From Planctomycetota bacterium (GTDB lineage: Bacteria > Planctomycetota > Planctomycetia > Pirellulales > Thermoguttaceae): a stretch of 43,082 nt of DNA. The position numbers and the translations under genes were made by a program. A model generated the notes under the pieces. It was not told the DNA's origin, ran no database searches, and was given only the letters and a program-made list of their open reading frames with translations. Positions 1 to 43,082 of this stretch are shown in pieces; the first letter of the stretch is position 1; the number at the start of each line of letters is the position of its first letter. The stretch spans positions 1-43,082 of the forward strand of contig JAKPGL010000138.1 of assembly GCA_029550925.1 (NCBI GenBank). Reading direction: 5' to 3'.

Positions 1-1546
1 GCAAGATGGGCCGGAGTGCTCCGGTCGGGCAGGCCTGGGTGCATCGGGTGCAATCTTCCCGGCAGTAGTCCTGGTCGAGATGGACAAAGGGCGTCAGAAA
101 ACCAGCCAGACCGTGCTGGGCGCCCTGGGGGAGAATAATTCGGCTTGGGCAGGCCCGGATGCAATTGCCGCAACGGATACACAGACCGGAAAAGACTTCT
201 TCATTGGCGGCCCCCGGAGGCCGGAGCGGTTTGGCCGCTGCGCCATGAAGCCGACGCACCCAGCCGGCCCAGACGGCTCCGATCAGCCCGGCCAACACAA
301 AACGCCGGCCAAGTTTCCAGCCTGACTCGGTCCCGTCTGAATGGGCAGTTTGCCGAAAACGACTTTGGAGGGTACCTGGCTGAGAAGGTTGCTCTGGCGG
401 GCCGGGGGGGAGAACCCGTAGCGTTTCGGCCGAAAGGGACGATTTTTCTCTCTCCGCCGGGAGCGACTCCGTGTTTTCTCTCTCGGCCGACACTCTGTTT
501 TCCCTCTCGGCCGACTCTCTGTTTTCCCTCTCGGTCGGGGGAATCGCCTCTTTCTTTTCCCCTCTCCCCTGGCGGGAGAGGGTTAGGGTGAGGGGGAAAT
601 AGGAGGACCAAGCGGCCTTTTTTTCCCCCTCACCCGGCCAGCCTCTGGCTGGCCGGCCTCTCCCACCGAGGGGAGAGGCAGTATCTTCCCTTCGCTGAGG
701 TGTTGGCACCAAAGCTACCAAAACCCGCATCGCCCGGTTGGCCGCTCCCACGGCCATTTGCCGCAGTTGCCACAGGACCTCCTGCAACCCACCCAACGGA
801 CAAAGCCGACCACACCACAGGCCCGGCAACAGGAAACTTACCATCAGCACTGCCGCCGCACCAACGGCAAACCAGTTCAAGTTGGCCGGAGCAAAGCCCA
901 ACCCGGCCTGATCATCCTCCTTAGCTAAATCGGTCTGGTGGGCAGGATTGGTTTGGTCAGCCGTTACGGGGTTTGGGTGCTTTTCTAGGGGCGACGGGTA
1001 TCCACTGGCCGGGCTGATCCAAGCGGCCCACAGGGCCAACGGATCCATCCATAACAGAAGAGGATACCCCAGCAGAGCCCCACCCAAGGTGAGCAGGGCG
1101 ATCCATTGGCCGACCGAAAAAAGCCGATAGGCCCGGAGCCGACACAGCCGACCTGCTCGGCCTGCCAATTCGGTACAGACGCCCATAGGACACATCCATC
1201 GGCATAGCCACCGCCGCCGAAGTACCACCAGCAGACCCATCCCCAGTCCCACCCCAGTAGCCAGGCTCAGCGTATGGGTCGCCGCCAGACTGCTCAGGGC
1301 AATCCAGGGACTTAAAGCCGGCACCAACCGGGCCGACTCCGGACTTTCCAACCGCTGAATCCACTGCGGAGGCGGTAGCCGAAACCAGCTCGGCCAAAGT
1401 TGCCCCCCCGGCCAAAGAATTGCCGTCAGGATAACCAAGCAGCCGATCCGAACCAACCAACGCACCGCCTCCTGCCAACGGCAAGTCGGCCCGCCTTGCT
1501 GGGTAAGCTGGGCCAAAAGGTCTGTGGGAGATTCGGACGGCGCCAT
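1..1546 (-). CDS. Membrane polyferredoxin (NapH-like plus 4Fe-4S ferredoxin domain), partial, C-terminus beyond window
   Basis: Reading the minus strand from ATG at 1546 gives one open frame of 515 codons to the window edge. The N-terminal half has several hydrophobic segments and two cysteine clusters on the NapH/MauN pattern: C115-x3-C119-x4-C124 (CRWMCPMGVC) and C245-x3-C249 (CGRLCPLGG). The C-terminal part has a membrane segment (FVLAGLIGAVWAGW) followed by two ferredoxin motifs, C456-x2-C459-x2-C462-x3-C466 and C495-x3-C499-x2-C502-x3-C506. It is probably a membrane electron-transfer protein carrying several [4Fe-4S] clusters. Between the halves, roughly residues 285-380, the frame runs without a stop through two palindromic repeat copies and a 24-bp tandem repeat, so the linker is repeat-derived. 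The gene is easy to miss because its stop lies outside the window. No strong ribosome binding site precedes the start, so the exact N-terminus is uncertain. Partner enzymes are not visible. Confidence 0.85.
   Translation of the reverse strand, partial: MAPSESPTDLLAQLTQQGGPTCRWQEAVRWLVRIGCLVILTAILWPGGQLWPSWFRLPPPQWIQRLESPESARLVPALSPWIALSSLAATHTLSLATGVGLGMGLLVVLRRRWLCRWMCPMGVCTELAGRAGRLCRLRAYRLFSVGQWIALLTLGGALLGYPLLLWMDPLALWAAWISPASGYPSPLEKHPNPVTADQTNPAHQTDLAKEDDQAGLGFAPANLNWFAVGAAAVLMVSFLLPGLWCGRLCPLGGLQEVLWQLRQMAVGAANRAMRVLVALVPTPQRREDTASPLGGRGRPARGWPGEGEKKAAWSSYFPLTLTLSRQGRGEKKEAIPPTERENRESAERENRVSAERENTESLPAEREKSSLSAETLRVLPPGPPEQPSQPGTLQSRFRQTAHSDGTESGWKLGRRFVLAGLIGAVWAGWVRRLHGAAAKPLRPPGAANEEVFSGLCIRCGNCIRACPSRIILPQGAQHGLAGFLTPFVHLDQDYCREDCTRCTQACPTGALRPIL
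471..542. repeat. 24-bp tandem repeat, three units, inside the polyferredoxin gene
   Basis: Three consecutive 24-base units occupy 471-494, 495-518 and 519-542. Each is close to CTGTTTTCCCTCTCGGCCGA plus four bases, and a more degenerate copy lies just to the left (about 441-470). The unit length is a multiple of three, so copy-number changes keep the frame. In the polyferredoxin frame it encodes an eight-residue repeat resembling SAERENRV, rich in charged residues. Confidence 0.8.
560..602. repeat. Palindromic repeat element, copy 1
   Basis: CCCTCTCCC (560-568) pairs perfectly with GGGAGAGGG (574-582) across a five-base loop and is followed by TTAGGGTGAGGGGGAAA. I recognise this from memory as a dispersed repeat that occurs in many bacterial genomes, normally between genes. 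Here it lies inside the open frame of the polyferredoxin gene. Confidence 0.75.
625..679. repeat. Palindromic repeat element, copy 2 (double hairpin)
   Basis: This copy has two adjacent hairpins. CCGGCCAGCC (634-643) pairs with GGCTGGCCGG (647-656) over a three-base loop. CCTCTCCC (657-664) pairs with GGGAGAGG (671-678). The flank is CCCCCTCAC. The same layout recurs at 18331-18385 with a different stem sequence that is still paired. It lies inside the polyferredoxin frame, in inverted orientation relative to copy 1. Confidence 0.8.
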
Positions 1547-1602
1547 CCTAGGAAACCTGGAAGGGTGGGAAAGAGTGGGAACAGCGTTTATTAGCCAGTA
1601 AC

Positions 1603-1647
1603 ACCGTCTGAGAGACGGTAAACAACCCAGTCTGGACAGACCGGGTT
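1603..1647 (-). terminator. Two tandem hairpins after the FAD oxidoreductase gene
   Basis: ACCGTCT (1603-1609) and AGACGGT (1613-1619) form a perfect 7-bp stem with a 3-base loop. Next to it AACCC-a-GTCTG (1624-1634) and CAGAC-c-GGGTT (1637-1647) form a stem with a single mismatch, overlapping the stop codon of the FAD oxidoreductase gene. They sit in the 100-base gap before the polyferredoxin gene. There is no strong U-tract, so termination is a guess from position; they could instead be processing or stability structures. Confidence 0.45.
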
Positions 1648-3052
1648 ACGCCGGTTCGCCCAGATAGGCTTCCTGTTGGCGGAGGATTTTTTGGACCTTG
1701 GCGACATCCACCTGTCGGGGTGGGCAACCGTCCTGCACGGCCACCGCAGCAGCCGCGCCGGCCGCATGACCAGTTACAAAACAATTCGGAATCAATCGCA
1801 CGAGGTCGGCCATGCGGATTTCGGCGCTGATGCACCGACCGGCCGCCAGGATGTTATCGACTTTTACCGGCACTAGTGTCCCATAAGGGATTTGCCAGGG
1901 GCCGTGGTTGCCGCCGGAAGCGCCGCCTACGCCGATCACATCGGGAAACTTGGTTCCTTTTTTCAAGTCCTCCAGGCGGACGGTACTCAGCCCCCGGAGC
2001 ACCCGGGTGATCCGTACGCCCAGTTGGGGCGCCGTCTCCATGAGATACACTTTTTCATATCCCGGTGTGGACCGTATCTTTTGCACATGCCGCCAGATGA
2101 ACTTTCGATGCTGCATTTCCAGACGGCTCAGCACGTTCACATCCAGTCCGTCTTCTTCCGGGCCGAGCATGTTGACCCAGTTCACGCCGGGGACAGGGGT
2201 CGGGCCTCCCAATAGACGCGGTTTGGGCGCTTGCTTGGCTTTTTCCGGATCGACCCGGTCGAGGTTGCCCAGTCGGCTTACCAGGCCGATATTGTGCGAG
2301 CGGTGCTCGAACTCGGCGCCGGCGGCAGCAAACACGTCGCCGTCGCCGGTGGCATCGACGACCACCTTGGCCAAAACGGCCTGCCGACCGGATTTGCTCT
2401 CGATCACCACACCTTGCACCTTGTTGTCGCTCAGGATGACGTCGGCGCACCAAGAGTGCAGGAAGACCCGCAGGCCAGCCTCCTCGATCATTTCGACCAT
2501 GACATATTTGACGGCCTCAGCGTCAACCGTAGGGTCAACCCCAGGGCGACGGTTGATGATGGCCCCGTCGAGTTTGTCCAGCCGACGCAGGATCTCCTCG
2601 CCAATACCCTGGCAAACCTGCTTGCCGCCCTGGACGATGTGGCCGGTCACCAGCAGCACCAGGCCGCCGGTCCAAAGGCCGCCGAAATGTCCGTAGCGTT
2701 CGACCAGACAGACATCGGCGCCGGCTCGTTTGGCGGCCACTGCGGCACAGACGCCGGCCGGTCCGCCGCCTACGACCAGGACATCGGTCCGATGTAAGAC
2801 GGCCAACTCCCGCTGGGGCTGAATGACCCGGCCGTTGACGATCGTGGGATTGGCCCGGTTTTCCTGCACTTTATTTTTGGCGAGGATAGAACTTTGGAAG
2901 CCGCCCGGCTCGCCGACATCGGCGGGGAGGGCTTCGTTGGTCGGCCAAGCCCCCAGACCCGCCGCCGCTCCGCCCAGGCCCACAAGCCGAAGCCAATCTC
3001 GCCGATGCATTGCGGACGGATGGTTGGAATCTGACCAGAACGGTTCTTTCAT
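1646..3052 (-). CDS. FAD-dependent oxidoreductase, Tat-exported
   Basis: The protein has 468 residues from ATG 3052; a GTG three bases upstream of it is also possible. AGGAG at 3061-3065 is 8 bases before the ATG, which favours it. The N-terminus has a twin-arginine-like leader (RRDWLRLVGLGGAAAG, from residue 17), so export in a folded, cofactor-loaded state is likely. A dinucleotide-binding motif follows (VLVVGGGPAGVCAAV, about residues 91-105), ending in the acidic VERYG that usually contacts ribose, and then the HFGGLWTGG stretch typical of the FAD_oxidored family (PF12831 type). The C-terminal motif AAGRCISAEIRMADLVRLIP also fits. The substrate cannot be told; relatives are annotated only as FAD-dependent oxidoreductases. 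The downstream polyferredoxin on the same strand could be a redox partner, but the hairpins between them argue against tight coupling. Confidence 0.85.
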   Translation of the reverse strand: MKEPFWSDSNHPSAMHRRDWLRLVGLGGAAAGLGAWPTNEALPADVGEPGGFQSSILAKNKVQENRANPTIVNGRVIQPQRELAVLHRTDVLVVGGGPAGVCAAVAAKRAGADVCLVERYGHFGGLWTGGLVLLVTGHIVQGGKQVCQGIGEEILRRLDKLDGAIINRRPGVDPTVDAEAVKYVMVEMIEEAGLRVFLHSWCADVILSDNKVQGVVIESKSGRQAVLAKVVVDATGDGDVFAAAGAEFEHRSHNIGLVSRLGNLDRVDPEKAKQAPKPRLLGGPTPVPGVNWVNMLGPEEDGLDVNVLSRLEMQHRKFIWRHVQKIRSTPGYEKVYLMETAPQLGVRITRVLRGLSTVRLEDLKKGTKFPDVIGVGGASGGNHGPWQIPYGTLVPVKVDNILAAGRCISAEIRMADLVRLIPNCFVTGHAAGAAAAVAVQDGCPPRQVDVAKVQKILRQQEAYLGEPA

Positions 3053-3100
3053 CACGATGACTCCTGGAAGGCATCCTGGGAGTGGAAGGGGTAGGAAACA

Positions 3101-3126
3101 GAAAGGGCCTTTGTACAGGCCCTTTC
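3101..3126 (-). terminator. Hairpin downstream of lgt
   Basis: GAAAGGGCCT (3101-3110) and AGGCCCTTTC (3117-3126) form a perfect 10-bp stem with a 6-base loop. It lies between the stop of lgt (3176) and the start of the FAD oxidoreductase (3052). Reading the minus strand, the tail is TGTTTCC, only weakly U-rich. A transcription end for lgt is the likely role. Confidence 0.55.
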
Positions 3127-3175
3127 GAGAAAAAGCTCGAAACGTTCCTATTATAATCGCCGACTCGGAATCAAG

Positions 3176-4489
3176 CTAGTGGGCCAGCGAGGAAGATTCA
3201 GACCGGAGGCGGTTTTTCTGTCGATAGCGGCGGGTTTGAACAACCCAGAAAACTGCCGCCCCACACAGGATCAATAGACTGATATTTTGGCTGATGCTCA
3301 GACCCAGGGGCCAGACGCCCGGCTCATCGGTACGGATGATCTCCAACAGAAACCGGGTAATAGCATACACGCCCAACATGGCGGCGAAGAGTTGGCCCGG
3401 CCAGCGACAAAAGGGACTGTAAGCCAAAAGGAAAAGTCCAATCACCAAGGCGTTCACGGCGGCATATAGTTGGGCCGGGTGGACCGGAAGACTTCGATCG
3501 GCGATCGCTACCGGCGGAATAGCAACTCGTTTCCCAGAATCAGTTTCCAGGCGTAGCGGCGCTTGGCTGTAAAAGGCTCTGGCGATTTCCTGCTGAGCCT
3601 GGCCGCTTGTGTGGACCGGAACGCCATCCACTTTGACAATCCGATCGCCCGCAGTAAGCCCGGTCTGCGCGGCGGGCGAGTCGGGACGGACGGAAACGAT
3701 GATCGGCTCTTTTTTCGGGTGTTCGAGAAGGGAAAATCCGTACATTTGGCCGCGGTGGACCTGGCTTTCGTAAGGCAAACTGCCCTGGGGAAACCGCACC
3801 GCCCAGGCCGCTTCACACAGTCCGCCGTAGCAACAGCCGTTCAGGAAACACCCCACCCGGCCCAGGGCCAAACCGAACATGAGACTGGGCGCCGCCAGAT
3901 CGGCCAGCGTCAAAAAGGAAACGCCGTGTTGTTGAAGCTGCGGTCGGTATTTCCAAACGAACCCTATCAAGCCCGCCATCGCCCCTAGTAGGGCGCCATA
4001 GACCACCAGCCCTCCGCCAGCCACATTGAGCATCGCGCCCAACGTGGGCCAAAACTGCGGCGACTCCCGACTGGGCCGAAGAAAGTTCTCCCAATACTCC
4101 CACACATAAAAAAACCGGGCGCCCACAATCCCCGGCAGAATCATCCAAAAGGTAAGGCTGAAAATATATTCCGGGTCCAGGCCGATCTGCTTGGCCCGAC
4201 GCACCGCCAGCCATAACCCCACCACCACCCCCAACAACACCATCGTTCCATAACTGCGGATGGGCAGCCCCTCTGCGTCGCAAAGCGCCGGCAATAAGAA
4301 CCAAACAATCGCCGCCACAAGCAGCACCAACGGAATAAACGATCTACTTTCTGCATTCCACCCCTGCCGACGCACCATCCAGCCCAGCCAAATCAGACTC
4401 CCCAAAACCCACAGCCACAATAAAAGCCCAAAACCAAAAAGCGGTATCCCCGCGATCTCCTTCGGAATGTGGAACAAGGTTTGATGCAT
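3176..4489 (-). CDS. lgt: Prolipoprotein diacylglyceryl transferase with inserted PDZ domain
   Basis: Lgt moves diacylglycerol from phosphatidylglycerol to the lipobox cysteine of prelipoproteins at the cytoplasmic membrane. This protein has 437 residues, well above the usual 260-300. It has multiple membrane segments and the family motifs GARFFYV (about 123-129), GGGLVVYGALLG (158-169), GRVGCFLNGCCYG (210-222), HPAQLY (337-342) and RFLLEIIRTDEPG (379-391). The extra length is mainly residues 250-330: EHPKKEPIIVSVRPDSPAAQ, then TGLTAGDRIVKVDGVPV, a clear PDZ pattern, placed between the GRVGCF and HPAQLY motifs, that is in the loop before a late transmembrane helix. The C-terminus is Lys/Arg/Ser-rich. 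It sits between panC and an exported FAD enzyme on the same strand. The identity of Lgt is firm; the role of the PDZ part is unknown. Confidence 0.92.
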   Translation of the reverse strand: MHQTLFHIPKEIAGIPLFGFGLLLWLWVLGSLIWLGWMVRRQGWNAESRSFIPLVLLVAAIVWFLLPALCDAEGLPIRSYGTMVLLGVVVGLWLAVRRAKQIGLDPEYIFSLTFWMILPGIVGARFFYVWEYWENFLRPSRESPQFWPTLGAMLNVAGGGLVVYGALLGAMAGLIGFVWKYRPQLQQHGVSFLTLADLAAPSLMFGLALGRVGCFLNGCCYGGLCEAAWAVRFPQGSLPYESQVHRGQMYGFSLLEHPKKEPIIVSVRPDSPAAQTGLTAGDRIVKVDGVPVHTSGQAQQEIARAFYSQAPLRLETDSGKRVAIPPVAIADRSLPVHPAQLYAAVNALVIGLFLLAYSPFCRWPGQLFAAMLGVYAITRFLLEIIRTDEPGVWPLGLSISQNISLLILCGAAVFWVVQTRRYRQKNRLRSESSSLAH

Positions 4490-4603
4490 TGGTTAGGTCC
4501 CTTCCAACCTCCTGTTTGGGGAAGGCAATCGCGTTGCCAGGGCGGTCGGCCCCTTCGCTACATGAGTGTAAAAAAGTCCATAAATCCAGAGGGTGAACTT
4601 CCA

Positions 4604-5470
4604 TCAAGGGGCAATCAGTTCATTATCGATCAATCGGACGCCGTCGATGCGGACGGCTAGTGCGACCAAGACCGGCCGATCTACCCGCCGCACCGGCGTC
4701 AACGTCTGGGGATCCACAAAAGCCACATAGTCGATCTGTGCACCTGGCACGGCGGCGATCATACTGCGCAATTGGGCCGCCAGCACCGCGGTATCTTTTT
4801 CGCCGCCAGCCGCCAACTGCTTGGCCCTGCAAAGGGCCTGCCACAAAATGGTAGCCTTCTGCCGAGACTCCGGTCCTAGATAGCGGTTTCGGGAGCTCAT
4901 GGCCAAGCCGTCCGGCTCCCGAACGGTCGGACAGACCCGAATCTCCACCGGCACATTCAGGTCGGCGACCATCCGCTGGATGACCAGGGCCTGTTGATAA
5001 TCTTTTTGGCCGAACCAGGCAATATCCGGTTGCACGATATTAAAGAGTTTCAGCACCACGGTGGCCACGCCTCGAAAATGGCCCGGCCGACATCGGCCTT
5101 CCAACGGGGCGGCGATTCCGCCGACCTCCACCCAACTGTCAAACCCAGCAGGATACATTTCCTGGTCCGAGGGGGCGAATACGGCGTCCACGCCATAGGC
5201 GGCCAGCAGTTGCAAGTCGGCCTCCAACGTGCGGGGATACCGGGTAAAATCTTCCTGCGGGCCGAATTGGGTCGGATTGACGAAAATAGAAACCACCGTG
5301 AATTCGGTCGCCTCTTTGGCGGCCCGGACCAAACTCAAATGCCCCTCGTGCAATGCGCCCATCGTGGGTACAAAACCGATCCGCCGACCTTCTCGACGGG
5401 CCGATTGGACCAACTGCCGAATGTCGGCCACTGTGGTAACCACCCGAGGTCTTTCCGCCGAATGCGTCAT
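4604..5470 (-). CDS. panC: Pantothenate synthetase
   Basis: PanC joins pantoate and beta-alanine with ATP to make pantothenate, the precursor of coenzyme A, in the cytosol. The 288-residue protein has the usual length and carries the nucleotide-binding PTMGALHEGH motif (residues 35-44), the conserved VSIFVNPTQFGPQEDF, GRCRPGHFRGVATVV, WFGQKDYQQ and AMSSRNRYL blocks. The start at ATG 5470 is chosen because GAGGAG lies 8 bases upstream; the in-frame GTG at 5476 would be too close to it. folK lies 120 bases upstream and lgt 114 bases downstream on the same strand. coaD, which acts later in the same pathway, is at 31550-32041. Confidence 0.97.
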   Translation of the reverse strand: MTHSAERPRVVTTVADIRQLVQSARREGRRIGFVPTMGALHEGHLSLVRAAKEATEFTVVSIFVNPTQFGPQEDFTRYPRTLEADLQLLAAYGVDAVFAPSDQEMYPAGFDSWVEVGGIAAPLEGRCRPGHFRGVATVVLKLFNIVQPDIAWFGQKDYQQALVIQRMVADLNVPVEIRVCPTVREPDGLAMSSRNRYLGPESRQKATILWQALCRAKQLAAGGEKDTAVLAAQLRSMIAAVPGAQIDYVAFVDPQTLTPVRRVDRPVLVALAVRIDGVRLIDNELIAP

Positions 5471-5590
5471 TCCCACCGCTCCTCAAACGCCAAGTACCGA
5501 TGTCTTCTTTTGGGTGATTCTAGGAAAATTAGGACTATTTCGGTCTTCTGGAAACCTTTCTTTTTCCGGCGTTTCAAAGCCATGCCGGGG

Positions 5591-6763
5591 TTAGTCCATG
5601 CCCTGCACGGCGATTTGGACTTCTGTGGCGGCCTGAGCCAGCTCGGCCAGACCAGCGTCGCCGTCCAAACGAAGTCTTATCCGCGGCCCTTTCCCTACGG
5701 AACAACACCGTTCCTTACCCAAGGGGAAAAGGAAAGGTTCATCGGTTTTTGGGGCCGGGACCGATGCGTCGGCGTCGAAATACACCAACAGTTTGGGAGA
5801 AACGATCCTCTGGCAGACCGTTTCCCAGCGTTTTCGGTCTTCTTTTGTTACGACGGGGCCGAGCCTCGCCTCCGCCCACGTCAGCCATTGGGGAAGCCAA
5901 AAATCGCTCACTACCCAGCCGTCCGAGGTCCATTGGGAGCGATCGCAAGGTATTTGCTCGGATAATCTCCATAACCATTTTAGAATGACGCCAACCGCCT
6001 GGGTAGGATCACCCAAAGCGGCGTCCCGTTCTAAGCCGTCCAGGCCGAGCGCGTCCGAAGGGCGACGGCTCAACCGGGGAATCGAAGAAGTCCTCTCCTG
6101 AGTTTCCCCGCCGCAAGCGAAGTCATCCCCCCATCGCTCGGCAAAGGCGGCTTCCTCACCATCTGGCCGAAACACTCCTAATATCGCCTTCACCAGGGGC
6201 GGTGCGCATAGAAGTTCCGCCCCGATCCGCTCGGCAATCAGGCGGGCCAGCCGAGTGTTCACCCCCGGCCAAGGGCTGGCCACCGCCGCATAGGGAAATG
6301 CGTCTCGAAGATGATGGAAAAGCTCCTGAACCGTCCACCCGATCTCCGGATGCACCATCCACCCGGCAACCTGTGCGGCCGGCTCCAAGACAAACCGCCG
6401 CCACGTCATGGCCGGGTGCGGAATCCGAAGCCGTTCCGTCTCGATCACCCACTCGTCATAAAGAAGGATGTCTAAATCCAAGGTCCGGGGCCCCCATCGT
6501 TCCTGTCGAACCCGGCCCAACTGGTTCTCGATTTCTTGCAACCGATCCAGAAGGGCTTCGGGAGCAAGCAAGGTTTGGAGCAGGGCAACGCCGTTGAGAA
6601 AATCCGCCTGTCCCGCTGGTCCGCCCACCGCCCGAGTGGCCAACCAAGCACTCACCCCTTCGAGCCGGATCCCAGGCGTACCGCAGAGCAACTCCACGCC
6701 CCGGTGGAGATTTTCCTCCCGGCAGCCTACATTGGAACCTAGACCGATCAATACATGGGCCAT
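5591..6763 (-). CDS. folK: FolK (HPPK) fused to a degenerate deoxynucleoside-kinase-like domain
   Basis: Residues 1-150 are a standard 6-hydroxymethyl-dihydropterin pyrophosphokinase, which transfers pyrophosphate from ATP in folate synthesis. They carry GLGSNVG, DFLNGVALL and the signature RWGPRTLDLDILLYD (89-103). FolK is normally about 160 residues, but this protein has 390. The remaining 230 residues resemble the Pfam dNK family: a P-loop-like segment at 159-182 (ASPWPGVNTRLARLIAERIG, where an active enzyme would have GxxGxGKT), VVSDFWLPQWLTWAEARL (284-301), similar to the 'SDY...F/A' segment of deoxynucleoside kinases, and KLLVYFDAD (324-332), like their 'DLVIYL.A' strand. The Walker lysine is missing, so the second domain is probably catalytically inactive. 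A Ser/Arg-rich stretch (about 218-250) interrupts it. The FolK assignment is firm; the kinase-like origin of the C-terminus is inference from motif similarity. Confidence 0.9.
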   Translation of the reverse strand: MAHVLIGLGSNVGCREENLHRGVELLCGTPGIRLEGVSAWLATRAVGGPAGQADFLNGVALLQTLLAPEALLDRLQEIENQLGRVRQERWGPRTLDLDILLYDEWVIETERLRIPHPAMTWRRFVLEPAAQVAGWMVHPEIGWTVQELFHHLRDAFPYAAVASPWPGVNTRLARLIAERIGAELLCAPPLVKAILGVFRPDGEEAAFAERWGDDFACGGETQERTSSIPRLSRRPSDALGLDGLERDAALGDPTQAVGVILKWLWRLSEQIPCDRSQWTSDGWVVSDFWLPQWLTWAEARLGPVVTKEDRKRWETVCQRIVSPKLLVYFDADASVPAPKTDEPFLFPLGKERCCSVGKGPRIRLRLDGDAGLAELAQAATEVQIAVQGMD

Positions 6764-7126
6764 TTTCGCACGCGGCGTTTTCTAATCATGGATCGAATCT
6801 GCCCCACCATCAGACGCCAGCCTAGCCGACTCCATTGTCTGCCGCACTCCCCGGAGGACCGGGCAGGGGGCAAAGGGCAATCCGAGACCGGCTAGTCGGC
6901 GGCCCCCCTCAAGTGGAATGAGGCATGGCTTCGGATTGCCAACGGGATCGGTTCGGGCGTACCATAGAAGTATATCCTTCCGCAGGAAAAAGGCCGAGAG
7001 GTCTGCGAGCAGAGGATATTTCCAAAGTGGGAAGGCTGGTTTTGTCGGAAAACTCAGTGCGGTTGCCGGCGGCCTTTTGGAATGCCCAGATTGAAAGTCC
7101 CTCTAGGGATATAAGTAAGGGATAAA
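6764..7126. other. Intergenic region between folK and rarA
   Basis: This 363-base gap separates the divergent genes folK and rarA and so should hold promoters for both. I see no convincing gene: the longest plus-strand frame (6925-7125) encodes an unremarkable Arg-rich peptide with no recognisable feature. TAAGG lies 6 bases before the rarA start. No clear sigma-70 hexamer pair, riboswitch or repeat was recognised. Confidence 0.5.
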
Positions 7127-8629
7127 ATGTCCAGTCTTTTTGAATCGGCCGAGCAGCAGAATCTGAGCCAGGCGATGCCGTTGGCGGCCCGGATGCGGCC
7201 GCACACCTTGGACGAATTCGTCGGGCAGCAGCATTTTCTGGGCGAGGGGAAATTGTTGCGTCGGTTGTTGAAGGCGGATCGGTTGGGGTCGGTGATTTTT
7301 TACGGGCCGCCCGGCACCGGCAAGACCACCCTGGCCCGGTTGGTGGCCGTCGAAACCCGAAGTTACTTCGTCCAACTCAGTGCGGTAGCCAGCGGCGTGA
7401 AAGAACTGCGGGAAGTATTGACCGAAGCCCGCCATCGCCTGGCCGCCGAAGGCCGAAGGACCGTCCTTTTTATCGACGAAATCCATCGCTTCAACCGGGC
7501 CCAACAGGATGTCCTCCTGCCGGAGGTCGAAGAAGGGATCGTCATCCTGGTCGGAGCCACCACAGAAAACCCTTTCTTCGCTATTACCAGCCCCTTGGTC
7601 AGCCGAAGCCGGGTGTTTCAGTTCCAACCGCTCTCTCCGGAAGATATTAAGACGCTGCTTCGGCGGGCGCTGGCGGACCGGGAACGGGGCCTGGGCAACT
7701 ACCCGATCCACATGCACGAAGACGCCCTGGACTTTTTGGCCGAAATCTGCGACGGCGACGCCCGACGCGCCTTGTCCGCCCTGGAAATCGGCGTACTTTC
7801 CACCGACCAACGCCCTGTGGAGTTTACCCGCCAATTGGCCGAGGAATCCGTCCAGCGAAAGGCCATCCAATACGATCGGCTCGGCGACGCCCATTATGAC
7901 GCCATCAGCGCATTGATCAAAAGTATCCGTGGGAGCGATCCCGACGCCGCTCTCTACTGGCTGGCCCGGATGCTGGAAGGCGGGGAGGATGTGCGGTTTT
8001 TGGCCCGTCGGCTGGTGATCCTGGCCAGCGAGGACATCGGCAATGCCGACCCGGCCGCTTTGCCCCTGGCGGTGGCGGCGGCCCAAGCCTGCGAAATCGT
8101 CGGCCTGCCGGAGTGCCAACTGAACCTGGCCCAGGCGGTTACGTATCTGGCCTGTGCCCCGAAATCCAACGCCTCCTATGTGGGCCTGATCGAGGCCCAG
8201 GAGGATATTCGCCAGGGTCGGCTTTTACCGGTGCCGGTACATCTGCGGGATAGCCATTATGCGGGAGCAGCCCGGCTTGGGCACGGCCAAGGGTACCAAT
8301 ATGCCCACGATTTTGCCGACGGAGTGGCGCCGCAGGATTATTTGGGCGTGGAGAAGATTTATTATCGGCCCACCGATCGGGGGTTTGAACGGGAGTTGGC
8401 GGGGCGGTTGGAGCAGATACGCGCCCGGCTCCGAGAGGCCAAAAGCCCCGCCCAAACCACCCAACCTTCGTCAATCGCCCCAGCTTCCGAAAAATCTGTC
8501 CAGAAACCACCGGCCCCCCGGGAAGAGAAACCACCCGCTTCGGAAACGCCGATTCCTCATCGCCCGGAGAACGCCCCGCCGGAACCCGCCAAACCGTCCC
8601 GCCGTTTTCCTCGGAAAAAAAACTCGTAA
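7127..8629 (+). CDS. rarA: Replication-associated recombination protein A (RarA/MgsA AAA+ ATPase)
   Basis: RarA is a clamp-loader-like AAA+ ATPase that acts at stalled replication forks. The 500-residue protein has the family start ([20 protein letters not shown]), Walker [10 protein letters not shown] (60-68), Walker [11 protein letters not shown] (113-122), sensor 1 GATTENPFF and the C-terminal tetramerisation region with [35 protein letters not shown]. Usual length is about 430-450; here the last 65 residues or so are a Pro/Lys/Arg-rich tail ([20 protein letters not shown] onward) ending [12 protein letters not shown], probably disordered. The start at 7127 is preceded by TAAGG. Apart from the tail, nothing is unusual. 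Confidence 0.96.
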
Positions 8630-9040
8630 ACCGAGGACGCAAGCCCGGCGGGAGAAGATGGGGCGAAATAGGCCAAGCAGAGCCGTTTGGACGGCTGAGA
8701 CCAACCATTGTTCCCCCCTCCGGAGCCTCAGACGCCTTTCGACGATCCACAGGGCGTCCCAGATTGCCGGAAACGGAGCAGGGGAAACATTCTTATCCTG
8801 AAGCATGTTTTCCCGTAGGGGTTGAATTCTCTGGGGGGTTGCTCTTGCATGGATCGGAAATTTCATTACGCTAGAAGGCTAGAAAACCGATCTTTCCGAA
8901 AGACGATTCCCCGGACTTTGTAGGTTTCTGGAATTCCGGTAGGTTAATCCATAGAGGCGGAAGCCGGCGGGCGTCCGCCGAAACGGTCATTGGGCCAAAT
9001 ACGTGAAACTAAGTTCATTTTCGGCAAAGGAGGCCAGATC
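8630..9040. other. Intergenic region between rarA and the aldo/keto reductase
   Basis: This gap of 411 bases has no supported gene. The notable structure is a perfect hairpin CGGCGG (8965-8970), GCGT loop, CCGCCG (8975-8980), about 60 bases before the downstream start, which could be a 5' leader structure. A strong ribosome binding site (AAAGGAGG, about 9026-9033) closes the region. I see no terminator with a U-tract after rarA. Confidence 0.45.
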
Positions 9041-10033
9041 GTGAAGACCCGACTCTTCTATCCGTTGGGCCGGGAGGTTTCGGAAATCGGTTTAGGCGCC
9101 TGGCAACTGGGCGGCACCGAATGGGGACCAGTCTCCGAAGAAGACGCCCTGGAAACGCTCCAAGCAGCCGCCGAAAGCGGCATTACCTTCATCGACACCG
9201 CCGACATCTACGGCATGGGCCGAAGCGAAACCCTGATCGGCCGATTCCTCCAGCAGCGACCCGATCGGGATCGGTTTTTTATCGCCACCAAGGTAGGCCG
9301 ACGCCCCGACCCCGGCTGGCCGAAAAATTTCTCCCGCGAAGTGCTCTTCCAACATGTCGAAGACAGCCTACGGCGTCTCCAAGTGGAGGCGATCGACCTT
9401 TTGCAGCTCCATTGCCTGCCGATGGACGTGCTTCAGCAAGGAGAGGTGTTCGAACATCTTCGGGAACTTCGCCGACAGGGCAAAATCAAAGCTTTCGGCG
9501 CCAGCGTGGAGTCCATGGCCGAGGCCCTCGTGTGCCTCCAGCAGGAAGGGCTGGCTTCCTTACAGATCATCTTCAATATCTTCCGCCGAAAACCGATCGA
9601 TGTGTTGTTTGAGAAGGCGCGGCAAAAACAGGTCGCCTTGATCGCCCGGTTGCCGTTGGCCAGCGGACTATTGGGCGGCAAGCTCTCGGCGGAAACCGCC
9701 TTCGGGGAACGGGACCATCGACAATTTAATCGAGATGGACGAGCGTTCAATATCGGGGAAACGTTCGCCGGTCTGCCGTTTGAACGTGGGGTGGAACTGG
9801 TCGGTTATCTCCGGCCCTTGGTCCCCGAAGGTATGACGATGGCCCAATTTGCCCTGCGGTGGTGCTTGGACTTTGAGGCGATTACCACCGTAATTCCGGG
9901 CAGCAAACGACCGAAACAGGTCCGCGAAAACGCCGCAGCCAGCGAGTTAGCGCCTCTGCCGGAGACCATCCACCGTCGGCTCCGGCAGTTCTACGAAGAC
10001 GAGGTGGTCTCTTACATCCGCGGCCCATATTAA
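9041..10033 (+). CDS. Aldo/keto reductase
   Basis: A cytosolic NADPH-dependent reductase of the aldo/keto reductase superfamily, 330 residues, as expected for the bacterial YajO/IolS-like branch. The catalytic tetrad is visible: D52 and Y57 (FIDTADIYG), K84 (IATKVG) and H124 (LLQLHCLP). The cofactor-binding end TTVIPGSKRPKQVRENA is also present. The frame is open upstream to 8990, but GTG 9041 is chosen because AAAGGAGG precedes it by 7 bases and the protein then begins with the family-typical MKTRLFYPLGREVSEIGLGAWQLGG-like strand. Its substrate cannot be inferred. It converges with the MoxR gene, 46 bases away. Confidence 0.92.
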   Translation: MKTRLFYPLGREVSEIGLGAWQLGGTEWGPVSEEDALETLQAAAESGITFIDTADIYGMGRSETLIGRFLQQRPDRDRFFIATKVGRRPDPGWPKNFSREVLFQHVEDSLRRLQVEAIDLLQLHCLPMDVLQQGEVFEHLRELRRQGKIKAFGASVESMAEALVCLQQEGLASLQIIFNIFRRKPIDVLFEKARQKQVALIARLPLASGLLGGKLSAETAFGERDHRQFNRDGRAFNIGETFAGLPFERGVELVGYLRPLVPEGMTMAQFALRWCLDFEAITTVIPGSKRPKQVRENAAASELAPLPETIHRRLRQFYEDEVVSYIRGPY

Positions 10034-10079
10034 CCTTGGACCGGATTAACCTTCCGGATGGAAACGCTCTGCCCAGCGG

Positions 10080-11639
10080 TTATCTTTTGGGCGGAGGTGT
10101 TGGGCCGGGCGGCGGCGAAGCGGGCGGCGGGCTGACAGGCATCGGTCGGGCAGGGCCGCCCGCCGGAGGAGGCGCTACCGGCGCTCCAGGCGGACTGATC
10201 GGCCCCGCACTCCCCCCAGGCGCAGGCGGCGGGGCGACCGGAGCAGCGGGAGGCACCCAGGTGGGCTGACCATAGACCGGCGGCGCTGCCGGCGGACTGA
10301 CCGGCGCCGGTCCTGGCGGCGGCGCCATCGGACTGGGAACGGCAGGAGGCGATCCAGGCCCGGCAACTCCGGGCGGCGCCACCGGCGACGGGACTGCCGG
10401 AGGAGGCGTCGGCCCGACGCCGGGCGGGCTTACCGGAACCGGTTGCGGCCGAGCCGCTGGCGGGCCTGCCGGCGCTGGAGTTGCTGCACCAGGACCAGGC
10501 GGCGGAGCCGCAGGGGCGGCTGAGGCAGGAGGGGAAGCAACGCCGCCCGTCGGGGCCGGGCCTGGACGTGCAGGTCCACGTTCGACCCTCGGCCGAGGAG
10601 TTACCGGCTCGCCATAGGACGGTTCCGGCACGGTTTCCAAAAGCTTCTCGATGATCTGATCTACGTCCACCCCTTCGGCGTCCGCATTGAAGTTGGTAAA
10701 AATTCGATGCCGAAGCACCGGATAGGCCATGTGGCGGATGTCCTCGGCCGTTACGGCATATCGGCCATGCAAAATGGCCCGGGCCTTGGCCCCCAGGATC
10801 AAATACTGCGCCGCCCGAGGACCAGCGCCCCAGGCCAACCACTTTTTCACAAAATCGGGACTGGGCGGCTCTTTGGGCCGAGTGGCCCGAACCAAATCCA
10901 CCGCATAGTCGATCATGTGCTGACTGGCCGGCACCTGCCGAACCAATTGCTGAATCCACAGAATGTCTTTCCCCGTAAGGACCGGATGGATGTCCCGGCG
11001 GACAGTCTGGGTGGTGGCGGTTACAATCTCTCGTTCTTCCGCCCGAGTGGGATAGCTTACATTGATCGACAACATGAACCGGTCCAACTGGGCTTCCGGC
11101 AACGGATAGGTACCCTCTTGTTCGATCGGGTTTTGGGTGGCCATGACGAAAAACGGCTGCTCCAACGGATAGGTTACGCCAGCCGAAGTAACCTCGTATT
11201 CCTGCATGGCCTGGAGCAAAGCGGCCTGGGTTTTCGGCGGGGTTCGGTTGATTTCGTCGGCCAAGACGATATTGGCAAAAACCGGCCCCTTAACAAACCG
11301 GAACGACCTTTTGCCCGTACTGGGGTCCTGATCGATGATCTCCGTACCGGTAATGTCGCTGGGCATCAGGTCCGGCGTGAACTGAATCCGGGAAAACTTG
11401 AGTTGCAACGCCTGGGCCAGCGTGGAAACGGTAAGCGTTTTGGCCAGTCCCGGCACACCGATCGTCAAGCAATGGCCCCGGGCAAAAATACAAATGAGCA
11501 TCTGCTCGATCATCTCGTCCTGGCCGATGATCACCTTGTGGACTTCGCTGAGCACAAGCTCCCGGGCCTGAGCGATCCGCCGAACGGCTTCTTCCGGACT
11601 GAGATGGGCCGCCCCTGAGGCCGACGCAACCGTAGTCAT
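10080..11639 (-). CDS. MoxR-family AAA+ ATPase with long proline-rich tail
   Basis: MoxR ATPases are chaperone-like proteins that help mature partner proteins, often with von Willebrand A domain proteins. Residues 1-340 are canonical: Walker A GVPGLAKT (61-68), Walker B VLADEINRTPPK (125-136), sensor region MATQNPIEQEGTYPLPEAQLDRF, and ATRPKEPP. The last 180 residues or so are almost only Pro, Ala, Gly, Val and Ser (repeats such as PSPVAPPG and VSPPAAPP), clearly disordered and unusual for the family. Start ATG 11639 is chosen because AGGAAG lies 6 bases upstream; the frame extends to 11675. It is the last of three co-directional genes after the repeat protein and the amidotransferase-like protein (67-base gap). 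No von Willebrand A or DUF58 partner is adjacent. Confidence 0.92.
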   Translation of the reverse strand: MTTVASASGAAHLSPEEAVRRIAQARELVLSEVHKVIIGQDEMIEQMLICIFARGHCLTIGVPGLAKTLTVSTLAQALQLKFSRIQFTPDLMPSDITGTEIIDQDPSTGKRSFRFVKGPVFANIVLADEINRTPPKTQAALLQAMQEYEVTSAGVTYPLEQPFFVMATQNPIEQEGTYPLPEAQLDRFMLSINVSYPTRAEEREIVTATTQTVRRDIHPVLTGKDILWIQQLVRQVPASQHMIDYAVDLVRATRPKEPPSPDFVKKWLAWGAGPRAAQYLILGAKARAILHGRYAVTAEDIRHMAYPVLRHRIFTNFNADAEGVDVDQIIEKLLETVPEPSYGEPVTPRPRVERGPARPGPAPTGGVASPPASAAPAAPPPGPGAATPAPAGPPAARPQPVPVSPPGVGPTPPPAVPSPVAPPGVAGPGSPPAVPSPMAPPPGPAPVSPPAAPPVYGQPTWVPPAAPVAPPPAPGGSAGPISPPGAPVAPPPAGGPARPMPVSPPPASPPPGPTPPPKR

Positions 11640-11706
11640 GACCGCTTCCTTTGACTCTCTATCTTTCCACCGCAAAACACCCTAATTTTTCTAGAATAAT
11701 TGATTT

Positions 11707-12693
11707 TTACTTCTTTGGCAAGTCCCGGCCTTTTTCTCTTTCGGCGCCCTCGTTGGCCGAAGATTGGCCCAGGGCCAGCCGGAAAAAGTTCTCCAGCACC
11801 ACCCGGCCATGAGGATGTTGCTGGTCGTATCGTTCCGGGTGAAATTGGACGGCATACACAAGCCGATCTCGATGCTTGATCGCCTGCACCCGGCACTCTT
11901 CCGTCGTAGCCAACAGGTCGAACTCCTTCGGCGGTGCCGCCATCTGGAAGGCGTGAAACTCCCGAAGGATCGGCTTGTCAGGCAGGCCGGCAAAAAGCGG
12001 GTCCGGCCTGAGAACATGGACAGATGTAAATCCCCACTCCTTAAACCAGCCAGGATGATAGCCTGGATTCGGGTCCGCCTCGCCCGGCCGGAGTTTTCGC
12101 AGTCGTTCCACCTTCGCTCCATAGGCCCGACCGATCAATTGGCAGCCGCCGCAAATGCCCAGGATCGGGATCTTCGTTTCTCGGATAAGCCGATAAAATC
12201 GCTCGTCCACTACCCGGGGCAGCGACTTGCTTCGACCGCCGATGAGAATGGCCTTGATCTGGGGCCGATCCAGGTCTTCCCCTCGAACTTCCGTGGCATG
12301 GACCACGATGGCATCCAGGCCCGAAATCTCCGCCGCCCGGGAGCGAAACGTGCAGGCGGAAAACTGCTCCATCGGATTGCCCAATGTCTTTAATTGCTCC
12401 TGGATGGGATCCGGATGCTGGATATCCAGGATACAGACGGTGGGTTTGGTCAGTTTGGCGAGTTGTTCAGGCCGAGTGTAGATTTTCCGCCACAGCTCCT
12501 CGACGGCCGCCTTTTCCCTGAGCGTCTTTTTTGACGCCGACTTTTCTACCGGGGGCTTTTCGGGCGTCTTTTTTTCTACCGTCGGCTTTTCCGCCGGCGG
12601 CGGGGCTGCCGCGCCGCCCCACATCCCTCCGACAACCATCCCCCAAAAGACCAATCCCGCCCCGATCCTCTGAATGATAAGCCGTCCGATCAT
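11707..12693 (-). CDS. Exported class I glutamine amidotransferase-like protein (peptidase C26 type)
   Basis: The protein has 328 residues. The N-terminus has a hydrophobic segment (IGAGLVFWGMVVGGMWGGAAA, about 10-30) that looks like a signal peptide or anchor, then a Lys/Pro/Glu-rich linker (EKPTVEKKTPEKPPVEKS, about 35-52). The rest is a class I amidotransferase fold with nucleophile C181 in GICGGCQ and the His/Glu pair H285 and E287 in VQFHPERYD. It resembles gamma-glutamyl hydrolases of the PuuD/C26 group. No synthase domain is attached, so hydrolysis of a gamma-glutamyl or amide bond outside the cytosol is a reasonable inference; the substrate is unknown. Start ATG 12693 has AAGGAG 8 bases upstream; the GTG at 12702 overlaps that site. 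It lies between an exported repeat protein and MoxR on the same strand. Confidence 0.82.
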   Translation of the reverse strand: MIGRLIIQRIGAGLVFWGMVVGGMWGGAAAPPPAEKPTVEKKTPEKPPVEKSASKKTLREKAAVEELWRKIYTRPEQLAKLTKPTVCILDIQHPDPIQEQLKTLGNPMEQFSACTFRSRAAEISGLDAIVVHATEVRGEDLDRPQIKAILIGGRSKSLPRVVDERFYRLIRETKIPILGICGGCQLIGRAYGAKVERLRKLRPGEADPNPGYHPGWFKEWGFTSVHVLRPDPLFAGLPDKPILREFHAFQMAAPPKEFDLLATTEECRVQAIKHRDRLVYAVQFHPERYDQQHPHGRVVLENFFRLALGQSSANEGAEREKGRDLPKK

Positions 12694-12820
12694 TTCGTCC
12701 ACTCCTTCCAGATCAAAAGTTTTTCCCGCCCGCAGCGCCGGAACGATCCACCCCGGTCCTATGGAGCGTAAAAGCGCACGATCCCTTGCTTCGAGAGGAA
12801 GTAGGCGTCAAAGGCTTCGT

Positions 12821-14413
12821 TCAAGGCAGATGGACCACATGCCGAAGAAATTTCGCTTCCACGGCGTAATAGGTTATCCCGCCGTCTTCTAGGAAGGCGA
12901 CGGTCTCCTTTTCAATCCGATCGTACGGCTCCAATTCCTGGCCGTTGAGGACGACCACCCACTTTGGGCCTTTTTGGGCGGCGTAGGCAAGCCGTCGGCC
13001 ATCCGGACTAAAAACCAGGCTGTGAATCTTTTCATATGCCGGGCCTTCCCGCCCGTCCTGAACGACCATAGCCTTTTTATCTCGCACCGCCGCATACGCG
13101 AAGTGTTCGCCGCTTGGGCTGAACAAAAACTTGGTAACCTTGTCGTATTCCGGGCCTTCCCGGCCGTCCAGCACCAGGAGTTCCTTGGCGCCCTTTTTGG
13201 CCTTATAGGCCATCCGTCGGCTATCCGGACTGAAAATCCCATACATGACGTCGTCATACTCCGGCCCGGCTTGTCCGTCGATGACGACCAACTCTTTTGC
13301 GTCCCGTTGGAGAGGCTGGCCTTTTTTAACAAAATACATGATGCGCCGGCTATCGGGACTAAATTCGAGGCTGAAAATCATAGTGTACTCTGGTCCTTCT
13401 TGGCCGTCTAAGACCACCCGATCTTTCTGATCTCGTTGGGCTGCATAGGCGATCCGCCGACCGTCGGGGCTCAATTCCACATCGTCAATGTCGTCGTATT
13501 CCGGGCCTTCTTGGCCGTCCACCACAATTCTCTCTTTTTCCCCCCGTTTGGCTGAATAAATAATGCGACTTCCGTCGTCGTTTAAGAAGGGATACCCAAT
13601 CTGGTCGTATTCCGGTCCTTCTCGGCCGTCTAGGACCATGACCCATTTTGGGCCTTTTTGGGCGGGATAGGCAACGTGTCGTCCGTCCGCACTGAAATTG
13701 CACGGACTCATGTCGTCGTATTCCGGGCCTTCACGTCCGTCGAGGACCATGACCCATTTTTGGCCTTTTTGGGCGGGATAGGCGAGTCGTTTTCCATCCG
13801 CACTGAAAATCAAGTCGAAAATCCCCATAAGGCCCACCCTGTTGTATTCCGGTCCTTCCTGGCCGTCCAAAACGACCAACTCTTTTTCTCCCTTTTTGGC
13901 GACATAAGCCCATCGCTGGCCATCCCTGCTTAACGCAACTTCCACAATTTCGTCATAGAGACGCCCCGGCCGACCATTGACCACCACCCGCTGGCCCCGC
14001 GCCCCCTTGGTCACATAAGCAAAACACCGGTTCGGTCCCTCAGGCACCGTGTATATAGCCGCTTCCTCGTCTTCGTCGTATTCCAGGAAAAGACCGCTCG
14101 GAAACTCCAATATACCGGGCCTTCTCACCTGCGCTTTCTGCACCTGGTCGGCTTGCACCCATCCGGAGCGTCCCTCCTGCTGCACCCAGAGCCAAGTCCC
14201 CTGGGTCTGTTGCCGTTGGACTAACGTTCCGGGGATCAACCTGCCGACCACCTGGTTTTCCACCTTTAGCTCGGCAGGCCGAACCACTTCCACCCACTCG
14301 GCGGGCCGAACCTCCTCGGCCCTGGCCAACCCGCCTTGTTCTATGGCGACCGCCCATCCTGCCGCAGCCGCCCAGATCACCGCCACCTGCCGAAGCCAAT
14401 GTTTCTCTCCCAT
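12821..14413 (-). CDS. Exported beta-propeller-like protein with ten 'DGxEGPEYD' repeats
   Basis: The protein has 530 residues from ATG 14413 (AGGAG 8 bases upstream). It starts with a signal peptide-like segment (QVAVIWAAAAGWAVAI...LARA). Next comes an SH3-like segment (LKVENQVVGRLIPGTLVQRQ and TWLWVQQEGRSGWVQADQV), then about ten tandem units of roughly 40 residues. Each unit reads approximately F-SPDGRR-AYAA-KG-K-VVLDG-EGPEYD-I. The SPDG/AY part matches WD40/TolB-like propeller blades; the constant DGxEGPEYD motif is a distinctive part of this family. The last unit is divergent (LNGQELEPYDRI). An extracytoplasmic propeller for binding is plausible. I do not recognise a specific function. 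It is the first gene of a probable three-gene unit with the exported amidotransferase and MoxR. Confidence 0.8.
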   Translation of the reverse strand: MGEKHWLRQVAVIWAAAAGWAVAIEQGGLARAEEVRPAEWVEVVRPAELKVENQVVGRLIPGTLVQRQQTQGTWLWVQQEGRSGWVQADQVQKAQVRRPGILEFPSGLFLEYDEDEEAAIYTVPEGPNRCFAYVTKGARGQRVVVNGRPGRLYDEIVEVALSRDGQRWAYVAKKGEKELVVLDGQEGPEYNRVGLMGIFDLIFSADGKRLAYPAQKGQKWVMVLDGREGPEYDDMSPCNFSADGRHVAYPAQKGPKWVMVLDGREGPEYDQIGYPFLNDDGSRIIYSAKRGEKERIVVDGQEGPEYDDIDDVELSPDGRRIAYAAQRDQKDRVVLDGQEGPEYTMIFSLEFSPDSRRIMYFVKKGQPLQRDAKELVVIDGQAGPEYDDVMYGIFSPDSRRMAYKAKKGAKELLVLDGREGPEYDKVTKFLFSPSGEHFAYAAVRDKKAMVVQDGREGPAYEKIHSLVFSPDGRRLAYAAQKGPKWVVVLNGQELEPYDRIEKETVAFLEDGGITYYAVEAKFLRHVVHLP

Positions 14414-15105
14414 CGTCCAATCTCCTTTTGCCCCAAAGCCAAGAATAGCCAATCGCCGCTATGCGTTCTCCCGTGGGGAGTCAATGCTTCGGCCAGGTTC
14501 CCAGAGTGCGTCTTTTTCCGGCAGGAAAAGTTTCGGAGTTGCTCCAAGGAGAAGTCTGTATGATAAATCATCCTCGGGAGGCTGTAAATCGCCGAGCTGT
14601 CAATCTCCCTAGGAAAAAATATCCCCCATGGCAGAGGCGTCTAATCCCCGACGAACAGAGCCGGTTGCCCTGGGGGACTTCACCCCCTATCGCTGGAAGC
14701 TCGCATCCTGATGCAATCGCAAGCGGCAGGTAGGTCGGAGGCGACGCCCCAACTGGCTCCGTGGAACAGATCGTGCTTTCCCAATCGCTCGGTTTGCCAG
14801 TATAATAATCCCATGGTATCCCTTCGCGTGGGCAGGAATATCTCTACCGCATGAGAAAAGGGGGGTTTCCTGCCCGAACGCGAAGCGGCTATGTGCTTGC
14901 CATCTAGGGTGTGTTGTCATCTTTACGGGCGCCGCCGATGGCGTCCCTCTGAGGGCGAAGTGTTCTCGGAGGAGGGTGTCCTTTTTGCTGAAAAAGGCGG
15001 CGCCGCCCGACGGCGGATGGTTGGGGCCCCTTGGCAAGTCAAAACCAGCCGATGCGTTGCGGGTACTGCCAGGACGACAGACGCTCCGCGGGGAGAATGG
15101 ACGGA
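14414..15105. other. Long intergenic region between divergent genes
   Basis: This region of 692 bases lies between the repeat-protein gene (minus) and the large GH38/57-like gene (plus). Several short frames cross it, but none has a convincing start, composition or motif. A perfect TATAAT at 14801-14806 on the plus strand could be a -10 box, but no good -35 hexamer lies 16-18 bases upstream. No tRNA or structured RNA was recognised. The stretch may hold decayed or repeat-derived sequence. Confidence 0.4.
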
Positions 15106-18100
15106 ATGAAGTTTTCCGATTTGGTCGTGCTGTTGCCGTGTACGAGTTTGGAAGACCTACCGCTGGATTGGACAGCGGCGGAGGCGGAGGAGATTCTGTC
15201 GGCGTACTCGGCCTTGTGGCATCCGGCGCTGGTGGCCTCGGCCGGTTCCATGCCCCGGTGGGCCAGGGCGGAGGACCCGCCCCGGGGGCCGGAAGGGGCG
15301 CTGATCGTGGCGCCCCCCGTTTGCGAGTCGCGCCTGCCGTCGGATTGGCTTCCTCAGACCGAAGGCTGGGGCTTGTGCGTACTTCAAGGATTGCGGCATC
15401 GGGCGGAAATCGTTTCGGCGGCTCTGGAGCGATTGGACGACGCTGCCGGGACGGCAGAAGCCCTTTGCCCAGAATTGGTCCAGGATTTTTTGGCCTTCGG
15501 ATATGCGCATTTAGTTACCGAACTGGTAACCCGGCAAATCCGGTACATGAGCAACGTGGACGAGGTACGTTTGGGTCGGGAAGTGGTCTCCGCCGCTCAG
15601 GCCGCCGTCGGAGGCCAGCCGGACCTTGCCCAGGATCATCTCCGATCGGCCCTAGCCGCGCTCGTCGAAGCCAGGCAGTATTACTATCCTGCCGAAAACT
15701 ATCTATTGGATGTTACGGTACTGGCGGTGAGTACGTTGGGACCGGCCTTGGAAGCTGCCTTGCAAGCGGCCTTGGAGAAAAGCCGGCTAACCAATCTCCT
15801 CCTGGGCGCGGCGGAATTGGAACACCTGGCCCGCCAGGCCCCGGAAATGTTGGAACTGTTGCGCAGGGCGTGGAGCGAAAAAAAGGTCGGCGTCCTGGCC
15901 GGCGGCAAAGACGAATCGCCGCTGCCGCATTTACCCCTGGAAGCCGTGCTGGAAAACATCCAGCAGGGTTTGGGGGCATTTGAACGACTGTTGGGCCAAC
16001 GCCCCCGGGTTTTTGGCCGACGCCGGTATGGCCTCAGCGCCGTGTTGCCGCAAATTTTGGCCGGTCTGGGGCTGGAAGGCGCACTGCACGGCGCTTTGGA
16101 CGAGGGCCGATTTCCCACCTCGCACCAAAGCAAAATCCGATGGGAAGGGGTGGACGGGACAACAGTGGACGGCCTGGGCCGAGTACCCCTGGACGCCGCT
16201 CGGGCGGACTCCTTTCTCCGGATTGTCCGCTCGTTGGGCGACACGTTGGATTGGGACCACACGAGCATGGCCATGTTGGCCCATTGGCCCGGCCAACACT
16301 GCCCCTGGCTCGACGACCTCCATCGGATCGATCGTTTTAGTGCTGCGGTGGGGCGTTTTGTTACCGTCGAAGACTACTTGGAGCAGACCCGATACGCCGG
16401 CCAACAGAAAAAATACAGTCCCGATGAATACCGGTCGCCGTACCTTCGGCAGGAGACGGCCCGACAGACGCCAGACCCGATTTCCCGGTGGGTCTATTAC
16501 CATCGGGTCCGCACTCGATGGGAACAGCTCCGCACGCTCCGCTTTTTGGTCGAATCGCTTACCGGCCTGCCCGCCGAGCAACAGCGATTGGCCGAGCTTC
16601 AAGAGGCCATCCGCACCGTAGCCGCCCAAGAAGGCCCCTTCCGGCCGGAACATTGGGCGGAAAGCCTGCCGCACCGGCAGGGTCTGGAGGAACGCCTGGA
16701 ATCTGCCTGCCGGGAAACATTGGCCCGATTGGCCGAGGTGCTCTATCCAGGGGCTTCGGCCGTCCAATTCAGAGAAAACAGGATTTCGATTCCAGAGGAT
16801 ACAAAGGGTGGATTACCAAGCTCGTCCGCTCTTGCAGAGCAATCATCGTCCGAGGTGGACTCGGCGGGGGCGGTGGATAGTTTGCTGATCGTCAACCCGG
16901 CCAGTTTTACCCGCCGGATGTGGTTTTCTACAGAAGGCGGGGCGGAATTGGCCAGCCTGGACGCAGTGCGGTTGGCCGGGCGTCAGCAAGGTCGGCTTCA
17001 CGCCGCCTGTGAGACGGCCGGGATGGGGTTTGTGCGGGTCGATTTGAACGGGGTCGGGGAAAGCTCGATTTCTTCCTGGCCGCCGGAATCCCTGCCTCAG
17101 ATGCTTTCGGATGCCTTGCCGAATGTATCCGATGGGACTTCGACGAGCGACCAGGAAAGTCCACCGCCGCCTTCTTCGACGGACGAACTGATCTATCCGC
17201 CGCCGAAGCAGGCCAGTTGGGCGGCCCGACTGGTGGGCCAAAAACCTCGGCCTTTGCCGCCGCTGGCCGAAGAACATCTCGTGCGGAACGAGTTTTTCGA
17301 GGCGCGTTTGGACCCGACCACCGGCGCGTTGCGAGGCGTTTACAACTACAATAGCCGTCGGCCTCGATGCGCCCAGCAACTGGCCCTGCGGATTCCGCCG
17401 AAAGGAGGCAAACAAGCCGACCCGCAAGATTCAGAACGAAATTATACTATCATGGCCGCCGATGCGTTTCGGGTGATCTCGGCCGGACCGGTGATCGGAC
17501 AGTTGGAAGTGCAAGGTCGGCTGATGACCCCCGAGGGTCAGTTGGCCGCCCGGTTCCGGGAAATCTTCCGTTGCCGACGGGGCGAGCCTCTGCTGGAAAT
17601 CCTCATCCACTTGGAGCCGGAACTCCTGCCAGAGGCCGACCCCTGGAACTCCTATTACGCGTGCCGATTCGCCTGGGGCGACCAAACGGCCGAATTGTTC
17701 CGCAGCGTCAACCAACTGACCTGCCGAAGCGAGGCGGATCGGCTGGAAACACCCTGGTTTGTCGATCTGCGGACCGACAAAGAGCGGACCACGCTGCTTT
17801 TTGGCGGCCTACCCTACCATCGACGAATCGGAGTGCATAAACTAGATACGCTTCTGGTGGTGCGCGGCGAAACGGCCAGATGGTTTCGAGTAGGGATCGG
17901 CGTGGAGCTGAAACATCCGATGTGTGCAGCGTGGGACTTTCTGGCCCCAGCGATGGCAATTCCGCTGCGGCGGATAGCCGGCCAAGAGGCGAAAACCCGT
18001 TCGGAAGCTCGGCAAGGATGGTTCTTCCATCTGAACGTGCGAAATGTGTTGGTCGCGGCGTGGGAGTCGATCATCGAAGAGGAACGGGTACGAGGGTTTC

Positions 18101-18288
18101 GCGTCCGACTGGTGGAGACCGAAGGTCGGGCTACAACGGCCCAGTTACGGAGCCTACGTCCGCCGGCCAGCGCCAGCCAGGTCGATTTTACCGGAAAACA
18201 CATCCGCGACTTGGCCGTCGAAGGCGACGCCATCCAGATTCCCATCCACGCCTACCAATATCTCCAGGTCGAGGCCCGATATGGGTGA
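15106..18288 (+). CDS. Large protein resembling GH38/GH57-type glycoside hydrolases
   Basis: The protein has 1060 residues from ATG 15106; ATG 15097 is an alternative and GGGGAG lies just upstream of both. There is no signal peptide. The N-terminal 420 residues contain EKKVGVLAGGKDESPLPHLP, RPRVFGRRRYGLSAVLPQIL, GALDEGRFPTSHQSKIRWEG, WDHTSMAMLAHWPG and VGRFVTVEDYLEQT. These resemble the catalytic-barrel pattern of GH38/GH57 proteins such as alpha-mannosidases (position of the conserved blocks, aromatic-rich substrate loops). A helical segment follows, then a beta-rich C-terminus (RNEFFEARLDPTTGALRGVY..., EIFRCRRGEPLLEILIHLEP) like the GH38 C-terminal sandwich. The region 840-1000 has a disordered Ser/Pro linker nearby (DGTSTSDQESPPPPSSTD). 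The family assignment is from overall pattern only; catalytic residues could not be fixed. It may act on internal glycans, or be a non-enzymatic relative. Confidence 0.55.
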   Translation: MKFSDLVVLLPCTSLEDLPLDWTAAEAEEILSAYSALWHPALVASAGSMPRWARAEDPPRGPEGALIVAPPVCESRLPSDWLPQTEGWGLCVLQGLRHRAEIVSAALERLDDAAGTAEALCPELVQDFLAFGYAHLVTELVTRQIRYMSNVDEVRLGREVVSAAQAAVGGQPDLAQDHLRSALAALVEARQYYYPAENYLLDVTVLAVSTLGPALEAALQAALEKSRLTNLLLGAAELEHLARQAPEMLELLRRAWSEKKVGVLAGGKDESPLPHLPLEAVLENIQQGLGAFERLLGQRPRVFGRRRYGLSAVLPQILAGLGLEGALHGALDEGRFPTSHQSKIRWEGVDGTTVDGLGRVPLDAARADSFLRIVRSLGDTLDWDHTSMAMLAHWPGQHCPWLDDLHRIDRFSAAVGRFVTVEDYLEQTRYAGQQKKYSPDEYRSPYLRQETARQTPDPISRWVYYHRVRTRWEQLRTLRFLVESLTGLPAEQQRLAELQEAIRTVAAQEGPFRPEHWAESLPHRQGLEERLESACRETLARLAEVLYPGASAVQFRENRISIPEDTKGGLPSSSALAEQSSSEVDSAGAVDSLLIVNPASFTRRMWFSTEGGAELASLDAVRLAGRQQGRLHAACETAGMGFVRVDLNGVGESSISSWPPESLPQMLSDALPNVSDGTSTSDQESPPPPSSTDELIYPPPKQASWAARLVGQKPRPLPPLAEEHLVRNEFFEARLDPTTGALRGVYNYNSRRPRCAQQLALRIPPKGGKQADPQDSERNYTIMAADAFRVISAGPVIGQLEVQGRLMTPEGQLAARFREIFRCRRGEPLLEILIHLEPELLPEADPWNSYYACRFAWGDQTAELFRSVNQLTCRSEADRLETPWFVDLRTDKERTTLLFGGLPYHRRIGVHKLDTLLVVRGETARWFRVGIGVELKHPMCAAWDFLAPAMAIPLRRIAGQEAKTRSEARQGWFFHLNVRNVLVAAWESIIEEERVRGFRVRLVETEGRATTAQLRSLRPPASASQVDFTGKHIRDLAVEGDAIQIPIHAYQYLQVEARYG

Positions 18289-18330
18289 GGTCGGGAGTGG
18301 GGCGCGGGGGAAAGGTGAGGGAAGAGTACG

Positions 18331-18385
18331 CCTCTCCCCACCGTGGGAGAAGCCGGCTTGGCCAAAGGTCAAGCCGGGTGAGGGG
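18331..18385. repeat. Palindromic repeat element, copy 3
   Basis: CCTCTCCC (18331-18338) faces GGGAGA-AG after a short loop. Then CCGGCTTGGCC pairs with GGTCAAGCCGG (18353-18377, one G-T wobble) over an AAA loop, followed by GTGAGGGGGC. The layout equals copy 2 at 625-679, in the opposite orientation. The long stem differs in sequence (CCGGCTTGGCC here, CCGGCCAGCC there) but still pairs, which suggests selection on structure. This copy is intergenic, between the GH38/57-like gene and cmk. Confidence 0.75.
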
Positions 18386-18541
18386 GCCTTTCGAGCCGCG
18401 CACGTCAGGAAGCGGCCTGCGATATGGAATCATGCAATCCCCAATTTTTGATCCGCGATATGCGATTGACGATAAGCGATCTGCCATTCGGAGGATAGGT
18501 CGAACCCAAACCCCAGTTTACCACACGGAGTCCTACGCAGG

Positions 18542-19273
18542 ATGATCGTAACGATTGATGGGCCGGCCGGGGCTGGCAAAAGCACGGTAGCCAGGGCGTT
18601 GGCCCAACGGCTGGGATTTGCCTATTTGGACACTGGCGCCATGTACCGGGCGGTGGCCTTGGCCGCCTTGCAGCGCGGTGTGGACTGGACCCAACCGGAC
18701 GCCCTTGCCCAACTGGCCCGCCAGATTCAGATTGAATTCCAAAACGACCGGGTTCTTCTAGACGGCGCCGATGTGACCGAGGCGATCCGAGACTGGAAAA
18801 TCACCCAGATTACGCCCTATGTGGCCGACAATGTGGAGGTTCGGAAACGACTGATCGAACTCCAACACCGCTTCTGCCAGGGCCGAAACATCGTAACCGA
18901 AGGCCGCGACCAGGGAACCTTGGTCTTTCCGGAGGCGGAGTGCAAGATTTTTTTGACGGCTAGCGCCGAAGAACGCGCCCGTCGGCGTCTGGCCGAACTG
19001 CAAGCCCGTGGGGAATCAGCCACTCTGGAGGAGGTCTTGGCCGCCCAACAACGACGAGACCAAGAAGACGCCAGCCGACCGTTCGGTCGATTGACCCGGG
19101 CGCCGGACGCCGTTGAAGCGCCGACCGATGGGCTGAGCATTACCGAGGTGGTCGATCGGTTAGCCGACCTGGTCCGCCGGCGTCAACAGGAAATGGTTCG
19201 GAGTTCTTGCCCCTGTTGTCCTCCCGAGAGCAGTCATGCCGATATAAACCATGGAAACACCTCGAAGATATAA
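18542..19273 (+). CDS. cmk: Cytidylate kinase
   Basis: Cmk phosphorylates CMP and dCMP with ATP in pyrimidine nucleotide supply. The 243-residue protein has the P-loop GPAGAGKST (7-15), the substrate motif FAYLDTGAMYRAVAL, the EGRDQGTLVFPEA segment (canonical 'GRDIGT.VFP', with I replaced by Q), the lid ERARRRLAELQARG and QQRRDQEDASRP. The length is slightly above the usual 220-230 because of a C-terminal tail rich in Ser/Cys (SSCPCCPPESSHADI). A weak GGAG lies about 10 bases before the ATG. Its last 23 bases overlap the start of plsC in another frame, so the two are probably co-translated. The repeat element is upstream. Confidence 0.95.
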   Translation: MIVTIDGPAGAGKSTVARALAQRLGFAYLDTGAMYRAVALAALQRGVDWTQPDALAQLARQIQIEFQNDRVLLDGADVTEAIRDWKITQITPYVADNVEVRKRLIELQHRFCQGRNIVTEGRDQGTLVFPEAECKIFLTASAEERARRRLAELQARGESATLEEVLAAQQRRDQEDASRPFGRLTRAPDAVEAPTDGLSITEVVDRLADLVRRRQQEMVRSSCPCCPPESSHADINHGNTSKI

Positions 19274-19949
19274 AACCCCCTCGCCGGACCGATCGTGGCC
19301 TTCTCGAGCCTGGTACGCAGTATCCCGACGGGTGTGCCAGGTGGTTGGTGCGGCCCTGTATCAGGTTCGGTATAGCGGGCGGGAAAACATTCCACCCGTG
19401 GGCGGCGTCCTGGTGGTGGCCAATCACCAAAGCCATTTCGACCCGCCGCTTGTGGGCATGGGCTGTATGCGTCGGATGAATTACCTGGCGCGGGAGAGCC
19501 TGTTTGCCATTCCGCCGCTGCGATGGATCATCCAGAGCTTCGACGCCATCCCCATCAAACGGGACGGCCTGGGGCTGGAGGGGATCAAAGAGACGCTACG
19601 GCGGCTGAAACGGGGTGAAATGGTGCTGATGTTTCCCGAAGGGACCAGGACCAGGGACGGGCAGGTGGGGCCGTTTCGACCTGGGTTTACGACCCTGGCG
19701 CTTCGATCGGGAGCCTGCATCCTGCCGGTGGGCATCGAAGGAGCGTATCACGTCTGGCCCCGACGCCGACGGTTTCCCGCCCTGTTCGGACGTATCCACG
19801 TCCATTATGGACCGGCCATCACGCCAGAAGAAATCCAACAGTACGCCGAGCGGGAACGAGAGTTGGTCGAAGAGGTGCGAAACCGGGTCCGGGCCTGCTT
19901 GGCCGTGCTCCGACAACATCCGAACTTCGCCCACCTGCCGCCGCCGTAA
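19251..19949 (+). CDS. plsC: 1-acyl-sn-glycerol-3-phosphate acyltransferase
   Basis: PlsC adds the second acyl chain to lysophosphatidic acid to make phosphatidic acid at the cytoplasmic membrane. The 232-residue protein has the catalytic HX4D motif (NHQSHFD, H59 and D64), the glycerol-phosphate binding FPEGTRTRDG (127-136) and GACILPVGIEGAYHVWPR. A hydrophobic segment is at 31-39 and 51-57. The start at ATG 19251 overlaps cmk by 23 bases; there is no strong ribosome binding site of its own, in keeping with translational coupling. A later start is possible. A long dyad at 20006-20043 may end the transcript. Cmk-PlsC pairing is common in several bacterial groups. Confidence 0.93.
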   Translation: METPRRYKTPSPDRSWPSRAWYAVSRRVCQVVGAALYQVRYSGRENIPPVGGVLVVANHQSHFDPPLVGMGCMRRMNYLARESLFAIPPLRWIIQSFDAIPIKRDGLGLEGIKETLRRLKRGEMVLMFPEGTRTRDGQVGPFRPGFTTLALRSGACILPVGIEGAYHVWPRRRRFPALFGRIHVHYGPAITPEEIQQYAERERELVEEVRNRVRACLAVLRQHPNFAHLPPP

Positions 19950-20005
19950 CGGTTTTCCCGCTTCTTCTGAGATGGATGTTTTCGGTGCGGCGTTTTCCAA
20001 AGGCC

Positions 20006-20043
20006 CCTGATGGCTGTTCTGCCGATCGGCAGAGTCCATCAGG
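20006..20043. terminator. 38-bp imperfect dyad between convergent genes
   Basis: CCTGATGG (20006-20013) pairs with CCATCAGG (20036-20043), and inside it TCTGCCGATCGGCAGA (20018-20033) is a perfect 16-base palindrome. The whole is symmetric apart from short bulges. It lies between plsC (plus) and the zinc-ribbon gene (minus), whose stop codon is inside it. A bidirectional transcription end is likely, although no U-tract follows; a protein-binding operator is possible. Confidence 0.5.
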
Positions 20044-20686
20044 AGACGGCCAACGTGCCGGGGCTATGGAAGTCGGTATTCGTCAGATAGTCCAGCACCC
20101 CCTCGGCATGTTCCCAGACCTCCCGCATGTAGTACTCTTTGAGGCACTTGAGGACGATATTTTTTTGATCCCGGTTCAGCCCGGTATAGCCGACAATGGA
20201 TTTCAAAATGCGATCGTCCCCTTTGTCCAGATTCGTCAGCGCCCAGCGGCGGGCCAGTTGATAGACGAGGAGGCCCCGCAGCCGAAGCCCCTCCTCTCGC
20301 AACTCCATATCCAGTTCCACGAGGGTGAAATCGCCCTGGGCAGGCAGAAGCTCGAAATTCCGACTCGCCTGGACAAAACCATAATTGGTCTTCACCATCC
20401 ACCCGTCGCCATTATTCACCCAGGTGGCTATCAAATGGGCCTTGTCCAGGATGATATAGCGATTCATCCGATTCAGCCGTTCCGGCCAATGGTGGGTCGG
20501 CAGATGCAGTTCGGAAACAGGCAGGGCGTGGGCGTCGGCCGTGTCGGATACGGTCATTCCGGTCGATTCCGAAACGGCCGGGACCGTTACCGCCGTGCCG
20601 CATTTGGGACATTTGCGGGTTTGGCCGGCGATTTCCTCCTTGGCGTTCAATTTGCTCCCGCATCCAGGACAGCTAAACCGAATCAT
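20039..20686 (-). CDS. Zinc-ribbon protein of unknown function
   Basis: The protein has 215 residues from ATG 20686, with GGAGG 8 bases upstream; the frame runs upstream to 20719 but without a better start. The N-terminus is a short zinc ribbon, C6-x2-C9 and C26-x2-C29 (CPGCGSKLNAKEEIAGQTRKC has this spacing, with CPKCG second). This type recurs at the N-terminus of many planctomycete proteins. The body has the conserved-looking blocks RMNRYIILDKAHLIATWVNN, GDGWMVKTNYGFVQASRN and KEYYMREVWEHAEG, which I do not recognise. No membrane segment or catalytic motif is evident. It converges with plsC. The function is unknown. Confidence 0.8.
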   Translation of the reverse strand: MIRFSCPGCGSKLNAKEEIAGQTRKCPKCGTAVTVPAVSESTGMTVSDTADAHALPVSELHLPTHHWPERLNRMNRYIILDKAHLIATWVNNGDGWMVKTNYGFVQASRNFELLPAQGDFTLVELDMELREEGLRLRGLLVYQLARRWALTNLDKGDDRILKSIVGYTGLNRDQKNIVLKCLKEYYMREVWEHAEGVLDYLTNTDFHSPGTLAVS

Positions 20687-21111
20687 GAGGCGTTCCTCCC
20701 CCTGCAGATTGGGAAACAAGACAAGGTTTCTTACTGCTAAGTATATCGGAAAACCCCCATGGTGTCCCCCCTAGGTCAGGAATTCTTCCCTACTTTTATC
20801 ATTTTTCCTCTTCCTCGGGAACTTTTGGTATGGGGTTTTGCTACAATAGATAGAAGGAAGGTCGATGAACTTAAAAAATAGGCAAAGAAGAAAAGCAAGG
20901 GAAAAAATCTAGTTTTCTCAACACCTAGCCCGACACTTTCCCAGACCCAAAGGGTTTTCTGTTTGTAGAGAAGGAGGCCCCCGCAATTACTCAGGATAGG
21001 GTGGTCGGGCGGTTGAAGAATTGGAAAAACTGGGCCCCCAAGATTCGTGTGCGACGCCAAGCAGCCTAAAAACAGCCTCACAAAAGACCATGCAACACGA
21101 GGAGCCAACTG
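20687..21111. other. Intergenic region upstream of the J-like membrane protein
   Basis: This 425-base gap separates the divergent zinc-ribbon gene and the J-like gene. It is richer in A and T than its surroundings. TACAAT at 20842-20847 (plus) is a possible -10 box with a poor -35 (GAACTT, 17 bases upstream). GAGGAG at about 21099-21104 is the ribosome binding site of the next gene. Short open frames cross it without support. No RNA gene was recognised. Confidence 0.4.
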
Positions 21112-23016
21112 GTGCAGGAATCGTTTGACCCTTATGCGGTTTTCCTGGGATTTCCCCCGGCCAACCCTCCCAAGAATTATTACGAGTTGTTGGGATTGCC
21201 GCTTTTTGAATCAGATCCGGAAAAGATCGCTCGGGCGGTGGATGCCCTGCGAGGGCGTGTTCGGCATATTCGGCCTGGTGCGTATCTAGCCCAATGGCAG
21301 CAGTTATTAGATGAATTAACTGCGGCCAAGCTTTGTTTATTGGATCCGGTAGCAAAGGCCACCTATGATGCTTACCTCAGTCAGGGGGGAGTGCATGTAC
21401 CAGGTGGAAACCAGACAGGATCGCAACAAAGTCCGCCCTTAGCCCCTATGGCAGTTCCACCGGCTGATTTCAGCAGTCCAGCCGTCTATCCATCTGCCAA
21501 CGATTCCCAAGCCCCCTTTAATTATCCCAATTACCCCAGTTACCCTAATTATCCCAATACCCCAAGTCAACCCGCTTTTACTCCGGCTGATTCTACTTGG
21601 ACAGGTCATCCCGGTTCTCAAGGAGTAGATTTTCCCACCCAAGGAGGCTATCCTCTTCCCGGGAGCATTCCTTCAGTTCAGCCTATTCCAGTACCCCCTG
21701 GTACAGGAGGCACCTACCCCCTTCCTTATGGGGGGCAGGCTGGCGTCGAAACCGTCTCTCCGAGCCTACCGGGTTGGGGAGTCCAACCGGAAAGTGGTCT
21801 GCCAGGGGGCTGGGCAACCGGCCAAGCAGGACAAGGAGGAATGGTCCTTCCTGGGCAGGGCGGCGTTTTCGGTCCGGCAGAGGGGATTCCGCAAGGACAG
21901 GGATATCTTCCTTCCTCAGAGATTCTTGCCCCGCCGCTTCCGGGGGAAAAGACCCAAGTGGCCCAAAAGGCAGGATTCCAGTCCCGCCGTTCTATAGAAC
22001 TATGGGTAGGGGTCTGTCTGGTACTTTTACTTCTGGCAGGAGGGTTGCTGTATCTATTGCAGCGAATCCGTTCCGAAGGGCCTGAGGTCGTTTTAGGCAA
22101 ATCTTCCTCACCCAACCAATCCACTTCGGGTGAAAAGCTCTCTTCACCGCCCAATGGGCAAAATCCATCAGGGGTTTTGCCCGGCAGCGGGCTGCCTAAA
22201 GAAAAACAATCCCAGGAAAAGACTTCGCCGAAATCGCCGTCCCAGGAAAAACCAAAGACGCCTTCGGAGAAACAACAGCCGTCGCCTTCTCAGAAATCCG
22301 AAGGCCCTTCTGGGACTTCTGAGCCGAAAGGACCGGGGGAGAAATCCTCTCCGCCGGTTGGACCTTCTGAGAACAATGGGCCGGGCATGTCGGCGAAACC
22401 TCCTTCGGGGCCGGAAGAAAAAACTTCTCCTCCGCCGCCGCCGAAACCCTCGATAGACCCTGCCAAACAGTCGGCTTGGCAAAAGGCGGTGGAGGATGTC
22501 CGGTCGGCGTTGGCCGAGCATGATCTTGCTTCAGCAGAAGCCTCTTTGAAAACCGCCGAGGCCAACGCCCAAACCCCCGAGCAACACGATGTGGTGGAAC
22601 GTCTTCGGATGCTTCGGCACTATTTGGAGGAGTTCTGGAAGGGCATTCGTCAATCGGTCGTTTCGTTGGAGGCGGCGCAGGAATTTAGCGTGGGCAAGTT
22701 GCGATTTGCCATTGTGGAGGGCAATTCCCAGTATTTAGTTGTGCGGGCCGAGGGACGGAATATCCGCTGGCCGATCGAAAAAATTCCCGGTTCGGTGGTA
22801 GAAATCCTGGCCAAGCGGTGGTTTCGGACCAACGACCCGGCCACGAACTTGGCGTATGGCGCCTATTATGCGGTTCGGGGCGATACCCAGCAGGCTCGGC
22901 AATACTGGCAGCAAGCCGGCAAAGGCGGTGTGGATGTCAGCGGCTTGCTGGAAGAGCTGCGTTGTTGGCCGTTGCCCGAACAACCGCCGTCTTCGTCCAA
23001 AAGTCCTCTTCAATAA
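21112..23016 (+). CDS. J-domain-like membrane protein with Pro/Ser-rich linkers
   Basis: The protein has 634 residues from GTG 21112, which has AGGAG 7 bases upstream. Residues 20-85 resemble a DnaJ J-domain (NYYELLGLPLFESDPEKI ... LDPVAKATYDAYL), but the HPD tripeptide needed to stimulate DnaK is not present; helix II-III has RHIRPGAYLAQ instead. A long Pro/Gly/Tyr/Asn-rich stretch follows (about 90-290, with 'YPNYPSYPNYP' repeats), then one membrane helix (IELWVGVCLVLLLLAGGLLYLLQ, about 294-316). Next is a second disordered stretch rich in Lys/Ser/Pro (330-450), and a C-terminal alpha-beta domain of about 180 residues (AWQKAVEDVRSALAEHDLASAE...) that resembles TPR-like repeats. The topology suggests a cytosolic J-like end and an extracytoplasmic domain. 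A chaperone role is not supported without HPD. Confidence 0.8.
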   Translation: MQESFDPYAVFLGFPPANPPKNYYELLGLPLFESDPEKIARAVDALRGRVRHIRPGAYLAQWQQLLDELTAAKLCLLDPVAKATYDAYLSQGGVHVPGGNQTGSQQSPPLAPMAVPPADFSSPAVYPSANDSQAPFNYPNYPSYPNYPNTPSQPAFTPADSTWTGHPGSQGVDFPTQGGYPLPGSIPSVQPIPVPPGTGGTYPLPYGGQAGVETVSPSLPGWGVQPESGLPGGWATGQAGQGGMVLPGQGGVFGPAEGIPQGQGYLPSSEILAPPLPGEKTQVAQKAGFQSRRSIELWVGVCLVLLLLAGGLLYLLQRIRSEGPEVVLGKSSSPNQSTSGEKLSSPPNGQNPSGVLPGSGLPKEKQSQEKTSPKSPSQEKPKTPSEKQQPSPSQKSEGPSGTSEPKGPGEKSSPPVGPSENNGPGMSAKPPSGPEEKTSPPPPPKPSIDPAKQSAWQKAVEDVRSALAEHDLASAEASLKTAEANAQTPEQHDVVERLRMLRHYLEEFWKGIRQSVVSLEAAQEFSVGKLRFAIVEGNSQYLVVRAEGRNIRWPIEKIPGSVVEILAKRWFRTNDPATNLAYGAYYAVRGDTQQARQYWQQAGKGGVDVSGLLEELRCWPLPEQPPSSSKSPLQ

Positions 23017-23036
23017 GAGCCGCTTTGAGAAGAACG

Positions 23037-23056
23037 ATCCTTGTCGGAGCAAGGAT
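23037..23056. terminator. Hairpin between convergent J-like gene and tadZ
   Basis: ATCCTTG (23037-23043) pairs with CAAGGAT (23050-23056) over a 6-base loop. On the plus strand a T-rich tail (TGCTTATTTCC) follows. It lies 21 bases after the J-like stop and just before the tadZ stop on the other strand, so it probably ends transcription from one or both sides. Confidence 0.5.
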
Positions 23057-23059
23057 TGC

Positions 23060-24277
23060 TTATTTCCAGAAGGGCAAGATTTTGCTTAAAGTGGAGGACT
23101 TTTTGGCGCCAGCGGTTTCTTGTTCGCCTTCGGAGGTTTTTTCAGGCGGAGTGGTCAAGACGGCGGCCAACTCGACGATCGCCTGGGTGATCGCCGCCTT
23201 GGGGGCCTGTTGGAGCAGGGGCACCCCGTTATTTCGAGCGGCGATCATCGTCCGGTAGTCGTTGGGCAGTTGCCAGAAAATCTCCTGGCCGATGGTCTCC
23301 TGGGCCTTTTTCAGGGTGATCTGGCCGCTGTCCCAGCCGACCCGATTGACCACTACTTTCACGCGATCCGCCAGGCCCTTGATCTGTTTCAGGGAGGTCA
23401 TCAGTCGAACCACGTTCCGCAAGCACGGCAAATCCAACTGGGTAACCAGCAGGATGTGGTTAGCCATTTCCAGGGCCGCCATATCGATCGGGCTGTAGGA
23501 TTTCGACAGGTCCAGGACCAGATGGGTGAAGGTGGCTTTTAGCAGGCCGATGACCCGTTGGAGGTCTTCTGGAGTGATCAAAGAAACGTCTTCTAACTGG
23601 ACCGGTCGAGGCAACAAGAATAGCCCGGACGAGTGTTTCGTCAGAGAGCGTTTCAGCAGGGAGAAATCGAGTCGGGAGATGTTTTGGGCTACGTCCACCA
23701 GGGTATATTCTGGTATGGTGTCCAAATAGACATCGGCGTCGCCCAGGCTCAGGTCCAGGTCCACCAGGACGACGGAGTTTTTCTTCTCGGCGGCCAGGGC
23801 GACGGCCAGGTTGACGGCCAAGCTGGTAACGCCGACGCCGCCGATGGCGCCGGCCACGGCGATCACCTGGCAAGGCCGAACCTTTTCTCCCTTGCCGAAG
23901 TGACGTTGGGTGATTCGGCCCAAGGCGGCCAGCAGGTCTTCGATCCGCAGCGGTTGGGTGAGGAACTCCTTGGCCCCGGCCCGCATGGTTTGCAGGATCA
24001 GATTTCCGTCATTGGAGGAACTGATGACCAAAAGGGCGCACTCGGGCGAGGACTGACTGACCCGGGCCACCAACTCCAAGCCCTTCTCCGGGTCCGCATC
24101 CAACGCCACCAGGCCGATGTCCGGATTGGTCTGCGCCACTACGTCGGCGAAGAATTCATACCGGGAGCACTCGGCTTCTAGCCAGATCATATCCATTCCC
24201 AACAACATCGCCTTCAAGGTTTCGCGGGTGGTGTCGTTGGGATCGACAAAGGCTAATCGTAGGACGCGACTCGTCAT
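23060..24277 (-). CDS. tadZ: TadZ/CpaE-like pilus localisation protein (receiver-like plus MinD-like domains)
   Basis: TadZ/CpaE places the Tad pilus machine at a site in the cell. The 405-residue protein has an N-terminal receiver-like domain (residues 5-125: FVDPND, then LVALDADPEKG and AGAKEFLTQP), in which the usual 'LTKP' lysine is replaced by Gln. A MinD-like ATPase domain follows. Its deviant Walker A is GAIGGVGVTSLAVNLA (143-158), where the usual Lys residues are Ile and Val; such loss occurs in TadZ proteins. Later motifs are VVLVDLDLSLGDADVYLD, HLVLDLSKSYSPI, VTQLDLPCLRNVVRLM and KVVVNRV. The C-terminus is Lys-rich and ends KILPFWK. No strong ribosome binding site is seen. It is the last gene of the Tad block; no tadA follows. 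Confidence 0.9.
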   Translation of the reverse strand: MTSRVLRLAFVDPNDTTRETLKAMLLGMDMIWLEAECSRYEFFADVVAQTNPDIGLVALDADPEKGLELVARVSQSSPECALLVISSSNDGNLILQTMRAGAKEFLTQPLRIEDLLAALGRITQRHFGKGEKVRPCQVIAVAGAIGGVGVTSLAVNLAVALAAEKKNSVVLVDLDLSLGDADVYLDTIPEYTLVDVAQNISRLDFSLLKRSLTKHSSGLFLLPRPVQLEDVSLITPEDLQRVIGLLKATFTHLVLDLSKSYSPIDMAALEMANHILLVTQLDLPCLRNVVRLMTSLKQIKGLADRVKVVVNRVGWDSGQITLKKAQETIGQEIFWQLPNDYRTMIAARNNGVPLLQQAPKAAITQAIVELAAVLTTPPEKTSEGEQETAGAKKSSTLSKILPFWK

Positions 24278-24424
24278 TGCAGTAGGTCGTTAAGGAGTTA
24301 TCGGTCTCTGCGCATCCGGCGTCCACCGATGGATTTGGTGCTCCCCAAGGAGCTTTTCTCGGAAGACAGAGGGATGTGGGCAAACAAGTACGTAAATATC
24401 TTATCCTCCAAGATGGAAATCGGG

Positions 24425-26182
24425 TTATTTTAACTTTTCATATCCGATGGGGCCCATGAAGCCCTGCAAACTGGCAGTGCCGCCGGTCCCGGAAGAGGAA
24501 GCATTCGCGGTTGGAGCCGGTCCAGAAACCCTGGTCGAACTACCTCCTCTGTTCCCGACGGTGCGGGGGACGCCGGTGCGACTGGTTTTGGCCGCAATAG
24601 CGGCGTCCGGCGAAGAGGGCTGTGATCTTATCAAAGTCGGCGCGGCGGGAGGCGGTTTTGGCGTGGACGGTTCCTCCCCGACCGTATTGATCTGGGGGTC
24701 CATACACGCCGAGGCGGCGCCGCCCGTCTCGATCTTGCCGCGCAGAAACAGTTCCCAGTCGGTGGGGCGGCAGGAGTTCATACCCGGGCCTTGGCAAGGA
24801 ACTTCGCTGGGATCCATCGCTTCGACCAACTCCGGCGTAACCAGGATGAGCAATTCGATTTCGTTGTTGGTCTCTTCCACTTTGCGGAACATCGCGCCGA
24901 TATACGGCAGTTCCATCACGCCGGGGATGCCGCGTCGCTGGGCCTCCACCCGGGTTTGCACCAGTCCCGCGATAGCCAAGGTCTGACCAGCCATCAATTC
25001 CACGCCGGTATCGACCTCCCGGACCCGAAGTCCCGGCACCGTAAGCGAATCCACCGTGACGCTTCGGGTATTGTCGATTTCGCTTACGCGGGGTTTGACT
25101 TCCAAACGGATGCGGCCGCCGCCCAGCACAATCGGCACAAAATCGACCTGGGTGCCGAACTTTTTGTACTCGATCGAGACCGTGCCTAGGCTTTCCGGCA
25201 CCAGGATAGGAAACTCGCCGCCTACATTGAAGAAGGCGGGCCGACCGCTGACGGTAACCAAGGTCGGCTCGGCCAGGATTTTCATCAGGTTGTCTTTGCG
25301 GAGGGCGTCCATCACGCCGAAAAATGCGCTATTGCCGTCCACCACGCGAAACATAAACGTAGGGTCTCCGCTGGTTACCGCCGAGGGGGCGACGCCGCCT
25401 CCGACGCCCTCTAATCCCGAAAGCAGCCCGCTGGCGCTGGAAACGATCGTATGACTGTTGATCACCTGCGCCCAATCGAACCCCAATTGACGCAGCTTCG
25501 TCCGGGAGACCTCCATCACCTTGACGTGCAACAGCACCTGCTGCACCCCGCCGACAGTGATGTTAGAAATCACCTTGGGATAGAATTCCTGGGCGATTTC
25601 GATAATTCGGCTCACATCCTCCGGTTTATCGACGTAGCCGCTCAGCAGCACGCCGTTGGAAATAGGCGCCGCCTTGATGCTGGCTTTGGGAAACTGGGTC
25701 CTGAGGATCAGCGTCAATTCTTCGGCGTTGCCGTAAATGACAACGTCGATGGAGTAAATACGTTGATTTTCATCCCAGAGATTCACCTGGGTCACGCCCG
25801 GCTTTTTGGCGTGGAGTTGGATCTGGTTGGGCGAAAGGGCCGTCAGCTCCAATAGGTCCGGATTATTGACCTGGGCCTGCGGAATTTTTTTCTCTAGGGT
25901 GAGTATCCGGCTTGTATTGGCCACCATTTCCAAACGTTCGGAAGGATTTTCGATCTTCCGGATCACAGGCGAAGAGGACGGCCCCACGGACTCGGTCTGT
26001 TCGGCCCGGAGGGTTCTTTCCCGGCCAAGAAAGTTTTCCCATCCTATCAAGCCCAAGACTCCCAGGGCGCACAGAAAGCCCCCTATCCGGGGAACGATTC
26101 GGAGGACATTACGTCTCTTCTGGGCCGACCTACGGAAAAGAGGACCGCATATCTTGCCGGCGGAAAAGCGTAGCTTACACAT
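24425..26182 (-). CDS. cpaC: Tad pilus secretin CpaC/RcpA
   Basis: The secretin forms the outer-membrane channel through which the Flp pilus is extruded. The 585-residue protein starts with a basic leader and one hydrophobic segment (IGGFLCALGVLGLIGW). It then has the N-terminal pilus-secretin domain (RILTLEKKIPQAQVNNPDLL, with HAKKPGVTQVNLWD), a BON-like segment (GNAEELTLILRTQFPKASIK) and the secretin core (ILAEPTLVTVSGRPAFFNVG, GEFPILVPESLGTVSIEYKK, GVELMAGQTLAIAGLVQ, PYIGAMFRKVEETNNEIELL). The last 130 residues are a Pro/Ser/Thr-rich tail. Start ATG 26182 has AAGGAAG upstream. It is followed by tadZ after 147 bases and preceded by cpaB after 139 bases. Confidence 0.94.
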   Translation of the reverse strand: MCKLRFSAGKICGPLFRRSAQKRRNVLRIVPRIGGFLCALGVLGLIGWENFLGRERTLRAEQTESVGPSSSPVIRKIENPSERLEMVANTSRILTLEKKIPQAQVNNPDLLELTALSPNQIQLHAKKPGVTQVNLWDENQRIYSIDVVIYGNAEELTLILRTQFPKASIKAAPISNGVLLSGYVDKPEDVSRIIEIAQEFYPKVISNITVGGVQQVLLHVKVMEVSRTKLRQLGFDWAQVINSHTIVSSASGLLSGLEGVGGGVAPSAVTSGDPTFMFRVVDGNSAFFGVMDALRKDNLMKILAEPTLVTVSGRPAFFNVGGEFPILVPESLGTVSIEYKKFGTQVDFVPIVLGGGRIRLEVKPRVSEIDNTRSVTVDSLTVPGLRVREVDTGVELMAGQTLAIAGLVQTRVEAQRRGIPGVMELPYIGAMFRKVEETNNEIELLILVTPELVEAMDPSEVPCQGPGMNSCRPTDWELFLRGKIETGGAASACMDPQINTVGEEPSTPKPPPAAPTLIRSQPSSPDAAIAAKTSRTGVPRTVGNRGGSSTRVSGPAPTANASSSGTGGTASLQGFMGPIGYEKLK

Positions 26183-26321
26183 GGTTGGCTTCCTTGCAGA
26201 AAATGTTCACTCGAAACAGACGGCCTCCGTGACATTGAGGAAAAAGCGGCGCTTTTGAAATCGCCTTTCCGAGAAGATGTCTCCTTGAACAAAAACGCCA
26301 GTTGGGGAATTTTTTTAAGGT

Positions 26322-27680
26322 TCAACTTTCATCCGAAGGCGGCGGCAGGACCAGGTTCGGAGGGGCGTCTTCTCCCGAAGGTTCTGACTTCTCCGGTCGA
26401 TGGTCGGAAAATCGCGTCGCCGTTCCGACCGGCTGGGCTTTCGTCTCTCCCGGCGCATGGAGTAGATCGGCGGGATCCGCTCTGCCGGGGATTTCGGGAA
26501 GTCCGTTACCGCCTGGCAGCACGCCCGACGGGTGTCCGGGAGCAGGTTGTCCCGACGGAGGCGGCCCCTTTTGGGCATCGGTCTTCGGGCCAGGCCCTAA
26601 CACCCCGGAACCCACTCGCCCGGCTGCCCCGGAACTTTTCCCGCTGGAAGAGGTTTCCGGAGGCGGGCCGTACACGGTGCTGCTGGCCACACCCCAGCCT
26701 CGCTGCGACTTTTCCAGAACCACATCTTCTACCTGCGCCGCCTTCAAAAGCCGCACCGACCATTGTTCCGCTTGGGGTTTCGTCGGCGTCGAAGGCGACT
26801 GCCCTCCTGCTGCCGACAGAGAAACCGTGGAAGGGTCGGCCTTTTCGCGGCTTCTCAAAAACTCCTTAAACCGCTCCATCAGAAGGTCTCTGTCCTCCGA
26901 CGAGGAAGCGGAATCTTTGACTAATGTTTCTTTTTCCCGGTCGGTCTTTTCCGAGAGGTCCAAAACGTCTCGCAACCGGACGGGTTTGACCCGCGCCTGG
27001 TCCTGTTCCTCGGGGCTTCGCATGACCAATTGGATTTTGCCCGCCTCGGAAGCCACCAGGATCATCTGCGCCTGCTCCGGGGTAACCAACAGGCTGACCG
27101 TCTTCGCCTGGATGGATTTTTCTTCCTGGGCCACCCCTTGGACATGAAATTGGTCGTTGACAGCAAAGACTTTTATATCCTGGAGGAAGGTTTGAGTTAC
27201 CGGTTCCTGAATCCCTTTGTTGGGGTCTGGCCGCAGCACGACCGCCACGTCCACGCGATCTCCGGGCAGGATCAGGCCGCTGCCGCTGGAAACCTGATCC
27301 ACTTTGACCGTTACGACCCGAAGCCCCTTGGGGATCATGACCGTGGGGCCGTGTTCGTTGGCGTTTTTGTCGAAGATTTTCTTTTCTAACAGAGGCTCCC
27401 CAGGATAGATGGGGGTCTTTGTGCGTCGGCCTTCCACCGCTTCAATCTGGCTGACGGCCCCTTCCGGAACCCGATCTTTCGGCCAAGGCTCCAATTTGAC
27501 ATGCTGCGCGCTTAAGGGGGTCCAAGCCGGGATGGTCTCTTTGGCCACCAAAATGGGGACCGTCTCCCCCATTGGGACTGGCTGCTGGGCCTGCTTCGAG
27601 ATTACCTGAGTAATCCCGATGGCAGCCACCAGCCCGCAGGCCAAGGCCAAAAGAAGCAAAATCAACGATTTTGGTTGCAT
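26322..27680 (-). CDS. cpaB: Flp pilus assembly protein CpaB/RcpC
   Basis: CpaB is a periplasmic SAF-domain protein of the Tad system that is needed for pilus assembly. The 452-residue protein has an N-terminal membrane anchor (SLILLLLALACGLVAAIG), then the SAF-type pattern (VPILVAKETIPAWTPLSAQHV, RVVTVKVDQVSSGSGLILPGDRVDVAVVL) and TVSLLVTPEQAQMILVASEAGKIQLVMR. The normal length is 250-300; here about 160 C-terminal residues are a Gly/Pro/Ser-rich extension. GAGGA lies 8 bases before ATG 27680, which is preferred over ATG 27686. It lies between tadE and cpaC on the same strand. Confidence 0.93.
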   Translation of the reverse strand: MQPKSLILLLLALACGLVAAIGITQVISKQAQQPVPMGETVPILVAKETIPAWTPLSAQHVKLEPWPKDRVPEGAVSQIEAVEGRRTKTPIYPGEPLLEKKIFDKNANEHGPTVMIPKGLRVVTVKVDQVSSGSGLILPGDRVDVAVVLRPDPNKGIQEPVTQTFLQDIKVFAVNDQFHVQGVAQEEKSIQAKTVSLLVTPEQAQMILVASEAGKIQLVMRSPEEQDQARVKPVRLRDVLDLSEKTDREKETLVKDSASSSEDRDLLMERFKEFLRSREKADPSTVSLSAAGGQSPSTPTKPQAEQWSVRLLKAAQVEDVVLEKSQRGWGVASSTVYGPPPETSSSGKSSGAAGRVGSGVLGPGPKTDAQKGPPPSGQPAPGHPSGVLPGGNGLPEIPGRADPADLLHAPGETKAQPVGTATRFSDHRPEKSEPSGEDAPPNLVLPPPSDES

Positions 27681-27770
27681 GCCCATTATCCTCGAGGACT
27701 TTTTTCTTTGCGTCCGTCGGTCCCCTGGGAGGGGCCCCGGGTTGACAGTCTCTTATCTCTTATGGGAATC

Positions 27771-28277
27771 CTATTGGACGGTCTCTCGTCGCATCGCAGT
27801 CGTCGATTGCAAGACCTTCCCGCCTAAAAAGATTGGCGTTGGAAGCCAGCTAACTTCATAAAAAGGCACAGAAACGGTAACACTGACAGGTTCGCCATAA
27901 GCGGCAGAACTAGGAGGGTTCGGGCTGACCGTTACAGTCGCACCATCAATACCACTGCCAGCCAAGTATTCTTGGACGGCGGTGGTAATCTCTGAGGTGG
28001 TGGCTTTATCCAGGACGGCCCTTCGAGCACCCTCTCGAGAGGCGTTCGTCAAAATCTGTTGGACCATGAGCATCCGGCCGAATTCGATCATTCCTAGAAC
28101 TAGGAGGAAAAACAGCGGGGCGACCACGGCAAATTCCACCACAGCCGCTCCTCCTCGATTCTTTCGGCACAATCGGCAAAGTTTCTCCAATTGGAATTGT
28201 TTCACCGCGGACGAAGGCTCGACACTGTTCCTTTTCCCTGAAAGGATGGGCAATCTACACAAGTTGGCTAATCTCAT
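27771..28277 (-). CDS. tadE: TadE-like pseudopilin
   Basis: TadE proteins are minor pseudopilins of the Tad system. The 168-residue protein has a long basic leader, then the family motif GGAAVVEFAVVAPLFFLLVLGMIEFGRM that marks the prepilin-peptidase recognition region and membrane helix (about residues 42-69). Then come the conserved ILTNASREGARRAVLD and a small beta-rich C-terminus. It lies 33 bases downstream of tadV and 90 bases upstream of cpaB, so the genes are probably co-transcribed. The start is less certain because a leader of 41 residues is long for this family. Confidence 0.9.
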   Translation of the reverse strand: MRLANLCRLPILSGKRNSVEPSSAVKQFQLEKLCRLCRKNRGGAAVVEFAVVAPLFFLLVLGMIEFGRMLMVQQILTNASREGARRAVLDKATTSEITTAVQEYLAGSGIDGATVTVSPNPPSSAAYGEPVSVTVSVPFYEVSWLPTPIFLGGKVLQSTTAMRRETVQ

Positions 28278-28310
28278 AGCTGTACCCCTAACCTTTAGGA
28301 AACAGACATC

Positions 28311-28883
28311 TTACAGAAGCATTCCCGAATAAAGAAAATAAGCAATCGTCCCCAAAGCAATCGGGATTCCATAAGGCAAAAGGAGCATCTGCGGTTTTCG
28401 TTCCGCGGCCCGGGCCGCCAATTCCTCGGGATTGCGAATGGTCAGAATCTCTTGCACAATGGCCACAAACTGCTGTTGGTGTCGCTTCCAGGCGCCTCGA
28501 TAAAGGACCATTCCGATAGCCAGCCCGGCCCCCACAATAGCGGAGACCACAAAGGCCCACAGGGTATCGGTCATCCCCAACCAGGCCCCAACCCCGGCCA
28601 GCAGCTTCACATCGCCGGCGCCCATCCCGCCGATGGCATACGCCGGCAGCAATAGGCCCAGTCCGACGGCGGTCCCCTGCAAACTGGCCCACAATCCCGG
28701 CCAGCCAAACAATGCCCAGCTACACCCCCACGCCGAAAACACCAACGGAACAGTGAGCCAATTGGGCACTTTTAACTTCCATCCATCAATGGCCGCGGCT
28801 ACCACTAACACCACGGTCAAAAACCAACTGACCACCATGATCAGCGTCCCTTGAGCCGACGGATCCGAAACAGCGCCTAACAT
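28311..28883 (-). CDS. tadV: Prepilin peptidase TadV/CpaA
   Basis: This inner-membrane aspartic protease cleaves the leader of the Flp pilin and the TadE-like pseudopilins. The 190-residue protein has at least six hydrophobic segments. The two catalytic aspartates are visible: D33 in AAIDGWKLKVPNWLT and D91 in GMGAGDVKLLAGVGAWLG, the GxGD motif of the family. The upstream gap to the 37-residue peptide is 119 bases. Positioning next to the pilin and the pseudopilin is typical of tad loci. Confidence 0.94.
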   Translation of the reverse strand: MLGAVSDPSAQGTLIMVVSWFLTVVLVVAAAIDGWKLKVPNWLTVPLVFSAWGCSWALFGWPGLWASLQGTAVGLGLLLPAYAIGGMGAGDVKLLAGVGAWLGMTDTLWAFVVSAIVGAGLAIGMVLYRGAWKRHQQQFVAIVQEILTIRNPEELAARAAERKPQMLLLPYGIPIALGTIAYFLYSGMLL

Positions 28884-29002
28884 ACGTCAATCGTTCCTCC
28901 TAAAGAGACGGATTTTTTGTATATCATAGACCAATTGTTGACTGCCTATCTGTTTGAACTGTTTATCTGTTTTAGTCGTCCCACACCGACGAACAGGCTG
29001 TG

Positions 29003-29116
29003 TTACGCACTTCGGGCCGACAGGAGCAGGGTCCAGAAGGCCGCCGTGAAGCTAACCAAATAGATCAGCAATTGGGCGGCCCCTTGGATCATTTCGGGTG
29101 TACAGACCGGAAGCAT
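29003..29116 (-). CDS. Small single-helix membrane peptide (37 residues) in the Tad locus
   Basis: ATG 29116 opens a 38-codon frame ending at TAA 29003-29005. It has a good ribosome binding site, AGGAGA, with 7 bases to the start codon. The encoded peptide begins MLPVCTPEMIQGAAQ, followed by a hydrophobic helix (LLIYLVSFTAAFWTLLL) and the tail SARSA. It lies between the flp terminator region and tadV on the same strand. Too short for usual gene callers. It may be a regulator, an accessory membrane protein or a short pseudopilin-like peptide; no family is recognised. The combination of site, start, hydrophobic helix and location supports a real gene, but translation is not proven. Confidence 0.6.
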   Translation of the reverse strand: MLPVCTPEMIQGAAQLLIYLVSFTAAFWTLLLSARSA

Positions 29117-29165
29117 GGCGCAGTCTCCTGCCGGGCGAGGCTTCTCCCTTTATCAAGTCTAGGTT

Positions 29166-29183
29166 AAAAAAAGCCCACCGGGC
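29166..29183 (-). terminator. Short GC stem with T7 tract
   Basis: On the minus strand GCCC-GGT-GGGC is followed by seven T (plus-strand coordinates 29166-29183). The stem has only 4 bp, so it is weak; together with the terminator at 29301-29338 it may add to separation of flp from downstream genes. Confidence 0.4.
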
Positions 29184-29300
29184 GGTTGAGGACATTTCGT
29201 TTGTCCACCCCTACTTACGGGGGAGTGGAGGACGGAGCGTACGGAGAGGCTGTTCTGCAGGCCCACTCGCCTTCCCGCCGGTCGGCGTCCGTATTCCAAT

Positions 29301-29338
29301 AAAAAACCCCTCTGCACCGGCAATGCGGGGCAGAGGGG
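29301..29338 (-). terminator. Rho-independent terminator after flp
   Basis: On the minus strand the stem CCCCTCTGC / GCAGAGGGG (plus-strand arms 29307-29315 and 29330-29338), with a 14-base loop, is followed by TTTTTT (29301-29306). This is a textbook intrinsic terminator. It lies 78 bases after the flp stop, so a separate short pilin transcript is expected. Confidence 0.85.
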
Positions 29339-29356
29339 CCAAAGGCTTCCGGCCGG

Positions 29357-29390
29357 GTCCCATCTAGCCCGGGAAGGGCTAGGATGGGAC
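29357..29390 (-). other. Long hairpin in the flp 3' region
   Basis: GTCCCAT-CT-AGCCC (from 29357) pairs with GGGCT-AGG-ATGGGAC (to 29390) with a single bulge, giving about 13 bp. It lies directly between the flp stop and the intrinsic terminator, where it could stabilise the pilin mRNA's 3' end. Confidence 0.5.
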
Positions 29391-29415
29391 AAGGAGGGCG
29401 CCGTTTCTGCAGCGA

Positions 29416-29598
29416 TTAGCCGCCCGACGGCAGCGTGTCCGCGATGTTCTGGAACGTCGAGCTGGCGTTGGTACCGACAGCCTGAATGGCCGTCAAGCAC
29501 ACAATGATAATCAAGGCCAGCATCACGGCGTATTCCACCGCAGTCGGGCCGTCTTCACTGGCGAGGAAACGACGCACTTTCTGAGCGAGCCACTTCAT
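29416..29598 (-). CDS. flp: Flp-family type IVb pilin
   Basis: Flp is the major subunit of the Tad pilus. The 60-residue prepilin has a basic leader and the cleavage motif G17-P18 with E22 at +5 and Y23 (DGPTAVEYAVMLALIIIVC), then a hydrophobic helix and a small C-terminal part ending in LPSGG. AGGAGG lies 8 bases upstream of ATG 29598. An intrinsic terminator and a long hairpin follow the gene, which suggests that it is expressed at its own, probably high, level. The 400-base region upstream is shared with the divergent Gfo/Idh/MocA gene. Confidence 0.95.
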   Translation of the reverse strand: MKWLAQKVRRFLASEDGPTAVEYAVMLALIIIVCLTAIQAVGTNASSTFQNIADTLPSGG

Positions 29599-30021
29599 AG
29601 GAGTTCCTCCTCATAAGATTGGACAGCCCCGGCGACGCATCTGCGTCAACTCGAGACCTGCCGGAAACAGAACACACACACGAAAAGTCGTAAGACAAGC
29701 AATCTGCCGGGCTACAGGCCCTAGCCGAGGCGGCCACTTTCCGCCTCTATTAGACAGCCTAGGTCATATTCTCAAAAAGTCAAATTCAAACGCTGTCGGT
29801 GGTTTTATGAGGGCAAAATGGCCCATTTCGGGGGCTTGCCTCTTGAAGACGATTATTCCGGGTATATCGTTCCATATCGGTTTGGGGTAAGATAAAAAAC
29901 GTCCTGCCTGGCATTGCTCTGTTTTGGCGGCGCAATGCGCCTAACAAAATCGCCTTCCTGGAATTTCCTCCGGAAGCCTTCCTCTGGATTTCCTTCCCAA
30001 GCGTTTTCAAGGAACGTGAAC
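29599..30021. other. Divergent intergenic region between flp and the Gfo/Idh/MocA gene
   Basis: This 423-base region should hold the flp promoter and that of the divergent gene. GAGGCGG (29727-29733) and CCGCCTC (29741-29747) form a perfect 7-bp hairpin with a 7-base loop, which would be in the flp 5' leader or an operator. TTGACT occurs on the minus strand near 29780 but without a good -10 at 16-18 bases. The frame open at 29914 on the plus strand is not the real start of the downstream gene. Confidence 0.45.
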
Positions 30022-31419
30022 ATGAAGCCATGCACCAGCAAACCGGACAGCATTCGGAAGCCCGATTGTATTTCCCGCTCCACTCGGCGGCGGTTTTTGC
30101 AATCCACCAGCGTCCTGCTGACGGCGCCCTGGTTTGTCCCCGGACGGGTCCTGGGAGCGGAACAAAATACCTCTCCTCCTAGCGAGCGGATCACCGTGGG
30201 AATGATCGGCCTGGGCGCCATGGGCCGGGGACATCTGCACTATATGTTGCAGCTTCCCCAGGTCCAAGTCTTGGCCGTCTGCGATGTCGATCGTTGGCGG
30301 CGGGAGGATGCCCAGCGTATGGCGGCGGAGGCCTATGCGGCCAAACAGCCCTCCGGGACCTACCGGGGCTGCGCCGCCTATAACGATCTGCGAGAGCTAT
30401 TGGCCCGGCCCGACATCGATGCGGTGATGATTGCCACGGGCGACCGCTGGCACGCCCTGGCTACGGTGCTGGCCGGCAAGGCCGGTAAAGATATCTACTG
30501 CGAAAAGCCCTGTTCGCTCACCATCCATGAGGCCCGGGTGATGATCGACATGGTGCGACGGTATGGTCGGGTCTTCCAGGGTGGACTCCAACAACGGAGC
30601 ACGCCGGAATTTGTGCGAGCCTGCCGATTGGTCCAGCAAGGGGCGCTGGGGAAGGTCCGGGCCGTCTATGTGAACTTTCCCGGTACGAGCGAAGAGGTCA
30701 ATCTGCCGCCGGAGCCAGTGCCGGACGGCCTGGATTGGGACTTGTGGTTAGGCCCGGCGCCGTGGCGGCCATATCATCATCGGTTTCATCCCTACGGTCG
30801 TCCGCCCCATGTGGTGCCTTGGCATTTTTGCCGAGATTTCGGCGGCGGCAATCTTACCAGCAACACCGTTCACGCTTTCGATGTGGTGCAGTGGGCCTTG
30901 GGGATGGACCATTCGGGACCAGTAGAAATCGTTCCGCCGGAGACCGGGCAAGTTGCTGTGTTGACTTATAAGTACGCCAACGGCGTCGTGCTTCAGGTGG
31001 TTCCTGGCCGATTGAACCCGGCGGTGCAGGAGATACCGCCCGGCTGGGATCCGCAAACAGTCATCCAGCCATTCGGCGCGCTCTACGTCGGAGAACGGGG
31101 CTGGATTCATGTAGGCCGAGAAGGCTATCTAGCAGCCCATCCGGCGGAAATCCTTCAACAACCTACTGAAAAACCAGGAGCAGACCGTCCCCTGTATAAT
31201 CATCATTTAGATTGGTTGGCGGCGATCCGCTCGCGCACCGACCCGGCCAGCAACGTGGAATCGGCCTGCCGATCGACCATGGTTTCCCACCTAGGCTGCA
31301 TTGCCCATTGGATGGGTCGGGCGCTCCGTTGGGACCCAGAGCGGGAAGAATTCCTGGACGACCATCAGGCCAACCTGCTCCGAAGCCGACCCATGCGCGA
31401 ACCCTGGCGACTGGAATGA
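30022..31419 (+). CDS. Gfo/Idh/MocA family oxidoreductase, Tat-exported
   Basis: The protein has 465 residues from ATG 30022, with AAGGA about 8 bases upstream; the frame is open from 29914 but there is no better start. The leader has twin arginines (STRRRFLQSTSVLLTAPW), so it is probably exported folded. The Rossmann motif is VGMIGLGAMGRGHL followed by VLAVCDVDRWRRED. The family's EKP motif appears in YCEKPCSLTIHEARVMIDMV, and the C-terminal part has LWLGPAPWRPYHHRFHPYG, WHFCRDFGGGNLTSNTVHAFDVVQWALG and HLDWLAAIRSRTDPASNVES. These match the large planctomycete group of sugar-type dehydrogenases. The sugar substrate is unknown. It does not belong to the tad genes it faces. Confidence 0.93.
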   Translation: MKPCTSKPDSIRKPDCISRSTRRRFLQSTSVLLTAPWFVPGRVLGAEQNTSPPSERITVGMIGLGAMGRGHLHYMLQLPQVQVLAVCDVDRWRREDAQRMAAEAYAAKQPSGTYRGCAAYNDLRELLARPDIDAVMIATGDRWHALATVLAGKAGKDIYCEKPCSLTIHEARVMIDMVRRYGRVFQGGLQQRSTPEFVRACRLVQQGALGKVRAVYVNFPGTSEEVNLPPEPVPDGLDWDLWLGPAPWRPYHHRFHPYGRPPHVVPWHFCRDFGGGNLTSNTVHAFDVVQWALGMDHSGPVEIVPPETGQVAVLTYKYANGVVLQVVPGRLNPAVQEIPPGWDPQTVIQPFGALYVGERGWIHVGREGYLAAHPAEILQQPTEKPGADRPLYNHHLDWLAAIRSRTDPASNVESACRSTMVSHLGCIAHWMGRALRWDPEREEFLDDHQANLLRSRPMREPWRLE

Positions 31420-31549
31420 ATCTTTCCTAGAGTATTTCTGGGGAACTTCTTTTCAACCGAAATAACCGTTCCATGTCGCCCAAAGGTTCTGCCCCTCGCC
31501 AAGAGGACGTTCTCGGAAACAAACGGACGGGGCTTCTTTATGTACTCTA

Positions 31550-32041
31550 CTAGCCGATCTTTCGCAGCACCGCCTCCATAGCCACTGGCGGCAGGAATTT
31601 GGCCAGTTGCGCGCCGGCCACCGGGGCAATCTGTTTGATCAACGAACTGGACACATGGGCCAGCTCGCCGTCGGCGATCATAAAAAGGGTTTCCACTTCC
31701 GGCTCTAGCCGACGGTTGGCCATCATCATCGTTAGCTCGGCGGCAATGTCCGTCAGCGGACGCACCCCTCGGATCATCACCCGCGAACCGCAATCGCGCA
31801 CGAACTCGACGGCCAACCCGGTAAAGGTGCGGATTTCCACATTTGTCAGATGCCGAGCGGCCTCTCGCACCATCGCCACCCGTTCTTCCGCCGTGAACAT
31901 CGGCGATTTTTCGATGTTCACGCCGATCCCCACCACCAGGCGGTCAAATAGCCGAGCCGCCCGTTCCATAATATTCAAATGTCCCAATGTAATCGGATCG
32001 AACGACCCCGGATACACGGCAATATGTTCTCGTTGCGTCAT
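31550..32041 (-). CDS. coaD: Phosphopantetheine adenylyltransferase
   Basis: CoaD transfers AMP from ATP to 4'-phosphopantetheine, the next-to-last step of coenzyme A synthesis. The 163-residue protein has the usual length with YPGSFDPITLGHLNIMERA (nucleotide-binding TxGH), RGVRPLTDIAAELTMMMANR (canonical 'RGLRAVSDFEYE', diverged) and HVSSSLIKQIAPVAG. The start is ATG 32041; no clear ribosome binding site is seen just upstream. A 130-bp inverted-repeat element lies 85 bases upstream. With panC at 4604-5470 it makes two coenzyme A genes in this window, but they are not linked. Confidence 0.95.
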   Translation of the reverse strand: MTQREHIAVYPGSFDPITLGHLNIMERAARLFDRLVVGIGVNIEKSPMFTAEERVAMVREAARHLTNVEIRTFTGLAVEFVRDCGSRVMIRGVRPLTDIAAELTMMMANRRLEPEVETLFMIADGELAHVSSSLIKQIAPVAGAQLAKFLPPVAMEAVLRKIG

Positions 32042-32351
32042 GGAGAAGTTCCCTGATGTTCTAACAGATCAAAAACCCTACCGGCTTTTTCTTCTACCGC
32101 CTCTTTCTCACAGAAGAAATTGTTTTAACTGGAGTTTTGCAAATTTGGGATTTCCACCGATCTTGTACACTACCGACCCTCAAAAATCACAGGATTTTTG
32201 AGGGACCTGTTCCGTGTACGAACACCTGAACAAGCCCATTTTGCAAAACTCCAGTTTTAACACAGAACCACGGGAAAACAAAGGCGGGCCGACTCTCGGC
32301 AGACAAAACCGCCATCCCCCGCCGATTGCCCCCGTCCTTAGGGCCGCCGGC
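32042..32351. other. Intergenic region carrying the MITE-like element
   Basis: This 310-base gap lies between the GH5-like gene's stop (32352) and the coaD start, both on the minus strand. It has no gene. Bases 32127-32256 form the inverted-repeat element described separately; the rest is unremarkable. Confidence 0.5.
32127..32256. mobile_element. 130-bp MITE-like nested palindrome
   Basis: A perfect 17-bp terminal inverted repeat bounds the element: AACTGGAGTTTTGCAAA (32127-32143) and its reverse complement TTTGCAAAACTCCAGTT (32240-32256). Inside, GTACAC (32165-32170) and GTGTAC (32214-32219) are a second inverted pair. At the centre, CCCTCAAAAATC (32177-32188) and GATTTTTGAGGG (32193-32204) form a perfect 12-bp stem with an ACAG loop. 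There is no coding capacity. The structure fits a MITE or the paired ends of a deleted insertion sequence. An alternative is a strong transcriptional structure between two minus-strand genes. Candidate target duplication was not evident in the flanks. Confidence 0.65.
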
Positions 32352-33545
32352 TCATGGGAAGACGATCTTCGACGACTTCCTCTGAAAATACTCCAACCAG
32401 CTCTTCATCAAAACCGCCTGGAAGGGATTTTCTTGCTGGGGGCCGGATTGGGCAGGCGTTTGACCCCAGAAGAAGCCGATCCAGCCGTCGGCTATAGAGC
32501 GGCAGCCTTCCACAAAGGCGTCCAATTCTTCCACGCTGCAGCGGAGCGGGAACATCTCTTCGACGAGCAACGGTTTTCCCACCTGATAGACGGTGAGGGC
32601 TTTCAGCGCCTTCTCGACCTCGCCTTTTTCTGGATAAAAATGGACGCTGACAAAATCGAGTCGGGCGCCCACTTCTTTACTGTGGAAGAGCGACCGGGCG
32701 CCGGGAAAGACTGTGGCCCACGGAATTTCACCAATAGTAATTAAATGTTCCTTATCATACTTCCGGATGGCGCCGGCCAAGGTCTCCACCCAGGCTTTGG
32801 CCGCCTGCTCAGGCGTCCGACCAGCCAGGTCCAGGCTGATCCGCTGGACAAAATGCTTGCCGCCGAACTCGCCCAATAGCCAATCGGTTTCTTTCTTGCC
32901 GGTGGCGGGCAGGACTGGCTCATTCATCAGATCGTAACAGAAGACCGCCGGGCTTTGGACGCAGACACCGGCCACTGCCTCCCAAAAGACAGCCTGAGCT
33001 TGCCAGCGGTCGGCCTCGGCCAACTGGTCGTACCACCGGGGAACCTCTTTTTTGTGATAACAGCCCAGGCCGGTAATATCCAAATAAAGCCCAGTTTGCT
33101 CGGCCAATTGTATCAACCGAGCCAATTGCTCCAGGCTGCGCCGGTTTGGTCGAGCAGGACCGTCCAGAAATCGCCCGACCTGAAGATGAATCCGCACCAC
33201 ATTGGCCCCCAACTGCTTCATCTGCTGAAAATCTTTTACCACCCGGTCCCACTCGGTCTGCCAATAATCTTCCAGCAGCCGACCGGCCGTATCGTGATCA
33301 TAGTTCAGTCCCCACACATAAAACCGTTTTCCGGTCTGAGCGAGCGCGAAATGCCGGCCATCCGGGCTCAGCCGCACCGGCGTCAATCGGCTAGCGCCTG
33401 CCAGGGCAGAATCTTTTGGGCCAGTGTTCTGGGCCGACGGCGGAGCGCCTTTTGTCTCGTTGACTTCCGCCCACCGTCCCAGAGCGAAAAACACGAGGAT
33501 TGCCCAATAGAAAATTGACGCCCGCCAAACTTTACCCTTCCCCAT
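32352..33545 (-). CDS. Glycoside hydrolase family 5-like (cellulase/mannanase type) protein, exported
   Basis: The protein has 397 residues from ATG 33545; GGAGG lies 7 bases upstream. The N-terminus has a hydrophobic segment (ASIFYWAILVFFALG, 9-23) consistent with a signal peptide or anchor. The barrel has the GH5 pattern: VWGLNYDHD, QLGANVVRIHL, LYLDITG, the acid/base N208-E209-P210 (CYDLMNEP), FVSVHFYP and the nucleophile in PLLVEEMFPL (E329 or E330). The activity on beta-glycans such as cellulose or mannan is likely by family; the substrate is not decided. It lies downstream of the SLC13 gene on the same strand (131-base gap). Confidence 0.85.
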   Translation of the reverse strand: MGKGKVWRASIFYWAILVFFALGRWAEVNETKGAPPSAQNTGPKDSALAGASRLTPVRLSPDGRHFALAQTGKRFYVWGLNYDHDTAGRLLEDYWQTEWDRVVKDFQQMKQLGANVVRIHLQVGRFLDGPARPNRRSLEQLARLIQLAEQTGLYLDITGLGCYHKKEVPRWYDQLAEADRWQAQAVFWEAVAGVCVQSPAVFCYDLMNEPVLPATGKKETDWLLGEFGGKHFVQRISLDLAGRTPEQAAKAWVETLAGAIRKYDKEHLITIGEIPWATVFPGARSLFHSKEVGARLDFVSVHFYPEKGEVEKALKALTVYQVGKPLLVEEMFPLRCSVEELDAFVEGCRSIADGWIGFFWGQTPAQSGPQQENPFQAVLMKSWLEYFQRKSSKIVFP

Positions 33546-33676
33546 GAGACGCCTCCTTCTAAATTACGAAGGGTGTCCAATCAGCCCGCTCTTATGTATT
33601 GTCAGGCATACGGTCCCCGCCCTCGAGGGATTGCGGCGAGTGGGTTCTATCCGACACCGATCCAGACAACCTCTCC

Positions 33677-35578
33677 CTAAAAAGGCCAAATCCGGGGGGC
33701 TAATGCCGCCGTAACGACCAAGACCAAAAGATTCATAGGGATCCCCACTTTTAAGAAGTCGGCAAACCGATAGCCGCCCGGCCCATACACCATCAGATTC
33801 GTCTGATAGCCTAAAGGAGTCGCAAACGAACTGGACGCTGCCATCATCACCGAAATGATAAATGGCATGGGATTGACTTGGAGTTGGCTAGCCGTGGCCA
33901 AGGCAAACGGCGTCATCAAGGCAGCGGCCGCATTATTGGTTACCACTTCGGTAATCAGGCTGGTGGCCAGATGGATCCCAACCAAAGCCCACCAGGGGTT
34001 TTCACCTACCCAGTGCAAAAGGGTCCCAACAATGGTCCGGGCTGCGCCTGTTTTTTCCAAGGCCAATCCCAGGCCTAAGGCGGCGGCAATAGCTAGGAGC
34101 ACTCGGCCGTCCAAGGCCCGCCGGGCTTGCTCCAGCCGACAACAACCGCTCAGAAGCATCAAACCGGCCGCCGCCAGCCCCGCCTTGAACATGCTGATCG
34201 GTCGGAGCTCCAGAAACCAACCGCCCAGACTGAAGCGAAGACCGGCCAGCCATTCGCTAACAGCTACCAAACTCACCATGGCTAGTAAAATGCCCAGAGC
34301 TACCACAGCCCGCTCAAACCGAGGCGGCGAAGAGTTTTCCAGTCGGCTGATGAGAAAGAAATCCCGGCTGTTCCGATGTTGCTCCAAAAAAGACGGATGG
34401 GCTTCCAGAAGCAAAGTATCCCCGGCTTGCAAGACAATATCGCCGATTTTGCCCGGTATCCGTTGCCCTTGCCGGGAAACCGCAATGACTACCGCGCCAT
34501 AGACGGATCGGAACCGGCCATCCCGGATGGTTTTTCCCACCACCGGGCAGGACGCACTGACCACGGCTTCCAACAGGCATCGTTCCGGTCTGGGCGTATC
34601 CAGCTTGAAAATCTGATCTGGCGCCGGCACCAAGCCCCGAATCTTTTGCAGATCGACAACCGACTCGACTACCCCTACAAACACCAACCGATCCCCGCTC
34701 CGGAGCCGCTCCTGCGGTCCAACGGCTGGCAGGATGACCCCCTGTCGTTCGATCTCTGCCAAAAACACGCCCGGCAAATGGCGCAGCCCGGCCTGTTCAA
34801 TGGTTTTACCTACTAACAGGCTACCAGGTTCGACCATCATTTCTACAGTATATTGCCGGGGGTCTTCCTGGATTGGCTGGGCGGATGAGCGGTCTGGCAA
34901 AAACCGACTGCCTATCAAAAGCATAAACCCGATGCCACCCACCGCCGCCGGAATACCTACCCAAGCAATGTCCAATAGCCGAAGTCCTCGGGGAAGCGGT
35001 TGGGCCTGTGGGCGAGCTGACGCCTCCTGGCCCATCTGTTGAGGAACCATAGGGGCTTGCTCGACAGCAGCATCCGCCGCCTGAATCACCATGCCGTTGA
35101 CCACCAGATTGGTGCTGGTACCGATCAGAGTGCAGGTCCCGCCCAGAATGGCCGCATAACTTAACGGCAACAACACCTTGGAGGGGCTGATTCGGTGTCG
35201 CTTTGCCCATTCATGGACCGCCGGCAAAAGCATCGCCACCAAGGGGGTATTGTTCATAAAGGCGCTCAGCAGAGCCGACGGCCCCATCACCCGCCATATC
35301 GCATGGACGACCGAACGAGGCCGACCAAAAAGCCGCTCCGCCAGCCAATACACCGCCCCTGTCTCGATCAGCCCAGCCGACACAATAAACAGCACCGCTA
35401 CGGTCATCATGCCTTCGTTGGCAAACCCACTGAGGGCCTCTGAGACCCCAAGCACTCCGCTAAGAACCAGCACTGTTAATCCGCCGACCAAGACCAATTC
35501 GGGCGGTAATCGGCTGGTAGCCAAGGCGCTCACTACCGCCGCCACCACCGCCAAGCTGATCCAACCTTCCCAACCCAT
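33677..35578 (-). CDS. SLC13-family (DASS) permease with two TrkA-C domains
   Basis: The protein has 633 residues, with about 11 membrane segments in two halves. Motifs are the SLC13-type GFANEGMMTVAVLFIVSAGL, ALLSAFMNNTPLVAMLLPAV and CTLIGTSTNLVVNGMVIQAA in the first half, and STSLITEVVTNNAAAALMTP-like SLITEVVTNNAAAALMTPFA in the second. Two RCK_C/TrkA-C domains sit in the large central cytosolic loop (EMMVEPGSLLVGKTIEQAGL... and EAVVSASCPVVGKTIRDGRF...). This architecture occurs in sodium/sulfate- and citrate-type transporters, including SAC1/SLT-like sulfate carriers. It follows cysH by 91 bases on the same strand, so a role in sulfate uptake is a fair inference. The ribosome binding site is AAAGGG upstream. 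Confidence 0.9.
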   Translation of the reverse strand: MGWEGWISLAVVAAVVSALATSRLPPELVLVGGLTVLVLSGVLGVSEALSGFANEGMMTVAVLFIVSAGLIETGAVYWLAERLFGRPRSVVHAIWRVMGPSALLSAFMNNTPLVAMLLPAVHEWAKRHRISPSKVLLPLSYAAILGGTCTLIGTSTNLVVNGMVIQAADAAVEQAPMVPQQMGQEASARPQAQPLPRGLRLLDIAWVGIPAAVGGIGFMLLIGSRFLPDRSSAQPIQEDPRQYTVEMMVEPGSLLVGKTIEQAGLRHLPGVFLAEIERQGVILPAVGPQERLRSGDRLVFVGVVESVVDLQKIRGLVPAPDQIFKLDTPRPERCLLEAVVSASCPVVGKTIRDGRFRSVYGAVVIAVSRQGQRIPGKIGDIVLQAGDTLLLEAHPSFLEQHRNSRDFFLISRLENSSPPRFERAVVALGILLAMVSLVAVSEWLAGLRFSLGGWFLELRPISMFKAGLAAAGLMLLSGCCRLEQARRALDGRVLLAIAAALGLGLALEKTGAARTIVGTLLHWVGENPWWALVGIHLATSLITEVVTNNAAAALMTPFALATASQLQVNPMPFIISVMMAASSSFATPLGYQTNLMVYGPGGYRFADFLKVGIPMNLLVLVVTAALAPRIWPF

Positions 35579-35669
35579 CCGGTGTACCCTTTGAGGCTAA
35601 AGCCCCATCCCTCGGAAGACATATCGCTTCCTTGGAGAGCATAAAAGTCCCCAGTGGCCAACTCAAGAC

Positions 35670-36626
35670 CTATTGTTGCCGATCCTCCTCGGCAAAAGAA
35701 GGGAGTGGGCTGGGCGTTTGCACGTCCTCGATCACATGGAGGCCGCATTCGGTTTTGCACATGCCCGGCCAACGACCGGCCCGTTCGTCTTCGCCCTCCG
35801 AAACCGGCCGGGTGCACGGCCAACAGCCGATGCTCGCATAACCCCGCTCATGAAGAGGATTATACGGAATCTTCTCTTGGACAATTCGCTGCCAGACTTG
35901 CCGGGAAGTCCAACGGGCAAGCGGGTTTATCTTCACTAATCCAAATTTCTGATCCCACCCCACAATCGGTATCTGCACCCGATGTGGACTTTGATCCCGC
36001 CGAAGGCCACAAATCCAGGCGGCATATCCCTGAATGACCCGCCGAACCACCGCAATTTTCCGATCCCGGCAACACTGGTCCGGATTGGTCTTATACAGCG
36101 GCCCTCCATGAAGCCGTTCGTATTCTTCCACCGAAAACTCCGGCCGTTGCAGATCCACTACAATCCCATACCGCTCGGCAATCTGATCCCGTAGCTTCAA
36201 GGTCTCCGGAAATTGATAGCCAGTGTCGATGTTGAAGACATAAACCCTCGGCTCAATCTTGGCCAGGATGGAAAGGATCAAGCAGCCTTCCGGCCCAAAC
36301 GCCGTGGCCATGGTAAGATTTGGGAAATAATGTTCCACCGCCCACTGGAGAATCTCCTCCGCAGAAGCTTCTTCGAGTCGCCTACTTTCCTCGGCCAGTA
36401 TCTCTAGGTCTTCTGGTTGAGGCAGGTTGCCCAGGTGGGCCTGAGGTGTCAGAATCCGAGGAACTGAAGACAATCGGCAGTCCCTTACGTCAGCCTCGGT
36501 CGCTTCCGAACTGTATTCCGGTAAAAAATCTTGGAATACCTCCCCATTCGCCCCTTGGCCTCCATGCTTCTTTCGGGAAAGAGGTCTCTCGGAGAAAATG
36601 GCTACTTCGTTGGTAAGAGAATGCAT
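35670..36626 (-). CDS. cysH: Assimilatory APS (adenylyl-sulfate) reductase
   Basis: CysH reduces activated sulfate to sulfite with thioredoxin. The 318-residue protein has the P-loop-like ATAFGPEGCLIL, FNIDTGYQFPET, and the cysteine pairs C185-C186 (CCRDRK) and C268-x2-C271 (GCWPC), which bind the [4Fe-4S] cluster of APS-type enzymes. PAPS-specific enzymes lack these. The redox-active Cys is in ECGLH (C294). There is an N-terminal extension of about 75 residues. Start ATG 36626 has AGGAG 8 bases upstream; the frame opens as far as 36752 with a hydrophobic segment, but without a comparable site. The minus-strand promoter at 36767-36794 fits. SLC13 follows; sulfite reductase is divergent. Confidence 0.95.
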   Translation of the reverse strand: MHSLTNEVAIFSERPLSRKKHGGQGANGEVFQDFLPEYSSEATEADVRDCRLSSVPRILTPQAHLGNLPQPEDLEILAEESRRLEEASAEEILQWAVEHYFPNLTMATAFGPEGCLILSILAKIEPRVYVFNIDTGYQFPETLKLRDQIAERYGIVVDLQRPEFSVEEYERLHGGPLYKTNPDQCCRDRKIAVVRRVIQGYAAWICGLRRDQSPHRVQIPIVGWDQKFGLVKINPLARWTSRQVWQRIVQEKIPYNPLHERGYASIGCWPCTRPVSEGEDERAGRWPGMCKTECGLHVIEDVQTPSPLPSFAEEDRQQ

Positions 36627-37035
36627 AGAGTCCGCTCCTTTTTTAGAGGAAAAAACCAGGGAAGATTTCCAGGGAGTTTTTTCCGGGAAACCCCAGAACT
36701 TAAACCATGCTGGAAACAGGAAGCTCCAAATAATGTTTACAAAATAGATCAACTAAATCAAGATTTATTTTATTATTTTTATCGGAAAAGTCAACATTAT
36801 AGAGAAAAAATTCCAAAATACCCCTAAAAGTATTAGTCAATCACCATATTACAGAGGGGTTTTTGAAAGAAAAATACACAAAATAGAGTATATAGCAATA
36901 CCCATTGGAGGGAAATTGAAACCTTATTAACCCACAATTGTAGTTTATGCTTTATGGAAAAACTCTACTTTGATGATAAAATTAGAGATGATTTTCCAGG
37001 CCAGTTCCAGATTCTTTTGGAAAGGAACAGGACTC
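36627..37035. other. AT-rich divergent promoter region between cysH and sulfite reductase
   Basis: This 409-base gap is strikingly A+T rich compared with the rest of the window. It separates the divergent cysH and sulfite reductase genes and must hold their promoters. ACCCCT and AGGGGT at about 36820 and 36855 could pair in a weak stem. No gene, riboswitch or repeat was recognised. Confidence 0.5.
36767..36794 (-). promoter_or_regulatory. Candidate cysH promoter
   Basis: On the minus strand TTGACT (36789-36794) and TAAAAT (36767-36772) are spaced by 16 bases, close to sigma-70 consensus. They lie 140 bases upstream of the cysH ATG. Strength is unmeasured, and promoters in this phylum are not well mapped. 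Confidence 0.55.
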
Positions 37036-38769
37036 ATGCCCCCCGAACCGAACACCTGGAGCAAGGTGGAAGAAATCAAACGGCAAAGCCAATTTTTACG
37101 AGGCCAAATCGCCGAAGAATTGGCCCAACCTACTGCTCATTTTGAGGAGACCACCGCCAATCTCCTCAAACAGCATGGGATTTATCAACAAGACGATCGA
37201 GACCGTCGGGGCCGTCAATCATGCCCAGAAGGCCAACCGGCCGAACGGACCTGGATGATGATGGTGCGGGTGAAGATTGCGGGCGGTCGGCTAACCGGCG
37301 ATCAATGGCTGGCCTTGTCGGAACTGGCCCACCGATTCGGCAACCAGACCCTTCGCATCACCAATCGGCAAGACGTGCAATTTCATGGGATTGCCAAACA
37401 GCATTTACCGTTCCTAATGCAGGCCCTCCATCAAGGGAGATTAACCACTCTGGGCGCCTGTGGGGATGTGGTCCGAAACGTCTTAGCCTGTCCGGCGCCG
37501 CTAGCCGACGGCGGCCTCCGAGACCAACTTTACGCGCAGGCCCAGAAGTTAACCGCCCATTTTCTCCCTCGCACGAAGGCTTATCCGGAGATTTGGTCTG
37601 GGGCGGAGCCATCGGCCGATCTGTCTGCTGATCAACGCCCAGGGGTTGACCAAGAGGAGGAACCTCTCTACGGGGCCAACTATTTGCCTCGGAAGTTCAA
37701 GATGGCCTTGGCTTTGCCGGAGGATAATTGTGTGGATATTTATACGAATGATTTGGGCTTTTTGGCCTTTGTCGAAGCAGGACAGATTCGAGGATATGAG
37801 GTACTGGTGGGCGGCGGCCTGGGGATGACTCCGGCGGATAAGACCACCTTTGCCGCTCTGGCCCAACCGCTGGCATTCATCCGGCCTGAAGAACTCATCC
37901 CTCTGGCAGAAGCGGTGGTGAAACTGTTTCGAGACCACGGCAATCGCTCCAATCGGCGGCGCGCCCGACTGAAGTATCTGCTGGCCGATTGGGGTATGGA
38001 GCGGTTCCGCCAGGAACTGGAGCGGTACTACGGCCAGCCGTTACCGCCGCCGCAAAACGTCTCGGTAACTGGACTGGACCATCATCTCGGCTGGCATCAG
38101 CAGTCCGATGGCCGATGGTTTTACGGTCTGTATATCGAAAATGGGCGGGTGGCCGACCGGGAGAATATTCGGCTAAAAAGCGCCCTAGAGGAAATTTGCC
38201 GACAATTTGGCCCGGGCATTCGGCTTACGCCGATGATGAGCCTTTTGATCACCGACTTGGCCCCTGAAGATCGCCCCCGCGTGGAGGCGATTCTTCGCTC
38301 GCATGGGGTTCGGCTTTCGGAGGAAGTATTGCCGGTCCGGCAGTATTCGGGGGCTTGCGTGGCCTTGCCCACCTGTGGATTGGCCATTACCGAAAGCGAA
38401 CGGGCCTTACCGGCAATTCTGGACAGTTTGGAAGGAGTGTTGGCCTCGCTTGGTTTGGAGCGGTTACCCTTGTGCGTGCGAATGACCGGCTGTCCCAATG
38501 GTTGTGGACGGCCGTACAACGCTGAGGTCGGTCTGGTGGGACGGGCCAAAGATAAATACGCTTTTTATCTAGGCGGAAGCCCGCTTGGAAACCGTTTGGC
38601 ATTCTTGTACGAACCCATGCTTCCCCGACAGGAAATCCTGCCGGTGCTTGGCCGCCTGTTGGAGGCGTTTACCAGTCTCCGGCTCGACGGCGAAGGCTTC
38701 GGCGATTTCTGTGCCCGAATCGGTCCTGAGGCTTTACGCCGCCTGACAAGCAACGGACAAAATACGTAA
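37036..38769 (+). CDS. Sulfite reductase (siroheme/[4Fe-4S] hemoprotein)
   Basis: The enzyme reduces sulfite to sulfide with six electrons. The 577-residue protein shows the two-repeat nitrite/sulfite reductase layout (RITNRQDVQFHGI and ACGDVVRNVLACP in the first, TPMMSLLITDL in the second) and the siroheme-[4Fe-4S] ligands C441-x5-C447 (CVALPTCGLA) and C486-x3-C490 (TGCPNGCGRPY). These match CysI/Sir-type reductases; nitrite reductases share the layout, so the sulfite assignment leans on the cysH and siroheme-synthase neighbours. Start ATG 37036 is preferred over the open upstream frame (to 36970), with AAAGGAACAGGA before it. It converges with cobA-hemD (43-base gap). Confidence 0.92.
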   Translation: MPPEPNTWSKVEEIKRQSQFLRGQIAEELAQPTAHFEETTANLLKQHGIYQQDDRDRRGRQSCPEGQPAERTWMMMVRVKIAGGRLTGDQWLALSELAHRFGNQTLRITNRQDVQFHGIAKQHLPFLMQALHQGRLTTLGACGDVVRNVLACPAPLADGGLRDQLYAQAQKLTAHFLPRTKAYPEIWSGAEPSADLSADQRPGVDQEEEPLYGANYLPRKFKMALALPEDNCVDIYTNDLGFLAFVEAGQIRGYEVLVGGGLGMTPADKTTFAALAQPLAFIRPEELIPLAEAVVKLFRDHGNRSNRRRARLKYLLADWGMERFRQELERYYGQPLPPPQNVSVTGLDHHLGWHQQSDGRWFYGLYIENGRVADRENIRLKSALEEICRQFGPGIRLTPMMSLLITDLAPEDRPRVEAILRSHGVRLSEEVLPVRQYSGACVALPTCGLAITESERALPAILDSLEGVLASLGLERLPLCVRMTGCPNGCGRPYNAEVGLVGRAKDKYAFYLGGSPLGNRLAFLYEPMLPRQEILPVLGRLLEAFTSLRLDGEGFGDFCARIGPEALRRLTSNGQNT

Positions 38770-38812
38770 TATCCTCACTTTTTCTGATTGACAGGCCGGG
38801 GGCTTTGCTGGG

Positions 38813-40405
38813 TTAACCACCAGAGAGGGGATTCTGTTCGGGGTGAACCGCCTGGAGGATGGCTTCTATCAGGCCGGGGAGGGTGTATTGTTGGGCTTCG
38901 ACGGCAGGAGGATAGCCCAACTCCCCAAGCACGGCGGAGGTGAGCGGGCTGATGCTGGCCAGCTTGGCCTTTCGCAGATTCTCTCCAAACATCCGCACCA
39001 GCGACCGGGCAATCGACGAGCTGGTTACCGTAACCCAATGGATTCGGCCATCGGCCAATGCCTGGGCGATTTCCGGGGCCGGCTCGGTCAGATCGGTGCT
39101 GGTGTAGGCGACCACCTGCTGCACAGAGACCCCTGCGGCCTGGAGCATTTCGGCCAAGACGGGTCGGCCCCGGCTTGCCCGGACCAAAAGCACCCGGCTG
39201 TCTGCCGGTTGGTTCCCCAGGGCCTGGAGCAACGCCTCGGCCAGTGCCTCGGCCCGAAACTCTTCCGGTACCAGATCGGCCCGAAGGTGATACTGGGCCA
39301 ATTGGGCGGCTGTGCCCGGTCCGATGGCGGCCAACCGCACCCGGCCCAACCGGCGCATATCTCCGCCTGTTTGCAGAAGCCGATCCAGAAAACATCGCAC
39401 CCCGTTGGCGCTGGAAAAAACCACCCAGTCGAAGGTTTCCAGGTGGGCCAGGGCCTGGTCCACCGGGCACCAATCCGGTGGATCGGCAATGTGGATGGCC
39501 GGCTGGATCAACACATCCGCCCCCAGATCGGCCAGTTGGTCGGCCAGGTCTTGCGATTGGTCTTCAGGCCGGGTCACTAGAATCCGTTGGCCGAAAAGCG
39601 GACGGGCCTGGAACCAACTGGTTTCTGGCATTCGGCTCACCACTTCTCCCAGAATGATCACTGCCGGCGGCTGGACGTTGTGCTCGGCCAGGGTTTCGGG
39701 TAGGTTGCCCAGTTGACAACGGATGGTTTGTTGATCGGGCCAAGAGCAGCGGCGAAGGATGGCGACCGGCGTTTGAGGGGACCGACCTCCTTGGAGTAAC
39801 GCGGCGCTCCATTGGCGGGCGGTCCCCACCCCCATATACACCACCAACGTACCAGGAAATTGGGCCAAGGCTCGATAATCCAGGGGCAGACCTCGTTTCC
39901 CGGTGCGTTCATGACCAGTCAGTAGTGCCACTGCCGAGCTTACGTCGGCGTCGGTCAAGGGGATTTCAGCGTAAGCGGCGGCCGCTAAACCGGCGGTGAT
40001 CCCCGGGACGATTTCATAGGGGATACCAGCCTGCCGGAGAGCAGCCAGTTCTTCAGATTGTCGGGCGAAAACTTCCGGGCACCCCCCTTTTAGGCGGACA
40101 ACTATATTCCCCTTTTGCGCCTCCTGGATCATCTTGGACGCGATTTCTTCCCTCGGGCAAAATGCGCCTTCCTGAGGGGTTGCCGCCGTCTGACCATGCT
40201 GACAACAATAGAGGATATGGGCGTCCGCCCGGACGTATTGGAAAATTCGGGGATGCACCAGCCGATCGGCGATGACCAGATCGGCTTTTTGGAGGCAATG
40301 GAATCCTCGGAGGGTCAAAAGCCCGGGATCGCCGGGGCCGGCCCCCACAAAGCACACTCGCCCCAAAGGGGGGGAGGAGTTAGAACTTGGGGAGTTGTGT
40401 TTCAA
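38813..40405 (-). CDS. cobA-hemD: Uroporphyrinogen-III C-methyltransferase fused to uroporphyrinogen-III synthase
   Basis: The fusion has two steps of siroheme synthesis. Residues 13-260 are the SAM-dependent methyltransferase (CobA/SUMT): FVGAGPGDPGLLTLRG (19-34), VVRLKGG (102-108), PGITAGLAAAAYAEIPLT and VVYMGVG. Residues 272-530 are HemD-like (ILVTRPEDQSQDLADQL, FDWVVFSSANGV, VAYTSTD and VTVTSSSIA). In the motif normally written GGDPFVFGRG, residue 109 is Cys instead of Asp (GGCPEVFARQ); extra cysteines lie at 67-68 and 83. Position 40405 is a TTG start without a good ribosome binding site, so the N-terminus is uncertain. Siroheme is needed by the neighbouring sulfite reductase. Precorrin-2 dehydrogenase/ferrochelatase is not present. 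Confidence 0.92.
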   Translation of the reverse strand: MKHNSPSSNSSPPLGRVCFVGAGPGDPGLLTLRGFHCLQKADLVIADRLVHPRIFQYVRADAHILYCCQHGQTAATPQEGAFCPREEIASKMIQEAQKGNIVVRLKGGCPEVFARQSEELAALRQAGIPYEIVPGITAGLAAAAYAEIPLTDADVSSAVALLTGHERTGKRGLPLDYRALAQFPGTLVVYMGVGTARQWSAALLQGGRSPQTPVAILRRCSWPDQQTIRCQLGNLPETLAEHNVQPPAVIILGEVVSRMPETSWFQARPLFGQRILVTRPEDQSQDLADQLADLGADVLIQPAIHIADPPDWCPVDQALAHLETFDWVVFSSANGVRCFLDRLLQTGGDMRRLGRVRLAAIGPGTAAQLAQYHLRADLVPEEFRAEALAEALLQALGNQPADSRVLLVRASRGRPVLAEMLQAAGVSVQQVVAYTSTDLTEPAPEIAQALADGRIHWVTVTSSSIARSLVRMFGENLRKAKLASISPLTSAVLGELGYPPAVEAQQYTLPGLIEAILQAVHPEQNPLSGG

Positions 40406-40535
40406 GGGAGTTCTGTTAAAATGAAGGAATTGGAAACGGGTTATCCTAAAGTTTTCTCAAGGAAATGCCCATCCGGGGGAAGGTAAATCCCAACTGTTGA
40501 GGTTTCTTTGTTTATTTTCGGGATCACCGGCAGAA

Positions 40536-41972
40536 ATGGCAACTGAAGAACGTTCCGATCAGTTCAGTCCGGATAAGCGGGAGCCGATGTCTCCGGCCAA
40601 ACGGAAGCGATTGCAACAGTGCTTCGACCACGCCAGTAAGCAGATGCAGCAGGGCAACTATGACTACGCCACGGAGCTGTTGACCCAGTGTGTGTTAGGC
40701 GACCCGGGCAACCCGCAATACGTGCAAAATTTTCTCGCCAACCTCCAGAAAAAGTATAACAATAACAAAACCGGTAGTACATTCGCCGGTTTTAAGGCCC
40801 GATCCGAACGTGCGAATGTGAAAAAAGCCAAGGCCCAGGGCGATTGGGAGGCGGTGCTCCGCAACGGGTTGGAGGTGTTGAAGGTCAATCCGTGGGATGT
40901 GCCGGCGCTGACGGCCATGGCCGACGCCTGCGAAGCCCTGCACCTGGAAGCGGTTACGCTTATTTATCTCAAAATGGCTTTGGAGGCCAATCCGAACGAC
41001 CCGGATGTGAATCTCCAGTGCGCCAAGGCGCTGCGGGCACGGCAACAATGGGACCAGGCCATTGCTTGTTTGCACCGGGTGGAAAAGCTGCGTCCGGATG
41101 ACGAAGAAATCCAACGGATGATCGCCGATTTGGCCGTCGAAAAAACGATCCATCAGGGCCGACTCGACGAGGAAGGCTCCCAAGGCCGAAGACAGGGCAC
41201 TACCGCCGCCAAAACCCCCCAACAGCAAGCCCTTTCCGACGAAGAACGCCTGGAACGAGAAATCGCTCAAGACCCCAAGAACATCTCCAAATACATCGAA
41301 CTAACCGATCTGTATCTCCGGGATGACCACTTCGACAAGGCCGAGGAAGTCATGCAGCGGGCCTACGAGGCCTCCGGCGGCGACCCGGACATCCGGGATC
41401 GTTGGGAGGACGTTCAACTGCGGCATCTTCGTTACCAGGTGATTCACGCCAAGAGAAAGGCCGATGAAACCGGTTCCGAAGAAGCCAAAGAAGAATATAA
41501 AATCCTCCGGAAAAAACAGATCGCCAAGGAGTTGGAATACTATAAAAGCCTCTGCGAGCGGTTTCCGAACAACCTGACGTATAAATATGAATTGGGGGTT
41601 CGGTATCAATTGAACGGCCAATATAGCGAGGCGATTCGGGAGTTTCAGGTGGCCAAAAACGATCCCCGCCGCAAAGGCGCCTGTCTGCTGGCCCTTGGCC
41701 AGTGTTTCCAGCAGATCCATCAACTTCCCTTGGCCATGACCCACTATGAACTGGCCATCCAAGAAATCCCCGATCGAGAAGGCCAACGCAAGAAAGAGGC
41801 CCTGTACCTGGCCGGCAAATTGGCCGTCGCCCTGAAGGAACTCGATCGGGCGGAAAAACACTTGACCACCTTGGCCGGTTTGGATTTCAATTATCGGGAT
41901 GTCTCCGCCCTGCTTAGCAAAGTGGCCGAGGCGAAAACCAAACGTCTCAAGGAAGAATCGCCGGAAGCGTAA
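40536..41972 (+). CDS. Tetratricopeptide-repeat protein
   Basis: The protein has 478 residues from ATG 40536; TTG 40497 and ATG of MSPAKRKR (40587) are alternatives. It is mostly helical with several TPR units: NYDYATELLTQCVLGDPGNPQ, KMALEANPNDPDVNLQCAKAL, QWDQAIACLHRVEKLRPDDEE, HFDKAEEVMQRAYEASGGDPD and QYSEAIREFQVAKNDPRRKG. A charged segment lies in the middle (about 190-225, KTIHQGRLDEEGSQGRRQGT). There is no signal peptide or membrane segment, so it is probably cytosolic and mediates protein contacts. A similar TPR protein is often seen in planctomycetes, but I do not know its partner. The rpsT gene follows after 130 bases. Confidence 0.85.
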   Translation: MATEERSDQFSPDKREPMSPAKRKRLQQCFDHASKQMQQGNYDYATELLTQCVLGDPGNPQYVQNFLANLQKKYNNNKTGSTFAGFKARSERANVKKAKAQGDWEAVLRNGLEVLKVNPWDVPALTAMADACEALHLEAVTLIYLKMALEANPNDPDVNLQCAKALRARQQWDQAIACLHRVEKLRPDDEEIQRMIADLAVEKTIHQGRLDEEGSQGRRQGTTAAKTPQQQALSDEERLEREIAQDPKNISKYIELTDLYLRDDHFDKAEEVMQRAYEASGGDPDIRDRWEDVQLRHLRYQVIHAKRKADETGSEEAKEEYKILRKKQIAKELEYYKSLCERFPNNLTYKYELGVRYQLNGQYSEAIREFQVAKNDPRRKGACLLALGQCFQQIHQLPLAMTHYELAIQEIPDREGQRKKEALYLAGKLAVALKELDRAEKHLTTLAGLDFNYRDVSALLSKVAEAKTKRLKEESPEA

Positions 41973-42102
41973 TCCTTTGGCTCTCGACGACTTCTACCGA
42001 GGATCGGAGGTTTAAGCCCTTTTGCAGAAATAGGTTATTTCGGCAATATCAAGAACTCGAAAATTAAATTTTTGTCCTTAGGAGTCCTGGTAGGAAACCT
42101 TT

Positions 42103-42414
42103 ATGCCTCACACGAAAAGCGCTAAGAAACGACTTCGTCAAAGCCTGCAACGTCGGGCCCGGAATCGGGCGGTCAAATCTGCTCTGAGAACTCACGTTCG
42201 CAAAGTGCTCGAAGCGGTTCAGGCCCGCGACGCGGCCAGGGCGGAAACGGAGTTTCGGCTTGTGGCCAAAGAAGTGGATCAGGCCGCCGCCAAACGAGTG
42301 ATTCATCCGAACAAAGCAGCCCGGGTCAAATCGCGGCTGGCGGCGAAAATCCGCGTCTTGAAAGGCAAACCCCCCCGTCCTGCCGCCGCCAATCCGGAAA
42401 GTTCTGGAAGCTAA
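42103..42414 (+). CDS. rpsT: 30S ribosomal protein S20
   Basis: S20 binds 16S rRNA in the small subunit. The 103-residue protein is basic and helical, with the family pattern MPHTKSAKKRLRQSLQRRAR and NRAVKSALRTHVRKVLEAV, and the end KRVIHPNKAARVKSRLAAKI. The usual length is 85-90; the extra is a Pro/Ala/Ser-rich tail. AGGAAACCTTT precedes the ATG, giving a good site. Weak hairpins at 42452-42475 and 42478-42492 follow. Confidence 0.96.
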   Translation: MPHTKSAKKRLRQSLQRRARNRAVKSALRTHVRKVLEAVQARDAARAETEFRLVAKEVDQAAAKRVIHPNKAARVKSRLAAKIRVLKGKPPRPAAANPESSGS

Positions 42415-42451
42415 TTTTGGGGTAGTTATCCAGAGTCGCTGGGGCAGGCCC

Positions 42452-42492
42452 ACGTCGGTTTTTCTTTTCCGACGTATTGGGCGATTGGCCCA
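42452..42492 (+). terminator. Two hairpins after rpsT
   Basis: ACGTCGG (42452-42458) and CCGACGT (42469-42475) form a 7-bp stem whose ten-base loop is T-rich. TGGGC (42478-42482) and GCCCA (42488-42492) form a second short stem. They lie in the 138-base gap before the ABC ATPase gene. Without a clear U-tract after either stem, a terminator is only a possibility. Confidence 0.35.
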
Positions 42493-42552
42493 TGATGGAC
42501 TGCGGCAAGGCCGGGGAAACCACGGCAGGGTTGCTTTCTCAAGGAATTCCCC

Positions 42553-43082
42553 ATGGCCGAAACTGCCGATCGTGTTTTACTCCGCATGGAGCATGTCCAT
42601 CGAACGTTCCAGATGGGGCAGGTGCCGGTCCATGCCGTCCGAGACGCCAATCTGGAAGTCTATGAAGGGGAATTCCTGGTCATGGCCGGGCCGAGCGGAT
42701 CGGGCAAATCCACCTTGCTCAATCTTCTCGGCGGCCTGGACCGGCCCACCCAGGGACGCATCTGGTTCCGCCAGCAGGAGCTATCGGCGCTAAGCCCGGC
42801 GGAACTGACCCGCTATCGGCGGGAAAAGATAGGTTTTGTCTTCCAGTTTTACAACCTGGTCCCCAATCTGACGGCCCGGGAAAACGTGCTGTTGGCCGCC
42901 GAGCTGAGCACACGGCCCATGGACCCGCTCGAAGCGCTGCGCCTGGTGGAACTGGAAGATCGGCAGGATCATTTTCCCTCCCAGCTTTCCGGCGGCGAGC
43001 AGCAGCGGGCGGCCATCGCACGCGCACTGGCCAAAAATCCAGACCTCCTCCTTTGCGACGAACCGACCGGCGCCCTGGACGA
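42553..43082 (+). CDS. ABC transporter ATP-binding protein (LolD/MacB type), partial
   Basis: The frame from ATG 42553 (AAGGA 8 bases upstream) is open to the window edge, giving 176 residues. It has Walker [10 protein letters not shown] (46-54), the Q-loop [18 protein letters not shown] (95-112), the signature LSGGEQQR (145-152) and Walker [13 protein letters not shown] (165-176). The VFQFYNLVP segment and RYRREKIGF belong to the LolD/MacB group (lipoprotein export or macrolide-type efflux). The membrane partner should be just to the right. The protein is truncated by the window, not broken. Confidence 0.93.

Follow-up and report, generated by a model that had tools for sequence, protein, structure and literature searches.

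The first and committed step of bacterial lipoprotein maturation is carried out by the prolipoprotein diacylglyceryl transferase Lgt, an enzyme also discussed as a drug target. How Lgt picks and positions its prolipoprotein substrates is still unsettled, and recent work, in its available text, implicates the head domain of the enzyme. A planctomycete gene in which a PDZ domain sits within an Lgt brings this question into focus: is the domain real and inherited, is its host a working enzyme, and what might a PDZ domain do there? The gene occupies positions 3176..4489 on the minus strand of the window, by which we mean the whole stretch of 43,082 nucleotides analysed here. It encodes a PDZ-insert Lgt of 437 amino acids, as assigned from its open reading frame, Pfam, AlphaFold2, and VIA-align; the frame opens with an ATG, and the plus strand across the same interval is interrupted by several stops. 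That this protein combines Lgt with a PDZ domain is close to certain.

Membership in the Lgt family is set by fold, Pfam match, and residues. The Pfam LGT model spans residues 70–416 (E 7.3e-49; 166.7 bits against a gathering score of 24.9), and a phmmer search of the PDB pairs residues 75–234 and 334–424 with E. coli Lgt (5azb) and residues 257–313 with PDZ domains of an RseP homologue. The AlphaFold2 model, built from a 57-row alignment of relatives (mean pLDDT 93.2, pTM 0.87), matches the E. coli Lgt fold by both VIA-align (5azb; Z 20.0 over 260 residues at 3.6 Å) and Foldseek (E 6.4e-10). The NCBIfam Lgt models all score below their curated cut-offs, which are annotation thresholds and no biological trait (TIGR00544, 101.4 versus 118.9 bits; NF000778, 144.8 versus 334), and both of these alignments are split into two stretches, as expected from an insert. 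Within the fold, the Lgt signature motif GRVGCFLNGCCYG occupies residues 210–222 (3824..3862, minus strand), where R211, C214, C219, and G222 stand at the positions of E. coli R143, N146, E151, and G154. HPAQLY, placed by alignment and the model at the start of TM5, spans residues 337–342 (3464..3481, minus strand), and R379, E383, and R386 (3332..3355, minus strand) correspond by residue alignment to E. coli R239, E243, and R246.

It is between the signature motif and HPAQLY that a sequence-only reading of this DNA had proposed a PDZ domain, a proposal now borne out by three Pfam models, structure prediction, and fold comparison. The domain covers residues ~247–333 (3491..3751, minus strand) in the TM4–TM5 interval that forms the periplasmic head. 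PDZ_6 scores 43 bits over residues 263–313, above its cut-off of 27 (E 3.8e-11), and PDZ_2 (38.5 versus 27 bits) and PDZ (31.3 versus 23.2 bits) pass as well. The structure prediction that had been suggested as a check returned a PDZ fold, with ten-residue mean pLDDT values of 94–98 across residues 241–340 and matches of residues 235–333 to the solved PDZ domains of CtpB, HtrA, DegQ, and the RseP homologue at Z ~10 (VIA-align). The equivalent of the carboxylate-binding loop, positioned by alignment, is residues 251–254 (G-F-S-L; 3728..3739, minus strand), which we take to be the ligand loop by homology to HtrA-type PDZ domains. G251, F252, L254, and I302, at positions that presumably line the groove, are all present, and the groove helix comprises the 13 residues 295–307 in the model. 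A reading of the domain as chance or artefact is ruled out by the three models above cut-off, the high-confidence fold, and the conservation. Nor is the insert an assembly artefact: among 57 chosen insert-bearing relatives, PDZ_6 is matched in 45 and PDZ in 45 at E ≤ 0.01, and the complete-chromosome record of Lacipirellula limnantheis (L182) carries a PDZ domain above cut-off.

According to the accessible part of the literature, the signature motif ends TM4 of E. coli Lgt, and the stretch from there to TM5 forms the head, which faces the periplasm next to a cavity in the membrane that has front and side clefts. By homology, the PDZ domain would thus be located in the periplasmic head beside the cavity, which agrees with the placement proposed earlier from topology. 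The insert is bounded by the consensus flanks SPPYxxQxxxG and SLPVHPxQLY, both of which are retained in PDZ-less relatives with a short loop between them.

The same reading had called the remainder of the protein an otherwise standard Lgt. This description stands for the fold and the catalytic arginines, but needs correcting in two respects, namely three substitutions (Y164, C214, and C219 at E. coli H103, N146, and E151) and a second insertion that it had missed. The latter is a membrane hairpin at residues ~12–72 (helices 22–42 and 46–69; 4274..4456, minus strand), identified from AlphaFold2 helices and alignment and placed after the first beta strand and before TM1. It occurs in rows of the window's order, PDZ-less rows included, and is absent by alignment from L028, L063, and L078. 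In the 21-row clade that holds a Gemmataceae metagenome-assembled genome (MAG), 13 rows are too short for the hairpin, L106, L110, and L117 carry it, and the remaining rows are not callable as their open frames continue upstream. Because the hairpin occurs without the PDZ domain, and a PDZ clade is largely too short for the hairpin, the two seem to be independent insertions.

Residues known from E. coli bear on whether the enzyme still works as an Lgt. Y26, R143, G154, and R239, essential in E. coli, are retained as Y80, R211, G222, and R379, and H103 and N146, likewise essential there, are replaced by Y164 and C214. Across 57 of 74 reference Lgts, selected for bearing an insert and aligned with one another (alignment A1), the equivalents of R143, R239, R246, D129, G98, G99, G104, G142, and G145 are identical in every row. 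The Y26 equivalent is Tyr in 48 rows and Phe in 9, the Y235 equivalent Tyr in 42, His in 14, and Phe in 1, and the E243 equivalent is Glu in 56 of 57; the H103 equivalent is Tyr in 51 and Phe in 6, and both the N146 and E151 equivalents are Cys in all 57. The replacement of H103, N146, and E151, together with the subthreshold NCBIfam scores, could be taken to indicate a paralogue that is no longer an Lgt and has changed its donor, acceptor, or reaction. We regard this as very improbable: the arginines are invariant, the protein is the sole Lgt match in many genomes, and the window's own genome has one LspA match and one Lnt match. Moreover, H103-to-Tyr and N146-to-Cys replacements are reported, in the consulted portion of the literature, for the Lgts of other bacteria, where the presumably low activity of one mycobacterial homologue is also linked to N146C (with Y26H). 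In the planctomycete Planctopirus limnophila, Lgt and Lnt are counted as essential genes, in slightly ambiguous wording in the available text (PMC10632474). Taken together, residue conservation suggests that the window protein most likely functions as a housekeeping Lgt.

A second, canonical Lgt as the true worker is ruled out as a general answer by the 72 genomes of the order with a single Lgt match, of which 47 carry the long form, as judged by extra length, which alone does not prove a PDZ domain; 24 carry the short form, and one (G685) is not listed. The window's own genome does hold a second, compact Lgt-like frame without a PDZ domain (L002:1597-2319; C161:41078-41815), which has an in-frame TAG ahead of the TM6 arginine motif. 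Compact matches free of stops occur in other genomes of the order (profile positions ~13–239).

How widespread is this architecture? In the class, 386 of 397 genomes match the protein, the best matches being full-length and colinear, and all 128 sampled genomes of the order (≥93% complete) have an LGT match. The domain search across Planctomycetota that had been suggested is answered, for the window's order, by the 112 genomes scorable for insert length: in 86 the protein exceeds the Pfam profile by 86–152 residues, in 26 by 18–36, and in none by an intermediate length. Among the 26 without the insert, 23 belong to one family (f99), and the others are G659, G706, and G679. The 16 unscored genomes comprise 15 with a first-half row alone and G685 with no row; three of the 16 that were fetched (G167, G322, and G451) carry inserts of 110–143 residues. 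PDZ models exceed their cut-offs in an uncultured Thermoguttaceae bacterium (L123), in L. limnantheis, and in L101, taken as the Gemmataceae-titled MAG contig (L172). In Rhodopirellula europaea and R. rubra PDZ_6 is weak and below cut-offs. A Pfam PDZ match is absent from two Botrimarina species, from the chromosomes of L163 and L167, and from a Schlesneria MAG (L200) with 9 residues at the insert site. A unique or recent fusion is ruled out, as the architecture is common in the order and extends to the Gemmataceae MAG as well as to other families of the class. Elsewhere in the phylum, a profile built from the PDZ-Lgt family itself, which may miss distant PDZ domains, found no match in 20 longer-span (858–1014 bases) and 30 top-scoring other Lgts from 294 genomes. 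Among the 80 of 570 relatives listed in a contig scan, all titles are planctomycetes except L137 ("bacterium").

The head loop varies in other ways as well. Within genus g249, G659 and G706 have no PDZ-length insert, whereas G509, G607, G709, and G712 do. A Thermoguttaceae MAG from goat duodenum (L202:6001-7521) has a head insert of 175 residues with no Pfam PDZ match, and long cysteine-containing loops lie within the PDZ region of L097, L135, L095, L155, L156, and L177, whose inserts span 130–149 residues; L095 and L097 belong to the window's own family. In a separate planctomycete Lgt clade (L194, L195, L196, L201, L063, and L078; three with Phycisphaerae or Phycisphaerales in their titles), the head holds another kind of insert, 62–116 residues long, that is not matched by the PDZ profile, so the head loop accepts unrelated inserts.

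The history of the domain can be traced with the same profile, derived from 29 clear inserts and run on 148 distinct Lgts, 145 of which were classed. These divide into 70 with a PDZ domain (≥40 bits), 47 eroded (10–40 bits), 20 without the insert, 6 with another insert, and 2 unclear, with class boundaries of our own choosing by which single rows may be misfiled. For example, L097, classed as eroded, passes the PDZ_6 cut-off (29.5 versus 27), and L095, classed as intact, falls below the cut-offs. No PDZ model exceeds its cut-off in L091, L087, or L170. The insert columns were left out of a quick LG+G4 tree of the 145 rows, in which 55 of the 142 inner branches are open. On this tree a single starred clade, nested in the PDZ-bearing order, gathers 15 insert-less rows, including four from f99. 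Two further insert-less rows, L109 and L165, adjoin PDZ-bearing rows; L109 retains its LGT match without a PDZ domain. If the root is right, the tree would imply at least three losses of the domain. The eroded case of R. europaea was modelled from a 20-row alignment (pLDDT 85, pTM 0.80); strand order is unchanged, and the helix at the groove position has 6 residues in this less confident model versus 13 in that of the window. No PDZ chain is among the best 50 VIA matches listed for it, and the top PDZ-bearing Foldseek entry is DegS (E 0.05), so these predictions neither prove nor exclude a PDZ fold there. Collectively, profile scores and tree point to a domain that is inherited, worn down in some relatives, Rhodopirellula for instance, and cleanly lost in others.

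Gene order is consistent with this history. Directly upstream of lgt lies panC, encoding pantoate–beta-alanine ligase (4604..5476, minus strand; TIGR00018, 330.5 versus 212.75 bits), preceded by a gene for a folK domain protein (5591..6763, minus strand; TIGR01498, 127.6 versus 54.1 bits). Among the 80 related loci listed, some of which end at contig ends, a panC homologue is found at 57 and a folK homologue at 37, with and without the insert. Since these neighbors accompany lgt whether the insert is present or absent, the most likely reading of the insert-less Lgts is as orthologues from which the PDZ domain was lost in place. Spread by virus or plasmid was also considered and nothing was found for it: viral contigs gave 11 pattern matches and no relatives, plasmids only two records, both annotated Lgt, with 37% of the query covered, and the top match among viral structures is a giant virus (Hyperionvirus) protein annotated Lgt with a predicted Lgt-like fold (E 3e-3).

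Selection was assessed in the 34 sequence pairs listed, and dN/dS is below 1 wherever computable. In the 16 overlapping pairs whose cores are most alike (identity 0.87–0.99), the median is 0.14 for the insert (0–0.32) versus 0.055 for the core (0.01–0.10), and the insert value exceeds that of the core in 13; in the other 18 pairs, many with dS near saturation, the insert value is 0.20–0.56 in 15 and not computable in 3. These ratios indicate that the insert is under purifying selection, looser than that on the enzyme core. Within the 51 clearest inserts, picked by score with the 29-member same-family profile so that conservation is partly by construction, G247, G251, and G277 are identical in all 51, and a hydrophobic residue occupies positions 252 and 254 in 51 and position 302 in 50. 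Position 246, in the loop preceding G251, is Arg in just 19 of the 51. Eroded rows mostly keep the insert length and retain G251 in 46 of 47, and a large hydrophobic residue at groove-helix position 302, where the alignment is less sure, is found in 22 of 47 eroded versus 67 of 70 intact rows.

We propose that a housekeeping Lgt gained a PDZ domain in its periplasmic head, where, next to the cavity, the domain would be a module for docking or positioning. The peptide bound, extended or C-terminal, may belong to the incoming prolipoprotein or to an envelope partner, and such binding could tune the rate of lipidation or the choice of its substrates. The domain looks accessory to catalysis, given its looser constraint relative to the core, its erosion in relatives, and its repeated loss, and is presumably dispensable for the chemistry itself. 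Where the groove helix is degraded, as in Rhodopirellula and its kin, probably only a role in shape or packing is left. The docking interpretation draws on the influence of the Lgt head on substrate compatibility: in the text available to us, E. coli Lgt function is variously restored, weakened, or abolished when heads are swapped between species, and a survey of head-domain diversity points to the head as a variable, specificity-setting part (mBio 2026, PMC13251419, as consulted in part). Against it stands the absence of the insert from a whole family and, within one genus, from certain species, which means that cells manage without it. The large hydrophobic residue at position 302, missing from 25 of the 47 eroded inserts, and the Arg at position 246, present in 19 of 51 clear ones, also count against docking. 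LspA and Lnt have cytoplasmic C-termini, and these obvious pathway partners would thus offer no free periplasmic C-terminus for a PDZ domain to bind; purifying selection on the insert can also reflect folding alone. On balance we assign a docking function a tentative probability of about 0.4. A stronger version strikes us as improbable: the domain would recognize an envelope signal peptide, or a tag on prolipoproteins, C-terminal or internal, and switch Lgt from one class of substrates to another or bias it among them. If true, it would mean selective or regulated lipidation, a specificity layer, without a counterpart known to us, in the committed step of lipoprotein biogenesis.

Docking has two close rivals. 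The domain could be a decoration tolerated in a permissive loop, persisting by virtue of folding well and with little or no specific function. The insert's higher dN/dS in most close pairs and its 0.20–0.56 range in distant ones, the losses and gradient of erosion, and the other head inserts of the phylum that the PDZ profile does not match all suit such a view; we nonetheless consider it rather unlikely, because dN/dS stays below 1 in each computable pair and the domain, often located in the sole Lgt found, remains recognizable throughout the order, in the Gemmataceae MAG, and in other families of the class. A steric gate is likewise unlikely. By this account, the PDZ domain would sit above the periplasmic exit and filter substrates by size or folding without a specific peptide, in the manner of the RseP PDZ pair, which is described, in the part of the source consulted, as a size-exclusion filter above an active site embedded in the membrane (PMC7728848). 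Apart from this precedent, the gate is favored by the RseP homologue as top PDB sequence match and by eroded copies that mostly retain their length despite lost groove features, but it has to contend with the clean losses and with the groove features kept by the intact set. Lgt, moreover, normally takes prolipoproteins with large folded parts, which leaves a size filter without evident benefit.

The PDZ-Lgt is a real, inherited, and apparently uncharacterized variant of a known enzyme. The earlier question of whether it is a well-described general feature has a divided answer: within one planctomycete lineage the feature is general, but no description of it was found. Literature searches on Lgt with PDZ, planctomycetes, or PDZ architecture yielded no natural PDZ-Lgt, the sole pairing being an engineered anchor. 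The words "PDZ" and "planctomycet" are absent from the main text of the head-domain survey in the form consulted (PMC13251419), and in the consulted text of a survey of microbial PDZ proteins (PMC6411480), prolipoprotein, lipoprotein, LGT, transferase, and diacylglyceryl have 0 occurrences. Domain databases very likely already list the combination, since LGT and PDZ models both score above cut-off. What the lineage offers is a set of matched natural variants, in which a PDZ domain in the head, often of the sole Lgt, is eroded in some branches and cleanly lost in others, even within one genus, and which provide a way to probe the role of the head and the substrate choice of Lgt.

Comparison with known systems places this variant among several partial parallels. 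The engineered PDZ-Lgt fusion in E. coli (PMC9893748), as far as its available text describes it, likewise has a PDZ domain on the periplasmic side of Lgt; that fusion is artificial, however, with PDZ at the N-terminus and Lgt serving as a membrane anchor. E. coli Lgt itself (5azb/5azc; PMC4728403, consulted in part) has in common with the window protein the fold, signature motif, catalytic arginines, and TM4–TM5 periplasmic head. It differs in having neither PDZ domain nor extra membrane hairpin, and in bearing His, Asn, and Glu where the window protein has Tyr, Cys, and Cys. The PDZ domains of HtrA, DegQ, DegP, and the Ctp-type periplasmic proteases share their fold with window residues 235–333 (Z ~10). 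In these enzymes the PDZ domain is fused to a soluble protease and recognizes protein C-termini or serves assembly, a fusion that the window Lgt does not share. The closest parallel by PDB sequence match is RseP and the Aquifex aeolicus site-2 protease (E 2.2e-7 for the PDZ part): RseP-type enzymes, in the portion of the source available, are likewise membrane enzymes in which a loop on the periplasmic side carries PDZ (PMC7728848), but RseP is a protease with two PDZ domains, whereas the Lgt of the window is a lipid transferase with one.
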